Source of the DNA: Verrucosispora sioxanthis
GTDB taxonomy: Bacteria > Actinomycetota > Actinomycetes > Mycobacteriales > Micromonosporaceae
DNA: 64,000 nucleotides
Direction: 5' to 3'
NCBI RefSeq assembly: GCF_010560025.1
Contig: NZ_SAIY01000003.1
Span: 620,001-684,000 of the forward strand
The notes below the pieces were generated by a model. The model had not been told where the DNA came from and did no database searches. It saw only the letters and a list, made by a program, of their open reading frames with translations. This document shows, piece after piece, positions 1 to 64,000 of the stretch (the first letter of the stretch is position 1; each line of letters starts with the position of its first letter). The position numbers and the translations under genes were made by a program.

Positions 1-410
1 AACAGCAGCGCGCCGAGCTTGCCCGCCTCGACCAGCGGGTCGAGGGCGCTGAGGAACCGGGTCCACACCTCCTCGTAGGCCTGCGGCGGCAGGTCGTCCG
101 GGTAGAGGTTGCGCTTGTCGGTCTCCGGCCGCAGCTCCTTGTAGATCGCGCTGACCTTGGTGGGGTGGCCGGTGAGCAGGCTGAACGCCTTCACGTTGAA
201 GGTGAAGCCGGCCGGGGTGCGTTCGGCCCACAGCCGGGCGGTGCGCTCGGCCGGCGGTGAGTAGTAGGTGGCGTCCACCTCGACCACCGGGAACTGGCGC
301 GCGTAGTAGGCCAGCCGTTTCTCCGGCGTGTCGGCCGTCCGGGGGTACCAGCCGGAGTCCAGCAGGGTCCGGTCGGTCCAGGACGCGGTGCCCACCTTGA
401 TCTCACCCAT
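1..410 (-). CDS. DUF72 (YecE-like) family protein, 3' end cut by window edge
   Basis: Reading leftward from an ATG at 410 gives an open frame of at least 136 codons that runs off the window. It opens with MGEIKVGTASWTD, then WYP, and further on FPVVEVDATYY and FTFNVKAFSLLTGHP. These are characteristic N-terminal blocks of the DUF72 TIM-barrel family (E. coli YecE-like). The biochemical role of the family is not established. The C-terminal half lies outside the window, so completeness cannot be judged. The next gene, also leftward, ends 45 bases upstream of this start. Confidence 0.85.
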   Translation of the reverse strand, partial: MGEIKVGTASWTDRTLLDSGWYPRTADTPEKRLAYYARQFPVVEVDATYYSPPAERTARLWAERTPAGFTFNVKAFSLLTGHPTKVSAIYKELRPETDKRNLYPDDLPPQAYEEVWTRFLSALDPLVEAGKLGALL

Positions 411-455
411 GGGTGGAGTCCACCGTGTCCCGGACCGGCCGGCAACCGTCTCGGG

Positions 456-854
456 TCAGGCCGCCCGACGCTCGCGCGTCTGCTTGCAGGTGACGCAGGT
501 GGTGGCCGACGGGAAGATCTCCAGCCGCTCCACCGGGATCGGCGCGGTGCAGCCCTCGCAGAAGCCGTAAGTGCCCTCAGCCAGCCGGGCGAGGGCGTGT
601 TCGTACTGGGCGCGACGGTCCAGGATGGTCCGCAGCAGCGACTGCGCGGTGTCCCGCTCGGCCGTCTTGGTGCCGCTGTCGGCCTGGTCGTCGCCGGCGG
701 TGTCGCCGACCTCGACCAGTCGCAGCACCTGGCTCTGCTGCACCGCCTGCTGGTACTCCTCGGTCAGCTCGTCGTGGCGGGCCTGCAGGGAGAGCCGGAT
801 CTGGTCGGTCTCCGCCTGCGATCGGCCGGTGCCGACCGTGTCGTGGACGAGCAT
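456..854 (-). CDS. TraR/DksA-type C4 zinc-finger protein
   Basis: Protein of 132 aa. The N-terminal two thirds is hydrophilic and helical. The C-terminus has a C4 zinc finger with Cys pairs near residues 99/102 (CEGC) and 120/123 (CVTC), preceded by GTYGFC, the signature of the DksA/TraR family. Such proteins bind in the RNA polymerase secondary channel or are general regulators; the exact role here is inferred. I start at ATG 854 (MLVHDTV), behind a purine-rich AGGAAAGG stretch, not at the upstream in-frame ATG, whose first 17 residues look non-conserved. Confidence 0.85.
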   Translation of the reverse strand: MLVHDTVGTGRSQAETDQIRLSLQARHDELTEEYQQAVQQSQVLRLVEVGDTAGDDQADSGTKTAERDTAQSLLRTILDRRAQYEHALARLAEGTYGFCEGCTAPIPVERLEIFPSATTCVTCKQTRERRAA

Positions 855-976
855 CGCTGCCTGCCTTTCCTGGGCCGTACGGTCACCGCGGGCGGGTCGG
901 TCCACACCCGGTCATCCCACCCAGGTCTTCGCACCCGGGCGCTGTGAGCCCCGCGTTTACCCTCGTCGTCGACGGC

Positions 977-1618
977 TCAAACCGGCCCGTCGCCGGATTC
1001 CACGAACGCCGGACGACGTGGGTCGTCGACCCGGACCACCACGTCGGCGAAGCTGGCCGGGGCAACCTCGGCGGTGTACCGGTCGAACGCGGGCAGGGTC
1101 CAGGCCAGCGTGGAGTCGGTGCGCCGGCGTAGCGCGGCGGGCGACATCTCCAGGTGTACGACCATGTCGAACGCCAGCCCACCGCCGAGCAGGAACGCCC
1201 CGCTGACCAGCACCACCCCGCCGGCTGGCAGGTCGACGTAGGCGGCCCGGCTGGCCCGGTCCGTTCGGGCGTCCCACAGCGAGGGCAGCACCCTTCCGGG
1301 CCCGTCCGGTCCCGCCGGGTCCAGCACCTCGCGCCGCAGGCCGGCCTCATCCACCCAGCCCTCGTAATACGAATCCGGGTTGGTCCGACCCCGTTCCAGA
1401 CGCAGCGACGCGGGACGCAGGAAATCGTCGGTCCGCACGTGCAGCACCGGGTGACCGAGAGCGCGCAGTGGATCGACCAGGGCGTCGGCCAGGTGGTCGG
1501 GGCGGGCTGCGGGTGCGCCGTCCACCGCGACCCGCAGCCGGCCGGTCGACACCGCGCCGGCCAGCCGCTCGGCCAGTTCGCCGACCAGCAGCGGTGGTGA
1601 GATGGGACGCACCCGCAT
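977..1618 (-). CDS. Uridine-kinase-like protein with degenerate P-loop
   Basis: Protein of 213 aa resembling actinobacterial proteins annotated as uridine kinase: RVAVDG near residue 29, then TDDFLRPASLRLERGR, and a C-terminal region with VVLVSGAFLLGG and FDMVVHLEMSP. The stretch where a kinase would carry GxxxxGK[S/T] reads GAPAARPDHLADAL, with no Gly-Lys pair, so ATP binding through a normal Walker A is doubtful. The start is ATG 1618; the in-frame extension to 1687 looks like random GC-rich sequence. A nucleoside or other small-molecule kinase fold is likely, the activity uncertain. Confidence 0.7.
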   Translation of the reverse strand: MRVRPISPPLLVGELAERLAGAVSTGRLRVAVDGAPAARPDHLADALVDPLRALGHPVLHVRTDDFLRPASLRLERGRTNPDSYYEGWVDEAGLRREVLDPAGPDGPGRVLPSLWDARTDRASRAAYVDLPAGGVVLVSGAFLLGGGLAFDMVVHLEMSPAALRRRTDSTLAWTLPAFDRYTAEVAPASFADVVVRVDDPRRPAFVESGDGPV

Positions 1619-1742
1619 CCGACCATGGTGCCCGCTGGTCGACGCCGCCGCCGCACTCCCCCGCGGTCCGGCCCGGGCGGTGACCACACCTCGCGTCCGA
1701 CCGGACTCGTCCGAGCGGCCGGCGGCGCGCCGGCGACGGGCG

Positions 1743-2354
1743 TCAGCCGGTGCGGTCGAGGGTGACCCGAGCGTCGTCGGCCAGCCGGTAGCCGACGCCG
1801 TAGACGGTGGTGACCAGCGGAACGTCCACGCCGACCTTGCCGCGGAGCCGGCGCACGTGTACGTCGACCGTGCGTACGCCGGCGTGCTCGTAACCCCAGA
1901 CGGCGTTGAGCAGCTGGAGTCGGGTGAAGACCCGACGGGGATTCGCGACCAGGTGCAGCAGCAGGTCGAACTCCAGCCTGGTCAACGGCAACGGCTCGCC
2001 GTCGCGCAGCACCGACCGGGAGGAGGCCAGGATGTGCAGGGCGGGAATGGCCGGAGCGAGCTGCCGGGACGGCGTACGGCCCGCCGGCACGGTCTCGGCG
2101 CGACGTTCCGGCACCACCGGACCGACGGTGGTGATGGTTCCCTCGCCCCGCTCCAGCATCTCCCGTGCCGCGTCGAGCAACGCACGCGCGGCCGGCGTCA
2201 GCGACTCCTCACACGCCAGGGGGATGGACAGGGTGACCGTCAGCACCGGAGCGGCGGTGTTGACGGGACGGCGCTGGCCGCCGGGAGGTCGACCGGGCAC
2301 CGCGGGTTGGGACGTATGCCATCCGGCGCGCGACGAAGCGGGGCTGACCGACAT
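1743..2354 (-). CDS. Winged-helix (OmpR/PhoB-type) DNA-binding protein lacking a receiver domain
   Basis: Protein of 203 aa. The C-terminal ~90 residues form a Trans_reg_C winged helix: LTRLEFDLLLHLVANPRRVF, LLNAVWGYEH, then VDVHVRRLRGKVG and TVYGVGYRL. The N-terminal half is Pro/Arg-rich and has no receiver-domain aspartate or lysine, so it is a stand-alone effector of the OmpR type. ATG 2354 is preceded by a very good AGGAGG, which decides the start against the upstream frame to 2480. A signal other than phosphorylation is expected; its target genes are unknown. Confidence 0.8.
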   Translation of the reverse strand: MSVSPASSRAGWHTSQPAVPGRPPGGQRRPVNTAAPVLTVTLSIPLACEESLTPAARALLDAAREMLERGEGTITTVGPVVPERRAETVPAGRTPSRQLAPAIPALHILASSRSVLRDGEPLPLTRLEFDLLLHLVANPRRVFTRLQLLNAVWGYEHAGVRTVDVHVRRLRGKVGVDVPLVTTVYGVGYRLADDARVTLDRTG

Positions 2355-2737
2355 GGTCCTCCTTGGCTGGTCCGGGTGTTCCCCACGGCCCCGGGACGCC
2401 GCTCTATCGATGCTTCCCGGCGCCCATGCGAGGGTCAAGGGGCGGCTGCGTTGCATGAATGTGACAATTGACCGACACATCGGAGCCGTCCGCTCGCTCT
2501 GCGTACGAGGCCAGATGATTACAGCAGAGTCGCCAAGTTGACCTGATACGGGGGGTGGTCCATGCCGTTCGCGGCCTTCGGGGCGGGATGTCCGTACCCG
2601 CTCCGACGTCGACTGTTCGCGCTCCCATGCCGCTGACCGTCACGCGGACGAGACAGCGGTCGGGGAGACGAGGTCGGTCACGATCACTGGTCGCCGGTGG
2701 GCGCGAGCGGTGCGCCGGCGCCGACTAACCTGGACCG
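2355..2737. other. Divergent intergenic region without a supported gene
   Basis: About 380 bases between the winged-helix regulator (leftward) and the ankyrin protein (rightward). It is locally A/T-richer around 2450-2545, as expected for promoters. Short open frames here have arginine-rich, unconserved-looking translations. I saw no RNA gene or clear operator. Confidence 0.5.
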
Positions 2738-3130
2738 GTGAGCGACGAACTCGACGCCGAGACCCTGGAATTCGCGCACCGGATGTTCGACCTGGCACGC
2801 GACGGCGCGACCACCGAACTGGTCGGGTACGTCGACGCGGGGCTGCCGGTCAACCTGACCAACCAGAAGGGTGACAGCCTGCTGATCCTGGCGGCCTACC
2901 ACGCCCGCCCGGAGACGGTACGCGCGCTGCTCGACCGGGGCGCCGACCACTCCCGCGCCAACGACCGGGGACAGACGGCGCTGGCCGCGGCGGTGTTCCG
3001 CAGCAACGCCGAGGCGGTACGCGCACTACTCGACGCGGGCGCCGACCCCGACGGCGGCAATCCGTCGGCGGTGGCCACCGCGGAGTTCTTCGACCTGCCG
3101 GAGATGCTCGCGATGCTCCGCTCCGGCTAG
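2738..3130 (+). CDS. Ankyrin-repeat protein
   Basis: Protein of 130 aa with about three ankyrin repeats. GDSLLILAAYHARPETVRALLDRGAD and GQTALAAAVFRSNAEAVRALLDAGADPD are near-canonical units; the C-terminus carries a shortened third one. No signal peptide, so a cytoplasmic protein-binding module. The start is GTG 2738. It converges almost end to end with the methyltransferase gene on the other strand (4 bases between stops), leaving no room for a terminator between them. Confidence 0.9.
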   Translation: MSDELDAETLEFAHRMFDLARDGATTELVGYVDAGLPVNLTNQKGDSLLILAAYHARPETVRALLDRGADHSRANDRGQTALAAAVFRSNAEAVRALLDAGADPDGGNPSAVATAEFFDLPEMLAMLRSG

Positions 3131-3134
3131 CCGC

Positions 3135-3889
3135 CTACGCTCTTGCCTCGATGAGGAAGCGACGGGCGTGGGCCACGAACGGACCCTCGACCCGGATCCG
3201 GTCGTGCAGGCGCCGCAGCGCCGGTAGGTGCGCCGCCACCGTGAAGCCGGGCACCGTCCAGACCACCTTACGCAGGAACCAGACCACCGCACCGATGTCG
3301 TGGAAGACCGTCCGCAGCGTCGCCTCGCGCAGGTCGACCACGGTCAGGCCGGCCGCCCGAGCGGCGGCGACCGCGTGCTCGGGATGGCGGTGCTCCGGCG
3401 GTGGCAACGGACCGAGGATCGCCTCGCTGAGTTCGCGTACGGTCCCGGGGCCGATCTGCTGGGACAGGAACGTGCCGCCCGGGCGCAGCACCCGCGCCAC
3501 CTCGGGCCAGTCGGTGCGCACCGGATGCCGGCTGACCACCAGGTCGAAGGCGGCGGCCCGGAACGGCAGGGCGCGTCGCCGGCCACCGCCACCACGCTCG
3601 CCCCGAGTGGCGCCAGGTTGGCCCGCGCCACCGGCACGTTCGGCGGCCATGCCTCGGTCGCGACCAGCAGCGGGGGCGGGTGCGGCACCTCGGCCAGCAC
3701 CTCTCCCCCGCCGGTGTCGATGTCCAGCGCCGCGCGGACCTTCGCCATCCGCGCCGCGACCAGCCGCGCGTAACCCCATGGTGGACGCTCCTCGGTGGCC
3801 CGCCCGGCGAGCCAGTCGAACGCCCACCCCTCGACCGGGGCGGCGGCTCCCTCGGCGATCAGATCCTCGAAACTCGTCTCCTGCGACAC
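3135..3889 (-). CDS. Class I SAM-dependent methyltransferase, frame broken once
   Basis: The N-terminal part reads from GTG 3889 (VSQETSFEDLIAEG) through DIDTGGGEVL, the SAM-binding motif I, and on to ASVVAVAGDA. The rest continues in another frame as LPFRAAAFDLVVSRHP, VLRPGGTFLSQQIGPG and the C-terminus. The break lies near 3570-3580, where GACGCGCCCTGCCG occurs instead of a sequence coding D-A-L-P. One missing base (or two extra) restores about 251 aa. A real mutation or a sequencing error are both possible. Substrate unknown. Confidence 0.75.
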
Positions 3890-3990
3890 GGGTGTCAGCG
3901 TGTCCGGCCAGGACCGCTCCGGCAACGCGTTATCCGACGCCGCCGCCGAGCGCCGGCCACCGGCGCAGCACCCGGGTACCGGGCCGGGCT

Positions 3991-4491
3991 CTACGGGCGC
4001 GGGCGTACGACCTCGACGGTGGGGGCGTCCAGGCCACGTACGACCTCGACGCTTGCCGCCTCGGGTCGGGTGGTGTCGAAGTGGCGCATCAGCCGTGCGC
4101 CGAGGTGTACGCCCACCCCACCGACGGCGAGGCCGAGCACCTCGACGACCAGCAGCGCCGGGGTGGCGCCACGGTTCGTCGCCTCGGCCCGCATCAGGCA
4201 GGAGAGCAGGAACAGCCCGGCCATGCCGGCGTTGACCACGTTGAAGCTGATCGCCGTGTGGCGAGTGCGGTCCGGCGGCACGTCCCACAGGTCGACCATC
4301 CCGGCCATCGCGGTCAACGCCGCCGTCACCAGGGCGGCCACCGCCGTCCAGTAGCCGACCTCGCCGAGGAAGACCGGGCCACCGACCACGTCGGCGAGGT
4401 CGAAGATGACGGCACAGACGAAGAGCCCGTACGGAAATGTCACAAGCATCGGTTGGATGGAGTGTCCCTGCACCCGCAGCCGGCTCTGCAT
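3991..4491 (-). CDS. DUF2231 family membrane protein
   Basis: Protein of 166 aa with four predicted membrane segments, beginning RVQGHSIQPMLVTFPYGLFV. HPMLV-type followed by FP.GL is the hallmark of DUF2231 integral membrane proteins, here with Gln-Pro in place of His-Pro. Function in the family is not established; some are linked to redox or heme proteins. The start is ATG 4491, with AGGGGGACCAGG upstream; the longer frame to 4656 overlaps the GAF-ANTAR gene end and has a non-hydrophobic, low-quality N-terminus. Confidence 0.85.
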   Translation of the reverse strand: MQSRLRVQGHSIQPMLVTFPYGLFVCAVIFDLADVVGGPVFLGEVGYWTAVAALVTAALTAMAGMVDLWDVPPDRTRHTAISFNVVNAGMAGLFLLSCLMRAEATNRGATPALLVVEVLGLAVGGVGVHLGARLMRHFDTTRPEAASVEVVRGLDAPTVEVVRPRP

Positions 4492-4570
4492 CCTGGTCCC
4501 CCTGGATAGGCTCACCTCGTCAGCCCAGGGTGCTACCCGGACGCCACCCGGGTGAAACGACACGCCCCGA

Positions 4571-5332
4571 TCAGTTGTCCCGGGGCCGGGAGACGGTGCT
4601 GACGAGCCGCTCCGCCACCTCCCGCAGCGGTATCGACAGCGACGTCGCCGCGCCACGCAGGACGTCCAGGGCGTCCGGCGCCGGGCAGCCGCGCTGGGTC
4701 ATGATGACGCCGACAGCCTGGCCGATGACGCCGTCGTTGAGCAGGGCGAGGTCCTGCTGCACCGTCAGCGCGGCGCGCCGCTCCCGGTCGCGTACGGCCG
4801 CCAGCAGCAGGCCGGCGTGTTCGGCGAGCAGCATCGCGGTCAGCTGGTGGCCGGGGGTCAGCGCGTCGGGTTCGGCGGCGTACAGGTTCACCGCACCGAT
4901 CACCTGGTCGTCGATGTCGACAGGGGCCGAGATGACCCCGCGTACGCCCAGTTCGCGGGCCGGGGGGGTCCAGTCCGGCCAACGCGGTTCGCCGTCCAGT
5001 TCCGCCGCGCCGACCATCTCCCGGCGGCGGATCGCGTCCATCGCCGGGGTGTCCGGGCCGTACCGCAGGTCGTCCAGCCCGCACAGGCGGGCGTCGGAGG
5101 CGGCCACGCCGGCCGGCTCGCCGGCCCGCAGGGCGGTGAATCCGCACCAGGCGACGCCGGCGAGGGCGTCCCGGGTGATCCGGACCAGTGCGGTCAGCGC
5201 CGCGTCGAAGTCGTCCACGGCGATCAGACCGGCGGTCAGCTCCCGCAGCAGGGCGGCCGTCTCCAGCACGCCGAGCGTCTCCGTCAGCGGGGTACGCGTC
5301 TCCAGGTTCACCGGCCCGCGGCTCCCGTACAC
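4571..5332 (-). CDS. GAF and ANTAR domain regulator
   Basis: Protein of 253 aa. Residues about 25-170 form a GAF sensor domain (FDAALTALVRITRDALAG, GVRGVISAPVDIDDQVIGAVNLYA). Residues about 195-248 form an ANTAR domain (LNDGVIGQAVGVIMTQRGCPAPDAL). ANTAR proteins bind RNA hairpins and act in transcription antitermination; the GAF part would bind a small ligand. This pairing is common in actinobacteria. No kinase is adjacent, and its RNA target cannot be told from the sequence. ATG 5332 is accepted because no better start is visible. Confidence 0.88.
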   Translation of the reverse strand: MYGSRGPVNLETRTPLTETLGVLETAALLRELTAGLIAVDDFDAALTALVRITRDALAGVAWCGFTALRAGEPAGVAASDARLCGLDDLRYGPDTPAMDAIRRREMVGAAELDGEPRWPDWTPPARELGVRGVISAPVDIDDQVIGAVNLYAAEPDALTPGHQLTAMLLAEHAGLLLAAVRDRERRAALTVQQDLALLNDGVIGQAVGVIMTQRGCPAPDALDVLRGAATSLSIPLREVAERLVSTVSRPRDN

Positions 5333-5501
5333 CCGGTCAGCCTCGTCACCCGTCTCCTCCTCGGCGGGGCTCCCACGCTGGAGCCGCCTTCGACATCACG
5401 ATCCGCCCTACTACCCCCGCCGACAACGGTCGAAACGGCGCAAAACGGGGCCCCTCCCAGGGTACGGGTGCGTCCGGGAGGGGCGTGCCGGACCGGACAG
5501 G

Positions 5502-7796
5502 TCAGCGGGAACCGGCCCCGCTGAGCCGCCGCCCGACCGAGGCGATCAACCGGTCCAGCTCGGAGCCGAACGGGTTGTCGTGCACCAGGTAGGTCCAGGT
5601 GGCGCTGGGGCGGACCAGCTCCGCCGCGTCGGGCTCCCAGTCCTCGTCGAACTCGGTCTCGGCGAAGGTCGCGAGGGTCCGCGCCTCGATCGCCGGTACC
5701 AGTTCGGTGAACGCCGGCACTGCGGCCCGGTGGAACTCGTCGAGCGGGTCGAGCCGGCCCAGGGCGCGCAGGTGCACGCCCTCGCGGACCTCCGACAGCT
5801 CGGCCAGGTGCGACGCCCACAGCCGGTCGAGGTGGTAGAGGGCGATCGACCGGGCCACCTGGGCCAGCAGGTCCTCGTCCATCTCGCCGGCCTTCTCCGG
5901 CATCTTGTCCAACAGCATCAGGGCCGCGACGTCGCTGGTGAGCAGCCGCTCCCGCCGCTCGGCGAGGGCCTTGCGCTGCTGCTCGATGACCACGCTGTAC
6001 CGCCAGGTGTTGCGGTGGATCTCGTGGTTGACCCCCTCCGCCACCCGCTGGGCGTGCTCGACGGCGTAGTCCACCTGCGCGTCGGTGACCAGACCGTCGG
6101 CGTTCATCCGGGGCGACGGCGGCACGGTGTCGCCGGCGTGCCGGACGACCAGGTCGTCCTCCAGGCTGACGAAGAAGACCGACCCGCCCGGGTCGCCCTG
6201 GCGACCGGCCCGACCACGCAGTTGGTCGTCGACGCGGCGGCTGTCGTGCCGGCCACTGCCGATCACGTAGAGGCCGCCCAGCTCGGCCACCCGCTCCCGG
6301 TCGGCCTGGTCGCTGCCGCCGAGGCGGATGTCGACGCCCCGGCCGGCCATCTGGGTGGAGACGGTGACCGCGCCGTACGCGCCGGCCTCGGCGATGATCG
6401 CCGCCTCCTCGTCGTCGTTCTTCGCGTTGAGCACCACGCAGGGCACCCCGGCGGCGTTGAGCCCGGCCGCCAACTGCTCGGACTCCTTGACGTCCAGCGT
6501 GCCGACCAGCACCGGGCGCCCGTCGGCGTGGCAGCGCCGGATCTCGTCGATCAGCGCCTCCTCCTTCTCCGCCCGGGTGGCGTAGATGCGGTCCGGCTCG
6601 TCGACCCGCACGCACGGGGTGTTCGGCGGGATCACCGCCACCTCCAGGCCGAAGAACTCCCGCAACTGGTCACCGACGAGCACCGCGGTGGCGGTCATGC
6701 CGCAGACCACCGGGTAGAGCCCGACGTACGCCTGCACGGCGATGGTGCCCAACACCTCGCCCTCGGCCGAGGCGTCCAGCCCTTCCTTGGCCTCGACCGC
6801 CGCCTGGAGCCCGTCGGGCCACCGGCGGCGCTGGGCGACCCGACCCCGCATCTCGTCGATCAGCTCGACCGTGCCGTCGCGGACGATGTAGTCCACGTCC
6901 CGGTGCAGCAGGGCGTGCGCGTGCAGCGCCACGTTTACCGCGGACAGCTGCTCGACGTTCTCCTCGTCGTACAGGTCGATGCCGAGCTTGGCCTCGACGG
7001 CGGCCAGGCCGGCGGAGGTGAAGGCGACACTGCGGCCGTCCTCGGCCACCGTGAAGTGCCGGCCCTTGCGCAGGCCGCGCACGAGCGCGGCGGCGGCGTG
7101 CACCGGGTCCTGCTCGCCGGGCACCGAGCCGGCCAGGACCATCGGCACCCGGGCCTCGTCGATCAGGATCGAGTCGGCCTCGTCGACGATCGCGGTGCGC
7201 AGCGGGCGCTGCACCCGGTCCTCGATGTCGGTGACGAGCTGGTCGCGGAGGAAGTCGAAACCGGCCTCGCTGACCGAGACGTAGGTGACGTCGCAGGCGT
7301 ACGCGGCGCGGCGCTCGACCGGGGTGGACGCCTCGTTGACCCAGCCGACGGTGAGGCCGAGCAGGGTGTAGATCGGCTCCATCCACCGGGCGTCGCGGCG
7401 GGCCAGGTAGTCGTTGACGGTGAGCACGTGCACCGGCCCGTTGCCGAGCCGGACGTGCCCGTACGCGGCGATCGCCGCGGTGAGCGTCTTGCCCTCACCG
7501 GTGGCCATCTCGGCAACCTTGCCGGAGAGCAGCGACATCGCACCGAGCAGCTGCACATCGTACGGGCGCTGGTCGATGCCCCGGCGAGCCGCCTCGCGAC
7601 CGAGGGCGCAGATCTCCTCGTAGCTCGACGCCGCGCCGGCCGCCTCGGTGAGCTCGGCATCGTCGAACGCCGAGATCTCCTCCTCGCGGGCCTCGATGAC
7701 CGGCAGCAGCTTCTCCAGCGGGGCCAGATCGACCGTGGTCCCCGGGCGCTGGAGGAACCGACGAAACCTGGTCTTCAACCGTTGCGACACACCCAT
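5502..7796 (-). CDS. secA2: Accessory Sec translocase ATPase SecA2
   Basis: Protein of 764 aa, the motor of the accessory Sec pathway that exports a subset of proteins across the cytoplasmic membrane. Visible: Walker A MATGEGKT near residue 98, TVNDYLARRDA, DEAD-type VDEADSILIDEAR, and GRAGRQGDPG with FFVSLEDD in the second helicase domain. It lacks the C-terminal cysteine/SecB-binding tail and is shorter than housekeeping SecA (about 900-950 aa), which supports SecA2. I start at ATG 7796 (MGVSQRLK). It diverges from gpgS across a 286-base gap holding a palindromic repeat. Confidence 0.92.
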   Translation of the reverse strand: MGVSQRLKTRFRRFLQRPGTTVDLAPLEKLLPVIEAREEEISAFDDAELTEAAGAASSYEEICALGREAARRGIDQRPYDVQLLGAMSLLSGKVAEMATGEGKTLTAAIAAYGHVRLGNGPVHVLTVNDYLARRDARWMEPIYTLLGLTVGWVNEASTPVERRAAYACDVTYVSVSEAGFDFLRDQLVTDIEDRVQRPLRTAIVDEADSILIDEARVPMVLAGSVPGEQDPVHAAAALVRGLRKGRHFTVAEDGRSVAFTSAGLAAVEAKLGIDLYDEENVEQLSAVNVALHAHALLHRDVDYIVRDGTVELIDEMRGRVAQRRRWPDGLQAAVEAKEGLDASAEGEVLGTIAVQAYVGLYPVVCGMTATAVLVGDQLREFFGLEVAVIPPNTPCVRVDEPDRIYATRAEKEEALIDEIRRCHADGRPVLVGTLDVKESEQLAAGLNAAGVPCVVLNAKNDDEEAAIIAEAGAYGAVTVSTQMAGRGVDIRLGGSDQADRERVAELGGLYVIGSGRHDSRRVDDQLRGRAGRQGDPGGSVFFVSLEDDLVVRHAGDTVPPSPRMNADGLVTDAQVDYAVEHAQRVAEGVNHEIHRNTWRYSVVIEQQRKALAERRERLLTSDVAALMLLDKMPEKAGEMDEDLLAQVARSIALYHLDRLWASHLAELSEVREGVHLRALGRLDPLDEFHRAAVPAFTELVPAIEARTLATFAETEFDEDWEPDAAELVRPSATWTYLVHDNPFGSELDRLIASVGRRLSGAGSR

Positions 7797-7856
7797 GAGC
7801 CGCAACGGTACGCGACCGGACCGATCTTGAACGTCCCGCCCGCCCTCCCGAATTCG

Positions 7857-7929
7857 CGCGATCTTGCACTTTCTGTCTCGACATAGGTGAGATCCCGGAC
7901 ATAAAGCCGGCCGGAAGTGCGAGATCGCG
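7857..7929. repeat. Imperfect palindromic repeat between secA2 and gpgS
   Basis: CGCGATCTTGCACTT (7857-7871) faces AAGTGCGAGATCGCG (7915-7929); 14 of 15 positions pair. The spacer contains CTGTCTCGACATA and GGACATAAAG. It lies in the divergent secA2/gpgS gap. It resembles a dispersed intergenic palindrome more than an operator because of its length; that other copies exist is an inference. Confidence 0.6.
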
Positions 7930-8082
7930 GAAACCGGGATGGCCGACGAGGCGCAATCAAAGGTTCATCGGCCGGGAACGTGGACGGAGCACGCTTGTGA
8001 TCAAGCTGGGAGACCGATCCGGTTAGCGTGCGGGGTGCTGGGAAATCCGTCTCCCGGTCTTCCCGCCGACGAGGGGGTGCCT

Positions 8083-9099
8083 GTGCGCAACAACGAATCT
8101 CTGGTCTCGCCGGTGGTGGAGGCCTGGGCCACCTATCGGACCACCTCGGCGGCCGACTGGCCGACCCGGCGACTCCTTCAGGCGAAGGGAGACAGCCGGG
8201 TCAGCGTGGTGCTGCCGGCCCGCAACGAGGAAGCCACCGTCGGGGCGATCGTGGCGACCATCCGCGAGCACCTGATGGACCGGGTGTCGCTGGTCGACGA
8301 ACTGATCGTGGTCGACTCGCGGTCCACCGACCGCACCGCGGCGGTGGCCCGCGCCGCCGGGGCCGAGGTGGTCAGCCAGGACGCGATGACCCGCGGGCTG
8401 CCCCGGCTGACCGGCAAGGGCGACGCGCTCTGGGCCGGCCTGGCCGCGGCGGAGGGCGACGTGGTGGCCTTCGTCGACGCCGATCTGCGCGAGTTCCGGC
8501 CGCACTTCGTCACCGGGCTGCTCGGCCCGCTGCTGACCGATCCGTCGGTCGCCTTCGTCAAGGGCTTCTACCACCGGCCCCTGGTGAGCACCGGCGGAGT
8601 GGAGGCCGACGGCGGTGGCCGGGTGACGGAGCTGATGGCCCGGCCGATGCTGAATCTGTTCTGGCCGGAACTGTCCGGATTCGTGCAGCCCCTCGCCGGC
8701 GAGTACGCGGGCCGGCGGGAGGTGCTGGCCCGGGTGCCGTTCGTCTCCGGCTACGGCGTCGAGACCGCCATGCTCATCGACCTGCTCGAACTCGTCGGGT
8801 TGGACGCGCTGGCCCAGGTGGACCTCGGTGAGCGCAAGCACCGGCACCAGGACACCGCCGCGCTGGGCCGGATGTCCGCCCAGATCATGCTCACCGCCTG
8901 GTCCCGGTTGCAGCAGCGGGGCTGGGCGAACCCGGAGATGCTGCCCACCGCCCTGCTGACCCAGTTCCGCCGGGGTGGCTCGGACGCGCTGCCGAACCTG
9001 GACCGGGAGATCGTGGTCAACGACGTCGCCGTGGCGGAACGACCACCACTCGCGCAGGTGCGGCACCAACTGCCGCGACGGCAGGTCGCCGCGGCCTGA
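8083..9099 (+). CDS. gpgS: Glucosyl-3-phosphoglycerate synthase
   Basis: Protein of 338 aa, GT-A fold, family GT81. It transfers glucose from a nucleotide sugar to 3-phosphoglycerate, the first step to glucosylglycerate and, in mycobacteria, to methylglucose lipopolysaccharide. Visible: RVSVVLPARNEEATVG, LIVVDSRSTDRT, LTGKGDALW, AFVDADLREF (the metal-binding DAD), and FVSGYGVETAMLIDLL. The start GTG 8083 sits 5 bases after GAGGGGG; a GTG six bases earlier lies inside that ribosome site. The partner phosphatase is not next to it. Confidence 0.88.
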   Translation: MRNNESLVSPVVEAWATYRTTSAADWPTRRLLQAKGDSRVSVVLPARNEEATVGAIVATIREHLMDRVSLVDELIVVDSRSTDRTAAVARAAGAEVVSQDAMTRGLPRLTGKGDALWAGLAAAEGDVVAFVDADLREFRPHFVTGLLGPLLTDPSVAFVKGFYHRPLVSTGGVEADGGGRVTELMARPMLNLFWPELSGFVQPLAGEYAGRREVLARVPFVSGYGVETAMLIDLLELVGLDALAQVDLGERKHRHQDTAALGRMSAQIMLTAWSRLQQRGWANPEMLPTALLTQFRRGGSDALPNLDREIVVNDVAVAERPPLAQVRHQLPRRQVAAA

Positions 9100-9184
9100 G
9101 GTGTCCGGCCTCACCGTGGCGTTTCACCCGGTGGAGGGCCGGGTACCTGCCAGTCTCTGCGACATCGCCGAGACGAGGGTGGAG

Positions 9185-9910
9185 ATGGTGAGCCGGATCA
9201 CCTGCCAGGTGCACGACGGAGCACATGTCACCGTCGTACGGCTTGCCGGCACCCTCGACATGATCTCGATGCGCGAGGTGTACGCGCACCTGGAGAGGTG
9301 TCTGGCCCGGCAGCCCGACGCGCTGGTGGTCGACCTGGCCGAGTTGGCCGTGCACGACCAGTTGGCGGTGTCCGTCTTCGCCGCCGCGGCGCGTCACGCC
9401 GCGGACTGGCCGGCGGTCCCGCTGGTGCTCTGCGCGCCACACCCCGAGGCGGCCGCCCTGCTGGCCGGGTCGACGGCCTGCCGGGTGGTGCCGATGCGGG
9501 ACGACTGCGACGAGGCGAGCCGGTTCGCGGGCGCGGCCGCCGTGGACCGGCTGCGGCTGCGCCTGGACCCGGTGGCGGCGGCCTGCCGGCGGGCCGGAAC
9601 TGGTGGCCGACGCGTGCGCCCGGTGGAACCTGCCCGATGCGGTCGGTCCGGCCTCGGTGGTGCTCAGCGAGCTGGTCGGCAACGTGGTCCGCCACGCGGG
9701 TACCCCGATGCAGGTCACGGTGACCCTGCGGCGCCCTGGCTGCACCTGGCAGTGGTCGACGGCAGCAGCGCGGCGGCCCGGCCCGGCCCGGCCGGCCAGC
9801 GCGACGAGGGCGGTCGCGGGCTGCTGCTGGTACGCGAACTGGCCGACCGTTGGGGAAGTGCCCCGGCCGGCGACGGAAAGGCCGTCTGGGCCACACTACC
9901 GGCGAATTGA
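9185..9910 (+). CDS. STAS-HATPase fusion regulator (anti-sigma network), two compensating frame breaks
   Basis: The first ~125 residues form a STAS domain (VTVVRLAGTLDMISMREVYAHLE, DALVVDLAEL). The second half is an RsbW-type HATPase: VLSELVGNVVRHAG (N box) and GRGLLLVRELADRWG (G box). As sequenced, frame is lost near 9597, before LVADACARWNLPD, and regained near 9733, before WLHLAVVDGSS. The net length stays a multiple of three (241 aa reconstructed). The position that holds the phosphorylatable serine in RsbV-type STAS domains reads VHDQLAVS, so the switch may be lost. Start ATG 9185 after GGTGGAG; GTG 9101 is possible. Confidence 0.7.
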   Translation: MVSRITCQVHDGAHVTVVRLAGTLDMISMREVYAHLERCLARQPDALVVDLAELAVHDQLAVSVFAAAARHAADWPAVPLVLCAPHPEAAALLAGSTACRVVPMRDDCDEASRFAGAAAVDRLRLRLDPVAAACRRAGTGGRRVRPVEPARCGRSGLGGAQRAGRQRGPPRGYPDAGHGDPAAPWLHLAVVDGSSAAARPGPAGQRDEGGRGLLLVRELADRWGSAPAGDGKAVWATLPAN

Positions 9911-9998
9911 CCGAAATTACCGCTCTCGCCTGGTTACATGGTCGGCGGGCTGGGTAGCCACGCCCGTCCTTATCCGTCGTCAACGCAGGTGAGCGCTC

Positions 9999-12002
9999 AT
10001 GCCCAAGCGGGTAACCACCGAACCCGGACAGGACCGGGGTCCGGCGATCCTCGCCCCGGCCCGTTTCGGCGGCTATCCCGGACCGCTGCGCAGGCCGCTC
10101 CCGGGTGGAAAGCTGGTCAGGTTCCTGGCCACCACCGACCACAAGCAGATCGGCCTGCTGTACCTGCTGACCTCGTTCGGCTTCTTCGTGCTGGCCGGGA
10201 TCGAGGCCATGGTGATCCGGGCCGAGTTGGCCCGGCCGGGTCTGCAGTTTCTCGCCCCGGAGCAGTACAACCAGCTGTTCACCTCGCACGGGGCGGTGAT
10301 GCTGCTGCTGTTCGCCACCCCGGCGGCGTTCGGCTTCGCCAACTACATCGTGCCGATCCAGATCGGCGCCCCGGACGTGTCGTTCCCCCGGCTCAACGCG
10401 CTGGCCTACTGGCTCTACCTGTTCGGCGGGCTGATGGTGGTCGGCGGTTTCCTCACCCCCGGCGGCTCGGCGGACTTCGGCTGGACCGCGTACACGCCGC
10501 TGAGCACCGTCGAGCACTCCCCCGGGGTCGGCGCGAACATGTGGGTGATCGGCCTGGTGGTGTCCGGTCTGGGCACCATCCTCGGCGCGGTCAACCTGAT
10601 CACGACGATCCTGACCCTGCGCGCGCCGGGCATGACCATGTTCCGGATGCCGGTCTTCACCTGGAACATGCTGTTCACCAGCGTGCTGGTGATCCTGGTC
10701 TTCCCGCTGCTGGCCGCCGCGCTGCTGGCGCTGAGCGCCGACCGACTGCTCGACGCGCAGGTCTACAACCCTGACACCGGTGGGCCGATGCTGTGGCAGC
10801 ATCTGTTCTGGTTCTTCGGCCACCCCGAGGTCTACATCATCGCGCTGCCGTTCTTCGGGATCATCACCGAGATCATCCCGGTGTTCTCCCGCAAGCCGAT
10901 CTTCGGTTACACCGGGCTGGTGCTGGCCACCATCGCCATCACGGTGCTGTCCATGGCGGTGTGGGCGCACCACATGTTCGCCACCGGTCAGGTGCTGCTG
11001 CCGTTCTTCAGCATCCTGAGTTACCTGATCGCGGTGCCGACCGGGGTGAAGTTCTTCAACTGGATCGGCACCATGTGGAAGGGTCAGCTGACCTTCGAGA
11101 CGCCGATGCTGTTCGCCATCGGCTTCCTGGTCACCTTCCTGCTCGGCGGGCTCACCGGCGTACTGCTGGCCAGCCCGCCGGTGGACTTCCACGTCACGGA
11201 CACGTACTTCGTCGTCGCCCACTTCCACTACGTGGTCTTCGGCACCGTGGTCTTCGCGCTCTTCGGCGGCTTCTACTTCTGGTGGCCGAAAATGACCGGT
11301 CGCCTGCTCGACGAGCGGCTCGGCAAGCTGCACTTCTGGACCATGTTCATCGGTTTCCACGGCACCTTCCTGGTGCACCACTGGCTCGGCAACGAGGGCA
11401 TGCCCCGCAGGTACGCCGACTATCTGCCCAGCGACGGGTTCACCACGCTGAACACGATCTCCAGCATCTTCGCCTTCGTGCTGGGCGCGTCCACCCTGTT
11501 CTTCATGTGGAACGCCTGGAAGTCCTGGCGTTACGGCGCCGAGGTGACCGTGGACGATCCCTGGGGCTTCGGCAACTCCCTGGAGTGGGCCACCACCTGC
11601 CCGCCGCCGCTGCGCAACTTCGACCGGATGCCCCGGATCCGCTCCGAGCGTCCCGCGTTCGACGCCAAGTACGGCGAACTCGTCTCCGACCTGGGCCGCG
11701 ACCTTCCACAACGGACCACGAAACCCCCCCAGGACTTCCGCGAGGAACTGCACATGGAGAAGCACGTGTCCGAGTCGCCGGCCGCCGAGGGCGCGCACGG
11801 CGCACGCGAGGCGGAGGCGTACCAACCCGCGCCGCAGTCCGGTGCCCGGCCGGTCGACGTGCCGGAGCCGGAGCAGGTACGCCGGCCGAGTTTCGAGGAG
11901 ACCGACGAACCGGAGGAGAACCCGCTGGGCGCGCAGCGCGACCCGCAACCCAACGACCGGTGGCGGCATCCGCGTGGGCCCGGTGACACCCCGGAGAACT
12001 GA
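9999..12002 (+). CDS. ctaD: Cytochrome c oxidase subunit I, aa3-type, with long C-terminal tail
   Basis: Protein of 667 aa in the membrane; it reduces O2 to water and pumps protons. Twelve membrane segments and the metal ligands are visible: TSHGAVMLL (heme a His), FFGHPEVYI (CuB His and cross-linked Tyr), WAHHMFATG (CuB His pair) and [11 protein letters not shown] (heme ligands). From about residue 570 a hydrophilic, Glu/Pro-rich tail of nearly 100 residues follows, longer than usual. No other oxidase subunits are adjacent, so this may be a second ctaD copy. A strong hairpin follows the stop. Confidence 0.95.
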
Positions 12003-12020
12003 CCGGTCGGCTGGCACCAC

Positions 12021-12050
12021 TCGGGGCGGCACCTACCGGTGCCGCCCCGA
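12021..12050. terminator. Bidirectional terminator hairpin between ctaD and the sigma gene
   Basis: TCGGGGCGGCAC (12021-12032) and GTGCCGCCCCGA (12039-12050) form a perfect 12-bp stem with a 6-nt loop, between two convergent genes. No T-tract, as usual in this group. Confidence 0.8.
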
Positions 12051-12068
12051 CGACGTTCCTCCGACCGG

Positions 12069-12944
12069 TCAGCGGCCGCGTACCGGAGCCACGGCGCGCG
12101 TCTGGTTGGCCGCCTCGGACTCGCCCGGACCGTTCTGCCACGGCGGCGGCGCGTCGGCGAGCATCGCCTGGCGCAGCCAGGTCAGCGCCCTCGACAACAG
12201 CCGGGAGACGTGCATCTGGGAGATGCCGAAGCGGGCGGCGATCTCGGCCTGGGTCTGATTGCCGTAGAACCGCATGGCCAGGATCCGCCGCTCCCGCCAG
12301 GGCAGCCGGTGCAACAGGCCGCTGACGGTCACCCGGTCGTCCACCGACTCCAACGCGATGTCCGACTCGCCGACCAGGTCGCCGAACTCCGCGGAGCTCT
12401 CCCCGCCGACCGGCGCGTTGAGCGACGCCGGGCTGTAGCCGGCCGCCGACTCCAGCGCGGCGAGGATCTCCTCCTCCGGCGTCTCCAGGCGTTTGGACAG
12501 TTCAGCCACCGTGGGTGCCCGGGACAGCTCACTGGTCAGCGCCGCCGTCGCCTGTCCGACCTCCAGGATCAGGTCGCGCAGCCGGCGCGGCACGTGCACG
12601 CCCCAGGTGCGGTCCCGGAAATGCCGCTTGATCTCACCCACGATGGTGATCGCCGCGTACGCGGTGAAGGAACCACGTTCCGGGTCGTACCGGTCGACGG
12701 CGTTGACCAGCCCCAGGCGGGCCACCTGTTCCAGATCCTCCAACGGCTCCCCACGCCCCCGGTAGCGGCGGGCCAACCGACCCGCGAACGGCAACGCGAA
12801 GCGGACCAGGTCGTCGCGGGCCTCCTGGCGACGCTCCGGCGGTAGCCCCTCGATCCGTGCCGCGTACGCCAACGCCGCGGCGTCGAGGTCCTCAAGCCCC
12901 CGATCGGTGGTTGGTGGTGTGGTTGTGGTGGTCTGTCCGAACAT
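12069..12944 (-). CDS. RNA polymerase sigma factor of the SigB/SigF/SigG group
   Basis: Protein of 291 aa. Region 2 is seen as LEDLEQVARLGLVNAVDRYDP and FTAYAAITIVGEIKRHFRD; region 3 as VPRRLRDL and RAPTVAELSKRL; region 4 as LPWRERRILAMRFYGN and TQAEIAARFGISQMHVSRLL. Region 1.1 is absent, as in stress or sporulation sigma factors. The start is ATG 12944 with GGGAGGCGCGG in front; the frame to 13010 gives a poor N-terminus. The STAS-HATPase fusion at 9185 is a candidate regulator nearby, though ctaD separates them. Confidence 0.9.
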   Translation of the reverse strand: MFGQTTTTTPPTTDRGLEDLDAAALAYAARIEGLPPERRQEARDDLVRFALPFAGRLARRYRGRGEPLEDLEQVARLGLVNAVDRYDPERGSFTAYAAITIVGEIKRHFRDRTWGVHVPRRLRDLILEVGQATAALTSELSRAPTVAELSKRLETPEEEILAALESAAGYSPASLNAPVGGESSAEFGDLVGESDIALESVDDRVTVSGLLHRLPWRERRILAMRFYGNQTQAEIAARFGISQMHVSRLLSRALTWLRQAMLADAPPPWQNGPGESEAANQTRAVAPVRGR

Positions 12945-13097
12945 CCGCGCCTCCCTCGGGAAGGACCCCGCCCGGATTCGCCGACACCGGGCACGCGCGT
13001 AGGCACGCACGGGCCTGTGACTGGGTTACGTGACTGGGATGCCAGCGGGCGACGGCGCCGCGCCACGCGAGGTGATCAGCCTGTCGCAGCCGGCGGT

Positions 13098-13122
13098 GTT
13101 CCCGCTCCGTAGGTACTCAATC
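13098..13122 (-). promoter_or_regulatory. Possible SigB/SigF-type promoter upstream of the sigma gene
   Basis: On the minus strand GATT is followed after 15 bases by GGGAAC, close to the GTTT-N14/15-GGG(A/T)A pattern read by SigB/SigF-type factors. It would imply autoregulation of the sigma gene, with a leader of about 150 nt. Motifs this short occur by chance. Confidence 0.3.
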
Positions 13123-13163
13123 ACGGGATCGCGGGTTCGCGAGGATGTTTCGTCAGCCCGGTC

Positions 13164-14586
13164 TCAACAGATCAGCAGGCCGTGGTGGCTGCCGCCGTCG
13201 CGCAGCGCGGCCAGTGCCTCGCCGGTGTCCAGCGGCGCCGGACTGGGCAGATCGTACGGCTGGGCGCGGAGCACCTCAGTGGCTCTGCGGGTGGGCACCG
13301 AGGTGACCGGATAGCCGCGCGCCGCGGTGGTCGAGCGCGCCGCCGCCGACCGAAGCCGGCGACCGCCAGCCACTGCGGCAGGCCGGCCAGCGCCGGTGAG
13401 CGTACGCCGGGCGGCTCCGGCAGCACGTCGACCGAGGTGAACGACTCGCCGCCGGCCAACCACCACTCCACCTGCTCGACGCTGCGCCGGGTGGCGTTCT
13501 CGCACCAGTACGGCACCAGCCCGGCCCGGAGCACCTGCCAGGGGTCGAGCAGCCGCCCGCACTCCACCACCAGGCGGTCACCGGTCTTGCCGGCGGCCCG
13601 CAGCCAGCGCCGGTACAGGTCGGCCGTGGCGGCGCTGAGCGCGGCGGGCGTGGGCACCAGGATCTGGTGCAGCGGATGACCGTGCCGGGAGGTCCAGTCC
13701 CGTACGCCCCGGTCGAAACCGGACTCCACGCCGTGCTCGGCGGCGGCCGGCGGGGCGGAGATCTCCGGAGGTTCCCAGCGTTCGCTGTCACCGCCGGCCG
13801 AGCGCAGCACCTGCCGCAGCGCGTGGCTGTCGGGATGGAAATCCACCGGGTTCAGGCCGCTGGCCGGGCAGCCGAGCTGGAAGCTGTGTCCGTCGGCGGC
13901 GTCGACCACCGGCCAGGTTCGGGTGTCGCGCAGCATCAGCACCGGGGCGCCGGGGGCCAGCCGGTCGGCCAGGAGGCGGTACGCCGCCGCAGCGCCTGCC
14001 AGCGGCCGGTCAACGCCACGGTCGCCCCGGCCAGCGCACCCCGGCTGGGCAGTGCACCTGCCGCACGTGCAGGTCGGGGTTGCCGGCGAGCACCCGGCCG
14101 GCGAGCGCGCCCCGTGGTCCAGGGCGGCACGCGCGGCCGGTCCACCGCGCCCTGCGGCCAGTGCGCGATCATCTCAAGCCGGCGGGCAGCCAGGGCATGC
14201 CCAGCGCCGCCGCAAGATGCGCGACACCGCCGTGCGGCGAGTTCCAGCAGCGCCCCCGGATACCGGCGTCGGGTACTGGTCGACGAAACCATCGGGCGAT
14301 CCGCCCCGCGTCGACCTCGGCGGCCTGCCCGGCGGTGAGGGCGGTCCGGCCGGCGGAACGGATCGCCGCCGCCCGCCGCACCGGGTCGGTGTGCTGGCGA
14401 ACCGGGACAGGTCCGCGTGTCCGAGGTCGGCGCAGTCGCTGCCGCTCAGGCGCGGGCGATGGCCGCGACCAGGATCCGGGCGGTGCTGCCGGCCGCGACG
14501 ACGCGGTCACCGGCCATGCCGGCACCGGCCGCCGTCAGTCCCGGGCGCACCTTGCGCACCGGACCCACCTTCCCTCGATCGCTCAC
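13164..14586 (-). pseudogene. Unrecognised gene broken by about eight frame changes
   Basis: Coding-like segments in all three minus frames follow one another: from GTG 14586 (SDRGKVGPVRKVRPGLTAA), through DPVRRAAAIRSAGRTAL, GVAHLAAALGMPWLPAG, MIAHWPQGAVDRP, NPDLHVRQVHCPA and ALAGATVALTGRW, to a long intact stretch 13340-13960 (LRDTRTWPVVDAADGHSFQLG, SRHGHPLHQILVPTP), and an end in a third frame finishing GGSHHGLLIC. Together about 470 residues. I do not recognise the family. It lies downstream of the TPP-enzyme remnant in the same direction. Either decayed or badly sequenced. Confidence 0.55.
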
Positions 14587-14651
14587 CACGCGGCCCGGCT
14601 TCCCGCCACGATGCGGCTTAAACAGGGCATCTCCCCACCGGACGGCATCAA

Positions 14652-15911
14652 TCAGCGGATCTTGCCTCTTCCCGCCGAGAGCGACCAGCCCGCCATCGCC
14701 GGTGCACCGTCGCCGTCCAGCACCATCGGGGATGGTGCTGTGTCGCCGTCGCCTGGGGCAGCAGAATCCCCGATGTTGTCGAGTCCCTGCCGGTTCCACG
14801 AGCTGCTGGTCAGGGCGGTCGTCACGATCTCCAGCACGCACGGGCGGTCGGCGTTCAGCGCCTCGTCCCAGGCCGCGCCGACCAGCTCCGGCCGGTCGAC
14901 ACGCACCCCGTGCAGGCCGAGCAACCGGGCCCAGCCGGCGTACGGAACGTCGTCGGTGACCGGCCGGGCCGGGTCCAGGCACCGGGGGTGACCGGACCGG
15001 GTGTTGTGCACCAGCACCACCAGACGCGGGTCGGGCCACGCCGGTCGCCGCCGCGCGATGGTGACCAGCTCGGACAGCCCTGCGAGCGCATCCCGTCGTC
15101 GGTGACCAGAGCGATCACCGGCCGGTCGGCGCGGCCACTTTCGCCGCGGAGGGCGTACGGCAGCGCGCCCCGGGCAGCCCGGCCGGGCCGATGACGACCT
15201 CGGCGAACCCGCCGGGTTGGCGAACCCGAGCGTCGGCCCGGTGCCGTCGACGGTCACCACGCTGTTGGGGGCAGCCGACCGGACAGTTCGTCGAGCACCA
15301 GCCGGACGTCGATGCCGGGGCCCGGCGCCGCGACCCACATCGCATGTTGCGGCGCCGAGTGCGGCACGACCAGGCCCACCGGACCGTGGCGTCGCGGCGC
15401 GCAGCGCCCGTCCACCGCTCCGCGCCCGCGCGCTCGGCGACGTACCAGAGGCGGTAGAAACACCCGGCGAGCTGTCGGTGGACGACCCGGGCGGCCTCGG
15501 ATCGGCGAAAACGGTCTCGGCGCGGACGGGGTCGGCGCGGACCGGCTCGGCGCGGACGAGGTCGGCGCGGACGGCATCGGCGCGGACGGGTCGGCGACCG
15601 GCTCGGCGACGACGGCGAGCACCGGCAGGCCGGCGCCCCGGGCGGCGTCGAGGCCCGCGACAGGCCCGCGGCGGCCACCCGCCGGCCGCGAGGCAGACGC
15701 CCGGACCGCCCGTGAAGCGGGCGCGTGCCCGGGCTGCCATGACCGCGGCGCACTCCGCGTTGCGGACGGGTACGAACTCCGGGTCGTCCCCGGTGGCGTC
15801 GAGCGCCTCGACAAGTGCCGCGACCGCCTCCTGCGGGTGGCCGAAGACTCGCGGAATCCGCCAGGCCAGCAGCCGGTCGACCACCGCGTCAGCGACGCCC
15901 GGGTCAGGCAC
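14652..15911 (-). pseudogene. Thiamine-pyrophosphate enzyme (pyruvate oxidase-like) remnant, frameshifted and internally shortened
   Basis: The N-terminus from GTG 15911 is a normal TPP-binding start: VVDRLLAWRIPRVFGHP, FVPVRNAECAAVMAARARARFTGGPGVCLA. The C-terminus is also typical: LSELVTIARRRPAWPDPRLVVLVHN, TDDVPYAGWARLLGLHGVRVD. Between them the frame changes about seven times, and some 150-180 residues expected for a POX-type enzyme (550-600 aa) are missing. The GDG motif of the cofactor loop reads DDG. GTG 15911 overlaps the preceding baeRF stop by 8 bases, so the genes were one operon. It also holds a 15-bp minisatellite. Confidence 0.65.
15513..15587. repeat. 15-bp minisatellite inside the TPP-enzyme remnant
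   Basis: Five copies of a 15-base unit sharing the core TCGGCGCGGAC, starting at 15517, 15532, 15547, 15562 and 15577, followed by a broken sixth. On the minus strand it encodes V-R-A-D/E-x repeats. It lies where the enzyme's central domain should begin. Confidence 0.85.
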
Positions 15912-17022
15912 CGCCCCGTCCCGGGGTGACCGGGTCGACGTAGCGCAGCACCGCGCCGACCCCGTCCACCAGCTCCGGCGCCTCGTCGGGGCCGAGCACG
16001 GTCAGTTCGGCGTCGGTGCCCACCAGGGCACGCACCAGCGCCGCGTCGGCCCGGACCCGCTCCGGTTCGGCGACCGCGGTCAGCTGACCCGGCTCGGTGG
16101 CGATGTCGGTGGCCGCCGGGCCGATCCAGAGCTGGCCGTCGGCCGAGGGGTCGTCGACGATCAGCATCGTGTCGACCTGGTTGCGCTGCAACGCGGCCAC
16201 CACGGCGTCGAGCCCGGCGCCGACGTCCTCCTGCGTGCCGAAGCGGTCCAGGGCCGCGTGCACCCGCTGGTCGGCCACCTCGGCGATGGTCTGCACGGTC
16301 AGGTCGTCGAGCAGGGTCTGGTCGGCACCGCCGGCCCGGGAACCGGCGTCGGTGCGTACCACCAGGTCCTGCCAGCGGTCCGGCATCTGGGCGGCGATCA
16401 TCCCGGTGGCACGGACGTCGCCGGCCACCACCACCACCTCGGCACCGACCCGCTCGGCCAGTTCGACGGTCGCGGCGGTGACGTCACCGGCGTTGTGATG
16501 CCATGCCTCCATCGCGGCCCGCTGGTAGCGCGACTGGGACCAGCCGCCGGGCTTGACCCGACGCAGCTGGTAGCTCTCCCGGCCGGTCACGTGTGCCCGG
16601 CGCGGCACTCCGCCGGCGCTCACCGACATCGCGTCGGCACCGGTGCGGTCGGCGAGCACCCGCACCCACGCCACCTGCTCACCGCGCTGAGCCAGCAGCG
16701 GCATCACGTGCGGCAGCGGGGCGTACGCGGCCAGATCCCGCCGCGGCGGGGCGGACAGGTACTCGGAGAGCACCACCTGTCCCTGGGTACCGAACACGGC
16801 CAACCCGTAGTCGCCGGGCATCGGATCGTGTCCCCGGATCACCCGGTCGATCGCGGCGATCGTCGGCTCGTCCGCCCCCTGTTCGGCCAGTTGCCGTTGC
16901 AGACCACGCCAACGCAGATCGAGTGCCGCGTGCGCGTCCTCGGTGTCCAGGGAGGCGTCCAGGTAGACCGAGCACCACGGGCCCGGACGCTGGTACAGCG
17001 GGCGCAGGAAGGACAGCTGCAT
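15904..17022 (-). CDS. baeRF (archaeo-eukaryotic release-factor-like) domain protein, Rv2629-like
   Basis: Protein of 372 aa. MQLSFLRPLYQRPGPWCSVYLDAS, then TGRESYQLRRVKPGGWSQSRYQRAAMEAWHHNA and VVVVAGDVRATGMI, match bacterial eRF1/Vms1-like proteins such as mycobacterial Rv2629. GGWSQSRYQ occupies the place of the catalytic GGQ-like loop. A role in ribosome-associated peptide release or stress is proposed for the family, not proven. The start is ATG 17022, behind GGAAAGGGG. It is followed within the same operon by the TPP-enzyme remnant. Confidence 0.8.
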   Translation of the reverse strand: MQLSFLRPLYQRPGPWCSVYLDASLDTEDAHAALDLRWRGLQRQLAEQGADEPTIAAIDRVIRGHDPMPGDYGLAVFGTQGQVVLSEYLSAPPRRDLAAYAPLPHVMPLLAQRGEQVAWVRVLADRTGADAMSVSAGGVPRRAHVTGRESYQLRRVKPGGWSQSRYQRAAMEAWHHNAGDVTAATVELAERVGAEVVVVAGDVRATGMIAAQMPDRWQDLVVRTDAGSRAGGADQTLLDDLTVQTIAEVADQRVHAALDRFGTQEDVGAGLDAVVAALQRNQVDTMLIVDDPSADGQLWIGPAATDIATEPGQLTAVAEPERVRADAALVRALVGTDAELTVLGPDEAPELVDGVGAVLRYVDPVTPGRGGA

Positions 17023-17169
17023 GCTCGACCCCTTTCCAGCTCGACCCACCGCTTACCCGCGTCGCCGCGCTTGTCACCTGCCGGCAACCGCGTGACCGGT
17101 TTTCATTCACGTCATTCAACCCCGAGGATCGATACGATCTGTAGGCGTAGGCGGACTCTGGGTGGTGGA

Positions 17170-17709
17170 ATGGACGCGACATCGTACTCCCGGCGCAGTC
17201 TGCACCCCACCGGGCGGATCCTCACCGCGCAGATCGTGCGCCTGATGGACGGCTATCCCCGGGAGGTGCGGGTGGGGCAGCCGGTGCTGGTGGTGGTGCT
17301 CGCCGCGGCCGGCGTGGCGGGTCTGCTGGCCAGGCTGGTGCGAGCCCTGCTCTCGGCCGGTTCCGGCACGGGCCGGCGCAGTTTCAAGGAGCTGAAGAAG
17401 GGCCCTGAGTACCTGGTCACTCCGGTCCGCCTCCGCGACGGTGACGGGCGGCTCTACGAGGTGGAGTTGCACGGACATCTGCCGCAGAGTGCGCTGCATC
17501 CGGCCGACCACGTGCAGCTGACCCTGCGCGACCAGGGCGATCCCGACCTGGCACCGAAGATCGAACGGATCGTCAACCTCACCACGGGGCAGTTGCTCCG
17601 GCCGCGCACGGCCACCATGTGGTCGCACCTGGGCCCCCCGCTGCTGCTTCAGGCGATGCTGGGGGTGCTGGTCCTCGCCACGGTGGCCGCCTGCACGGCG
17701 GTGAGTTGA
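17170..17709 (+). CDS. Membrane protein of unknown function
   Basis: Protein of 179 aa from ATG 17170. Two hydrophobic segments, near residues 37-62 (VGQPVLVVVLAAAGVAGLLA) and at the C-terminus (LLLQAMLGVLVLATVAACT), bracket a soluble middle with FKELKKGPEYLVTPVRLRDGDGRLYEVELHGH. That looks like a small beta-rich, OB-like domain on the cytoplasmic or outer face. I do not recognise the family. It is divergent from the baeRF gene with a 147-base gap and converges with the DUF3817 gene. Confidence 0.75.
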   Translation: MDATSYSRRSLHPTGRILTAQIVRLMDGYPREVRVGQPVLVVVLAAAGVAGLLARLVRALLSAGSGTGRRSFKELKKGPEYLVTPVRLRDGDGRLYEVELHGHLPQSALHPADHVQLTLRDQGDPDLAPKIERIVNLTTGQLLRPRTATMWSHLGPPLLLQAMLGVLVLATVAACTAVS

Positions 17710-17719
17710 GGCGGCCGTC

Positions 17720-17775
17720 CGGCTGACGCCGCCGACGCACGTCGACCGGCTGCCCTGGCCGCCCGGCGTCAGCCG
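17720..17775. terminator. Bidirectional terminator hairpin
   Basis: CGGCTGACGCCG (17720-17731) pairs perfectly with CGGCGTCAGCCG (17764-17775). It separates convergent genes and overlaps the re-framed stop codon of the DUF3817 gene, which supports that stop as the true gene end. Confidence 0.7.
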
Positions 17776-18112
17776 ACCGGAGCCGGCTCCCGGGCCGGCG
17801 CGACGGGGCCGAGCATCCCCGCCGCCGCGCCCAACGCTCCGAGACGACGGTGGCGAACGGCGGCACCGCGCAGGCCAGCGCCACGAACGTGACCAGCAGG
17901 CTCCACCGGCGCACCCGGGCCACCGCCAGCACCAGCACTCCGTACGCGACGAAGAGCGCGCCGTGGATCGGGCCGAAGACCTGCACCCCCAGCTCGTTGC
18001 CGGGCGGGCCGTACTTGGCCACCATGCCGGCCAACAGCCCGGCCCAGGAGATCGCCTCGGCGATCGCCGCCACCACGAACAGTCGGGTCACCTTGTCACG
18101 CACGCCCGCCAT
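17769..18112 (-). CDS. DUF3817 family membrane protein, frame broken near the 3' end
   Basis: From ATG 18112 the frame reads VTRLFVVAAIAEAISWAGLLAGMVAKY, FGPIHGALFVAYGVLVLAVA and ALACAVPPFATVV, which is a typical DUF3817 protein with three membrane helices. Near 17825 the frame runs on as an arginine-rich tail to 17579, overlapping the convergent gene. One missing base would instead give GMLGPVAPAREPAPVG and stop at 17769, 114 aa in total, the usual family size. I annotate that extent. Function of the family is unknown. Confidence 0.75.
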
Positions 18113-18200
18113 GGTACGGACCTTCTCGACCGGTCCCGGCTTCCGTAGGTGGCATGGACGTGCGACGTTTGGGGTACCAGCGGTGACAAGGTGGTGACCT

Positions 18201-19679
18201 ATGGGCGAGGAAGTCGGCGTACAGACCTTCAGCCGCCAGGATCGGGCTCGCTACCGGGACAAGGTGCGCCGCTGTCTCGACGTCTTCGCCGAGATGCTGC
18301 GCGAGTCCCGGTTCGACGTCGAGCGGCCGATGACCGGGTTGGAGATCGAGCTGAACCTGGTCGACGCCGACTCGATGCCGGCGATGCGCAACGCCGACGT
18401 GTTGCGGGCGGTGGCCGACCCGAGCTTCCAGACCGAGCTCGGCCAGTTCAACGTCGAGATCAACGTCGCACCACGGCGGCTGGCCGGCACCGGCACCGCC
18501 GAGTTCGAGGAACACGTACGCGCCGCCCTGAACGCGGCCGACCAGCGGGCCCGAACGGTCGACGCCCAACTGGTGATGATCGGCATCCTGCCGACCGTAC
18601 TGCCGGAGCACCTGACCGCCGCCACCCTGTCGGCCAATCCCCGTTACGCGCTGCTCAACGAGCAGATCTTCGCGGCCCGGGGAGAGGACCTGCGGATCGC
18701 CATCAACGGGGTGGAACGGCTGGCGGTCACCGCCGACACGATCACGCCCGAGGCGGCGTGCACCAGCACCCAGTTCCACCTCCAGGTCGGCCCCGCCCAG
18801 TTCGCCGACTACTGGAACGCCGCCCAGGCCATCGCCGGGATCCAGGTGGCGCTCGGCGCGAACTCACCGCTGTTCTTCGGCCGCGAACTGTGGCGGGAGA
18901 CCCGCATCCCCCTGTTCCAGCAGGCCACCGACACCCGCCCCGAGGAGATCAAGACCCAGGGCGTACGCCCCCGCGTCTGGTTCGGTGAACGCTGGATCAC
19001 CTCCGTGTTCGACCTGTTCGAGGAGAACGTGCGCTTCTTCCCGGCGCTGCTGCCGGTCTGCGAACCGGAGGACCCGTCGGAGACGCTCGCCGCCGGAGGG
19101 GTACCGACCCTGGCCGAGTTGCGGCTGCACAACGGCACCATCTACCGGTGGAACCGGCCGGTCTACGACGTGCTGCGGGGTCGCCCGCACCTGCGGGTGG
19201 AGAACCGGGTCCTGCCGGCCGGACCGACCGTGCTGGACACCATCGCCAACGGGGCGTTCTACTTCGGACTCGTCCGCGCGCTCGCCGAGGCCGACCGGCC
19301 GCTGTGGTCCCAGATGTCGTTCAGCGCCGCCGAGGAGAACTTCAACACCTGCGCCCGGCACGGCATCGACGCCCACGTCTTCTGGCCCGGCCTGGGCTAC
19401 CTGCCGGTCGCCGAGCTGGTGCTGCGCCGCCTGCTGCCGCTGGCCCACCACGGTCTGGACCGCTGGGGTGTCGAGCCGGACGAGCGGGACCGGCTGCTCG
19501 GCATCATCGAGCAACGCTGTCTGACCGGCCGCAACGGCGCCACCTGGCAGGTGGCCACACTGCACCGGCTGGAGTCGACCGATCAGCTGGACCGGCCGGA
19601 CGCCCTGCGCCAGGTGGTCCGGCACTACGTGGAGCTGATGCACAGCAACCGCCCGGTCCACGAGTGGCCGATCCCCTGA
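18201..19679 (+). CDS. Glutamate-cysteine ligase family 2 (GCS2) protein
   Basis: Protein of 492 aa with the GCS2 carboxylate-amine ligase fold: MTGLEIELNLVD, LGQFNVEINVAPRRL, ACTSTQFHLQV, ALGANSPLFFGRELW, and PHLRVENRVLPAGPTVLDT. The EIE and EIN acidic residues are the Mg/ATP-binding type seen in glutamate-cysteine ligases. Members of this longer group in actinobacteria may make gamma-glutamyl compounds other than gamma-Glu-Cys, such as ergothioneine precursors; no ergothioneine genes are adjacent, so the substrate is open. The start is ATG 18201, with AGGTGG upstream. Confidence 0.85.
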   Translation: MGEEVGVQTFSRQDRARYRDKVRRCLDVFAEMLRESRFDVERPMTGLEIELNLVDADSMPAMRNADVLRAVADPSFQTELGQFNVEINVAPRRLAGTGTAEFEEHVRAALNAADQRARTVDAQLVMIGILPTVLPEHLTAATLSANPRYALLNEQIFAARGEDLRIAINGVERLAVTADTITPEAACTSTQFHLQVGPAQFADYWNAAQAIAGIQVALGANSPLFFGRELWRETRIPLFQQATDTRPEEIKTQGVRPRVWFGERWITSVFDLFEENVRFFPALLPVCEPEDPSETLAAGGVPTLAELRLHNGTIYRWNRPVYDVLRGRPHLRVENRVLPAGPTVLDTIANGAFYFGLVRALAEADRPLWSQMSFSAAEENFNTCARHGIDAHVFWPGLGYLPVAELVLRRLLPLAHHGLDRWGVEPDERDRLLGIIEQRCLTGRNGATWQVATLHRLESTDQLDRPDALRQVVRHYVELMHSNRPVHEWPIP

Positions 19680-19764
19680 CCACCTCCCGACACAACGCGT
19701 GACGACTCCGTCACGGCGGCTACCGTGAGTGGGTTTCGTCCGCCGGGTGGAGAGGATCCCGCCG

Positions 19765-20892
19765 ATGCCGCGGTCACCACGTCACGCCGTCCCACTCACC
19801 GTCGCCCTGCTCGTCGTCAGCCTGCCGCTGCCCGCCACGGCGAGTCCCGGGCTCGCCCGGTCCGCCGCCGCCCCGCGCGCCACCGTCGCCGCGCCGTCCA
19901 CGCCCACGTTCGCCACCGCGTCCCACCGGCATGAAGCCGGTCGGACCACCGTCGACACCACTGCGGGCGAGGTGCGGACCACGTTGCGCGACAGGGCAAC
20001 CGGCGCTGCCGTACGAGGGTGCGTGTCGCTGGTCCCCGTCGATCGCGACCGGCTCACCGTCGTGTTTCAGGGCGAGGTGCAGGAGGGCCGGCACGGCGGC
20101 TGCACCAGCGTCGACGGTGGCGACGTGCTCGCCAGCAACGTGCCACCCGGCCGCTACCACCTGCTGGCCCGTCCCTATGACACCGATCAGCACGGTCTGC
20201 AGTGGGTTGGTCGGCACGGCGGCACCGGCCAGCGGGAGCACGGCGTGACCATCAAGGTGCGTCCGGGCCGGACGGTCACCGCCCCGACGGTCCATTTCGA
20301 TCCGCCGGGCGCCGTCACCGGTCGGGTCACCCGCGCGGCGGACGGCAATCCGGTCTCCGCCGGACACGTCATGTCCCTGCCGGTGGTTCCGGATCCCAAG
20401 AACAGCGACTACGGCGCTATCACCGATGACGACGGCCGGTACACACTCACCGGTCTCGGACCGTACCGCTGGCCGTTGTACTACACCGGGTACCTACTGG
20501 CCAGTCAGTGGTCCGGCGGGGTGGCCGACCGCAGGAAGGCCGACACCGTACGGGTCCGGTCCGGCACGACAGTCACCAGCAACCAGGAACTCGTCGCGGG
20601 CACCGTGGTCAGCGGCACCATCGCCGTCGACGAGATGCCGAACTACTCCCAGGTGATCGCCTTCCACGCGCGTACCGGCGACGTGACGGGGGTGGTCGAC
20701 GTCGGTACCGACTACACGCTGCGGCTGCTGCCGGGGCAGCGGGTGCTGCTGCGGTGCGACTGCGCCCACGTGCCCAGCCGCTGGTACCCCAACGCGGAGC
20801 AGGTGTCCGAGGCGCAGCCAGTGCGGATCGGGCACACCCCGGTCACCGCCGACTTCGACCTGACCGGGCCCGCCACGGACCCGGCCCCCTGA
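19765..20892 (+). CDS. Secreted protein with carboxypeptidase-regulatory-like beta-sandwich domains
   Basis: Protein of 375 aa. ATG 19765 follows GGAGAGG and begins a Sec signal peptide (RHAVPLTVALLVVSLPLPATASPG). The mature part contains repeated beta-sandwich units: VPPGRYHLLARPYD, PPGAVTGRVTRAADGNPVS with DDDGRYTLTGLGPYRWPLYYTGYLLASQWSGG. These match carboxypeptidase-regulatory/CnaB-like domains. No catalytic domain is visible. A surface or extracellular binding role is inferred. Confidence 0.8.
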   Translation: MPRSPRHAVPLTVALLVVSLPLPATASPGLARSAAAPRATVAAPSTPTFATASHRHEAGRTTVDTTAGEVRTTLRDRATGAAVRGCVSLVPVDRDRLTVVFQGEVQEGRHGGCTSVDGGDVLASNVPPGRYHLLARPYDTDQHGLQWVGRHGGTGQREHGVTIKVRPGRTVTAPTVHFDPPGAVTGRVTRAADGNPVSAGHVMSLPVVPDPKNSDYGAITDDDGRYTLTGLGPYRWPLYYTGYLLASQWSGGVADRRKADTVRVRSGTTVTSNQELVAGTVVSGTIAVDEMPNYSQVIAFHARTGDVTGVVDVGTDYTLRLLPGQRVLLRCDCAHVPSRWYPNAEQVSEAQPVRIGHTPVTADFDLTGPATDPAP

Positions 20893-20898
20893 CGGTCG

Positions 20899-20944
20899 CC
20901 CGGTTCCGGCCAGCGAGCCCCCCGTCGGCGCGGCCGGAACCGGG
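20899..20944. terminator. Bidirectional terminator hairpin
   Basis: CCCGGTTCCGGCC (20899-20911) and GGCCGGAACCGGG (20932-20944) form a perfect 13-bp stem between the secreted protein and the convergent beta-lactamase gene. Confidence 0.75.
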
Positions 20945-21032
20945 CACACCCGGACCCGAGCCAGCGGCCGCAACCGGCCACCAGGACGACCGTCATGGTC
21001 ACCTGGTGGCCGGTACCCGCCCAGGGGGCGAC

Positions 21033-21947
21033 TCAGCTCAGCGCGTCGAGGGTGAGTTCGGCGGCCCGGGCGAGCAGGGCGTCGTCGCGCTCGGCGTCGG
21101 GCTCGGTCCGATCGGAGAGCACGGCCAGCACGATCGGTGCCCGCTCCGGCGGCCAGATGACCGCGATGTCGTTGCGGGTGCCGTGGTCGGCCGAGCCGGT
21201 CTTGTCTCCCACCGCCCAGCCCTCGGGCACGCCGGCCCGGATGGTCTTGTCACCGGTGGTGTTGCGCTTGAGCCAGTCCACGAGCACGGCCCGGTCGGCC
21301 GGGGAGAGAGCCTCGTCGACCGCGTACGCCCGCAGCGTGGTGGCCAGGGCCCGGGGCGTACTGGTGTCGCGACGCTCGCCCGGGACGTACGCGTTGAGCT
21401 CGGTCTCCCAGCGCACCGGCTCGGTCACCTCGTCGCCGACCTCGCGCAGCGCCTGCCTGAAGCCGGAGGGGCCGCCGAGCTGCTTGAGCAGCAGGTTCCC
21501 GGCGGTGTTGTCGCTGTAGCGCACCGCCGCGTCGGCGATCGCCCGCAGCGACAGGCCGGTGTCGACGTGCCGCTCGGTGATCGGCGAATAGGTGACCAGG
21601 TCGTCACGGGAGTAGCTGACCACCCGGTCCAGCTCCTCGTCCGAGGTCGCGGCGAGCACCGCGCCGGCGGCGAGGGCCTTGAAGGTCGAGGCGTACGCGA
21701 AGCGCTCCTCCGCCCGGTGCGCCACCGTGCTGCCGCTGCCGGTGTCGATCGCGTACACCCCGAGCCGGGCGTCGAACTCGCGCTCGAGCGGGGCGAAGTC
21801 GACGGTGACCGGCGCGGCGGACGCCGTCGTGGTCGACGCCGCCGGCGTCGGTGTCGGCGCGGACGGGGTGCCGGCGGAGCAGCCGGCGAGCAGGCCGAGT
21901 GTCAGGGCGAGCGCGACGGCACGGGTACGGCGGTCGGTACTGGTCAC
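21033..21947 (-). CDS. Class A beta-lactamase, lipoprotein
   Basis: Protein of 304 aa; hydrolyses beta-lactams outside the membrane. The lipobox LLAGC gives a lipidated Cys23. All catalytic motifs are present: STFK (Ser87-Lys90), SDN (145-147), ETELN (Glu181 as Ambler Glu166) and KTG (250-252). Length and motifs indicate an active enzyme. It is divergent from a LysR regulator followed by a BlaB-like protein, the same arrangement as blaL with blaA-blaB in Streptomyces cacaoi, so induction by beta-lactams through that pair is likely. Confidence 0.93.
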
Positions 21948-22057
21948 GGCTGGTTCCTTCCCTCGATCAACCGGTCAACCGGACGTCGTCCGGGCGGCCG
22001 GCACCCAGGTTCGCAGCGCCGCCCTCATGCTGTCGAAGACACCAGGGACGGCACCGA

Positions 22058-22076
22058 TGCCGAATCGGCATAGAAT
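22058..22076 (+). promoter_or_regulatory. LysR operator palindrome and -10 box for the bla regulator
   Basis: TGCCGAATCGGCA (22058-22070) is a perfect palindrome of the T-N11-A class recognised by LysR proteins. It is followed at once by TAGAAT (22071-22076), a good -10 box 6 bases before GTG 22083. It lies in the gap between the divergent beta-lactamase and regulator genes. Confidence 0.7.
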
Positions 22077-22082
22077 GCCGGG

Positions 22083-22963
22083 GTGGATCTGGTGGCGGCC
22101 TGCCGGGCGTTCGTGTCGGTCGGCACCCACGGCAGCTTCACCATCGGCGCCTCGGTGGCCCGCATCCCGCAGTCGGTGGCGAGCCGACGGGTGGCCGCGC
22201 TGGAGCGTCACCTCGGCGGGCGCCTGTTCGACCGCACCTCGCGCAGCGTCACGCTCACTCCGTTCGGGCGGGACATGCTCGCCTCGGCCCGGCGGATCGT
22301 GGACCTGGCGGAGGCCATGGAACACGACGCCGAGCGGGCCCGGCTGCGCCCGTTCCGGCTGGCCGTGCCGGCGATCTGCGCGCCCCGGTCGCTGGCTCGG
22401 CTGGTCGTCGAGGCTCGCCGGCACGACCTGCACCTGGAGCTGCACCGGGGCGAGCCGGCGGAGCGGGCCCGGCTGCGAGAGCGCCACGAGGTGCGGGCCG
22501 CGCTGGTCTGCGTACCGGCGGACGAGGCCGCGTGGCGGGTGCCGCTGGGTCTCGCGGGCGGCACCGACCCGGGTGTGGAGCTGGTCCGGCTGGAGACGTT
22601 GCGTCCGTCACGGGCGGACCGCCGGGGGCGTCGGCGTCGGGTCTGGATCGCGCCGGAGGACGACGTGCCGCACGTGCGCGACCCGCTGACCCGGCTACGC
22701 GACGCCGTCGGGTTGCAGCCGACCCAGGTGGCGGTCGCGGCGTCCGTGGTCGATGCCGCCGCCGAGGCGCTCGCCGGCAGCGACCTGGTGCTCTGCTCCC
22801 CGTCGAGGCGGACGAACTCGGGCTGCACTGGCGGCCCCTCGGCGAGTCGCGGCCGGTCCGCGGCTACCAGGTGACGGCCGGTCTCCGGGAGGACGCCGAG
22901 CGGCTGCGTGGCGCGTTGGGTGCCGCCGTGGGCCGCTGTCTGGGCGTACCGGAGGCGGCATGA
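22083..22963 (+). CDS. LysR-type regulator of the bla locus (BlaA-like), frame broken once
   Basis: From GTG 22083: DLVAACRAFVSVGTHGSFTIGASVARIPQSVASRRVAALE is the LysR helix-turn-helix (residues ~1-60), followed by an effector domain. Near 22798 the frame is lost at DLVLCSP; adding one base before GTCGAGGCGGAC continues as VEADELGLHWRPLGESRPVRGY to the stop at 22961-22963, for 293 aa. That stop overlaps the ATG of the next gene (ATGA), which supports the reconstructed end. Expected to control the divergent beta-lactamase. It has no ribosome site and is probably leaderless. Confidence 0.8.
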
Positions 22964-23865
22964 CGGTCGGTCGACTGCTCCGCACCGCCCGGCAGACGCT
23001 GCGCGACGCCGGCCTGCGCGGCTGCCTGCTGGTCCGCGACCTCGACACCGGCGACGAGCTGGGCCTCGACGTCGACGTGGCGCTGCCCGTCGCGTCGCTG
23101 GTGAAGGTGCCGCTGGCGGTGGCCACGGTGGACCGGATCGAACGCGGTGAACTCGACGGTGCCACCGGAGTCACCGTGGCGCCCGGCCGGGTCCGCACCC
23201 CCGGACCGACCGGGTTGAGCCGGTTCCGGCACCCGGCCACCGTGGCGATCGACGACCTGCTCTACCTCAGCGTGGCGATCAGCGACGAGGGCGCCTCGGA
23301 CGCGCTGTTCGCGCTCACCCCGCCCCCGATGGTCGCCGACACGCTGCGCCGGTTCGGCATCGATGGGATCAGCGTCCGGCACCGCACCCGCGACCTCACC
23401 GACACCCCGGCCGAGCGGCTCGCCCCGGAGGTGCACCTGGCGCACGCCCTCGCCGCGTCGGCGACCACCGCCGGTCAGGGCCATCCGATCGCCCAGTTGG
23501 ACGTGGCCCGGGCCAACGCCGGCTCGGCCCGGGCCTTCGTCGACCTGCTGCACGCGCTGTGGCGCCCGTCGCGGATCCCGCCGGGGGTGGCGGCCCGGGT
23601 ACGCGAGCTGATGGGTGACAACCTGCTGCGGCAGCGGCTCGCCCCGGACTTCAGCTCCGACGCCTCCCGCTGGTCGTCGAAGACCGGCACGCTGCTGAAT
23701 CTGCGGCACGAGGTCGGCGTGGTGGAGCACGCCGACGGGCAGGCGTACGCGGTGGCCGCGCTGAGCGAGTCGGCGGTGCCGGCGGCCGTGCAGCCGCAGG
23801 CCGAGGCGGCGCTGGCGCAGGTGGCACGGGAGCTGCACGACGCCCTGCGCGCCGCCCGACGCTGA
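22960..23865 (+). CDS. BlaB-like cytoplasmic serine beta-lactamase-fold protein
   Basis: Protein of 301 aa with a class A beta-lactamase/DD-peptidase fold: SLVK (Ser46-Lys49), SDE at 108-110 in place of SDN, and SKTG with Lys241. It has no signal peptide or lipobox, so it should stay in the cytoplasm. In Streptomyces cacaoi, BlaB is such a protein and is required, with the LysR protein BlaA, for induction of the divergent beta-lactamase. The 4-base ATGA overlap with the regulator gives translational coupling. The gene is intact. Not a likely resistance enzyme itself. Confidence 0.82.
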   Translation: MTVGRLLRTARQTLRDAGLRGCLLVRDLDTGDELGLDVDVALPVASLVKVPLAVATVDRIERGELDGATGVTVAPGRVRTPGPTGLSRFRHPATVAIDDLLYLSVAISDEGASDALFALTPPPMVADTLRRFGIDGISVRHRTRDLTDTPAERLAPEVHLAHALAASATTAGQGHPIAQLDVARANAGSARAFVDLLHALWRPSRIPPGVAARVRELMGDNLLRQRLAPDFSSDASRWSSKTGTLLNLRHEVGVVEHADGQAYAVAALSESAVPAAVQPQAEAALAQVARELHDALRAARR

Positions 23866-23947
23866 CCCCGACGACGGGTCCCGACCACCCGGCCGCACGA
23901 CCCGGCATGTAAAGATTTCTCGACATGGTGTCTAGAAAGCCTTACTC

Positions 23948-23961
23948 TCGTGATGTCACGA
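23948..23961. promoter_or_regulatory. Operator-like palindrome upstream of the membrane/XRE/oxidoreductase operon
   Basis: TCGTGA-TG-TCACGA has perfect 6-bp arms, 24 bases before the ATG at 23985. A second, wider inverted repeat ATGTAAA (23907-23913) / TTTACAT (23966-23972) encloses it. The block is strikingly A/T-rich for this genome. A likely site for the XRE-type protein encoded in the operon or for an outside repressor. Confidence 0.55.
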
Positions 23962-23984
23962 ATTTTTTACATCGAGGAGTCGTC

Positions 23985-24413
23985 ATGACCCATCAGGAGA
24001 AGCGGGCCTGGATCATGCTGGTGGTCAGCGTGGTCGGCTACGCCGTCTACGTGGCCGTGGTCCTGAGCCGGGTCGACGACGGGCGGCTGACCGCGACACC
24101 GTACGCCGGCGTCCTGCTCTGGACGGTCGGCGGCGCCATCGCCGCCAGCATGCTCCTCGAGATCGGACTCGGCGTGGTGAATCCGCGCGCCTCACGGGTC
24201 AGCGACGTGCGCGACCGGGAGATCGGGCGGTTGGGCGACCACGTCGGGCAGGCGTTCGTGGTGATCGGCGCGGTGTCGGCGATGCTCATGGCGATGGCGC
24301 AGTGGCACTGGTTCTGGATCGCCAACGTGGTCTACCTCTGCTTCGTGCTGTCCGCGTTGGTCGGCTCGCTGGCAAAGGTGATCGTCTACCGCCGGGGCGT
24401 GCCGCAGTGGTGA
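23985..24413 (+). CDS. Four-helix membrane protein in an XRE/oxidoreductase operon
   Basis: Protein of 142 aa with four predicted membrane helices (RAWIMLVVSVVGYAVYVAVV, YAGVLLWTVGGAIAASML, GQAFVVIGAVSAMLMAMA, WIANVVYLCFVLSALVGSLA). The ATG follows GAGGAG. Its stop overlaps the start of the XRE regulator (GTGA), so the two are translationally coupled; this pairing of a small membrane protein with a tiny XRE protein is common in actinobacteria and firmicutes. The function is unknown; it may sense or sequester the regulator at the membrane. Confidence 0.8.
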   Translation: MTHQEKRAWIMLVVSVVGYAVYVAVVLSRVDDGRLTATPYAGVLLWTVGGAIAASMLLEIGLGVVNPRASRVSDVRDREIGRLGDHVGQAFVVIGAVSAMLMAMAQWHWFWIANVVYLCFVLSALVGSLAKVIVYRRGVPQW

Positions 24414-24631
24414 AACCGACCCGCGTCACCAACAACATCCGGGCGCTGCGTTTCGCCCGCGACGAGATGACCCAGGCAGCGCTGGCCGAGCGGATCGGCG
24501 TGACCCGGCAGACCGTCATCGCCATCGAGCAGGGCCGCTACTCCCCCTCGTTGGAAATGGCCTTCCGGATCGCCCACGTGCTCGACGTACGGCTCGACGA
24601 GGTGTTCCAGTACCCCGAGGAGGCATCGTGA
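24410..24631 (+). CDS. Small XRE-family DNA-binding protein
   Basis: Protein of 73 aa that is almost entirely a helix-turn-helix: MTQAALAERIGVTRQTVIAIEQGRYSPS, then FRIAHVLDVRLDEVF. This is the YozG/Cro type of stand-alone regulator. GTG 24410 overlaps the previous stop, and its own stop overlaps the next gene's GTG 24628 (GTGA), so three genes form one tight operon. The palindrome at 23948 is its most obvious target. Confidence 0.9.
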   Translation: MKPTRVTNNIRALRFARDEMTQAALAERIGVTRQTVIAIEQGRYSPSLEMAFRIAHVLDVRLDEVFQYPEEAS

Positions 24632-25620
24632 AGGCGATCGTGCACGACCACTACGGCCCGCCGTCCACAGTTCATCTCCGCGACCTCGACCGTCCCGGCG
24701 TCGGCGACCACGAGGTGCTGGTGCGGGTCCACGCCGCCGGTGTCGACCCGGGAGTGTTGATCTTCTTGGCGGGGCGCCCCTACCTGGTCCGACTCGCCGC
24801 CGGGCTGCGCCGGCCCCGGATACCGGTCCTCGGTCGGGACGTGGCCGGCGTGGTGGCCGAGGTCGGCGCCCGGGTGACCCGCTTCCGGCCCGGCGACGAG
24901 GTGTACGGCACCACGCTGCGCGGGTCGTACGCCGAGTTCACCGCCACCCACGAGCGGCGGCTGGCCGGCAAGCCGGCGAACCTGACCTTCGCGCAGGCCG
25001 CCGCCGTGCCCGTCTCCGGGATGACCGCCCTGCGCGCGGTCCGCGACACCGGCCAGGTGCGACCGGGTCACCGGGTGCTGGTCATCGGCGCCTCCGGCGG
25101 CGTCGGTTCCCAGGCCGTGCAGATCGCCAAGGCGTACGGTGCGACGGTCACCGGCGTCTGCCACCCGACGAAGACCGACTTCGTCCGCTCCCTCGGTGCC
25201 GACGACGTGCTCGACTACACCCACGAGGAGATAGACCGGGACGGCCCGGTGTACGACGTGGTCATCGACACCGGCGGCAACCGTCCGCTGTCGCTGCTGC
25301 GCCGCGCGCTCACCCCACGCGGGACGCTGGCCCTGGTCGGCGGCGACTGGACCCGGGGGGCGCTGCTCGGCGGCTACGGCCGACAGATGTTCGGCGCGCC
25401 GCTGCTGTCCACGGTGGTCGGTCACCGGCTGCGCGCCGTCAGCGCCCGGGACCGCGTCGATGACCTCGACGAGCTGCGCGACCTCGCCGAGTCCGGCGCG
25501 CTCACCCCACGGGTCGAGCGTAGCTATCCGCTCGCGGAGACCGCCGAAGCGCTGCACCACCTCGCCGACCGGCATCCGGCCGGCAAGGTGGTGGTCACCG
25601 TCTCCGGACCGCAGACATGA
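24628..25620 (+). CDS. Zinc-independent MDR-family alcohol dehydrogenase/quinone oxidoreductase
   Basis: Protein of 330 aa. N-terminal GroES-like domain (HDHYGPPSTVHLRDLDRP, GDHEVLVRVHAAGVDPG), then a Rossmann domain with VLVIGASGGVGSQAVQIAKA for NAD(P)H. No structural-zinc cysteine cluster is visible, which fits quinone oxidoreductase-like MDR proteins. It probably reduces a quinone or enone. It is the last gene of the XRE operon, so its amount is likely set by that regulator. It ends 26 bases from the convergent HAF-repeat gene. Confidence 0.85.
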   Translation: MKAIVHDHYGPPSTVHLRDLDRPGVGDHEVLVRVHAAGVDPGVLIFLAGRPYLVRLAAGLRRPRIPVLGRDVAGVVAEVGARVTRFRPGDEVYGTTLRGSYAEFTATHERRLAGKPANLTFAQAAAVPVSGMTALRAVRDTGQVRPGHRVLVIGASGGVGSQAVQIAKAYGATVTGVCHPTKTDFVRSLGADDVLDYTHEEIDRDGPVYDVVIDTGGNRPLSLLRRALTPRGTLALVGGDWTRGALLGGYGRQMFGAPLLSTVVGHRLRAVSARDRVDDLDELRDLAESGALTPRVERSYPLAETAEALHHLADRHPAGKVVVTVSGPQT

Positions 25621-25646
25621 ACGGCCACCGCCGCTGGGCCGGAGCG

Positions 25647-26618
25647 CTACCGAAAGAGCGTGGCGCGCCCGGCCCGGCTGCCCACCAGGCGATTCCGGCT
25701 GTCCAGGTCGTTTACCGCGTCCGTGGCACCCAGCCCGTGGGCGGTCAGGTCGACGGCCTGCCCGGCCCACCACAGGACGGGTCGTCGGACACCGGCGGCG
25801 GTGTCGGCGCCGCCCAGGACCACCCCCAGGTCGTTCACGGCGATCGCCCGACTCGTCGCACCGCCCAGAGTGCCCAGGTCGGTCAGCACCCCGGCACGCC
25901 AGCGGAAGGCCCGGCCACCGGCCACGCCGACCACGTGGCCGAGGTTGTTGATCGCCGTCGCCTGGTCGCCGACGCGGGTGACGACGCCGTCCCGCAACCG
26001 GCCTCCCACACAGGTGCACGGGTAGTCGTACGGCGGGACGTTGAAGGTGCCCACCACGTCGCCCCGGTTGTTGAACCCGGTGGTCAGCTCGTAGAAGTCC
26101 TGCCGGCCCAGGTCGGTGATCGCACCGTCCCGCCACACCACACGGTGCGGGATGTCGGTGGCCGGGTTACTCAGGCCGAGCACCTCTCCCCGGTCGTTGA
26201 CGGCGACCGCCTCGCTGTAGTCGCCGCCGAGGGTACCCAGGTCGATCATCTGGCCATTTCGCCAGAGCACGGCCCGGGTGATCAGCTCAGGGCCGGTCGA
26301 GGTGCCGACCACCTCGCCGCGCTCGTTGACGTCGACCGCGGTGGACTCCAGGTGCCCGGGCAACACACCGAGGTCGGTCATCACCCCGTTGCGCCAGACG
26401 AACGCGTGCCGGGCGCCGTCGGCCGTCAAACTCCAGCCGACGACCGTGCCCCGGTCGTTCGTCGCGGTGGCGGCGCTGGCGGCACCGCCCAGGGTTCCCA
26501 GGTCGACGGCACGGTAGGCCAGGGCAGCCGAGGCTGCGGTGGCGGGCAGGACGGTCAGCGCGGACACGACGAGCACGGACGCGGACACGACGGCGGCCAG
26601 GCGGGTGGGATACCTCAA
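25647..26618 (-). CDS. Secreted HAF-repeat protein, TTG start
   Basis: Protein of 323 aa with about six HAF-type repeats ([59 protein letters not shown] and so on), which form a beta-propeller-like extracellular domain of unknown function. TTG 26618 follows GAGGAGG with ideal spacing and opens a clear signal peptide ([23 protein letters not shown]). The first ATG- or GTG-like alternatives upstream lie before the ribosome site and make no signal peptide, so TTG is the start. Confidence 0.85.
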
Positions 26619-26808
26619 CGGGTCCTCCTCGGGAAACGATGACGGATCGACGCCCGCACCCGGTGAGCTGTGCGCGACAGGTCGACCACGCACAGTAGAT
26701 CGGACTACCGGGAAGGTCACCTCGGTCGATCAGTCACCGATCGATGGCCGGGTGCCGCCCGCGACCGGGCGAGTGGCGGAAAACTGGGTGCAGAAGCCGG
26801 CCGGCTCG

Positions 26809-26949
26809 TCAGAACGTGTAGCGGGGCACGGCCAACCACCAGTAACCCGTCCAGGCGGCCGCCGCGACGCCGATGGCGGCGGCGATCCCGAGCCAGCGGC
26901 CAACCCGCGCGGGCCGGCCCGGACTCGCGGTTCCCGTCACGCCAGTCAC
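26809..26949 (-). CDS. Small single-pass membrane protein, 46 aa
   Basis: GTG 26949 opens a 47-codon frame. After a Gly/Arg-rich N-terminus comes a clean membrane helix (WLGIAAAIGVAAAAWTGYWWL) and a short tail VPRYTF. It is too short for ordinary gene callers. Codon use is strongly G/C-ending. A second GTG three codons in is an alternative start. It sits between the HAF-repeat gene and argG, on the same strand. Function unknown. Confidence 0.55.
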   Translation of the reverse strand: MTGVTGTASPGRPARVGRWLGIAAAIGVAAAAWTGYWWLAVPRYTF

Positions 26950-27012
26950 CGTATTGACGGTCTCCCGGTACGTCGTGTCCGGTCGCTCGTCGACGTGCCG
27001 AGGACCGGCGGG

Positions 27013-28536
<1,524 letters not shown>

Positions 28537-28584
28537 TCACCGCCCGGTGTCTGGACGGGCAGGACCGACAGGCGAGGAGGAGAC

Positions 28585-29166
28585 ATGGCCCGCATTCCCG
28601 CGGCGGAACTCACCGGCGTACACGGCGCACTGCTCAAGCGGATCATCAGGAAGAAGTTCGGCGCGGTGCCCGACGCGCTCGGAGTCATGGGGCACAACCG
28701 GCGGGTGTTGCGCACCAGCATGGGCATGGGACGGGCAGCCACCCGGTGGAACGCCTGCGACCAGGATCTCAAGTCGTACGCCCACATGGCGGCCGTCTCC
28801 CTGATCGGCTGCTCCTTCTGCCTCGACCTGGGCTACTTCCAGGCGCACAACGAAGGGCTCGACCTGGCCAAGGCCCGCGAGGTGCCCCGGTGGCGCGAAT
28901 CGGAGGTCTTCACCGCGCTGGAACGCGACGTCCTGGCGTATGCGGAGGCGATGTCGCAGACCCCACCCACGGTCAGCGACGACCTTTCCGCCCGACTGCT
29001 CAACCAACTCGGGGCCCCGGCGCTGGTCGAACTCACCGCGTTCGTCGCCGCCGCGAACCTGGCCGCGCGGATGAACGTCGCGCTCGGCATCGAGGCGCAG
29101 GGCATGGCGGCGGCATGTGGCCTACCGCCCCTGGCCCAGCCGAGCCACGCAACCTCGCTGACATGA
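28585..29166 (+). CDS. AhpD-like carboxymuconolactone decarboxylase-family protein
   Basis: Protein of 193 aa. HMAAVSLIGCSFCLDLGYFQAH contains a CxxC followed by a downstream His, the peroxidase/thiol site of AhpD-like proteins, rather than a true lactone decarboxylase. It probably helps with peroxide or alkyl-peroxide defence. ATG 28585 follows GAGGAGGAGAC. It is divergent from argG with a 123-base gap. The AhpC partner is not adjacent. Confidence 0.85.
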   Translation: MARIPAAELTGVHGALLKRIIRKKFGAVPDALGVMGHNRRVLRTSMGMGRAATRWNACDQDLKSYAHMAAVSLIGCSFCLDLGYFQAHNEGLDLAKAREVPRWRESEVFTALERDVLAYAEAMSQTPPTVSDDLSARLLNQLGAPALVELTAFVAAANLAARMNVALGIEAQGMAAACGLPPLAQPSHATSLT

Positions 29167-29248
29167 TCGGCGCCCGCCTGCTGAGCCGGTCATGGCTGGG
29201 CGGACGGGTCACACGGCCGGACGGGCGGTTGAGGCGAGGTGAAAATCA

Positions 29249-30013
29249 GTGGCCGACGCCCGCGATGGGCAGCAGGCTGCCGACATGGACGTCGACCCGT
29301 TGCTGGCACGGGCCCGGCAGGTGTGGACCGGGCTGGCCGGCTCACCGATCAGCTTTCCCGCCCGGCAGGTCGCGGTGGCGGCCTCGGCGAACTCGTCGAT
29401 GTGCCCGCCGGGCTGGGTCGGCGTCGTCGCCCTGGGTGACGCCGCGATCTGTACGGTACCGACGGATGACCTGGTGGGCCTGGTGACGCGCGCCTGCCGC
29501 ACACTCCCGGTCGATGCGCTGACCGACCCCGATCGACTGTCCGCCGTGCTGCCAGTCGCAGAGGTGCTGGGTCCGGCCGCCCTGGCCTACTGCGACGACC
29601 ACAGCTACCGACCGCACCGGCTGCAGGCCACGGAGCAGCTACCCGTCCACCACCCTGATCTTGTCGACTTCCTGGCGTCGGTCCCGGCCGAGGACGCGGC
29701 GGAGTGCGGGCTGGTCGAGATCACCTCTGCCGCGTACGTCCTCCGGGCCGGAACGGCCATCGTCGCGGCGGCCGGCTACCGGCACTGGCCGGGACGGGTG
29801 GCCCACCTGAGCGTGCTGACCGCGCCGCGCCGGCGTGGGCGCGGCTTCGCCCGCACCGTCGCCGCTGCGGCAACGGCGGACGGCCTGGCGAAGGGGTTGT
29901 TGCCCCAGTGGCGGGCTCGACCGGCAGCCTCCCGTCGGGTGGCGCGGGCGCTCGGTTTCCGCGAACTCGGCGCCCAGCTCAGCGTCCGCGTCGACGGCCG
30001 CGACGCAAGGTGA
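29249..30013 (+). CDS. GNAT-like N-acetyltransferase
   Basis: Protein of 254 aa. The C-terminal third carries the acetyl-CoA site of a GNAT enzyme: HLSVLTAPRRRGRGFARTVAAAATADGLA, then ARPAASRRVARALGFRELG. The N-terminal 120 residues (LARARQVWTGLAG, AANSSMCPPGWVG) are less conserved. The start is GTG 29249, with GAGGTGA before it; ATG 29285 would remove 12 residues. Substrate unknown. Confidence 0.75.
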   Translation: MADARDGQQAADMDVDPLLARARQVWTGLAGSPISFPARQVAVAASANSSMCPPGWVGVVALGDAAICTVPTDDLVGLVTRACRTLPVDALTDPDRLSAVLPVAEVLGPAALAYCDDHSYRPHRLQATEQLPVHHPDLVDFLASVPAEDAAECGLVEITSAAYVLRAGTAIVAAAGYRHWPGRVAHLSVLTAPRRRGRGFARTVAAAATADGLAKGLLPQWRARPAASRRVARALGFRELGAQLSVRVDGRDAR

Positions 30014-30124
30014 CGTGTCCACCGCCGGGCGCACCCCACCCGCCTCGGGACTTCCGCCCCTTAGCAACCGACAGCCACCGTCCTACCGTCGACGCGAGGG
30101 ACGCGACGCCGGGAAGGACCCACC

Positions 30125-30706
30125 ATGGACCAGGTCAGCGACCGACGGCTCCACCGGTTCAAGCGGTGGATGTACCGCAGCGGCAGACCGAACTGGTTGG
30201 CGCGGTCGATGAACCGCGTCTCGGCGTGGCAGTTCTCGGCGGGCTTTCTCGCCCCCGGCAACTGGGTCACCCTGGAGGTGGCCGGTCGGCGTAGCGGTCG
30301 GACGGTGTCGTTCCCCGTGGTCGCCGTCGACCACGACGGCCGGCGGTACCTGGTGTCGATGCTCGGCGAGCGGGCGAACTGGGTACGCAACGTACGGGCC
30401 GCCGCCGGGCGGGCGGTGCTGCGACACGGCCACCGCCGACCGGTGCTGCTGGTGGAGGAGCCGGTCGAGCGGCGGGCACCGGTCCTGCGCCACTATCTGG
30501 AGAAGGCTCCGGGCGCGAGACCGCACCTGCCGGTCCACCGGGGGGCGCCGCTCGCGGAGTTCGCGCGAATCGCCGCCGAATACCCGGTGTTCCGGATACT
30601 GCCCCGAGCGGAAAAGGGACCAGGCCCGGCGAGAATTCTGGGCGTCGCGCCAGGCCAACCGGAACTTGTTCCAAAAACTTCGAGCCGCAAGGGGTTCCGG
30701 GGCTGA
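30125..30706 (+). CDS. F420-type nitroreductase-family deazaflavin-dependent oxidoreductase (Ddn-like)
   Basis: Protein of 193 aa with the split-barrel fold: GNWVTLEVAGRRSGRTVSFPVVAVDHDGRRYLVSMLGERANWVRNVRAA. The RRSGR and GERANWVRN blocks match the F420-binding Ddn/DUF385 proteins of actinobacteria, which reduce quinones or xenobiotics with F420H2. The C-terminus is longer than the minimal family. ATG 30125. Cofactor use is inferred from family membership. Confidence 0.85.
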   Translation: MDQVSDRRLHRFKRWMYRSGRPNWLARSMNRVSAWQFSAGFLAPGNWVTLEVAGRRSGRTVSFPVVAVDHDGRRYLVSMLGERANWVRNVRAAAGRAVLRHGHRRPVLLVEEPVERRAPVLRHYLEKAPGARPHLPVHRGAPLAEFARIAAEYPVFRILPRAEKGPGPARILGVAPGQPELVPKTSSRKGFRG

Positions 30707-31425
30707 CAGGACATCGACCGGAACCGTATGCTGCGATGGCGAGGCCGAAAGAACGTCGCGTTTCCCGGCAGGGGCCGCGTCGGCAAATGCGTGCGCACAC
30801 GAAAGGAGGCATGGCCCGCGCAGGTAAAGAATCGGCACATCGCGCGAACGGGGGATTTTATGAATAGGTTCCGACAGATCGTGGCCGTGTTCGGCCTTCC
30901 GACGGTCATGTTCGTCGCCGCACCACCTGTCCCGGCCCAGGCCGCCGTCGGGGAGTGTCCAAGCGGACGGCGGTGCGTGGGGGACGGCGTGAACGGCACC
31001 GGCGCCCGGTAAGTCTGGGCTGGCCGAGACGTACGACTGGTACGGCGGCTAGACGTCTGCTCCCGGGCAGAAGCTAACCCGCTCGCTTGGCTCGAGACAC
31101 GACGAGCGGCGTTGACCATCTGCACGAGACCAGTTTCGGAAACGTCGGCGCTGGACCCATCATGAGCCCGGGTCCCTACCACTCGGCGAGTCCTTCCCGG
31201 CACCTCTACGACAGCCGAGACCACTTCGGCTGACCATCGCCGGGAGAAGTTCCGGAACGTCACAGTAATCGGCGACAGTGACGACTGTCGGCTGCACCAT
31301 GCCCAGCGAGACGGGCATTACCACTGCAACAGATGGTGCTGATTTTTGCGTGCACCCATCCACTGCGGGTCATTTTTCGACAAGCCTCTGGTCACTCGAC
31401 GAGGGGCACAATCCATGGGAATCAA
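30707..31425. other. Long intergenic stretch with only a truncated small secreted ORF
   Basis: About 720 bases between the F420-type gene and the CHAP hydrolase, lower in GC than its surroundings after 31050. It contains the 50-aa frame at 30860 and in-frame debris behind it (SAGPIMSPGPYHSASPS near 31145), suggesting a decayed small secreted protein. A short hairpin CGACAGTGACGACTGTCG lies near 31274. I looked for a cyclic-di-AMP riboswitch, common before such hydrolases, and did not find a convincing one. Confidence 0.45.
30860..31012 (+). pseudogene. Truncated small secreted protein, peptidase-inhibitor I36-like remnant
   Basis: Fifty residues from ATG 30860, with a signal peptide ending PAQAA and then ECPSGRRCVGDGVNGTGAR. 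C-PSG-x-C followed by N-TG matches the start of peptidase-inhibitor family I36 (SMPI-like) secreted proteins, which normally continue another 70 residues with more Cys. The stop right after GAR and related words further on suggest a broken gene. No good ribosome site is seen; GGGGGA stands 6 bases upstream. Confidence 0.4.
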
Positions 31426-32880
31426 ATGAATAGAACAAGAATTGGTCGTCGCTTGCTTGTGGTCGCGATCGCGGTCGGGGTCGCCGGCGGGTCGGCTCTC
31501 GTCGCGCCGGCCGCCCACGCCGCCCCGACGAGGGCCGGCATCGTCAGCATCGCGACGCGCGAACTGAACAACTCCAGCCGCAACCACGAGATCGGGAACA
31601 ACTGCAGCTACTACGGCGGCGTGATGTTCGGCTGGCCGTCCTGCGGAGGCCGGGCCGGTTGGGGCGGTGGGGGTGACTGGTACGCCTGGTGCGCCGCGTT
31701 CGCGAAGTACGTGTGGCGGGAAGCCGGCGTCACCTCCGGCATGTCGCAGATCGACGGCTACGCCCGGTCCTTCAAGACGTACGGGCAGAACCAGGGCACC
31801 TGGCATTCCCGCGGCAGCAGCTACGTCCCGAAGCCCGGTGACGCGGTCACCTTCGACTGGGGCAACAACGGCGACATCGACCACGTGGGCATCGTGACGT
31901 CGTTGTCAGGAACCACCCTCCGCACGATCGAGGGCAACACCAGTGATCGGGTCGCTCGGCACACCTACTACAACTACAAGAACAATTCCCAGATCGAGGG
32001 TTTCACCACGGCCGTCGGAGTCACCCAGGAAACCCCTCCAGTCGAGCCCGAGCCCTGGGTCGCCGACGTGACGGGTGACGGCTTCCACGACCTGGTGGGG
32101 CGGACGACCGACGGAACGCTGATGCTGTACTCGAACAACTTCGTCCGCGACGACGGGGATCCGTACAGCACCTCGGCCTCCCGTGAGATCGGCAGCGGCT
32201 GGGGCAACTTCAACACGGTCGTGCACGCCGACGTCACCGGGGACGGTTTCGCCGACCTCGTGGCCCGCAAGCCGGACGGCACCCTCTGGCTGTACTCCAA
32301 CAACTTCGTCCGCGACGACGGCGACCCCTACAGCACCTCAGCCTCCCGCCAGATCGGCAGCGGCTGGAACAACTTCAACACGATCATCGGCGCCGACGTC
32401 ACCGGAGACGGCTTCGCCGACCTCGTGGCCCGCAAGCCGGACGGCACCCTCTGGCTGTACTCCAACAACTTCGTCCGCGACGACGGCGACCCCTACAGCA
32501 CCTCAGCCTCCCGCCAGATCGGCAGCGGCTGGAACAACTTCAACACGATCATCGGCGCCGACGTCACCGGAGACGGCTTCGCCGACCTCGTGGCCCGCAA
32601 GCCGGACGGCACCCTCTGGCTGTACTCCAACAACTTCGTCCGCGACGACGGCGACCCCTACAGCACCTCAGCCTCCCGCCAGATCGGCAGCGGCTGGAAC
32701 AACTTCAACACGATCATCGGCGCCGACGTCACCGGAGACGGCTTCGCCGACCTCGTGGCCCGCACCACCACCGGCACGCTTCTGCTCTACTCGAACAACT
32801 TCGTCCGGGACGATGGCGTCCCGTACAGCCAGTACCGGCAGATCGGCAGCGGCTGGAACAACTTCAACATCCTCATCTGA
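31426..32880 (+). CDS. Secreted CHAP-domain peptidoglycan hydrolase with five VCBS/FG-GAP repeats
   Basis: Protein of 484 aa. A signal peptide (RRLLVVAIAVGVAGGSALVAPAAHA) is followed by a CHAP amidase/endopeptidase domain, residues ~35-195: YAWCAAFAKYVWREAG with catalytic Cys and DIDHVGIVTSL with catalytic His. From 32062 come five 55-residue VCBS-like units (ADVTGDGFADLVARKPDGTL; DxTGDGxxD binds Ca2+). The last is shortened by STSAS. Units two to four are nearly identical at DNA level. It cleaves cell-wall peptides outside the membrane. A hairpin terminator follows. Confidence 0.9.
   Translation: MNRTRIGRRLLVVAIAVGVAGGSALVAPAAHAAPTRAGIVSIATRELNNSSRNHEIGNNCSYYGGVMFGWPSCGGRAGWGGGGDWYAWCAAFAKYVWREAGVTSGMSQIDGYARSFKTYGQNQGTWHSRGSSYVPKPGDAVTFDWGNNGDIDHVGIVTSLSGTTLRTIEGNTSDRVARHTYYNYKNNSQIEGFTTAVGVTQETPPVEPEPWVADVTGDGFHDLVGRTTDGTLMLYSNNFVRDDGDPYSTSASREIGSGWGNFNTVVHADVTGDGFADLVARKPDGTLWLYSNNFVRDDGDPYSTSASRQIGSGWNNFNTIIGADVTGDGFADLVARKPDGTLWLYSNNFVRDDGDPYSTSASRQIGSGWNNFNTIIGADVTGDGFADLVARKPDGTLWLYSNNFVRDDGDPYSTSASRQIGSGWNNFNTIIGADVTGDGFADLVARTTTGTLLLYSNNFVRDDGVPYSQYRQIGSGWNNFNILI
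32062..32877 (+). repeat. 165-bp tandem repeats encoding VCBS units
   Basis: Five in-frame units begin at 32062, 32227, 32392, 32557 and 32722. Units starting at 32392 and 32557 are identical base for base as far as I can read, and most of unit two matches them. Unit one and the last unit have diverged at synonymous and other positions. Recent duplication or gene conversion is implied. Confidence 0.95.
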
Positions 32881-32898
32881 TCGGCGGACACCGTCACG

Positions 32899-32925
32899 GC
32901 GCGCCCGGCCCTCGGCCGGGCGCGC
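32899..32925 (+). terminator. Terminator hairpin after the CHAP gene
   Basis: GCGCGCCCGGCC (32899-32910) and GGCCGGGCGCGC (32914-32925) form a perfect 12-bp stem with a 3-nt loop, 18 bases after the stop. Confidence 0.85.
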
Positions 32926-33002
32926 TGTGCCGTGCCGTGCTGCCGACGCGGTAGGCCATCCCCGCACGGTCCAGCGTGCCGATGACATGCGATCGTGGCC
33001 CG

Positions 33003-33617
33003 ATGCCGCAACCGATTCTGCGTACCGATCGTCTGCTGCTGGTTCCGCTCGCCGACCGGCACCTCGATTTGGAGGTCGAGCTGGACTCCGACCCCGAAGT
33101 GCTGCGCTACCTCTACGGCCGGGCCCGCACCAGGGACGAGGTGATCGGATCGCACGCGAACCGGATGGCACTGGCCGACAAGGTGGACGGCCTGGGCTAC
33201 TGGATGGCGTTCGGCACCGACGGCGGGGCGCGCGGTTCGACGCCGCCGCCGGCCGAGGACGACGGCGAGTTTGTCGGGCTGATGATGCTGCCGCCGGCAC
33301 ACGGCCCCGACCAGCCGGACGACCCGACGGTCAGCGATCTCGGCTACCGCCTGCCGCGCCGGCACTGGGGCAAGGGTCTGGCCAGCGAGGCCAGCCGGGA
33401 ACTGCTGCGGCACGCCTTCGACACGGTCGGCCAGCGTCGGGTCATCGCGCAGACCATGACCGTGAACACCGGATCCCGCCGGGTGATGGAGGCGGTCGGC
33501 CTGCGCTACATCCGCACCTTCTTCCCGTCCTGGGACGATCCGCTGCCCGGGACGGAACAGGGCGAGGTCGAATACGCCATCACCCGCGAGGAGTGGCGGG
33601 CCACCCGTCCCGGGTGA
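33003..33617 (+). CDS. RimJ/RimL-type GNAT acetyltransferase
   Basis: Protein of 204 aa. LRTDRLLLVPLADRHLDLEVELDSDPEVLRYL is the typical opening of this family; GYRLPRRHWGKGLASEASRELLRHAF is the acetyl-CoA loop, and VNTGSRRVMEAVGLRYIRTF the closing motif. It acetylates an N-terminal amine or small molecule. ATG 33003 chosen; ATGs at 32976 lack a ribosome site and lie against the terminator. Confidence 0.88.
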   Translation: MPQPILRTDRLLLVPLADRHLDLEVELDSDPEVLRYLYGRARTRDEVIGSHANRMALADKVDGLGYWMAFGTDGGARGSTPPPAEDDGEFVGLMMLPPAHGPDQPDDPTVSDLGYRLPRRHWGKGLASEASRELLRHAFDTVGQRRVIAQTMTVNTGSRRVMEAVGLRYIRTFFPSWDDPLPGTEQGEVEYAITREEWRATRPG

Positions 33618-33747
33618 GCTGCCCGACCGGGGACCGTGCGGCGAGGAACCAGGGGGTGACCCGCCCGGACTGGCCGGGGGTAGAGTTGCCGGCTGCTGGC
33701 GCGCGGTGCTCGCCACCGGGCGGACCGCTTGACGGAGAGGACACGCC

Positions 33748-34098
33748 ATGGAAGGCATCGACCCGGAGGTGCCGCCGAGCGGCCCGGGCTGCGCCGACTG
33801 CATGGCGGCCGACCCGCCGGGCTGGTGGTTCCATCTCCGGCGGTGCGGCCAGTGCGGTCACGTCGGATGCTGTGACTCCTCGCCCAGCCAGCACGCCAGC
33901 GCCCACCACGCCGCGACCGGGCACCGGTTCGTCCGCAGCTTCGAGCCCGGCGAGGAGTGGTTCTGGGACTACGACGAGCAGGTGCTGTACGAGCAGGGTC
34001 CGTCGCTGGTGGCACCGGCGCACCGTCCCCCGGAGCAGGGCGCACCGGCCCCGGCCGACCGGGTGCCGGCCGACTGGAAGCGCCACCTGCACCGCTAG
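33748..34098 (+). CDS. UBP-type zinc-finger protein
   Basis: Protein of 116 aa. CADCMA, WWFHLRRCGQCGHVGCCDSSPSQHASAHHAATGHRFVRSFEPGEEWFWDY is a complete zf-UBP domain, Cys and His ligands included, as in eukaryotic ubiquitin-specific proteases; bacterial members bind unknown ligands. ATG 33748 follows GGAGAGG. It is on its own between an acetyltransferase and a convergent LysR gene. Confidence 0.88.
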   Translation: MEGIDPEVPPSGPGCADCMAADPPGWWFHLRRCGQCGHVGCCDSSPSQHASAHHAATGHRFVRSFEPGEEWFWDYDEQVLYEQGPSLVAPAHRPPEQGAPAPADRVPADWKRHLHR

Positions 34099-34176
34099 AC
34101 CCTGTCCTCGGAGCATCGGCGTACCCTCGCCTGAACTCGACGAGGTCATGCGGTTCCGGCACCCGGAACTCCGGAG

Positions 34177-35115
34177 TCACCCCGCTCCGTCAGGTGCGAC
34201 AAGTGCATGATCAGCATCGAGCGGTGGGGCGGAGTGGGCGGCGTCGCGCAGGGCGGCGACCGCCGTCCGGGCCGCCGGGGTGTGCTCGACGGCGTCGTCC
34301 ACCACCACGTGGATCGACCGGGTCGGCGTCGGGCGGAGCAGCCGCACACAGGTCACGCCCTCGGGCAGGTGTGCCGCGCCGAGCGCGGGGAGCACCGTGA
34401 GGCCGATGCCGGCGGCGACGAAGGCCAACGCGGTCCGGTAGTCGTGCGCCTCGACCCGGAAGGCCGGGCGGAAACCGGCGGCGGTGCAGGCTTCGAGCAG
34501 GTTGGCGCGGCACCAGCCCCGGGCGAAGTCGTTGTCGACCCAGCGCTCGTCGGCGAGGTCGACCAGGTCGGCCTCCGTCCGGCCGGCGAGGCGGTGCCCG
34601 ACCGGCACCACCGCGACGTACGGATCGTCGAGGAGGTGATGGGCGGTGAAGCCCGGCCCGGGGTCGAAGCCGCCACCCGCCACGACCACCTGCACGTCGG
34701 CGCGCTCCTCCCGGCTGTCCGGGATGTGTTCGCGCAGTTGCAGGTCGAGCCGTACGCCGGGGAAGCCGGTGAGGACGGACCGCACCACGTGTGGCATCCA
34801 CGCCGCGCCCACCGACGCGAAGTACGCGATGGACAGTGTGCCGGTGCGGCCGGTGCGCAGATCCGCGATGAGCGACTCGGCCGCGCCGACCCGGGCGAGC
34901 ACCCGGTCGGCCTCGGCGGCGAGAGCGTGCCCGGCGGCCGTGGGCCGCAACCCCCGCCCTGCCTTGGCGAGGAGGGTGAGACCCGTCTCGCGTTGCAGTG
35001 CGGTGAGGTGCTGACTGACGGCGGAGGGGGTGTAGCCGAGGTTGGTGGCGGCGGCCTGGACGGACCCGGACGCCACGACGGAACGGAAGACCCGGAGGCG
35101 GTGAACGTCAAGCAC
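34177..35115 (-). CDS. LysR-type transcriptional regulator
   Basis: Protein of 312 aa. Helix-turn-helix at residues 5-60 (LRVFRSVVASGSVQAAATNLGYTPSAVSQHLTALQRE), effector domain from ~90 (GTLSIAYFASVGAAWMPHVV, VRLDLQLREH, GIGLTVLPALGAAHLP). GTG 35115. It is divergent from an EamA transporter, with a near-perfect inverted repeat at 35121 between them, so it most likely controls that transporter and itself. The effector, perhaps an amino acid or drug-like compound, is unknown. Confidence 0.92.
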   Translation of the reverse strand: MLDVHRLRVFRSVVASGSVQAAATNLGYTPSAVSQHLTALQRETGLTLLAKAGRGLRPTAAGHALAAEADRVLARVGAAESLIADLRTGRTGTLSIAYFASVGAAWMPHVVRSVLTGFPGVRLDLQLREHIPDSREERADVQVVVAGGGFDPGPGFTAHHLLDDPYVAVVPVGHRLAGRTEADLVDLADERWVDNDFARGWCRANLLEACTAAGFRPAFRVEAHDYRTALAFVAAGIGLTVLPALGAAHLPEGVTCVRLLRPTPTRSIHVVVDDAVEHTPAARTAVAALRDAAHSAPPLDADHALVAPDGAG

Positions 35116-35120
35116 CGCCC

Positions 35121-35145
35121 AACGATAAAGCGCGACTTAATCGTT
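35121..35145. promoter_or_regulatory. LysR operator between the LysR gene and the EamA transporter
   Basis: AACGATAAAG (35121-35130) and CTTAATCGTT (35136-35145) pair at 9 of 10 positions around a 5-base centre. It is the only A/T-rich inverted repeat in the 81-base divergent gap and has T-N11-A spacing. Confidence 0.75.
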
Positions 35146-35196
35146 GTGAAGGAACAGTCGCTGGTGCTGAATCGTCGGGCGGCCGAGAATCACCCC

Positions 35197-36168
35197 ATGA
35201 GCAGCCCGTCGATGACCGAGCCCGCCGCCCCGATCCGAGCCGTGCCCGCGTACACCTGGCCGGAGGACCGGCCCCGGTCCTGGCCGATCGTCGCCGCGGC
35301 CGGGACCACGGTCGTGCTCTGGGCCTCGGCGTTCGTGGGCATCCGGTTCGCCGGGCACGACTACTCCCCCGGCGCGATGGCCCTGGGCCGCATGGTGGCG
35401 GCCTCGGCCGCGCTGAGCGTGTTCGTCGCGTTCACCGCCGGCCGCCGGCGCGCCCGCACGCCGCACGTGGGGAACCGCCCGGGCACCCTGCCCCGGGGTG
35501 GGGTGCTGGGACTCGTGGCACTGTGGGGCGTGGCCTGGTTCGGCGGGTACAACGTGGCGCTCAACGCCGCCGAGCGGCTGGTCGACGCCGGGACGGCGGC
35601 CCTGCTCGTGGCGGTCGCGCCCATCCTGGTCGCGGTGGCCGCGGTCCTCGTCCTGGGCGAGCGGCTCACCCGCCGGCTCGGTGTCGGGGTGGCGGTCGCC
35701 TTCGTGGGCGTGGCCCTGATCGCGGCCAGTGGCTTCACCGGGCACGCCGACCAGGTCGGCGTCGCGCTGGCGGTGCTCTCCGCCCTGCTGTACGCCTTCG
35801 CCGTACTGCTGCAGAAGCGCCTCCTGGCGCGGATGGCCGCGCCGACGATGACCTGGCTCGGCGCGCTGGCCGGGACGGCGGCCCTGCTGCCGTTCGCCCC
35901 CACGCTGCTGGCGGAACTCGCGGCAGCCCCGCCACCGGCCACCGTCGGCGTGCTGTTCCTGGGCGTGTTCCCGACCGCGATCGGGTTCCTCACCTGGGGT
36001 TACGTGCTGTCTCGGTGGACGGCGGGGCGCACCACCGCCGCCACGTACCTGGTCCCGCCGGTCACCGTCCTGCTGTCCTGGACGCTGCTGGGCGAGGTGC
36101 CGGCACCGCTGGCCCTGCTGGGCGGCGCGCTCTGCCTGACCGGCGTGGTCTTCGCGACGCGCCGCTGA
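35197..36168 (+). CDS. EamA/DMT-family transporter
   Basis: Protein of 323 aa with ten membrane helices in two EamA halves: SWPIVAAAGTTVVLWASAFVGIRF, ALWGVAWFGGYNVALNAAERLVDAGTAALLVAVAPI, LGERLTRRLGVGVAVAFVGVALI, then LLYAFAVLLQKRLLARM and FLTWGYVLSRWTAGRTTAATYLVPPVTVLLSW. It exports metabolites or amino acids. ATG 35197. Probably regulated by the divergent LysR protein. Substrate not predictable. Confidence 0.92.
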   Translation: MSSPSMTEPAAPIRAVPAYTWPEDRPRSWPIVAAAGTTVVLWASAFVGIRFAGHDYSPGAMALGRMVAASAALSVFVAFTAGRRRARTPHVGNRPGTLPRGGVLGLVALWGVAWFGGYNVALNAAERLVDAGTAALLVAVAPILVAVAAVLVLGERLTRRLGVGVAVAFVGVALIAASGFTGHADQVGVALAVLSALLYAFAVLLQKRLLARMAAPTMTWLGALAGTAALLPFAPTLLAELAAAPPPATVGVLFLGVFPTAIGFLTWGYVLSRWTAGRTTAATYLVPPVTVLLSWTLLGEVPAPLALLGGALCLTGVVFATRR

Positions 36169-36186
36169 CGGGGTCGGACATCCGCC

Positions 36187-36264
36187 GACGCGAGTCGGCG
36201 ACTCGCGTCGTGTGCGGGCAACCAGCGGTCGGGCGGTGCACGCCGGCTGGGCCGGCGTGCACCG
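36187..36264. terminator. Double hairpin terminator between EamA and GH30 genes
   Basis: First stem: GACGCGAGTC (36187-36196) / GACTCGCGTC (36200-36209), perfect 10 bp. Second: CGGTGCACGCCGGC (36234-36247) / GCCGGCGTGCACCG (36251-36264), perfect 14 bp. The two can serve the convergent genes on either side. Confidence 0.85.
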
Positions 36265-36285
36265 CTTCGACGGGAAAGGCGCTGC

Positions 36286-38064
36286 TCAGCTACAGGTGGC
36301 GCCGTTGAGGGTGAAGCCGGTGGGTGGGGCGTCGTTGCCGCTGTGCGTGGCCTGGAAGCCGATGGTGACGGAGGCTCCTGGCGGTATGGCGGGGTTGTAG
36401 CTGACGTTCGTCGCGGTCACCTGACCGCTGGTCGGTGAGTACGTGGCACCCCAGCCGGAGGTGATCGTCTGCCCGGCGGCGAGGGTGAATCTCAGCGACC
36501 AGCCGTTGACGGTGCTCGTACCGGTGTTGGTGATGGTGATGTTGTCGACCAGACCGTTGTTCCACGCGTTGACCGCGTTGGTCACCCGACACGTCCCCGT
36601 TGGTCCGGTGGTCGGCGTCGGGGTGGGCGTCGGGGTCGGGGTCGGGCTGACCGTTGGCGTCGGCGTCGCAGTGGCCGTCGGCGTCGGCGAGGCGGACCCC
36701 TCGGTCAGGACGATCGTGGAGATGCTCCGGGCGGGCACGTTCACGGTCGCCTGGCCCCCACTGACGTTCACCGCCTGCGACTGGGCGCCCGAGGTCCGCG
36801 AGGTGACGGTGTACCCGGCCGCCGAAATGTTCTGCGGCACCTGGACGACCGCGTCGTTGACCGCGTTGTTCGACCGGTTGAGCAGCACCAGCACGACCTT
36901 GCCCCGGCCACGGTAGGCGGTGACCTCCAGCCCGGAAGCCCGCGAACTCTTCGACACGCCCACCCGGCGGTCACCGGGACGGACGTACTTCGCGTACTGG
37001 GAGAACGCCTGGCCGCGCTTGAGGACCGCGCCCTTGGTGGTGCCGTACTGCGCGTCGCCGTCACCGATGAAGGAGTAGAAGCGGCGGCCGTACCACCAGA
37101 TGTAGGCGCTCCAGTTCGCCTCCATCGACCGGTGCACGGTCCGCATGATGTCGTCGAGGGTCTCGTTCCAGACGGCCGTGTTGCCGGGGTCTCCCCAGAT
37201 GTTCGCGCCGTTTCCGTCGGCGGCGTGCAGATTCCACTCGGTCATCCACTGGTTCTTGCCGTACTGCGCGGCCAGCGGGTAGGGCGACAGGTTCCCGCTG
37301 TTCTCGGCGTCGTACAGGTGGCCGCCGACGTAACCGATGTTGTTGCGCGCGGTGGCGTCCTGCAAGGTGGGGTCGGAGTACTGGCGCGCGAACCGCAGGG
37401 ACTCGCCGACCATGAGCTGGGTGTCCCTGACCCGGGCACCGTGGTCGCGGACGAAGTTGCGCATCTCGGTGCCGGTCCAGTCCATCGAGTCGTAGTCGGG
37501 GTGCCAGTCCGGCTCGTTCTGGATCGAGGTCACGTCGACGGTGACCCCCCGGCCCTTCATGAACTGCACGTAACTGTTGAGGTGCTCGGCATAGTCGTCG
37601 TAGTAGTCGGTCCTCAGCTTGCCGCCGTTGACCCTGCTGTTGTTCGTCTTGAAGTGGGCCGGCGCCGTCCACGGCGAGGCGAGGATCTTCACGTCGGATC
37701 CGTAGGACTTCGCCGTTTGCAGGCTGGCCGCGTACAGACCCCATTCGCTCGTCACGGGCGACACCACGGTCCGTACGATCGACAGACCGAGCTGTCCCGG
37801 CCCCGTACCGACGAGGGTCTGGGTTTCGCTCGTCGTCCACGGGTCACCGGAACCACCGAAGATCGGCGTCGCGGCGCCGAACCCGTCGATCGTCTGGTAG
37901 CTCGACGAGGTGTTGACGGTGATGTCGGGTGTCGCGGCCAGCGAGGGTGGCGCGGTCAGGATCCCCGCCACGGTGACCAGCGAGGTCGTCGCGGCGAGCA
38001 CGGCGACCGCGATGGCTCCCCGGCGGCGGGACGGTGGGACGGTGTCAGGATGGGCAAGCCTCAT
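36286..38064 (-). CDS. Secreted GH30 glucuronoxylanase-type enzyme with CBM2
   Basis: Protein of 592 aa. Sec signal peptide to about residue 44, GH30 catalytic barrel ~47-455, Pro/Thr linker ~457-490, CBM2 cellulose-binding module to the end (CRVTNAVNAWNNGLV, GWSLRFTLAAGQTITSGWGA). Catalytic Glu184 in SIQNEPDW (acid/base) and Glu276 in WMTEWNLH (nucleophile). Resembles subfamily 8 xylanases, which cut glucuronoxylan. It would help degrade plant cell wall outside the cell. The ATG follows AGAGGAAG. No other hydrolases adjacent. Confidence 0.9.
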   Translation of the reverse strand: MRLAHPDTVPPSRRRGAIAVAVLAATTSLVTVAGILTAPPSLAATPDITVNTSSSYQTIDGFGAATPIFGGSGDPWTTSETQTLVGTGPGQLGLSIVRTVVSPVTSEWGLYAASLQTAKSYGSDVKILASPWTAPAHFKTNNSRVNGGKLRTDYYDDYAEHLNSYVQFMKGRGVTVDVTSIQNEPDWHPDYDSMDWTGTEMRNFVRDHGARVRDTQLMVGESLRFARQYSDPTLQDATARNNIGYVGGHLYDAENSGNLSPYPLAAQYGKNQWMTEWNLHAADGNGANIWGDPGNTAVWNETLDDIMRTVHRSMEANWSAYIWWYGRRFYSFIGDGDAQYGTTKGAVLKRGQAFSQYAKYVRPGDRRVGVSKSSRASGLEVTAYRGRGKVVLVLLNRSNNAVNDAVVQVPQNISAAGYTVTSRTSGAQSQAVNVSGGQATVNVPARSISTIVLTEGSASPTPTATATPTPTVSPTPTPTPTPTPTTGPTGTCRVTNAVNAWNNGLVDNITITNTGTSTVNGWSLRFTLAAGQTITSGWGATYSPTSGQVTATNVSYNPAIPPGASVTIGFQATHSGNDAPPTGFTLNGATCS

Positions 38065-38630
38065 CGGGCTTCCTCTCTACCGCCGCTGCGATGCAGGTGG
38101 CGGCGTTTCGGCGCAGCTGGCAGGGGCCAGCCCGAGCGGGCAGCCGACCGGCCGCCTGCCGTCGCCCCCAGCTACAAGTCGATCAGGAACATCCGATGCC
38201 CGGCCGTTGCCCTCGGCTCAGGTCATCAATCGCTGCCACTCCCACGCGACGCATCGACAGGCATCTTGCCAGTGCGTCCCGACGCACTGCAATCGTTTGC
38301 CGCCCGCGCCTGCACCGCTTGGCCAGGACGGCTGGGCGGCCATCGCCCCCGAAGCACGGACGTCCACAGCTCGGCTGCCGGGGCAGCATGCTCACGCCCC
38401 GGGTGTCGCGGGCCCGATGCCCACCGTGGCGGTGCAGGTGGTCCTGGCGCGGTGTGTAGGACAGTTCCGCCGCCGCAGTCACGGATGTGGTGGAGGCCGG
38501 CTCAGGAAGGTGCGGGCCGGCAGCACAGGATCTCGTGGTCCGGCCACGGGCAGCGGCGAGGACGGGGCCGGTCGTAGACTGCCCCGGTCGCGCTGCGGCA
38601 CGGCGCATTGGCACGGGAAGGAAGTCCGTG
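38065..38630. other. Long intergenic stretch, no supported gene
   Basis: About 565 bases between the divergent GH30 gene and the membrane protein at 38631. Open frames here translate into Arg/Pro/Ser-rich sequences without domain likeness. I saw no strong hairpin, repeat or RNA gene; promoters for both flanking genes must lie here. Confidence 0.45.
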
Positions 38631-39710
38631 GTGAGTGACGTGAGCGAATCGGGCGGCGCATCAGCTGCCGCCGGCGCCGAGAGGTCTCCGGGTGGCAGGC
38701 GCAGTCGCCGGATCCTGATCCTGGGGGTCGTGACGACCGTGGTGGCGGTGGTGGCGGGCCTGACCGTCTGGGCCATCCGACGGGCACCGGAGACCGCTAC
38801 GCAAGGTGATCCACCCCGTTCGGCGCCCACCCGATTCGACCCCGGCCAGCAACTGTTCCGCCTCAGCCTGCTACCTGGCCCTGTACACCAGATCCGCTAC
38901 CAGACCGAGCCGGACATGCACATAATCAACATGGCCGGACGACCCGATGCCCCCCGGAAGAGCGACGAGACGTCGACCGCATCGACCTGGCGCGTCGAGG
39001 TCTTGATGGCGGCACGGGACACCGATGTCCATCGTTACGATCGGGAGTACGACCAGGAGGCCGGATGGCGCGTTCCGGGTGAATCCGTCGCGCCGGTACG
39101 TGGTCGTCCCGCCTTTCAGAACGAGGGCGGCGTTCTGTCCTGGGAGTACGCGCCGGACGCTTGGATGCGAATTTCGGCGTCTGGTGATGACCCACATGAG
39201 ATGACGCGTCAGGTGGCCGAGGGCATTCGTTGGGAGACGACGCCACTAGCCTTGCCGGTCCAGGCGATGGAGCTGCCCGACGGTGCCGTGCTCGGCGGTG
39301 CCGACCTGCGATGGACCGACGACGAGCTATGGGCCGACGGCGAACCACTGAAGAACTACGCCCACGCCCAGTACGTGTTGCAACCCATCAAGGGTTACGG
39401 CGGCTCCCTGAGGCCCGACATTCAGGTCGGCATCAGTACCGAGAGCCTGGCCAGCGGCAGACACAGCGGCACCGACGACGTCACCGTGGCAGGCCGTGCC
39501 GCCACCGCGGTCGACTGGGTCAGGACTGGCGTAGGGGTCTACCGGGTGGAACAGCTTCCCGGTGGGTGCGCTGAGTGCGTCGCGGAGACAAGGATCATGA
39601 GCCGGCGCGGCAACGAGGCGCTGGGGGGCCGAGACATGATGCTACGGCTGGCGGCCTCGATCCGGCTGGCGGACGGCGTCGAGGATCCCCCCGACTGGCG
39701 AGCGCGATGA
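38631..39710 (+). CDS. Single-pass membrane protein with extracellular domain, unknown function
   Basis: Protein of 359 aa. Short Ser/Gly/Arg-rich cytoplasmic N-terminus, one membrane helix near residues 27-48 (ILILGVVTTVVAVVAGLTVWAI), then an exported domain with no recognised family (FDPGQQLFRLSLLPGPVHQIRYQ, WEYAPDAWMRISASGD, GGCAECVAETRIMSRRGNEA). The two cysteines near the end could form a disulfide. GTG 38631 after GGGAAGGAAG; the GTG one codon earlier is nearly as good. It converges with the treZ operon across a long hairpin. Confidence 0.75.
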   Translation: MSDVSESGGASAAAGAERSPGGRRSRRILILGVVTTVVAVVAGLTVWAIRRAPETATQGDPPRSAPTRFDPGQQLFRLSLLPGPVHQIRYQTEPDMHIINMAGRPDAPRKSDETSTASTWRVEVLMAARDTDVHRYDREYDQEAGWRVPGESVAPVRGRPAFQNEGGVLSWEYAPDAWMRISASGDDPHEMTRQVAEGIRWETTPLALPVQAMELPDGAVLGGADLRWTDDELWADGEPLKNYAHAQYVLQPIKGYGGSLRPDIQVGISTESLASGRHSGTDDVTVAGRAATAVDWVRTGVGVYRVEQLPGGCAECVAETRIMSRRGNEALGGRDMMLRLAASIRLADGVEDPPDWRAR

Positions 39711-39812
39711 GTCGACCGGCAACCGCCGCCACCCGTCCCGCCGCGCGTACGCGTGGTGTGGCGGCCACGCCACAGGTGGCTTCCTGCTCGGATCTGGTTC
39801 GGCGGCCATAGG

Positions 39813-39873
39813 GATTTGTGGCAGTGCAGGAAGTCCCGACCCGGCGTGTCGGGTACCGGCACTGCCACAAATC
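39813..39873. terminator. Long compound hairpin between convergent genes
   Basis: GATTTGTGGCAGTGC (39813-39827) and GCACTGCCACAAATC (39859-39873) are perfect 15-bp arms. The loop holds a second stem CCCGAC/GTCGGG. It sits between the membrane protein and treZ and can terminate transcription from both sides, but is unusually A/T-rich and long for a terminator here. Confidence 0.65.
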
Positions 39874-39901
39874 GGTCCACCGACTCCGCAGCAGGGTTGT
39901 C

Positions 39902-41626
39902 TCAGAGCGCCACGATGGCTGCCGTCTCGGCTGGTAGCTCGATGCGGTCGCGTTGCACCGTGACGCCGTTGCCGGTGGCCAGCAGGACGCGACGCGCCAC
40001 CCCGGGCAGGGTGATCCGCTGTGGCTTGCCGGCCAGGTTCGCCGCGACCAGGCAGCCACCCCGGCGCATCACCAGGAACTGGTCGCCGTGGCGTACCTCC
40101 ATCGCGAACAGGTGTGGATCCGACAGTTCCGGGCGGGACTTGCGCAGCGCGATCAGGCGGCGGTGGAAGTCGTACATCTCGCGGTGTTCGGGTTTGTCCA
40201 GCTCAGCCCAGTCGAGCCGGGACCGGAGGAAGGTCTGCGGGTCCTGCGGGTCCGGCACGTCGCCGGGCGGCCAGCCGTGGGCGGCGAACTCCGCGCGGCG
40301 GCCGGAGACGACCGCGGTGGCCAGTTCCGGCTCCGGATGCGAGGTGAAGTACTGCCAGGGTGTCGAGGCGGCCCACTCCTCCCCCATGAACAGCATCGGG
40401 GTGAACGGCGCGGTCATCAGCAGGGTCGCACCCACCCGTAGCAACGCCGGGGAGAGCGAGGCCGAGAGGCGATCACCGACGGCCCGGTTGCCGATCTGGT
40501 CGTGGTTCTGCAGGTACGCGACGAAGCGGTGGCCGGGCGTGCGCTGGTCGACCGGGCGGCCGTGTTGGCGGCTGCGGAAGGTGGACCAGGTGCCGGTGTG
40601 GAAGAAGCCGCCGGTGAGCACCTCCACCAGGCATTCCATGGTGCCGAAGTCGCCGTAGTAGCCCTGCCGTTCGCCGGTGAGCAGGGTGTGCAGGGCGTGG
40701 TGGGCGTCGTCGTTCCACTGGGCGTGCAGGCCGTGGCCGCCGGCTTCGCGGGGGGTGATGAGCCGGGGATCGTTGAGGTCGGACTCGGCGATCAGGGACA
40801 GCGGGCGGCCCAGGTGGGTCGAGAGGCTCTCGACCTCGACGGCGATCTCTTCGAGCAGGTGCACGGCGCGGGTGTCGGGCATGGCGTGCACGGCGTCCAG
40901 GCGCAGCCCGTCGACGTGGTAGTCGCGCAGCCACATCAGCACGCTGTCGATGATGAAGCGGCGCACCCCGTCGGAGTGCGGGCCGTCCAGGTTCACCGCG
41001 TTGCCCCAGGGGGTGTTGCGCTCGGCGAGGTACGGCGCGAACTTCGGCGCGTAGGCCCCGGAGGGCCCGAAATGGTTGTAGACGACGTCGAGGATCACCC
41101 CCAGACCGCGAGCGTGGGCGGCGTCGACGAACCGTTTCAGTCCGTCCGGTCCGCCGTAGGGTTCGTGCGGCGCGTACCAGCAGACGCCGTCGTAGCCCCA
41201 GTTGTGTTCCCCGTTGAACGCGTTCACCGGCAGCAGCTCGACCAGGTCGACACCCAGGTCGACCAGGTGGTCGAGTTTGCCGATCGCCGCGTCGAAGGTG
41301 CCCTCCGGGGTGAAGGTGCCGACGTGCAGCTCGTACAGGATGCTGCCGGGCAGCTGCCGGCCGGTCCAGGAACCGTCGGTCCAGCCGAACGCGCCGTGGT
41401 CGTAGGTCCGGCTGGGCCCGTGCACGCCGGACGGCTGCCAGGCCGACCGGGGGTCGGGCAGCGGCTGGTCGTCGTCGTCGAGCAGGAACGCGTAGTCGGT
41501 GCCGGCGTCGGGCACCTCGACGCGCCACCAGCCGCCCCGGCCGGCCCGCATCTCGTGGTCGGCGACACCGGGCAGGTGCAGCCGTACCCGGGTCGCCTCG
41601 GGTGCCCAGACGGTGAACTCGGTCAT
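39902..41626 (-). CDS. treZ: Malto-oligosyltrehalose trehalohydrolase
   Basis: Protein of 574 aa, GH13. Releases trehalose from the end of a maltooligosyl-trehalose. N-terminal immunoglobulin-like domain (FTVWAPEATRVRLHLPG), then the barrel: LYELHVGTFTPEGTFDAAI, VILDVVYNHFGPSG, DGLRLDAVHA (nucleophile Asp), LIAESDLNDPRL (acid Glu) and YLQNHDQIGNRA. Last gene of the glgX-treY-treZ operon, 16 bases after treY. Cytoplasmic. Confidence 0.95.
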   Translation of the reverse strand: MTEFTVWAPEATRVRLHLPGVADHEMRAGRGGWWRVEVPDAGTDYAFLLDDDDQPLPDPRSAWQPSGVHGPSRTYDHGAFGWTDGSWTGRQLPGSILYELHVGTFTPEGTFDAAIGKLDHLVDLGVDLVELLPVNAFNGEHNWGYDGVCWYAPHEPYGGPDGLKRFVDAAHARGLGVILDVVYNHFGPSGAYAPKFAPYLAERNTPWGNAVNLDGPHSDGVRRFIIDSVLMWLRDYHVDGLRLDAVHAMPDTRAVHLLEEIAVEVESLSTHLGRPLSLIAESDLNDPRLITPREAGGHGLHAQWNDDAHHALHTLLTGERQGYYGDFGTMECLVEVLTGGFFHTGTWSTFRSRQHGRPVDQRTPGHRFVAYLQNHDQIGNRAVGDRLSASLSPALLRVGATLLMTAPFTPMLFMGEEWAASTPWQYFTSHPEPELATAVVSGRRAEFAAHGWPPGDVPDPQDPQTFLRSRLDWAELDKPEHREMYDFHRRLIALRKSRPELSDPHLFAMEVRHGDQFLVMRRGGCLVAANLAGKPQRITLPGVARRVLLATGNGVTVQRDRIELPAETAAIVAL

Positions 41627-41642
41627 GACGCAGCCTCCCGGG

Positions 41643-43928
41643 TCAGGTGGTAGGCACCAGCAGCGCGACGGGATAGGTGGTCAACAGGTCCACGAGACGG
41701 ACCTGAGAGCCACTGTAGACCCGACCGGTGAACAGGCACGACATCTCTTTAACGGGTAGTGACAGGGTGGTGTCCCGCCAGCCGCCGGCCGCCGCCAGCC
41801 GCAGCGGCAGCCGGGTGGCCACGGCGACCGCGCCGCCCCGGTCGAAGGCCACGGCGTGCCGGGCCGCCGGCCCGTGCACGATGAGCGGCTGGTAGTCGCC
41901 GAACAGCTCCGGGTGGTCACGACGCGCCCGCAGGGTCCGCGACACCACGAGCAGCTTCGCCGCGCCGGTTTCGTCCACCGCCGGCTGCCAGCCGGCGTCG
42001 AGCCGGGCCAGCAGTTCCCGGCGTACGGCGAAGTCGACCGGGCGTCGGTTGTCCGGGTCGACCAGGGAGTTGTCCCACAGCTCGGTGCCCTGGTAGGTGT
42101 CGGGTACCCCGGGCATGGCCAGTTGCACGAGCTTCTGCCCCAGCGAGTTCGACCAGCCGGGCGGGGTGATCTCGGCGGCGAAGGCGGCCAGCCCCTCGGT
42201 GACGGCCGGGTCGTCGTACATGGCGTCGACCAGGGCGTGCATGGCCCGCTCGAAGGCCGGGTCGGGGTCCGTCCAACTGGTCGAGGCCGCCGCCTCCCGG
42301 GCGGCCTTCTCCGCGTACGCGTGCAGGCGCTCGCGTTCGATGGGCCAGGCACCGACGGCGGTCTGCCACAGCAGGTGGGCCAGAGCGGCGTCGGGCAGCG
42401 GCACCGCGGCCATCCAGCCGGTGACCGCGTCGGCCCAGCGCTGGGGCAGCTCGGCGAGGACGGCGAGGCGGGCGCGGACGTCCTCGCCGCGTTTGGTGTC
42501 GTGGGTGGACAGGGTGGTCATGCTCGCCGGCCAGCGCTCGTGGCGGGCGGCGGCGAAGCGGTGGAACCGCCCGGGCAGGGTGCCGAAGTAGGTGGGGCTG
42601 CCGCCGACCTCGTTCAGCGCGATGAACCGGCTCCACCGGTAGTACGCGGTGTCCTCGACGCCCTTGGCCATCACCGCGCCGGTGAACTGCGGGAAGCGGC
42701 GGGCCAGTTCGTCGTCGGGGTCGCGGAGCCGGCGGGTGATCGCGTCCAGCGCGCCGGTCAGGTCAGGGCGGCGGCGGCCGGCCTCGGCGCGGGCGTTGGC
42801 CAGATGCCGGGCCCCGTCGGGCGGGTAGCCCCGGTAGACGGCGAAGGCGGCGGCGAGTTCGGCGAGGGCGGCGCGGGCGACGTCGGGGTCGACGTCGGGG
42901 GCGAGCGCGGCCAGCCGGGTCAGTTCGGCGGCCAGCAGTCGGGTGGCGGCACCGAGTTTCGTGTCGTGGGTCAGGTCGGCCCAGGAGGTGGCCCGGCCAG
43001 CGAGGCGGGTGTCCAGGGCGGTGAAGTCGGCCTCGGCGTCGCCGTCGACGAAGAGCCCGCCGACGGCGTCCAGTACGTCGTAGCCGGTGGTGCCGTCGAC
43101 CGGCCAGCCGGGCAGCTCCTCGCCGTACTCCAGGATCTTCTCCACGATCAGCCAGGCGTCGGGGGCGGCTTCCCGCAGCCGGGCCAGGTAGCCGGCGGGG
43201 TCTCGCAGCCCGTCGGGGTGGTCGACCCGGATGCCGTCGACCTCGCCGGCCGCCGCCCAGGCCAGGATCAGCTCGTGGGTGGCGGCGAACACGTCCGGGT
43301 CCTCCACCCGCAGCCCGGCCAGGCTGGAGACAGCGAAGAACCGGCGGTAGGTCAGTTCGGCGTCGCCGCGTCGCCAGGACACCAGCTCGTAGTGCTGCCG
43401 GTCGTGCACCTCGCGGGCGGTGCCGTCGCCGGTGCCGTCGGCGACCGGGAAGCGGTGCTCGTGGTAGCGCAGCTCCCCGTCGGCGAGCTTGAGGTCGTCG
43501 AGCGCGTCGGGGGTGTCGGCGAGCACCGGCAGCAGCAGCCGCCCCCGCTGCCAGTCGACGTCGAACCAGCCGGCGTACGCCGACTCGCGGCCCCGGCGCA
43601 GCAGGTCCCACCAGGCCGGGTTGGCTGCCGGCACGGCCACTCCGGCGTGGTTGGGCACGATGTCCACGACCAGACCGAGACCGGCGTCGCGCAGCGCCCG
43701 CAGCAGCCGCTGCCGGCCGGCCTCGCCGCCGAGTTCCGGGTTGACCTGCCGGTGGTCGACGACGTCGTAGCCGTGCGCGCTGCCCGGGGCGGCGGCCAGT
43801 AGCGGCGCGCTGTAGAGGTGGGTGACGCCGAGGTCGGCGAGGTAGCCGGCGAGGTCGGCGGTGGCGTCCAGGTCGAAGCCGGGGCGCACCTGCACCCGGT
43901 AGGTGGCGGTGACGGGCTTCGCGGGCAT
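41643..43928 (-). CDS. treY: Malto-oligosyltrehalose synthase
   Basis: Protein of 761 aa, GH13. Turns the reducing-end alpha-1,4 bond of a maltodextrin into the alpha,alpha-1,1 bond of trehalose. Seen: ATYRVQVRPGFDLDATADLAGYLADLGVTHLYSAPL split across the N-terminus, LVVDIVPNHAG, DGIRVDHPDGL (nucleophile Asp) and IVEKILEYGEELP (acid Glu). ATG 43928 is one base after the glgX stop (TGA-C-ATG), so translation is coupled. Acts with TreZ in the same operon. Confidence 0.95.
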   Translation of the reverse strand: MPAKPVTATYRVQVRPGFDLDATADLAGYLADLGVTHLYSAPLLAAAPGSAHGYDVVDHRQVNPELGGEAGRQRLLRALRDAGLGLVVDIVPNHAGVAVPAANPAWWDLLRRGRESAYAGWFDVDWQRGRLLLPVLADTPDALDDLKLADGELRYHEHRFPVADGTGDGTAREVHDRQHYELVSWRRGDAELTYRRFFAVSSLAGLRVEDPDVFAATHELILAWAAAGEVDGIRVDHPDGLRDPAGYLARLREAAPDAWLIVEKILEYGEELPGWPVDGTTGYDVLDAVGGLFVDGDAEADFTALDTRLAGRATSWADLTHDTKLGAATRLLAAELTRLAALAPDVDPDVARAALAELAAAFAVYRGYPPDGARHLANARAEAGRRRPDLTGALDAITRRLRDPDDELARRFPQFTGAVMAKGVEDTAYYRWSRFIALNEVGGSPTYFGTLPGRFHRFAAARHERWPASMTTLSTHDTKRGEDVRARLAVLAELPQRWADAVTGWMAAVPLPDAALAHLLWQTAVGAWPIERERLHAYAEKAAREAAASTSWTDPDPAFERAMHALVDAMYDDPAVTEGLAAFAAEITPPGWSNSLGQKLVQLAMPGVPDTYQGTELWDNSLVDPDNRRPVDFAVRRELLARLDAGWQPAVDETGAAKLLVVSRTLRARRDHPELFGDYQPLIVHGPAARHAVAFDRGGAVAVATRLPLRLAAAGGWRDTTLSLPVKEMSCLFTGRVYSGSQVRLVDLLTTYPVALLVPTT

Positions 43929-43929
43929 G

Positions 43930-46047
<2,118 letters not shown>

Positions 46048-46406
46048 CTCGCTCCTTCGGCCCACATGTCATGAGCGCGCCCGCACCATGAGCGCACCCG
46101 CCGGAGCCACCGGTGATGCGCGCGGCCGTAATGCCCCGCACGGTCCACCGCCAATCCATCCGATCGGGTGAATGCCCGGTGTCCGCGCGACCGAGTGCAG
46201 ATGAACCCTGCGGTGTCGTCGGTCACTGAGGCCCTCTTCGAGATGCGGGATCGGCCGTCATGACGTTTCCTTGTTCGCGGGCGCGTCGTCCGCGCGCCTA
46301 CCAGATCCTCGCACCGCCGGCGCGCTCACGCGTGTCCGAAACCCAACCCTGCCCGCTCGCCGCCACCGACGTCGGCGCGTTCCTTCCTGCACGGACGGAG
46401 ACTGAT
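46048..46406. other. Divergent gap between glgX operon and GT4 gene
   Basis: About 360 bases. It holds a direct repeat CATGAGCGC at 46069 and 46088, and a purine-poor tract before the GT4 gene. An ATG at 46260 opens the same frame as the GT4 gene but its extra 49 residues look random. Promoters for both operons are expected here. Confidence 0.45.
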
Positions 46407-47810
46407 GTGACCACCCTGCGGGTCGGCGGACGGACCGCCACCGCTCCGGACCGCGTCCACCGCCCCACGCTCACCTCGCGTCCCCAGGTCCCGGCGTCGT
46501 CCGGTCCCACCGTCGGGTCGCAGCCCCGCCGCATCCTGATGCTGTCGTGGGAGTACCCGCCGGTGCTCGTCGGCGGGCTGGGTCGACACGTGCACGCCCT
46601 GTCGGTGGCCCTGGCCGCCGCCGGTCACCAGGTCACCGTCGTCACCCGCCACACCGACGGCGCCCCGCTGGAGGAGTACGTCGACGGGGTGCGCGTCGTG
46701 CGCGCCGCCGAGGACCCGGTGACGTTCCCACTGGCCACCAGCTCGCTGCTGGCCTGGACGATGGCGTTCAACCACACCCTGACCCGGGCCGCGCTGCGCG
46801 CCGCCGCCACCGGCGGCTACGACGTGATCCACGCCCACGACTGGCTCGTCGCGCACACCGCGATGACCCTGCGCGACCACCTCGACCTGCCGCTGGTCAC
46901 CACCATCCACGCCACCGAGGCGGGCCGGCACCAGGGTTGGCTGCCCGAGGAGATGAACCGCACCATCCACGGGGTGGAGCACTGGCTGGGCGGCGAGTCG
47001 AACCGGGTCATCGTCTGCTCCGGCTACATGCGCGACGAGGTGACCGGCCTGTTCGGCGTGCCGAACGGGCGGGTCGACGTGGTGCCCAACGGGGTCGAGC
47101 CGCACCGCTGGCGGGTCTCCGCCGCCGCCGTGGCGGCGGCGCGGGCCCGGTTCGCCGGGGACGGTCCGCTGGTCACGTTCGCCGGCCGCCTGGTGTACGA
47201 GAAGGGCGTGCAGCACCTCATCGCCGGGCTGCCCCGGCTGCGGGAGCGGCACCCGGGGCTGCGCGCGGTGATCGTCGGCGACGGACCGTACCGGAGTGAG
47301 CTGGAGGCCGACGTGCATCGGCTCGGCCTCGCCGGCACGGTCAGCCTGCCCGGCTTCCTCGGCGGCACCGACCTGCCCGCGGTGATGGCCGCCTCGGACT
47401 GCTTCGCCGTGCCCAGCATCTACGAGCCGTTCGGCATGGTCGCGCTGGAGGGTGCCGCCGCCGGCGCGCCGCTGGCGGTCGCCGAGACCGGCGGGCTGGC
47501 CGAGATCGTCGAGCCGGGCGTCACCGGGGTCACCTTCCGGCCGCACGACCCGGACGCGCTCACCGACGCGGTGCACACCCTGCTGTCCGACGCCGAACGC
47601 GCCCGGACGCTGGCCCGCCGGGCCCGGGCCATGGTGCACGACCGGTACGGCTGGGCGGCCATCGCCAGCCGTACCGCCTCGACGTACGCCTCGGCGATCG
47701 CCCAGGCACCGGCGTTCACCGCCGACCGCGCGGCACGGCAGATGGCGCACGGGCGGGCCCTGCCGGCGATCCCGGACGGCAACCTGCTCGCCGCCGCCGG
47801 CCTGCGCTGA
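46407..47810 (+). CDS. Family GT4 glucan synthase, Rv3032-like
   Basis: Protein of 467 aa, GT-B fold. ILMLSWEYPPVLVGGLGRHVHAL, VIHAHDWLVAHTA, TTIHATEAGRHQGWL, VPNGVEPHRW, FAGRLVYEKGVQHLI and SIYEPFGMVALEGAA match mycobacterial Rv3032, an alpha-1,4-glucosyltransferase that builds methylglucose lipopolysaccharide and some glycogen. A normal GlgA is less likely. GTG 46407 sits 6 bases after GGAG. Divergent from the glgX operon with a 359-base gap, a functional match in glucan metabolism. Confidence 0.82.
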   Translation: MTTLRVGGRTATAPDRVHRPTLTSRPQVPASSGPTVGSQPRRILMLSWEYPPVLVGGLGRHVHALSVALAAAGHQVTVVTRHTDGAPLEEYVDGVRVVRAAEDPVTFPLATSSLLAWTMAFNHTLTRAALRAAATGGYDVIHAHDWLVAHTAMTLRDHLDLPLVTTIHATEAGRHQGWLPEEMNRTIHGVEHWLGGESNRVIVCSGYMRDEVTGLFGVPNGRVDVVPNGVEPHRWRVSAAAVAAARARFAGDGPLVTFAGRLVYEKGVQHLIAGLPRLRERHPGLRAVIVGDGPYRSELEADVHRLGLAGTVSLPGFLGGTDLPAVMAASDCFAVPSIYEPFGMVALEGAAAGAPLAVAETGGLAEIVEPGVTGVTFRPHDPDALTDAVHTLLSDAERARTLARRARAMVHDRYGWAAIASRTASTYASAIAQAPAFTADRAARQMAHGRALPAIPDGNLLAAAGLR

Positions 47811-47835
47811 CCCCTTCTACCACTCGCGCTTGCGT

Positions 47836-47870
47836 GCGCCCCGACCCGGACCTCGACCGGGTCGGGGCGC
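47836..47870. terminator. Bidirectional terminator hairpin
   Basis: GCGCCCCGACCCGG (47836-47849) and CCGGGTCGGGGCGC (47857-47870) are perfect 14-bp arms between the GT4 gene and the convergent DinB gene. Confidence 0.88.
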
Positions 47871-47895
47871 TGACCCACCGGCGATCGGGTGGCGG

Positions 47896-48381
47896 CTATC
47901 GGGGCCCGAGGCCGGTCCTGCCGTCGAGCAGCTCGCGCGCCGCGTCGAGATGACCCGCGTGACGTGCGGTTTCCTCGATCATGTGCAGGACGACGCGCCG
48001 CAGGTCGGTGATCTCCTCTCCGAGCGGACCGGGGTGCCGCTCGCGTACCGGCGCGGACAGCGGCGTGCCGACGAGGACGGCGTCGGACCGCTCGCACTGG
48101 GCCCGGTAGAACTCCAGCACCACCGAGCGCGGTCGGGGCGTGGTCAGCGGCACGTGGTCGTCGTCGGGCCAGGTCAGCGGCTCGGCCGAGCCAAACATGA
48201 TTTCCTGGAACCAGTGCCGCTCGGCGTAGCCGAGATGCTCCACCAGACCCAGCGGCGTCCACCCGGAGGGCAGCACGGCGGTGGTCAGGGCCGTCGCGTC
48301 GAGCCCGTCGATGATCGCGAGGACGCTCACCCGCTGCGCCTTCAGGAACATCGACAGCGCGTTCTTCTCCTCGTCACCCAT
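47896..48381 (-). CDS. DinB-like (DUF664-type) protein
   Basis: Protein of 161 aa: four-helix DinB fold with LKAQRVSVLAIIDGLDATALTTAVLPSGWTPLGLVEHLGYAERHWFQE and HMIEETARHAGHLDAARELLDG. The HLGYAERHW and ETARHAGHLD histidines form the usual metal site. Members act with mycothiol or bacillithiol as transferases, or have unknown roles. ATG 48381 (MGDEEKN) is preceded by GAGAGGG at 9 bases; ATG 48390 abuts that ribosome site. The IS stack was inserted about 75 bases upstream of this start. Confidence 0.82.
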   Translation of the reverse strand: MGDEEKNALSMFLKAQRVSVLAIIDGLDATALTTAVLPSGWTPLGLVEHLGYAERHWFQEIMFGSAEPLTWPDDDHVPLTTPRPRSVVLEFYRAQCERSDAVLVGTPLSAPVRERHPGPLGEEITDLRRVVLHMIEETARHAGHLDAARELLDGRTGLGPR

Positions 48382-48457
48382 GCCGTGCATCCCTCTCTTG
48401 TCATCCGGTAGCAATCCCGACCGACAGCACTCGTTCACGACCGCCGTCGGCAAACCC

Positions 48458-49898
48458 CTAGTAGTGCTTTGTTAGGTCGGCGTGTCGCTGGCCGTCGGCG
48501 GCGGTTCGGAGTAGTTCGATGTTGCGGTGACCCCTGACGAGCTTTCCGTTGTGCGGCAACGGCTTGAGGCGTTCGCCGCGGATGTGTTCACCCCGTTGGT
48601 GCGGTCGGATCAGCGGGCAAAGGGTGGCACGTATCTGCGGGGGCTGCTGTTGGACGGGCGGCGTAAGTCGATGCAGCCGATGGCGGATCGGCTTGGGGTG
48701 GATCATCAGGGGTTGCAGCAGTTCGTGACGGCGTCGACCTGGGACACCACGGCGGTGCGGATGCGGCTGGCCGCGCGGGCGGTCGATGTGGTCGAGCCGG
48801 TGGCGTGGGTGGTCGACGACACCGGCTTCCCGAAGGACGGCAAGAGTTCGCCGGGTGTGGCCAGGCAGTACTCCGGCACGTTGGGCAAGGTGGCGAACTG
48901 CCAGATCGGGGTGAGTGTCCACGCCGTCACCGACACCGCCTCGTGTCCTCTGGACTGGCGGCTCTTCGTGCCGACCTCGTGGGACGACCAAGCCGTTGAC
49001 GAGGCTGACCGGCCCGCGGTGGCTACTCGCCGGACCCGCTGCGGGATACCCGAGGACGAGCGCCATCGCCCGAAGTGGGCGCTGGTCGTGGGGATGCTCG
49101 ACGAACTGGCCGAGCACGGCCTGCGCCCGCCACTGCTGGCAGCGGACGCTGGCTACGGAGACAACAGCCAGTTCCGCAGCGCCCTGGACCAGCGGGGAAT
49201 CGGCTACGTCATGCAGGTCAAAGGCGACGCCCTCGCCCACAAGCCAGAGGTGCAACCGGTGCCGCGGGTGTGGTCCGGGCGTGGTCGCCCACCCATCCGC
49301 ACCGACCCGCGCTACCCCAAGACGGCGGTCAGCCTGGTCGAGCACATTCGCGCCGCCAGCCGCCAGGCTGCGGAGACGATCACCTGGCGGGAAGGCTCGA
49401 AGGGCACGATGAGTTCCCAGTTCGTCTTCCTACGGGTCCGGCCGGCCGGGCATCGCGTCGCCCGTGACCCGGACGGTCTCCTGCCCGAGCGGTGGCTGAT
49501 CGCCCAGTGGCCGGACGACGAGACCGAGCCGGTCAAGTACTGGCTGTCCAGCCTGCCCGCCACCACCAGCCACACCGATCTTGTCCGCTACGGCAAGATC
49601 CGCTGGCGCATCGAACACGACTACCGCGAACTGAAGACCGCCCTCGGCCTGGACCACTTCGAAGGCCGCTCCTGGACCGGCTGGCACCGCCACGTCACCC
49701 TGGTCACCGCCGCGCACCTGTTCATCACCGAACTGCGTCTGGACCCAAAAGCGGATGCGCCGGCCTGACCCTCTACACAGTCATCCGCGAGCTGCAACGA
49801 CTCCTCGCGACCTGGACCGGCGCCTGCATCACCTGCCACCAACCCGTGAAACCGCTACACCGCAACAAACGCCACAGAACCTAACAAAGCACTACTAG
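48458..49898 (+). mobile_element. IS701-family insertion sequence
   Basis: About 1.44 kb. Terminal inverted repeats GTAGTGCTTTGTTAGGT (48461-48477) and its exact complement (49879-49895); flanked by CTAG on both sides (48458 and 49895), a palindromic target-type sequence expected for this family. One transposase gene. Its right CTAG is also the left flank of the next element. Confidence 0.9.
48527..49768 (+). CDS. IS701-type DDE transposase, probable C-terminal frame break
   Basis: Protein of 413 aa from GTG 48527. GTYLRGLLLDGRRKSMQPMADRLG, VVDDTGFPKDGKSSPGVARQYSGTLGKVANCQ (first Asp), LAADAGYGD (second Asp) and KIRWRIEHDYRELKTALGLDHFEGRSW (Glu) are typical for IS701 transposases. It stops at 49768, but one frame back GLTLYTVIRELQRLLATWTGACITCH continues to 49884, as in intact relatives. 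A single missing G near 49762, or -1 slippage at C-CCA-AAA (49744-49750), would join them into 452 aa. Confidence 0.9.
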   Translation: MTPDELSVVRQRLEAFAADVFTPLVRSDQRAKGGTYLRGLLLDGRRKSMQPMADRLGVDHQGLQQFVTASTWDTTAVRMRLAARAVDVVEPVAWVVDDTGFPKDGKSSPGVARQYSGTLGKVANCQIGVSVHAVTDTASCPLDWRLFVPTSWDDQAVDEADRPAVATRRTRCGIPEDERHRPKWALVVGMLDELAEHGLRPPLLAADAGYGDNSQFRSALDQRGIGYVMQVKGDALAHKPEVQPVPRVWSGRGRPPIRTDPRYPKTAVSLVEHIRAASRQAAETITWREGSKGTMSSQFVFLRVRPAGHRVARDPDGLLPERWLIAQWPDDETEPVKYWLSSLPATTSHTDLVRYGKIRWRIEHDYRELKTALGLDHFEGRSWTGWHRHVTLVTAAHLFITELRLDPKADAPA

Positions 49899-49982
49899 GC
49901 CCTGTTTCAAAAATGAAACCGTCTGACCGCCTGCCGTTGGCCGCGTTGGTCCGGCGTCGGCGTGTCGGTGATCGATAGACGG

Positions 49983-50039
49983 CGAGGTCTCCGGTAGAGG
50001 GTTCATCGACCAAGACGAACTTTCATACCGGAGACCTCG
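49983..50039 (+). promoter_or_regulatory. Inverted repeat covering the IS5 transposase start
   Basis: CGAGGTCTCCGGTA (49983-49996) and TACCGGAGACCTCG (50026-50039) are perfect 14-bp arms. The right arm includes the GGAG ribosome site and the first base of the GTG start. An mRNA that includes both arms would hide the start; see findings. Confidence 0.8.
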
Positions 50040-50944
50040 TGGCCACCTTAGCGGTGACGAGGCGACACGACCTGACCGACGCTCAGTGGGCGGTATTGGA
50101 GCCGCTGTTGCCCAGGCCGCGTGGGTCAGGACGTCCGCCGAAGTGGAGCAGACGGCAGTTGATCGACGGGATCCGGTGGCGGACACGGGTCGGCTCGCCG
50201 TGGCGGGACGTGCCTGCGTCGTACGGGCCTTGGCAGACCGTCTACGGGTTGTTCCGCAGGTGGCAGCGGGCCGGAGTGTGGCGGGACATGGTCACCGAGC
50301 TGCAGGCTCGGGCCGACGCGGCGGGCATGATCACGTGGGACGTCAGCATCGACTCCACCAGTGCCCGCGCTCATCAGCACGCCGCCGGCGCCCGTAACCA
50401 TGGCCAGGTGCAGGTCGAGCCGCCCGGCGGTGTCGATGACGAACCCGCCGATCACGCCCTGGGCCGGTCACGAGGTGGGTTGACCACCAAGCTTCACCTG
50501 GCCTGTGAACAGGGCCGAAAGCCGTTGTCGACCCTGCTCACCGCCGGACACCGCGGCGACAGCCCGCAGTTCGTCCCCGTGCTGGCGGGGATCCGGGTGC
50601 CCAGGACCGGCGGTGGCCGGCCCCGCACCCGACCGGACCGGGTCCTGGCCGACAAGGCCTACAGTTCCCGCGCCAACCGGCAGCACCTTGCCCGAAGAGG
50701 GATCGCCGCGACCATCCCGATCAAGATCGACCAAGCGGCGAGCCGACGAAGGAAGGGTTCGAACGGCGGGCGGCCACCCACCTTCGATTCCGGCACCTAC
50801 CGGCAACGCCACGCCGTCGAGTGCGGCATCAACCAGCTCAAACGCAACCGGGCCCTGGCCACCCGCTACGACAAGCTCGCCGTCCGCTACCACGCCACCG
50901 TGCACATCGCCACGATCAACGAATGGCTCCGACCCGGCTTATGA
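50039..50944 (+). CDS. IS5-family DDE transposase
   Basis: Protein of 301 aa from GTG 50039. HDLTDAQWAVLEPLLPRPRGSGRPP and RWRTRVGSPWRDVPASYGPWQTVYGLFRRW form the N-terminal DUF4096 part; VSIDSTSARAHQHAAGA has the first Asp, LADKAYSSRANRQHL the second, and HAVECGINQLKRNRALATRYDK the Glu. Complete frame, no defect seen. Likely functional if its promoter is. Confidence 0.92.
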   Translation: MATLAVTRRHDLTDAQWAVLEPLLPRPRGSGRPPKWSRRQLIDGIRWRTRVGSPWRDVPASYGPWQTVYGLFRRWQRAGVWRDMVTELQARADAAGMITWDVSIDSTSARAHQHAAGARNHGQVQVEPPGGVDDEPADHALGRSRGGLTTKLHLACEQGRKPLSTLLTAGHRGDSPQFVPVLAGIRVPRTGGGRPRTRPDRVLADKAYSSRANRQHLARRGIAATIPIKIDQAASRRRKGSNGGRPPTFDSGTYRQRHAVECGINQLKRNRALATRYDKLAVRYHATVHIATINEWLRPGL

Positions 50945-50952
50945 AACAGGGC

Positions 50953-51399
50953 CTAGTCGAGCAGCCAGTGGTGCAGTTGCATGCCGTACGGGGTCAGCGA
51001 GAGGACGGCTGTCGCGCACCACAGGGCGGTGCCGATGGCGAGCCAGCGGAACGTGGGCCGATCGCCGATCAGCCTGGTGCGGACGAGGGACACCAGCCCG
51101 AGGAGCAGAGCCATCGCGGCGAGCGGATGAACGAACATCGCCACCACGCGGCTGAGTTCGAAGGCCCAGAGCAGTGGATTCCACGCCGAGTCGGGGCCGA
51201 CCGGCGGGAGGGAGTCCTTCGGATCACCCAACCGCTCCACCCCCGGGCTCAGCAGCGCCGGCAGGTCGTCGACGCGCAGGGCGGCCGTGAGCAGCACACC
51301 GAGACTGCCGATCAGCACGGTGGCCAGCATCAACAGTTGGGCCGCCAGTACCACGCGCCCACCGAGCGAGACCGGTCGGACCCGCAGCTGCTGACTCAT
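50953..51399 (-). CDS. Four-helix membrane protein of unknown function
   Basis: Protein of 148 aa with about four membrane helices (LAAQLLMLATVLIGSLGVLL, WAFELSRVVAMFVHPLAAMALLLGLV, WLAIGTALWCATAVLSL). ATG 51399. The stop TAG lies in the CTAG that marks the edge of the IS5 element, so the insertion took place exactly behind the gene and spares the frame. I do not recognise the family. Confidence 0.75.
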   Translation of the reverse strand: MSQQLRVRPVSLGGRVVLAAQLLMLATVLIGSLGVLLTAALRVDDLPALLSPGVERLGDPKDSLPPVGPDSAWNPLLWAFELSRVVAMFVHPLAAMALLLGLVSLVRTRLIGDRPTFRWLAIGTALWCATAVLSLTPYGMQLHHWLLD

Positions 51400-51480
51400 G
51401 GGCGGCACCGTACCGCCCATCCGGTTGATGCGGCAGCCCCGGAGAAGACGGGGCCGCCGGCCGGCAGGGCGACTGGCAGC

Positions 51481-52068
51481 ATGGTGGACATGACGGGGAT
51501 GGACGGTGGCGAAGTCGACCAGGCGGTGGCCGAGATGGTGCGGGCGCTCACGCCGCACGTGTCGCGGGACTGGCGGGAGCACCGGGCGGGCACCCTGGAG
51601 TGGAGTTGCTGGACGACAGCGGCCCACGTCGCCCACGACCTGCTGGCGTACGCGGGTCAGGTCGCGGCCCGGCCGGACGAGGCGTACCTGCCGTTCGACC
51701 TGGTCGTCCGGGACGACGCCGCGCCGCGCGATGTTCTCGCCGTGGTCACCGCCTGCGGGCGGCTGTTGGGCGACGCGGTCGGCGCTGCGGATCCGGCCGC
51801 CCGTGGCTGGCACTGGGGGGCGACCGACCCGGGTGGCTTCGCCGCACTCGGGGTCAACGAGACGCTCGTGCACACCTGGGACATCGCCCAGGGGCTCGGC
51901 ATCGACTGGCGGCCACCGGCGGAGCTGTGCGCGGCGGTGCTCGCCCGGCTCTTTCCGCAGGCCCCGGCCGGGGATCCGGTCGATGTGCTGCTGTGGTGCA
52001 CCGGCCGGGCCGAGCTGGCCGGCCATCCCCGGGTGACGTCCTGGGTGCTGAAGGCCGCCGTCGGCTGA
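51481..52068 (+). CDS. Maleylpyruvate isomerase-family (mycothiol-dependent, DinB-like) protein
   Basis: Protein of 195 aa. MVRALTPHVSRDW, WSCWTTAAHVAHDLLAYAGQVAARP and NETLVHTWDIAQGLGIDW are the helices and metal-site histidines of TIGR03083/TIGR03086-type proteins of actinobacteria, related to mycothiol-dependent maleylpyruvate isomerase. The real substrate is unknown. ATG 51481; two more ATGs within 18 bases are possible. Divergent from the four-helix membrane protein. Confidence 0.82.
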   Translation: MVDMTGMDGGEVDQAVAEMVRALTPHVSRDWREHRAGTLEWSCWTTAAHVAHDLLAYAGQVAARPDEAYLPFDLVVRDDAAPRDVLAVVTACGRLLGDAVGAADPAARGWHWGATDPGGFAALGVNETLVHTWDIAQGLGIDWRPPAELCAAVLARLFPQAPAGDPVDVLLWCTGRAELAGHPRVTSWVLKAAVG

Positions 52069-52244
52069 CCCGCCCGGCGGGCACACCGCCGGGCGGCACG
52101 TGGGACCGCACCCGCCGGGTGCCACCAGACCTGTTCGGGTAGTTCAGTCTGCCGTTACGATCTTGTGTCCACACTGGTCGGCACGGCTGCGCATCCGACA
52201 CACTCGCAGGCATCCAGCAGCGGTGCGGTCCGAGGAGGGCGCGG

Positions 52245-52901
52245 GTGCGGGTGCTCCTGGTGGAAGACGACCTGCGCGTCTCGGCGGGGCTCGCGTCGGC
52301 GCTGCGGCGGCGGGGGCACGACGTGGTCCAGGCGGTGACGGCCGCCGAGGCGGTCGAGGCCGATCCGGTCGACCTGGTGCTGCTCGACATGAGCCTGCCC
52401 GACCGGGACGGTCTGGAGGTGTGTCGGTGGATCCGCCAGCACGACGAGGGGGTCGCGATCATCGCGGTGACCGCCCGGGCGGAGGAGCACGACCGGGTGG
52501 CCGGGCTGCGGGCCGGCGCCGACGACTACGTGGTCAAGCCGTTCTCGATGGTCGAGTTGCAGGCGCGCATCGAGGCGGTGATGCGGCGCACCGCCCGTAC
52601 CGTCCGGCCGGCGACCACGTTGCGGGTCGGCGTGCTGCGCATCGACGTGGACGCCCGGCGGATACGGGTCGGTGATCGCGAGGTCGGCCTGTCCCGTAAG
52701 GAGTTCGACCTGCTGGTGGCCCTGGCCCGGCAGGCGGGCACGGTGGTGCCCCGGGACCGGTTGCAGCTCGACGTCTGGCAGACCACCTGGGCCACCCGGC
52801 ACAACCTGGACGTCCACGTCGCCGCGCTGCGCGGCAAGCTGGACGATCCGGGTCTGGTGGAGACGGTTCGTGGCGTCGGCTACCGGCTGCGCGCCACCTG
52901 A
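52245..52901 (+). CDS. OmpR-family response regulator, orphan
   Basis: Protein of 218 aa. Receiver: VLLVEDD, LVLLDMSLPDRDGLEV with phospho-Asp near residue 49, IIAVTARAEE and DDYVVKPFS with the conserved Lys. Winged helix from ~125: LSRKEFDLLVALARQAGTVV, HNLDVHVAALRGKLDDP, TVRGVGYRL. GTG 52245 follows GAGGAGGG by 5 bases. No histidine kinase is adjacent, so its partner must be elsewhere. Confidence 0.92.
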   Translation: MRVLLVEDDLRVSAGLASALRRRGHDVVQAVTAAEAVEADPVDLVLLDMSLPDRDGLEVCRWIRQHDEGVAIIAVTARAEEHDRVAGLRAGADDYVVKPFSMVELQARIEAVMRRTARTVRPATTLRVGVLRIDVDARRIRVGDREVGLSRKEFDLLVALARQAGTVVPRDRLQLDVWQTTWATRHNLDVHVAALRGKLDDPGLVETVRGVGYRLRAT

Positions 52902-53022
52902 CTGGCCGACCGGTCGCCGGCAACCTCAGAGCATCCTCAAGAATCCCAGCTCGCGACCCCGTGGCCGGGTGGGGGCGGGTGTGCTGTGCGTACCCAGCCA
53001 TCCCTCCTGTTTGGAGATCCCC

Positions 53023-55122
53023 TTGAGATACAGACGGACAACGGCCGGTGTCTTCTCCGCGCTCCTCGCCGTCACCCTCGCGGCGACCGCGCAACCCGCC
53101 CGGGCTACGACGGCCGCCGAGCCGAACCAGGTGCAGGGCCTGACCGTGGTGCCGGGCGACGGGTACGCGACCCTGGCCTGGACCCCGGTCGACGGGGCCA
53201 CCGACTACCAGATCGAGCGCACCCCGGTCGCCGAGGACGGTACCGCCACCGGAGCGCCGGTGATCGTCGGCGTCTGGCGGCCCAACCGGCAGATCAACAA
53301 CTCGGAGCCGACCTTCGCCGACGCCGGCTTCGCCCCCGGCAACCGGTTCCAGTGGTGGGTCCGCGCCCGCCTCGACGGCACCGCGCAGCCGTACTCGGCC
53401 CCGGTCAGCGACATCACCCGGGGGCACTGGGGTGACCCGGACGTGCCCGGCCAGGGCCTGCGTACCCAGTGGGAGACCACGCTGGGCGCGCAGTACACGG
53501 ACGACGTCGACGAGTACGCCTACACCTCGGCGATCGACGAGCTGAGCGACCGGGTGCGGGTGGTCGAGATCGGCCGCACCGTGCAGGACCGGCCGATCAA
53601 CATGTTCGTCATCGGTCACCCCACCCCACCGGCCACCCCGGAGGCGGTGGCCGCGACGAACCCCCTGGTGGTCAACTGCAACGTGCACGGCAACGAGCCC
53701 GGTGACCGCGAAGCATGCCTGATCATGGCGCGGCAGTTGGCGTTCACCGACGACCCGACCACGCTCGGCCTGCTGTCGAGGACCACCATGCTGATCGTCC
53801 CGACGATCAACGGCGACGGTCGGGCGGCCAACAGCCGGGGCAACTCCACCGGGCAGGACCTCAACCGGGACTACTCGCTGATCCGCCAGCCGGAGACCCA
53901 GGCGTTCGTCGAGATGGTCCGCGACTACCGGCCGATCGCCAGCTACGACGGTCACGAGTACGGCAACTCCAACACCGGTGACCTGCCGATGCTGCCGCCC
54001 CGGCACCAGAACGTCGCGCAGGGGATCTTCGACCAGTCGCAGCACATGATCGAGGGACACATGTACACCCAGGGCGCCCAGGATGGCTGGTGGGCCTGCC
54101 CGTACGGGTGCACCGGGGCCAACATCGGTCTGGGCGAGGAGACCATCCTGCGCAACACCCTCGGGCTGAAGAACGTGGTCAACTCCCTGCTGGAGCTGCG
54201 CAGTTCGGGCGGGCCGACGCGGCCGGACGAGGGCAACACCGCCAACAACCGCCGGCGCAAGACGTACTCGGCACTGTGGACGTTCCACCAGTTCCTCGCG
54301 TATCACGGGGCGAACGTCGGTGCCATCACCGCCGCCCGCGCCGAGGCGATCAGGTTCCAGTCGGCGAACACTGGCCGGATCGTCTTCCGGGGCTCACGCC
54401 CGATCGAGGCGTACCCGGCGCCGCACCCGGGTGACACACCGCCGCCGCTGGACGCACCGAGTGCGGACCAGATCCTGGCGCAGCCGCCGTGCGCGTACAA
54501 GCTCACCGAGGAGCAGTACCACGGTGCGCGTACCGATGGTCCGGCGGGCCGGCGGACCACGGTGGCCGAGCGGCTCGCCGCGCACGGTTGGCGGGTGGTC
54601 AAGGTGGCTGGCGGGTACCTCGTACCGCTGTCCCAGCCGGAGCGGGGGCTGGTGCCGTTGCTGCTCGACGAGCAGGCCGCCGAGGGCCTGGCGGCCGGAG
54701 AGCGGATCGCGCCCACGCTCACCGGCACCCACAACGGCCCGCTGACGGTCACCGGCGTGGCCTGCCTCGCCGACGCCACCGTCCGGGGTCCGGTCCGGGT
54801 CCGGCCCGGCGCCACCCTGATCGTCAACGGTGGCTCGATCAACGGTCCGGTGGACGCCGGCGGCGCGGCCGGTTTCGTGCTGACCGCCAGCACCGTCAAC
54901 GGCCCGGTGAACGTCACCGGCACGACCGGTCCGGTCCTGCTGGTCGGCAATCGGATCAGCGGCCCGGTCAACGTGGTCAACAGCGCGGGCGTCGCCCCGC
55001 TGCTGGCCGGCAACACTGTCAACGGTCCCCTGGGCTGCACCGGCAACACCGCCGCCCCGGTGAACATCGAGGTCGCCAACGCGGTCAGCGGCCCACGGTT
55101 CAACCAGTGCGCGCGGCTGTGA
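53023..55122 (+). CDS. Secreted M14 zinc carboxypeptidase with NGPV-repeat C-terminus, TTG start
   Basis: Protein of 699 aa. TTG 53023, 6 bases after GGAG, begins a signal peptide (RRTTAGVFSALLAVTLAATA). Fibronectin-like domain ~36-130, then the M14 domain ~160-430: NVHGNEP with His222/Glu225, GQDLNRDYS (Asn281-Arg282) and DGHEYGN with His311. The C-terminal ~130 residues repeat NGPVxV (THNGPLTVTGV, INGPVDAGG, VNGPVNVTG, ISGPVNVV, VNGPLGCTG), which suggests a beta-helix. It cleaves C-terminal residues outside the cell. Confidence 0.88.
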   Translation: MRYRRTTAGVFSALLAVTLAATAQPARATTAAEPNQVQGLTVVPGDGYATLAWTPVDGATDYQIERTPVAEDGTATGAPVIVGVWRPNRQINNSEPTFADAGFAPGNRFQWWVRARLDGTAQPYSAPVSDITRGHWGDPDVPGQGLRTQWETTLGAQYTDDVDEYAYTSAIDELSDRVRVVEIGRTVQDRPINMFVIGHPTPPATPEAVAATNPLVVNCNVHGNEPGDREACLIMARQLAFTDDPTTLGLLSRTTMLIVPTINGDGRAANSRGNSTGQDLNRDYSLIRQPETQAFVEMVRDYRPIASYDGHEYGNSNTGDLPMLPPRHQNVAQGIFDQSQHMIEGHMYTQGAQDGWWACPYGCTGANIGLGEETILRNTLGLKNVVNSLLELRSSGGPTRPDEGNTANNRRRKTYSALWTFHQFLAYHGANVGAITAARAEAIRFQSANTGRIVFRGSRPIEAYPAPHPGDTPPPLDAPSADQILAQPPCAYKLTEEQYHGARTDGPAGRRTTVAERLAAHGWRVVKVAGGYLVPLSQPERGLVPLLLDEQAAEGLAAGERIAPTLTGTHNGPLTVTGVACLADATVRGPVRVRPGATLIVNGGSINGPVDAGGAAGFVLTASTVNGPVNVTGTTGPVLLVGNRISGPVNVVNSAGVAPLLAGNTVNGPLGCTGNTAAPVNIEVANAVSGPRFNQCARL

Positions 55123-55207
55123 TCCGTCGAGCCTGACCCCTGTCGTACCGGCGGGCCGGACCCGCGCCCGGCCCGCCGGTACGTCCCGACGCAGGAGTGG
55201 AGACACC

Positions 55208-55876
55208 ATGACCGACACCGACTCCGCGACCGCGAGGCCGGCATTGCGCCGGACCCTGCCGATCGCCGGTGCCGCCCTCGCCGCCGTGCTGCTCGTCGTG
55301 GTCGGTGGCACCGCCGACGGCGGCACCGGCGCGGCCGAAGCCGGGCCGACCGGAACCACCGTGACCGGGCCGCTGTGCGATCTGCTGCCCGCCGGCGCCG
55401 AACCGGGCAACCCCGCCTCGCTCGCCGACCAGCCCGCCGGCGAGGCGCTGCGGTGGATTCCCGTGCTCACCACCTTCGAGGCGGCGGTACGCGCCACCGG
55501 CCTCGCCGAGGAGTTGACGCGGGAGGTGACCATCCTGGCTCCCACCGACGACGCGTTCGCCGGCAAGTTCTCCCGGACCAATCTCGACGAGCTGCTGCTG
55601 CGCGACACCGACGAGCTGCGCGGGTTGCTGCGCGATCATCTGGTCGCCGGGGCGCTGCCGGTGGCCGGGCTGGTCGCCGCCGGCACGGTGACCACGGTCG
55701 CCGGCACCCGCCTCACCGTCACCGGTGTCGGGCCGGGCGCCCGCCTCGGCGACCAGGCCGAAACGGTGTGCGCCGACTACCGGGCCGGCGCCGCCCGCAT
55801 CCACGTCATCAACGAGGTGCTCGGCGACCTGCCCACCACCGCCGGTCAGGACGACGACGGTCATCCGGCGCACTGA
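55208..55876 (+). CDS. Membrane-anchored or secreted fasciclin-domain protein
   Basis: Protein of 222 aa. N-terminal membrane helix (TLPIAGAALAAVLLVVVGGTA), then one FAS1 domain, ~75-210: IPVLTTFEAAVRATGLAEEL, VTILAPTDDAFAGKF, LRGLLRDHLVAGAL and IHVINEVLGDLP. Fasciclin domains act in adhesion. ATG 55208 after GGAG. Followed by a strong terminator. Confidence 0.88.
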   Translation: MTDTDSATARPALRRTLPIAGAALAAVLLVVVGGTADGGTGAAEAGPTGTTVTGPLCDLLPAGAEPGNPASLADQPAGEALRWIPVLTTFEAAVRATGLAEELTREVTILAPTDDAFAGKFSRTNLDELLLRDTDELRGLLRDHLVAGALPVAGLVAAGTVTTVAGTRLTVTGVGPGARLGDQAETVCADYRAGAARIHVINEVLGDLPTTAGQDDDGHPAH

Positions 55877-55881
55877 ACACC

Positions 55882-55934
55882 GCACGACGACGGCCGCCGT
55901 ACCCGTGATCCGGGTGCGGCGGCCGTCGTTGTGC
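55882..55934. terminator. Bidirectional terminator hairpin
   Basis: GCACGACGACGGCCGCCG and TACCCG (55882-55905) face CGGGTGCGGCGGCCGTCGTTGTGC (55911-55934), with only two or three mismatches over 24 positions, between convergent fasciclin and citrate-synthase genes. Confidence 0.8.
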
Positions 55935-55956
55935 GACTGGGTCGGGTTGCTCGCGG

Positions 55957-57240
55957 TCAGCGCTGCTCGACGGGGAGGTAGTTCCGCTCGGCGGAACCGG
56001 TGTAGACCTGCCGCGGACGGCCGATCTTGGTCTCCGGGTCGTTGATCATCTCGCGCCACTGGGCGATCCAGCCCGGCAGCCGACCCAGGGCGAACAGCAC
56101 GGTGAACATCTTCGTCGGGAAGCCCATGGCCTTGTAGATCAGGCCGGTGTAGAAGTCGACGTTCGGGTAGAGCTTGCGCGAGACGAAGAAGTCGTCCGCG
56201 AGGGCGATCTCCTCCAGCTGCATCGCGATGTCCAGCAGCGGATCCGGCTTGGCCATCCGGCCGAGCACGTCCTGCGCCGCCTGCTTCACGATCGCGGCCC
56301 GCGGGTCGTAGTTCTTGTAGACCCGGTGGCCGAAGCCCATCAGCTTGACGCCGTCCTGGCGGTCCTTCACCTTGCGGACGAACGACTGCACGTCACCGCC
56401 GTCGGCCTGGATGCGCTCCAGCATCTCCAGCACCGCCTGGTTGGCGCCGCCGTGCAGCGGGCCGAACAGCGCGTTGACGCCGGCCGAGACCGAGGCGAAC
56501 AGGTTGGCGTTGCTGGAGCCCACCAGCCGCACCGTCGAGGTGGAGCAGTTCTGCTCGTGGTCGGCGTGCAGCACGAAGAGCATGTCCAGCACCCGGGCGA
56601 TCACCGGGTCCACCTCGTACGGCTCCGCCGGCACACCGAACGTCATCCGCAGGAAGTTCTCCACGTAACCCAGGGAGTTCTCCGGGTACAGCAGCGGCTG
56701 CCCGATCGCCTTCTTGTACGCGTACGAGGCGATGGTGGGCACCTTCGCCATCAGCCGGACCGTGGACATCTCCACGTGCTCGGCGTCGAACGGGTCGAGG
56801 CTGTCCTGGTAGAAGGTGGAGATGGCGCTGACGGCCGAGGAGAGCACCGCCATCGGGTGGGCCTCCCGGGGGAAGCCGTCGAAGAAGCGCCGCATCTCCT
56901 CGTGCAGCAGGGAGTGCCGACGGATCCGCTCGGTGAACTCGGTCAGTTCCTGGGTGGTCGGCAACTCGCCGTAGATCAGCAGGTAGGAGACCTCCAGGAA
57001 GGAGCTCTTCTCGGCCAGCTGTTCGATCGGGTAGCCCCGGTAACGCAGGATGCCCGCGTCACCGTCGATGTAGGTGATCGCGGACGAACAGGCGGCGGTG
57101 TTGACGAACCCCGGGTCGTACGTCGTCAGCCCGGTTTCCTTCAGCAGCTTGCCCACACCGATCCCGCCGGGGCCCTCGACCGCGGAATGTACCGGCATCG
57201 ACAGCTGCCCGCCGGGGTGATCGAGCTTGACTTCCGTCAT
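55957..57240 (-). CDS. gltA: Citrate synthase
   Basis: Protein of 427 aa; makes citrate from oxaloacetate and acetyl-CoA. FVNTAACSSAITYIDGDAGILRYRGYPIEQLAEKS, HADHEQNCSTSTVRLVGSSNANLFASVSAGVNALFGPLHGGANQAVLEML and MGFGHRVYKNYDPRA hold the catalytic His of GPLHGGAN, the His of GFGHRVY and the active Asp. This is the long hexameric type I form of Gram-negative-like and actinobacterial enzymes. ATG 57240 after GAGGA; the frame to 57342 has no ribosome site. Confidence 0.95.
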   Translation of the reverse strand: MTEVKLDHPGGQLSMPVHSAVEGPGGIGVGKLLKETGLTTYDPGFVNTAACSSAITYIDGDAGILRYRGYPIEQLAEKSSFLEVSYLLIYGELPTTQELTEFTERIRRHSLLHEEMRRFFDGFPREAHPMAVLSSAVSAISTFYQDSLDPFDAEHVEMSTVRLMAKVPTIASYAYKKAIGQPLLYPENSLGYVENFLRMTFGVPAEPYEVDPVIARVLDMLFVLHADHEQNCSTSTVRLVGSSNANLFASVSAGVNALFGPLHGGANQAVLEMLERIQADGGDVQSFVRKVKDRQDGVKLMGFGHRVYKNYDPRAAIVKQAAQDVLGRMAKPDPLLDIAMQLEEIALADDFFVSRKLYPNVDFYTGLIYKAMGFPTKMFTVLFALGRLPGWIAQWREMINDPETKIGRPRQVYTGSAERNYLPVEQR

Positions 57241-57479
57241 GTGGTTCCTCGCTTCGCCGGCAGATCTACGTTGAATTGCCTTCGCTTCTACCGTAATTGC
57301 GGTTGCGGCAACACCGCCCCTCGTGGTTCGGCGGTGAGGCATGCGTCACCCGATTCCCGACCGAAGCGCTGGGAAACCCGGACGACGGGGACGGAAAGCC
57401 ACGAAAGGCACACGTAATGTGCAACCAGGCGACGTGATCGGGACCGAAACGGCACGTACCGGCCGCGCCGTCCGGCCGG

Positions 57480-59611
57480 TCAGGAGATCGACAGCTGACG
57501 CAACCGACCGTCGGGGCCGACCAGGTAGAGATCGAGCCGGTTGGCGCCGGCCCGGAAGAGACGGTCGTCGGCGAGCAGGGCCGCGAAGCGTCGGCCGCCC
57601 GGATCCGGGGCGACCACCGGCACCACCGTCGCGACCGTACCGTTGACGGCCACCGCCAGTTCGGTGCCGTCGGTGACCTCGTCGCCGACGGTCCCCCAGA
57701 TCATGCCGGGCAGCACACCCTCGTCGGGATCGACGGCGCGGAAGGCGCCCAGCCCGCCGACCCGGGCGCTGCCGGCGGCCGGAGCCGCACCCACGGCGGT
57801 GCCGACCAGCCGGTGCGGGGTGCCGGTGGCGGCGCGACCGGCACCCCGCCGCTGATCGGCATCGGTTGCGACGGCCGGTCGTAGAAGACCTTGCCCGCGT
57901 CGGTGCGGGGCGCCTGCAGGGCGGACCGACCGTCGACCCGCCAGGGCAGCCTGATGGCGGCCTCCTCGGCGACCGTCGGCAGCAGGTCGACGTGTTGCCA
58001 GTTGCGGTCGTCGACCCGCCCACCGCGCTGGCCGGGTGTCTTGACGAACAGCGGCACCCAGGCCACCTCGTCGGCGGCGGCCCGGATCGCGTCCTCGCCG
58101 CGCCCCTGCACCCCCTTGGTGAAGCTGACCCCGTGGTCGGCGGTGACCACCACCAGCGCCTCGTCCCACAGGCCGCTGGCGCGCAGCGTACGCATCGTCT
58201 CGCCGATCAGCCGGTCGGTGTAGCCGAGCTGGGCGAGATGCCGGGCGCGGGCCAGGTCCACCCAGCCGTCACCCTCGTTGGGGAAGTCCTCCGGGGCCTC
58301 GTACCGCGCGCCGGACGGCAGGAACGCCCACGGCGAGTGGGGCATCAACAGGTGCAGGAAGTGCAGCGTCGGTCGCGCCGACGGGGTCAGTCCGTTGAGA
58401 AAGCTGGTGAACCGGGCCGGCTGGTTGACGTTGAGGCTGTCCCAGCGGAACTTCGGGTCGGTCGGCACCGGCTCGGCGGCGTCGATACCGGCCTCCTCCG
58501 CGGTGCGCTCGCGGTAGGAGTCCTCCGGGTCGATCCGACTGTCGTGCGGCGCGGTCAGCTGACGCAGCAGCCCTGCCGTCTCCCGCACCAGCACACCGAC
58601 CCCCTGCTCCGGCGTGACCGGCTGCTCGCAGCGGCTCGGTGGGCAGAGCCGGGTGATGCTCTCCTCCGCGCGGATGTCGTAGAGCCCGCCGAAGGCGGTG
58701 AAGAGGTTGTCCGGGTAGTGCGAGTAGTGCGGGGCGAACGGCTCCGCCGGGTAGCGGCCGGTCAGCATCGCCGGCAGCGCGTACGGTGTCCATCCGCTGA
58801 CTCCGGTCGCGTTGCGATACCAGGTCGAGGCGGCGGCCAGCTCGGCGAAGTGCGGGAACCGGGCCGCGTCGACGCCACCGGCGGCGTCGAGCAGGGAGAC
58901 CAGCGGAAGCTCGTCGAGGATCAGCATGACCACCGGCGGGTGCCGGTTGCCGGTCGCCGTGCCCGCCACGCCGCCGTCGCCGAGCGGCAGCACCACCGGC
59001 CCGGTCGGCGAGGCGAACAGGAACAGCCCGACGAAGATCGGCGGTCCGACGGCCGCCAGGCGCAGCGCCCGGCCGAGGGCCGTCCAGCGCCGGTGGGCGA
59101 CGGCCGCGCCGGCACCGACCGTCGCCGCCACCAGCAGCAGCGGTACGCCCCGCAGCGGCGTGGTGTGCCGGCCCACCTGCACCGCCAGCGCGGCGACCAG
59201 CAGCCCGAGCAGCAGGCTGTGCGTCACTGCGCGCGCCGCGGCTCCGGCCAGACCGGCGAGCAGACCCACCAGCCCGAGCGCCACCGTCGGCACCACCGCG
59301 ACCAGGGCCACCAGCAGCAGGATCTCACCCCGGTCGGCGCGGTGGAACAGGAAGAAGTCCGGGCTGCGGCCGAGGATGTCCAGCAGCGGTTGGGTGACCA
59401 CCAATCCGACCAGCGCGGTGACCTCCAGCAGCCGCCGGCCCTCGGCCCGCCAGCCGGCCCGGCCCCGCCACCCTCGCCGGCGGTTGACCGGCGCTCCGAT
59501 CGGTCCGGCGTGGACGGATCCTCGTGGCGCCGGATCGTCACCGCTCGCGGTGTCCGGACGTGCGGCACCGGGGTCGGGTAGGCCGGCACCGGTGGTGGGG
59601 CGGTCGGTCAC
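57480..59611 (-). CDS. Membrane-bound sulfatase/phosphoglycerol-transferase-like protein, frame broken near the C-terminus
   Basis: From GTG 59611: Pro-rich start, about five to six membrane helices (LLLVALVAVVPTVALGLVGLLAGL), then an alkaline-phosphatase-fold domain: VVMLILDELPLVSLLD, VSGWTPYALPAMLTGRYPAE, LLMPHSPWAFLPSG, VVVTADHGVSFTKG. Near 57845 the frame changes; one missing base continues as ATGTPHRLVGTAVG to DGRLRQLSIS and a stop at 57480 (710 aa). The GTGA overlap couples it to the methyltransferase ahead. Probably modifies a cell-envelope glycan. Confidence 0.8.
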
Positions 59612-61083
59612 GGAAGCGCCACCCGGTACAGGGTGCGGGTGCCCGAGGGCAACTCCAGGCGGTCCTCGACGGTGCCGTGTTCGGCGAGCAGCGTCTCGAA
59701 GGCGTCCCGCCGGTAGTCGGGGAAGATGCCGTCCGGCTTGTTGGCCAGCAGCCGGGCGGCCATCGGGTCGTCCGGGTGGACGAACTCGACCACCAGCCGG
59801 CCGCCGGGTGCGGCGAGGCCGGCGAGGCAGGTCAGCACCTCCGGCAGCGGCACGTTTCGCCCGATCGCCAGGTGGTGCACCAGGGCCAGGGCGAGCACCG
59901 TGTCCGCGTTGGCCCGGGCGGCGAACGAGGCCCGCTCGATCCCGCGCCAGCCACCGCCGGGGGACGGGTCGGCCAGATCCATCACCAGCGGCAGCACGTG
60001 CCGTTCGTCCTCGCCCCGCAGCGTGCGGTACAGCCGGTCGACCACCGCCGGGTCCTGCTCGACGGCGACCACGTAGTCGGCGTGCCGGGCGGCGAGCCGG
60101 GCGTACCGTCCGTCGTTGGCGCCCAGGTCGAGCACGAGCCGGCGCCGACCGGCGGCGCTCAGCGCGGCGACGACGAAACGCTCCTTGCCCGCCCGGTCGT
60201 CGCCGGAGTAGCCGCAGGTGTGCTGGTAGTCGACCCAGTGGGTGGCCGCCGGCTGATGGTCCAGGCGGCGGACGAGCTTCTCCAACCCCCGCACGGTGGC
60301 CACGGCCAGCTCACGGGTGTACCCGGCGTCGCGCAACTGGGCACGTACGTCGGCGGTGCTGGTGGCGGCGCTGCGGCGCTGCACCGAGCCGTGCAGGTGG
60401 ACGTGGGTGAGCACCCCGGGCAGCAGCCGACGGACGCCCCGGAACAGTGGTCCCATCTGCTCCGGCTCGATGCCGTCGACCTGGGCCCGCAGCCACGGCT
60501 GGAAGGCCAGCCCCAGGTGGGCGCCGAGCATCAGCGGGTAGAGCAGCGTCTGACAGAACTGTCGGTAGCCGGCCCAGGGTTCACCGTCGCGCAGCGGGGT
60601 GAACGACCCCACGTCGATGAAGACCGGCTCGGTGCCGCGCCACTGGAGGTTGTACGCCGAGCCGTCCTTGGTGGTGAAGCCCGCCGGCAGGGCGGCCCGG
60701 AGGATCTCCAGGTGCAGCAGCGCGGCGTCGCGCAGCATCGCGAAGGACCATTCGTACGGGTGTGAGACGAACGGGACGCGCTCGTGCCGCAGCACCGTCA
60801 CCCAGCCCGGCGACTCCGGAGCGGTCGGCAGCTCCCGCAACGGCGACTCCGCCGGCAGTTCCTCGGTGCCGCAGACCTTGCCGGCGGTGAGCAACGGCGG
60901 AAAGAAGCTGCTGGCGGCGAGGGCACGCCAGTCGGCGGCGGCGGTCCGGTCGAGCGCGCGCAGCACGTCGTCGCCGGCGTGGAAGATCCGGTTGGCCGGG
61001 TCGCGGAAGGATCCCGGCTCCGGTCGAGGGTCGACGTCGAGCGGGGCCGGTCGCGGCGGCCGGCCCAGGTCTGGCATCACCAT
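59608..61083 (-). CDS. SAM-dependent methyltransferase in a sulfatase operon
   Basis: Protein of 491 aa. N-terminal ~270 residues (FRDPANRIFHAGDDVLRAL, YEWSFAMLRDAALLHLEIL, RGTEPVFIDVGSFTPL) are typical of an actinobacterial family; the C-terminal class I methyltransferase has LVLDLGANDGRYARLAAR (motif I), VAVEQDP and VLALALVHHLAIGRNVPL. Middle gene of three, between a small membrane protein and the sulfatase. A sugar or envelope glycan methylation role is inferred. Confidence 0.85.
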   Translation of the reverse strand: MVMPDLGRPPRPAPLDVDPRPEPGSFRDPANRIFHAGDDVLRALDRTAAADWRALAASSFFPPLLTAGKVCGTEELPAESPLRELPTAPESPGWVTVLRHERVPFVSHPYEWSFAMLRDAALLHLEILRAALPAGFTTKDGSAYNLQWRGTEPVFIDVGSFTPLRDGEPWAGYRQFCQTLLYPLMLGAHLGLAFQPWLRAQVDGIEPEQMGPLFRGVRRLLPGVLTHVHLHGSVQRRSAATSTADVRAQLRDAGYTRELAVATVRGLEKLVRRLDHQPAATHWVDYQHTCGYSGDDRAGKERFVVAALSAAGRRRLVLDLGANDGRYARLAARHADYVVAVEQDPAVVDRLYRTLRGEDERHVLPLVMDLADPSPGGGWRGIERASFAARANADTVLALALVHHLAIGRNVPLPEVLTCLAGLAAPGGRLVVEFVHPDDPMAARLLANKPDGIFPDYRRDAFETLLAEHGTVEDRLELPSGTRTLYRVALP

Positions 61084-61092
61084 CGGGTCGGG

Positions 61093-61242
61093 TCAGCTCT
61101 GGTCGGTGGGCTGGCGGCGGAACCGGCTGACGAGCCTGCGCCAGTAGAGCTTGGCCGCCACCGCGATCCCGGCGATCCCGCCGACCACCGCCTGCACGAT
61201 GAGGCTGCCGGATCCCGCGTCCAGGTAGGCCAGGTGGTTCAC
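61093..61242 (-). CDS. Small conserved membrane protein, YLD-GSGS type, 49 aa
   Basis: GTG 61242 follows GGAAGGAG by 6 bases and opens a 50-codon gene: LAYLDAGSGSLIVQAVVGGIAGIAVAAKLYW, then a basic tail RRLVSRFRR. The YLDPGSGS-x-QAxxGG pattern followed by a KLYWRR end is a small membrane protein I have met repeatedly beside sulfatase-like and glycan-modifying genes. First gene of the operon with the methyltransferase (9-base gap) and sulfatase. Role unknown; perhaps a membrane partner of the sulfatase. Confidence 0.75.
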   Translation of the reverse strand: MNHLAYLDAGSGSLIVQAVVGGIAGIAVAAKLYWRRLVSRFRRQPTDQS

Positions 61243-61390
61243 CGACCGCTCCTTCCCTCTGCCGTCACAAACCGACACCGCCGCCGTACCCCACATTTCG
61301 GATTTCGGCGGCCTGGCCGGACTTATGCCACCGTACGCTGCCAACTGCCCCGCGTCGGGCACAACCGCCCAGTTCCCCCACCCCATCCCA

Positions 61391-61449
61391 TTGATCATGA
61401 GGTTGGCGGTGAGTTTGATCTTCGAAGGTGCCGCTAACCTCATGATCAA
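61391..61449. repeat. Nearly perfect 19-bp palindrome between the two operons
   Basis: TTGATCATGAGGTTGGCGG (61391-61409) and CCGCTAACCTCATGATCAA (61431-61449) pair at 18 of 19 positions; 21-base loop. The right arm overlaps the kinase stop codon. It may terminate transcription, yet is A/T-rich and resembles a dispersed palindromic repeat. Confidence 0.75.
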
Positions 61450-62914
61450 CGCGGGCCGGGGGCGTCGGTTGTGGGGTTGGGGAGGCGGACGGTGAAGATG
61501 GTGTGGCCTGGACGGGAGTGCAGGGTGACGGTGCCGTGGTGGGCCTCCACCACCGCGGCGACGATGGCCAGGCCGAGGCCGGTGCTGCCGTGCGCGCGGG
61601 ATCGGGAGCTGTCGCCGCGGGCGAAGCGTTCGAACACCTCGGGCCGCAGCTCGGGGGGTACGCCGGGGCCGTCGTCGGTCACGCTGAGCTCGGCGGCGTC
61701 GCCGGTCCGGCGCAGGCTGGTGGTGACGGTGCTGCCGGGCGGCGTGTGCACCCGGGCGTTGGTCAGCAGGTTGGCCAGCACCTGGTGCAGCCGGGCGGGG
61801 TCGCCGGGCACCCGGATGACCGTCTCGGGCAGGTCGAGCTGCCAGCGGTGCTCGGGGCCGGCCACGTGCGCGTCGCTGACGGCATCCACGACCAGCGCGG
61901 TGAGGTCGACCGGTTCGACCGCGAGAGGTCGACCGGAGTCCAGCCGGGCCAGCAGCAGCAGGTCGTCGACGAGGCTGGTCATCCGGGTGCTCTCCGACTC
62001 GACCCGGCGCAGCGCGTGGGCCACGTCGGTCGGCACCTCGGCACGGCCCCGGCGGGCCACCTCGGCGTAGCCACGGATCGCCGCGAGGGGGGTACGCAGT
62101 TCGTGACTGGCGTCGGCGACGAACTGGCGTACCCGGGTCTCGCTGGCCTGCCGGGCGGCGAGGGCGGCGGCGACGTGGCCGAGCATCCGGTTGAGCGCGG
62201 CGCCGACCTGACCGACCTCGGTACGCGGATCGGTGTCGGCGGCCGGCACCGGTCGGAGAGCGCCACCTCGCCCCGGTCGAGCGGTAGCTCACTGACCCGG
62301 GCGGCGGTGGCGGCGACCCGGCGCAGCGGACGCAGCGTGGCCCGGACGATCAGCGCCCCGGCGGTGCCGGCGACCAGCAGGCCGACCACGGTGACCCCGG
62401 CCTGCGCGGCGACCAGCGCCCAGACGGTCTCCCGCACGCCGGCCAGCGGCACGCCCAGCACCCGCACGGTCCCGGTGGCCGACCGCCGGGCCACCACCCG
62501 GTAGCCGCCCCGCTCGCCCAGGCCGACGCTGTGTGCCCGGCCGTCGGTGGGCACCTCGGCCAGCGCCCGCACCTGGTCGACCGGTACCGACTGCTCCTGT
62601 CGACCGACAAGCGTCCACGCCTCGGTGACCCGGCCGTCGACGACCTGGGCGCTGATCGTGCCGGGCGGGAAGCCGCGCGGCACCCGCACATCGCCCCACG
62701 GGCCGGTGCCGGGGCCGGGCTCCCACGCGGCGGTGGGTCGCCCTCCGGGCGTGAAGCGCAACTGCTCGTCCACCCGGGAGATCAGGAACTGCCGCAGCGC
62801 CACGGTGGTGAGACCACCGATGGCCAGGCTGACCACGGCGAGCAGCGCCACCAGGGTCAGCACCAGGCGGGTCCGCAGCGACCAGCCGGCCAGCCACCGG
62901 CGCACCCCGGTCAC
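61446..62914 (-). CDS. Sensor histidine kinase, frame broken once in HAMP region
   Basis: GTG 62914 overlaps the response regulator stop (GTGA). Two membrane helices (residues ~16-40 and ~160-185), extracellular loop, HAMP, then HisKA (FVADASHELRTPLAAIRGYAEV, His) and HATPase (LLTNARVHTPP, DDGPGVPPELRPEVFERFARGD, GSTGLGLAIVAAVVEAHHG). The frame is lost near 62250 in ELPLDRGEVALSDR; one missing G before TGCC would continue as VPAADTDPRTEVGQ for 489 aa. Works with the regulator ahead of it. Confidence 0.85.
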
Positions 62915-63666
62915 TCCGCCGGCTTGAGCAGGTACCCGGCCCCGCGCAGTGTGTGGATCATCGGCCGGCGGCCGGCGTCGATCTTCTTCCGCAGGTACGA
63001 GATGTACAGCTCGACGACGTTGGCCTGGCCACCGAAGTCGTAGTTCCACACCCGGTCGAGGATCTGTGCCTTGCTCAGCACCCGGCGGGGGTTGCGCATC
63101 AGGTACCGCAGCAGCTCGAACTCGGTGGCGGTGAGGGTGATCAGTTGCCCGTCCCGGCGTACCTCGTGGCTGTCCTCGTCGAGGGTCAGGTCGCCCACGG
63201 TGAGCACCGCCTCCGCACGGGTGGCCACCGCGAAGCCGGAGCGACGCAGCAGCGCGCGCAGCCGGGCGATGACCTCCTCGAGGCTGAACGGCTTGGTCAC
63301 GTAGTCGTCGCCGCCGACGGTCAGCCCGGCGACGCGCTCCTCGACCGCGTCCCGGGCGGTGAGAAAGAGCACCGGCACGCTGTCGTTGTCCGCCCGCAGC
63401 CTGCGCAGCACCTGGAGACCGTCCAGGTCGGGCAGCATCACGTCGAGCACCACCGCGTCGGGTCGGAACTGCCGGGCGGCGCGTAGCGCCGCCATGCCGT
63501 CGGCCGCCGTACGCACCTGCCAGCCCTCGTAGCGCAGCGCCATCGACAGCAGGTCGGTCAGGGTCGGCTCGTCGTCGACGACCAGCACCCGGACCGGCTC
63601 ACCGTCCGGTCGACGCAGCTCCACCCGGTCCAGTCCGGCCTCGCCCCCGATCCTCATGGATGCCAT
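62911..63666 (-). CDS. OmpR-family response regulator
   Basis: Protein of 251 aa. Receiver: VRVLVVDDEPTLTDLLSMAL, PDAVVLDVMLPDLDGLQV with the phospho-Asp, VLFLTARDA and DDYVTKPFS. Winged helix: LTATEFELLRYLMRNPRRVLSKAQILDRVWNYDFGGQANVVELYISYLRKKID. Resembles the actinobacterial PhoP/TcrA class. ATG 63666 or ATG 63657; neither has a strong ribosome site. Coupled by GTGA overlap to the kinase. Confidence 0.92.
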   Translation of the reverse strand: MASMRIGGEAGLDRVELRRPDGEPVRVLVVDDEPTLTDLLSMALRYEGWQVRTAADGMAALRAARQFRPDAVVLDVMLPDLDGLQVLRRLRADNDSVPVLFLTARDAVEERVAGLTVGGDDYVTKPFSLEEVIARLRALLRRSGFAVATRAEAVLTVGDLTLDEDSHEVRRDGQLITLTATEFELLRYLMRNPRRVLSKAQILDRVWNYDFGGQANVVELYISYLRKKIDAGRRPMIHTLRGAGYLLKPAE

Positions 63667-63748
63667 GGTGCTGCCGCGCACTTGGTGGCGCTTGGGTGGC
63701 TGCTGTGTGCCAGCTGTGCGGTCCGGCCGGGGCGCGGTCGGTGTCGGG

Positions 63749-63973
63749 TCACTCGGTCACGCCGACCGGGTCGGTTCGGACGAAACGCATGGACCAGGTT
63801 CCCGAGCCGTCGGGGCGTTGCCGCACGTAGAGATGGTCCGCCGCCGGCGTGGGCGCCTCCTGGGGGCGGCGCAGCACCCACAGTCGTGGCGGGGCGCCGT
63901 CCGGGCCGGCCGGCAACGACCGGACCAGGTCGTGGGCCGGACCGCCGACGAAACGTACGGTCACTTCACTCAT
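63749..63973 (-). CDS. Small protein of unknown function
   Basis: Protein of 74 aa (VTVRFVGGPAHDLVRSLP, RLWVLRRPQEAP, DHLYVRQRPDGSGTWSMRFVRTD). GGAGG stands 9 bases before ATG 63973 (6 before GTG 63976), so it is probably translated. Its pattern, a G-G-P-H-D beta start and a YxRR/YVRQ middle, looks like short actinobacterial conserved proteins, but I cannot name it. Next to the response regulator, 82 bases from its start. Confidence 0.65.
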   Translation of the reverse strand: MSEVTVRFVGGPAHDLVRSLPAGPDGAPPRLWVLRRPQEAPTPAADHLYVRQRPDGSGTWSMRFVRTDPVGVTE

Positions 63974-64000
63974 CACGTTCCGCCTCCAGCCCGCCCGGCG

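Follow-up and report, generated by a model that had tools for sequence, protein, structure and literature searches.

A YLDPGTGS-family membrane protein encoded beside NoeA and NoeB as a possible third component of an envelope-modification system

The genes noeA and noeB have been known since 1995 as host-range nodulation genes (PMC9048898). In Sinorhizobium meliloti they belong to the operon nodL-noeA-noeB, which is under the control of nod box n5 (PMC4053727, PMC9048898), and PMC9048898 still describes what NoeA and NoeB do to the Nod factor as hypothesised. Between nodL and noeA in Sinorhizobium there is also a YLDPGTGS open reading frame of 71 aa, annotated 'hypothetical protein'. The title of Ardourel 1995 reportedly names only nodL, noeA and noeB. 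A comparable arrangement is found in Legionella anisa, where one locus (L269) runs from a gene that we take to be acyltransferase-like through a small protein to NoeA and NoeB, and where a second NoeA locus (L267) has a small gene too. With locus tags matched by gene order only, the L. anisa small protein is very probably Lani_1193. According to PMC9758233, Lani_1193 and Lani_1195, the neighbours of Lani_1194, likely encode effectors, and in its analysis of neighbourhood conservation they score 65% of 816 and 38%, respectively. The original prediction for the locus described here spoke of a shared envelope-modifying complex that had not been described; the pairing of NoeA with NoeB and a conserved third neighbour were already in print in that paper, and what survives of the claim is that its available text does not state the nature of Lani_1193 beside the conservation figure.

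We analysed a stretch of 64,000 nucleotides from the actinomycete Verrucosispora sioxanthis (the window), in which three tightly packed genes, all on the minus strand like every feature given below, are ordered as a small gene of 49 codons, a noeA-type gene and a noeB-type gene. The small gene (61093..61242) starts with GTG, with the ribosome-binding site AAGGAG (61249..61254), as seen in the sequence, 6 nt before it. The noeA-type gene (59608..61083) starts 9 nt past the stop of the small gene, and the GTG of the noeB-type gene (59611-59609) overlaps the noeA-type TGA (59610-59608), bearing out the prediction of a coupled operon headed by a 49-aa membrane protein.

The second gene encodes a protein of 491 aa, characterised by tblastn, profiles and an AlphaFold model, which matches the NoeA locus on pSymA of S. 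meliloti 1021 with 31.6% identity over 95% of its length (E 4e-51, tblastn); judged by sequence, it is a full-length homologue of the nodulation protein NoeA. It had been predicted to be a methyltransferase, which is correct as far as it goes, but incomplete, as there is also a kinase-like N-terminal domain. In the model (pLDDT 93.1) the best structural match of residues 280-491 (59611..60246) is NodS (3ofk_B, Z 19.2, rmsd 2.8 over 183 residues), and the C-terminal part is, on the model, a class I SAM methyltransferase domain; the Pfam matches, PF08242 with 26.7 bits (cut-off 30) and PF13489 with 25.3 bits (cut-off 27), both lie below the curated cut-offs. The N-terminal domain (residues about 20-275; 60259..61026) is conserved, with D140, N145 and D157 invariant in alignments of 56 and 17 sequences. 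Its strand order in the model fits a kinase, the whole-model fold search was filled by methyltransferase matches, and Pfam and PDB sequence searches with this domain gave no kinase match. PMC9758233 assigns a kinase domain to the NoeA family, and here the domain looks kinase-like. The PADLOC entry mad2 was matched by the methyltransferase domain only, and a reading of the locus as a defence system was therefore rejected.

The main frame of the third gene (57701..59611) encodes 636 aa of a NoeB-type enzyme that is predicted to cross the membrane by four or five helices and to carry a domain of the alkaline-phosphatase fold. It matches PF00884 (Sulfatase) with 64.2 bits (cut-off 25). In 39 aligned NoeB proteins D492 is invariant and D233, T275, H420, H425 and H493 are kept at 90% or more, residues that we take to be the metal ligands and the nucleophile; with this fold, these ligands and this nucleophile position the protein belongs to the alkaline phosphatase superfamily. 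A fold search with the model returned the sulfatase 7ptj_C (Z 27.2, 319 residues aligned, rmsd 4.4), the YejM domain 6vat_D (Z 25.6, 268 aligned, rmsd 3.3) and full-length PbgA 6xlp_A (Z 24.1, 400 aligned, rmsd 12.1), and LtaP was also among the matches. Formylglycine sulfatases carry the activation motif Cys/Ser-x-Pro-x-Arg. The nucleophile position here is Thr275, in GWTPYALP, and the threonine is nearly invariant in the 39 proteins, which rules out a formylglycine sulfatase; of the predicted sulfatase-like membrane enzyme the fold holds and the enzyme is NoeB-like. A different frame (57480-58169, against 57701-59611 for the main one) carries the last ~110 codons, the C-terminal continuation occupying 57480..57860 and the shift falling at about 57800-57861. 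As NoeB is a single open frame in two relatives of the same genus, the break in the window copy is either a frameshift or a sequencing error.

Across many bacterial phyla, genes for a conserved protein family lie beside those for NoeA and/or NoeB; the small protein is a member of this family, for which neither Pfam nor NCBIfam has a model. We defined the family by the pattern Y-[LFIV]-[DG]-x-x-[ST]-x-S, one hydrophobic helix, a basic end and a position beside NoeA/NoeB, all of which the window protein has. Its own motif reads YLD-x-GSGS. It scores E 1.5e-17 against the 78-sequence family profile, which includes the window member itself, and as a lone query it already finds members of other families at E 7.7e-10. 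Members are about 50-100 aa long and share a plan of an optional signal peptide, Y-L-D-P-G-[ST]-G-S, one Gly/Ala-rich hydrophobic helix in which a Gln close to the outer end is conserved, and a basic end. Among the matches listed, 56/117 have a signal-peptide-like leader ending in small-x-small directly before the Tyr, and in members without one the Tyr can be preceded by as many as a dozen residues or even more. In 114 complete members there is no Lys or Arg across 24 residues from the Tyr and a mean of 4.2 over the next 16. The sequence thereby fits a single-pass membrane protein with N-out, C-in topology, the motif being extracytoplasmic and the basic end cytoplasmic. A count over 68 sequences included 10 loci that came from pattern matches, so we quote the 58 distinct sequences not reached via the DNA pattern, in which Tyr is kept in 58, Asp in 54, Ser8 in 53 and Gln12 in 50, the invariance of the Tyr being partly built in because the profile was made from motif-bearing sequences. 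Two candidates from the small-protein search (L013, L014) were chance matches, and a pattern match (L111) was dropped, having no membrane helix and no partner.

The association with NoeA and NoeB is close to certain. In 396 genomes of Actinomycetota the small protein was found in 40, all 40 of which have NoeA; 39/45 copies lie within 190 bp of a NoeA profile match on the same strand, and 5 of the remaining 6 adjoin NoeB (18 small-profile rows with E 2.1e-4 to 0.0095 were left out of these counts). Fisher's test gives 6.7e-53 for the co-occurrence, a value that ignores genome relatedness. When the search of Pseudomonadota was started from NoeA alone, the small gene was present in 8/8 NoeA clusters (7/299 genomes). 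On plasmids tblastn with the 49-aa protein as lone query gave no match at E up to 1; NoeA was therefore used as the query, and of 65 records with NoeA the 7 loci looked at all had the small gene. The DNA-pattern sample contains at least 117 members and, among the matches listed, 105/117 are beside NoeA and 10/117 beside NoeB only, spanning about 18 phyla as assigned from the record titles. At L098 and L176 the NoeA match counted as adjacent is a short fragment at the edge of the stretch; L098 was confirmed later, and the NoeA search of whole genomes covered five of the ten NoeB-only loci. Four genomes (G208, G222, G219, G359) have a further copy of the small gene that directly adjoins noeB and is away from NoeA. 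In ten genomes the small-NoeA stretch shows no NoeB, and NoeB-type matches are present at other places (best E 7.5e-99 to 3.2e-48), the searches having used large-superfamily profiles whose weak rows may be paralogous sulfatases. The original prediction, that the small protein recurs beside such enzymes in many bacteria, had named in advance a lack of co-occurrence beyond the genus as what would count against it; the co-occurrence is present across Actinomycetota, Pseudomonadota and the pattern sample.

Some loci break this rule. Neither partner adjoins the small gene at L199, or is present in the 11-kb stretch of G482:C9, and NoeA occurs in G396 with no small gene in its 12-kb stretch, as does a weak NoeA-like protein in G229 with none in 13 kb. 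A NoeB beside the small gene at L191 is doubtful: an adjacent 486-aa ORF matches the NoeB profile at 3.8e-47 yet has no DHG motif, and the genome is the one of 15 searched with no NoeB match at E 1e-15. At three Chloroflexota loci a topoisomerase gene lies upstream rather than polysaccharide genes, which we counted against an envelope model, and several Chloroflexota have an ORF of 340-370 aa downstream of NoeA (one is P0001), with no Pfam match.

The pattern suggests that a third component of the NoeA-NoeB system has been missed. We put it at about an even chance that the 49-aa protein is the third subunit, with NoeA and NoeB, in a widespread system of envelope modification, and a shared complex is plausible. 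The small protein would be an N-out scaffold subunit that pairs with NoeB and brings cytosolic NoeA to the membrane, with the exposed Y-[LFIV]-D-x-G-[ST]-G-S and the intramembrane Gln docking on NoeB and the basic cytoplasmic end helping to keep the soluble NoeA (kinase-like plus methyltransferase) in place. NoeA may phosphorylate and/or methylate a lipid head group or a glycan linked to lipid on the cytoplasmic side. Outside the membrane NoeB, which the small protein would activate or position, may act on the same product by transferring or removing a phospho-group.

It is possible, at long odds, that the motif takes part in chemistry instead, with NoeB placing a glycosyl- or phospho-group transiently on its Tyr and Ser/Thr, from where it is passed on. 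The DltX tyrosine has reportedly been proposed as such a relay in teichoic acid D-alanylation. The motif Tyr, kept in 58/58 of the sequences that are not pattern-derived, sits just before the helix and would become the N-terminal residue on cleavage in leader-bearing members, although docking alone could conserve the motif, the profile favours motif-bearing sequences, and members without a signal peptide have further residues before the Tyr. DltX, also a small membrane protein, is reported to be essential for D-alanylation (PMC10679467, PMC10903887). Slightly less likely still is a fuller version: the donor, lipid-linked and (methyl)phosphorylated, would be produced by NoeA in the cytoplasm, and its group would be handed on by NoeB outside, with the small protein as the covalent acceptor and essential catalytic partner of a widespread envelope pathway. 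An oligomeric flippase or channel, in which a bundle of many copies moves the modified lipid or glycan, would suit a small single-pass helix that is rich in Gly/Ala and keeps a Gln close to the outside, but would leave the conservation of the extracytoplasmic motif unexplained, and seems more doubtful again. That the small gene is only a translational lead-in to noeA, which it frequently overlaps or shortly precedes, is very improbable and already disfavoured by the conservation of the motif at the amino-acid level, of the leader resembling a signal peptide and of the charge pattern, and by genes that lie downstream of noeA (L087, L243, L267), divergent from it (L103, L142), split off by noeB (L256-L258) or beside noeB only. 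A role as a secreted effector or as a signal peptide, like the one put forward for the genes flanking Lani_1194 in Legionella, is equally improbable given a hydrophobic helix, a basic end, about 18 phyla and the pairing with membrane enzymes.

If a third membrane component has been overlooked, attempts at reconstitution from just NoeA and NoeB would lack a part, and if the subunit model is true, a family absent from Pfam and NCBIfam would offer a handle on envelope modification far beyond rhizobia. Were the covalent relay true, the host-range role of nodL-noeA-noeB would be one specialised application of a general machine.

Among known systems, LtaS, YejM (PbgA) and the sulfatases have the fold of the NoeB model in common, but sulfatases use a Cys/Ser nucleophile where NoeB has Thr. 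To our knowledge these enzymes have no small partner of the YLDPGTGS family, and we know of no small membrane partner for WbdD. WbdD of E. coli O9a, a kinase and methyltransferase acting on polyprenol-linked O-polysaccharide (PMC3482155), resembles NoeA in joining a kinase or kinase-like part to a methyltransferase, though WbdD and Lcin_0519 are described as different, remotely related families (PMC9758233), and the NoeA N-terminal profile gave three matches in the PDB at E up to 1, no WbdD chain among them. DltX, compared by role alone, is likewise a small membrane protein of an envelope-modification (dlt) operon, but with other partner enzymes. Lani_1192-1195 of L. anisa share the order small protein-NoeA-NoeB with the window and differ in that the neighbours there are called likely effectors. 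The S. meliloti operon, like the window, has an ORF of the YLDPGTGS family, NoeA (homologous over 95% of the length) and then a NoeB-type enzyme, whereas the window has no adjoining nodL and its host is an actinomycete.

The three genes of the original prediction are indeed arranged as a closely spaced, minus-strand operon when the frames of the window are read, with the small protein at 61093-61242 (-), the NoeA-type protein at 59608-61083 (-) and the NoeB-type protein running from 59611 down to about 57480 (-). In the third gene one frame extends down to 57701 (57701-59611), and the homologous C-terminal part lies in another, reaching 57480 (57480-58169). In two relatives from the same genus (L046 and L047) the gene is one frame through the corresponding stretch, so that relative to these the window gene is frameshifted, at about 57800-57861. 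Directly upstream of the operon and on the same strand are genes for a sensor kinase and a response regulator (61446-63681). A 19-nt inverted repeat (95%) is also found upstream, at 61391-61449, and its family gives 55 half-site matches genome-wide with at most one mismatch, against 0 for a reversed-pattern control. Downstream is what we take, from its translation, to be a citrate synthase gene, and the presumably carboxypeptidase-like protein at 52672-55122 has NGPV/SGPV units repeated at its C-terminal end.

By tblastn, the second gene is 31.6% identical to the Sinorhizobium NoeA locus in an alignment covering 95% of the length. In the AlphaFold model of the NoeA-type protein (pLDDT 93.1, pTM 0.93) the C-terminal half resembles methyltransferases, with NodS as the top match (Z 19.2, rmsd 2.8, 183 residues). 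The N-terminal half of the model has a kinase-like strand order, and D140, N145 and D157 in this half are retained across 56 aligned proteins. No kinase match was obtained in Pfam or PDB sequence searches and the matches from the whole-model fold search are to the methyltransferase domain. The accessible text of the Legionella kinome survey places the family of NoeA among kinase-methyltransferases (PMC9758233). The third gene encodes a membrane protein with an alkaline-phosphatase fold; its model (pLDDT 76.9) matches a sulfatase (Z 27.2) and the YejM domain (Z 25.6), and Thr275 is likely to be the nucleophile.

No Pfam or NCBIfam model reaches its cut-off for the small protein of the window, nor for four further family members. 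A seven-row profile of the family, searched against 396 Actinomycetota genomes, gave matches in 53 at E ≤ 0.01; those at E ≤ 1.5e-5 were counted, which are 45 places spread over 40 genomes, and 18 weaker rows were left out. An independent search of these 396 genomes for NoeA found it in 43, strongly in 42, and all 40 genomes positive for the small gene fall within these 42. In the other two, G332 and G364, contig ends truncate the loci: G332 retains part of the small gene, its tail, and the contig of G364 begins inside NoeA. At 39 of the 45 places NoeA lies on the same strand within 190 bp, measured between profile matches, and NoeB adjoins five of the remaining six (L050, L051, L052, L068 and L071). 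Neither gene was found within the 11 kb examined around the sixth, G482:C9. From the viewpoint of NoeA, the small gene is adjacent at 39 of 42 loci, with G332 partial; in genome G396 it was not found in the 12 kb surrounding NoeA and is on another contig, together with NoeB. No small gene was found in the 13 kb examined around a weak NoeA-like gene in genome G229. An orphan copy at locus L264 (5317-5523), which carries CIDAGSGS in place of YLD, had neither NoeA nor NoeB within the 11 kb examined.

Among 299 Pseudomonadota genomes, seven carry NoeA (one of these is the centre genome, to which L129 belongs), with eight loci in all, and the small gene is in the cluster at all eight, five times beside NoeA and three times beyond NoeB; the copy in genome G695 is divergent (E 1.8e-6). 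A species-level genome collection was also scanned with a degenerate DNA pattern for YLDPG[ST]GS, three hydrophobic residues and Gln, which gave at least 118 stretches. One match, L111, was discarded, and the 117 kept, among the matches listed, span about 18 phylum-level names as counted from record titles. In 102 of these listed matches NoeA lies no more than 600 bp away, and inspection of stretch edges revealed it in three more (L094, L105 and, as a fragment, L177); ten have NoeB but not NoeA beside them, L191 being doubtful. At L135 NoeB is 4.7 kb away, and L199 has neither gene nearby, both being elsewhere in its genome. Ten genomes in which NoeB is missing from the stretch around the small gene and NoeA each carry NoeB-type genes elsewhere, and for five of the ten NoeB-only loci (L104, L112, L117, L122 and L124) no NoeA was found in the assembly. 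Seven of the 65 NoeA-bearing plasmid records were inspected; each has the small gene, and three of the seven represent one and the same rhizobial operon. The expectation that the small protein would recur beside such enzymes in many bacteria therefore holds in Actinomycetota, in Pseudomonadota and across the 18 or so phylum-level names, and its association with NoeA-NoeB is beyond reasonable doubt.

By a rule of thumb on sequence, applied without a signal-peptide predictor, 56 of the 117 listed matches have a signal-peptide-like leader with a small-x-small end directly preceding the Tyr, in 38 the Tyr follows 12 residues or fewer, and 23 fit neither rule. Lys and Arg are absent from the 24 residues starting at the Tyr and average 4.2 in the next 16 (114 listed members with complete ends), so the charge distribution is a positive-inside pattern, predicting N-out, C-in. 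Past the basic stretch the tail is acidic on average in the listed matches (4.9 Asp/Glu against 1.7 Lys/Arg). In a set of 58 distinct sequences that were found by routes other than the DNA pattern, all 58 retain the Tyr, 54 the Asp, 53 Ser8 and 50 Gln12. Loci L050 and L052, set against L049 and L048, give two copies per genome, one by NoeA and one by NoeB, with a common motif and helix and distinct tails.

NoeB is accompanied by the small protein even in cases in which no NoeA was detected, and four genomes have a second copy that adjoins a NoeB gene distant from NoeA. The two copies of G208, and likewise those of G222, have identical motifs and helices but different cytoplasmic tails. Such a pattern would suit a scaffold, the outer part and helix of which would meet a common partner, with the tail fitted to the neighbour. 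Such a subunit mechanism is the best reading, though the chances of its being correct are about even. The neighbours of the locus are varied. It follows presumed nucleotide-sugar genes in L. bozemanae, is near polysaccharide export genes in Novosphingobium and adjoins what we take to be glycan or phosphonate genes in Pelagibacteraceae; from this variety, which includes Chloroflexota, the substrate of NoeA-NoeB is likely to be an envelope lipid or lipid-linked glycan of general occurrence, and not Nod factor alone. At the Pelagibacteraceae locus L266 the small gene is followed by apparent phosphonate synthesis genes, presumably a PEP mutase-nucleotidyltransferase fusion, a decarboxylase and a dehydrogenase, with NoeB beyond them on the opposite strand. 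In three Chloroflexota (L155, L170 and L137) the small-NoeA locus comes directly after a DNA topoisomerase gene.

In Sinorhizobium meliloti ml46 and Rhizobium sp. T1470 the small gene lies between nodL and noeA, annotated just as a hypothetical protein. No paper was retrieved by full-text literature searches for either YLDPGTGS or YLDPG. In Legionella anisa (L269) the order is a gene that we assume to be acyltransferase-like, then the small gene, NoeA and NoeB. This order agrees with that described for Lani_1192 to Lani_1195, for which the accessible text gives a neighbourhood conservation of 65% of 816 (Lani_1193), there without a description of the gene (PMC9758233); the co-conservation of the small gene with NoeA has therefore very probably been counted already. 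The suggestion that the system had not been described stands in part: apart from that count, as far as the accessible text of the survey goes, the literature searched appears to contain no description of the small family or of its place in NoeA-NoeB. Enzymes accompanied by a small membrane partner are a kind of system that has precedents, DltX among them.
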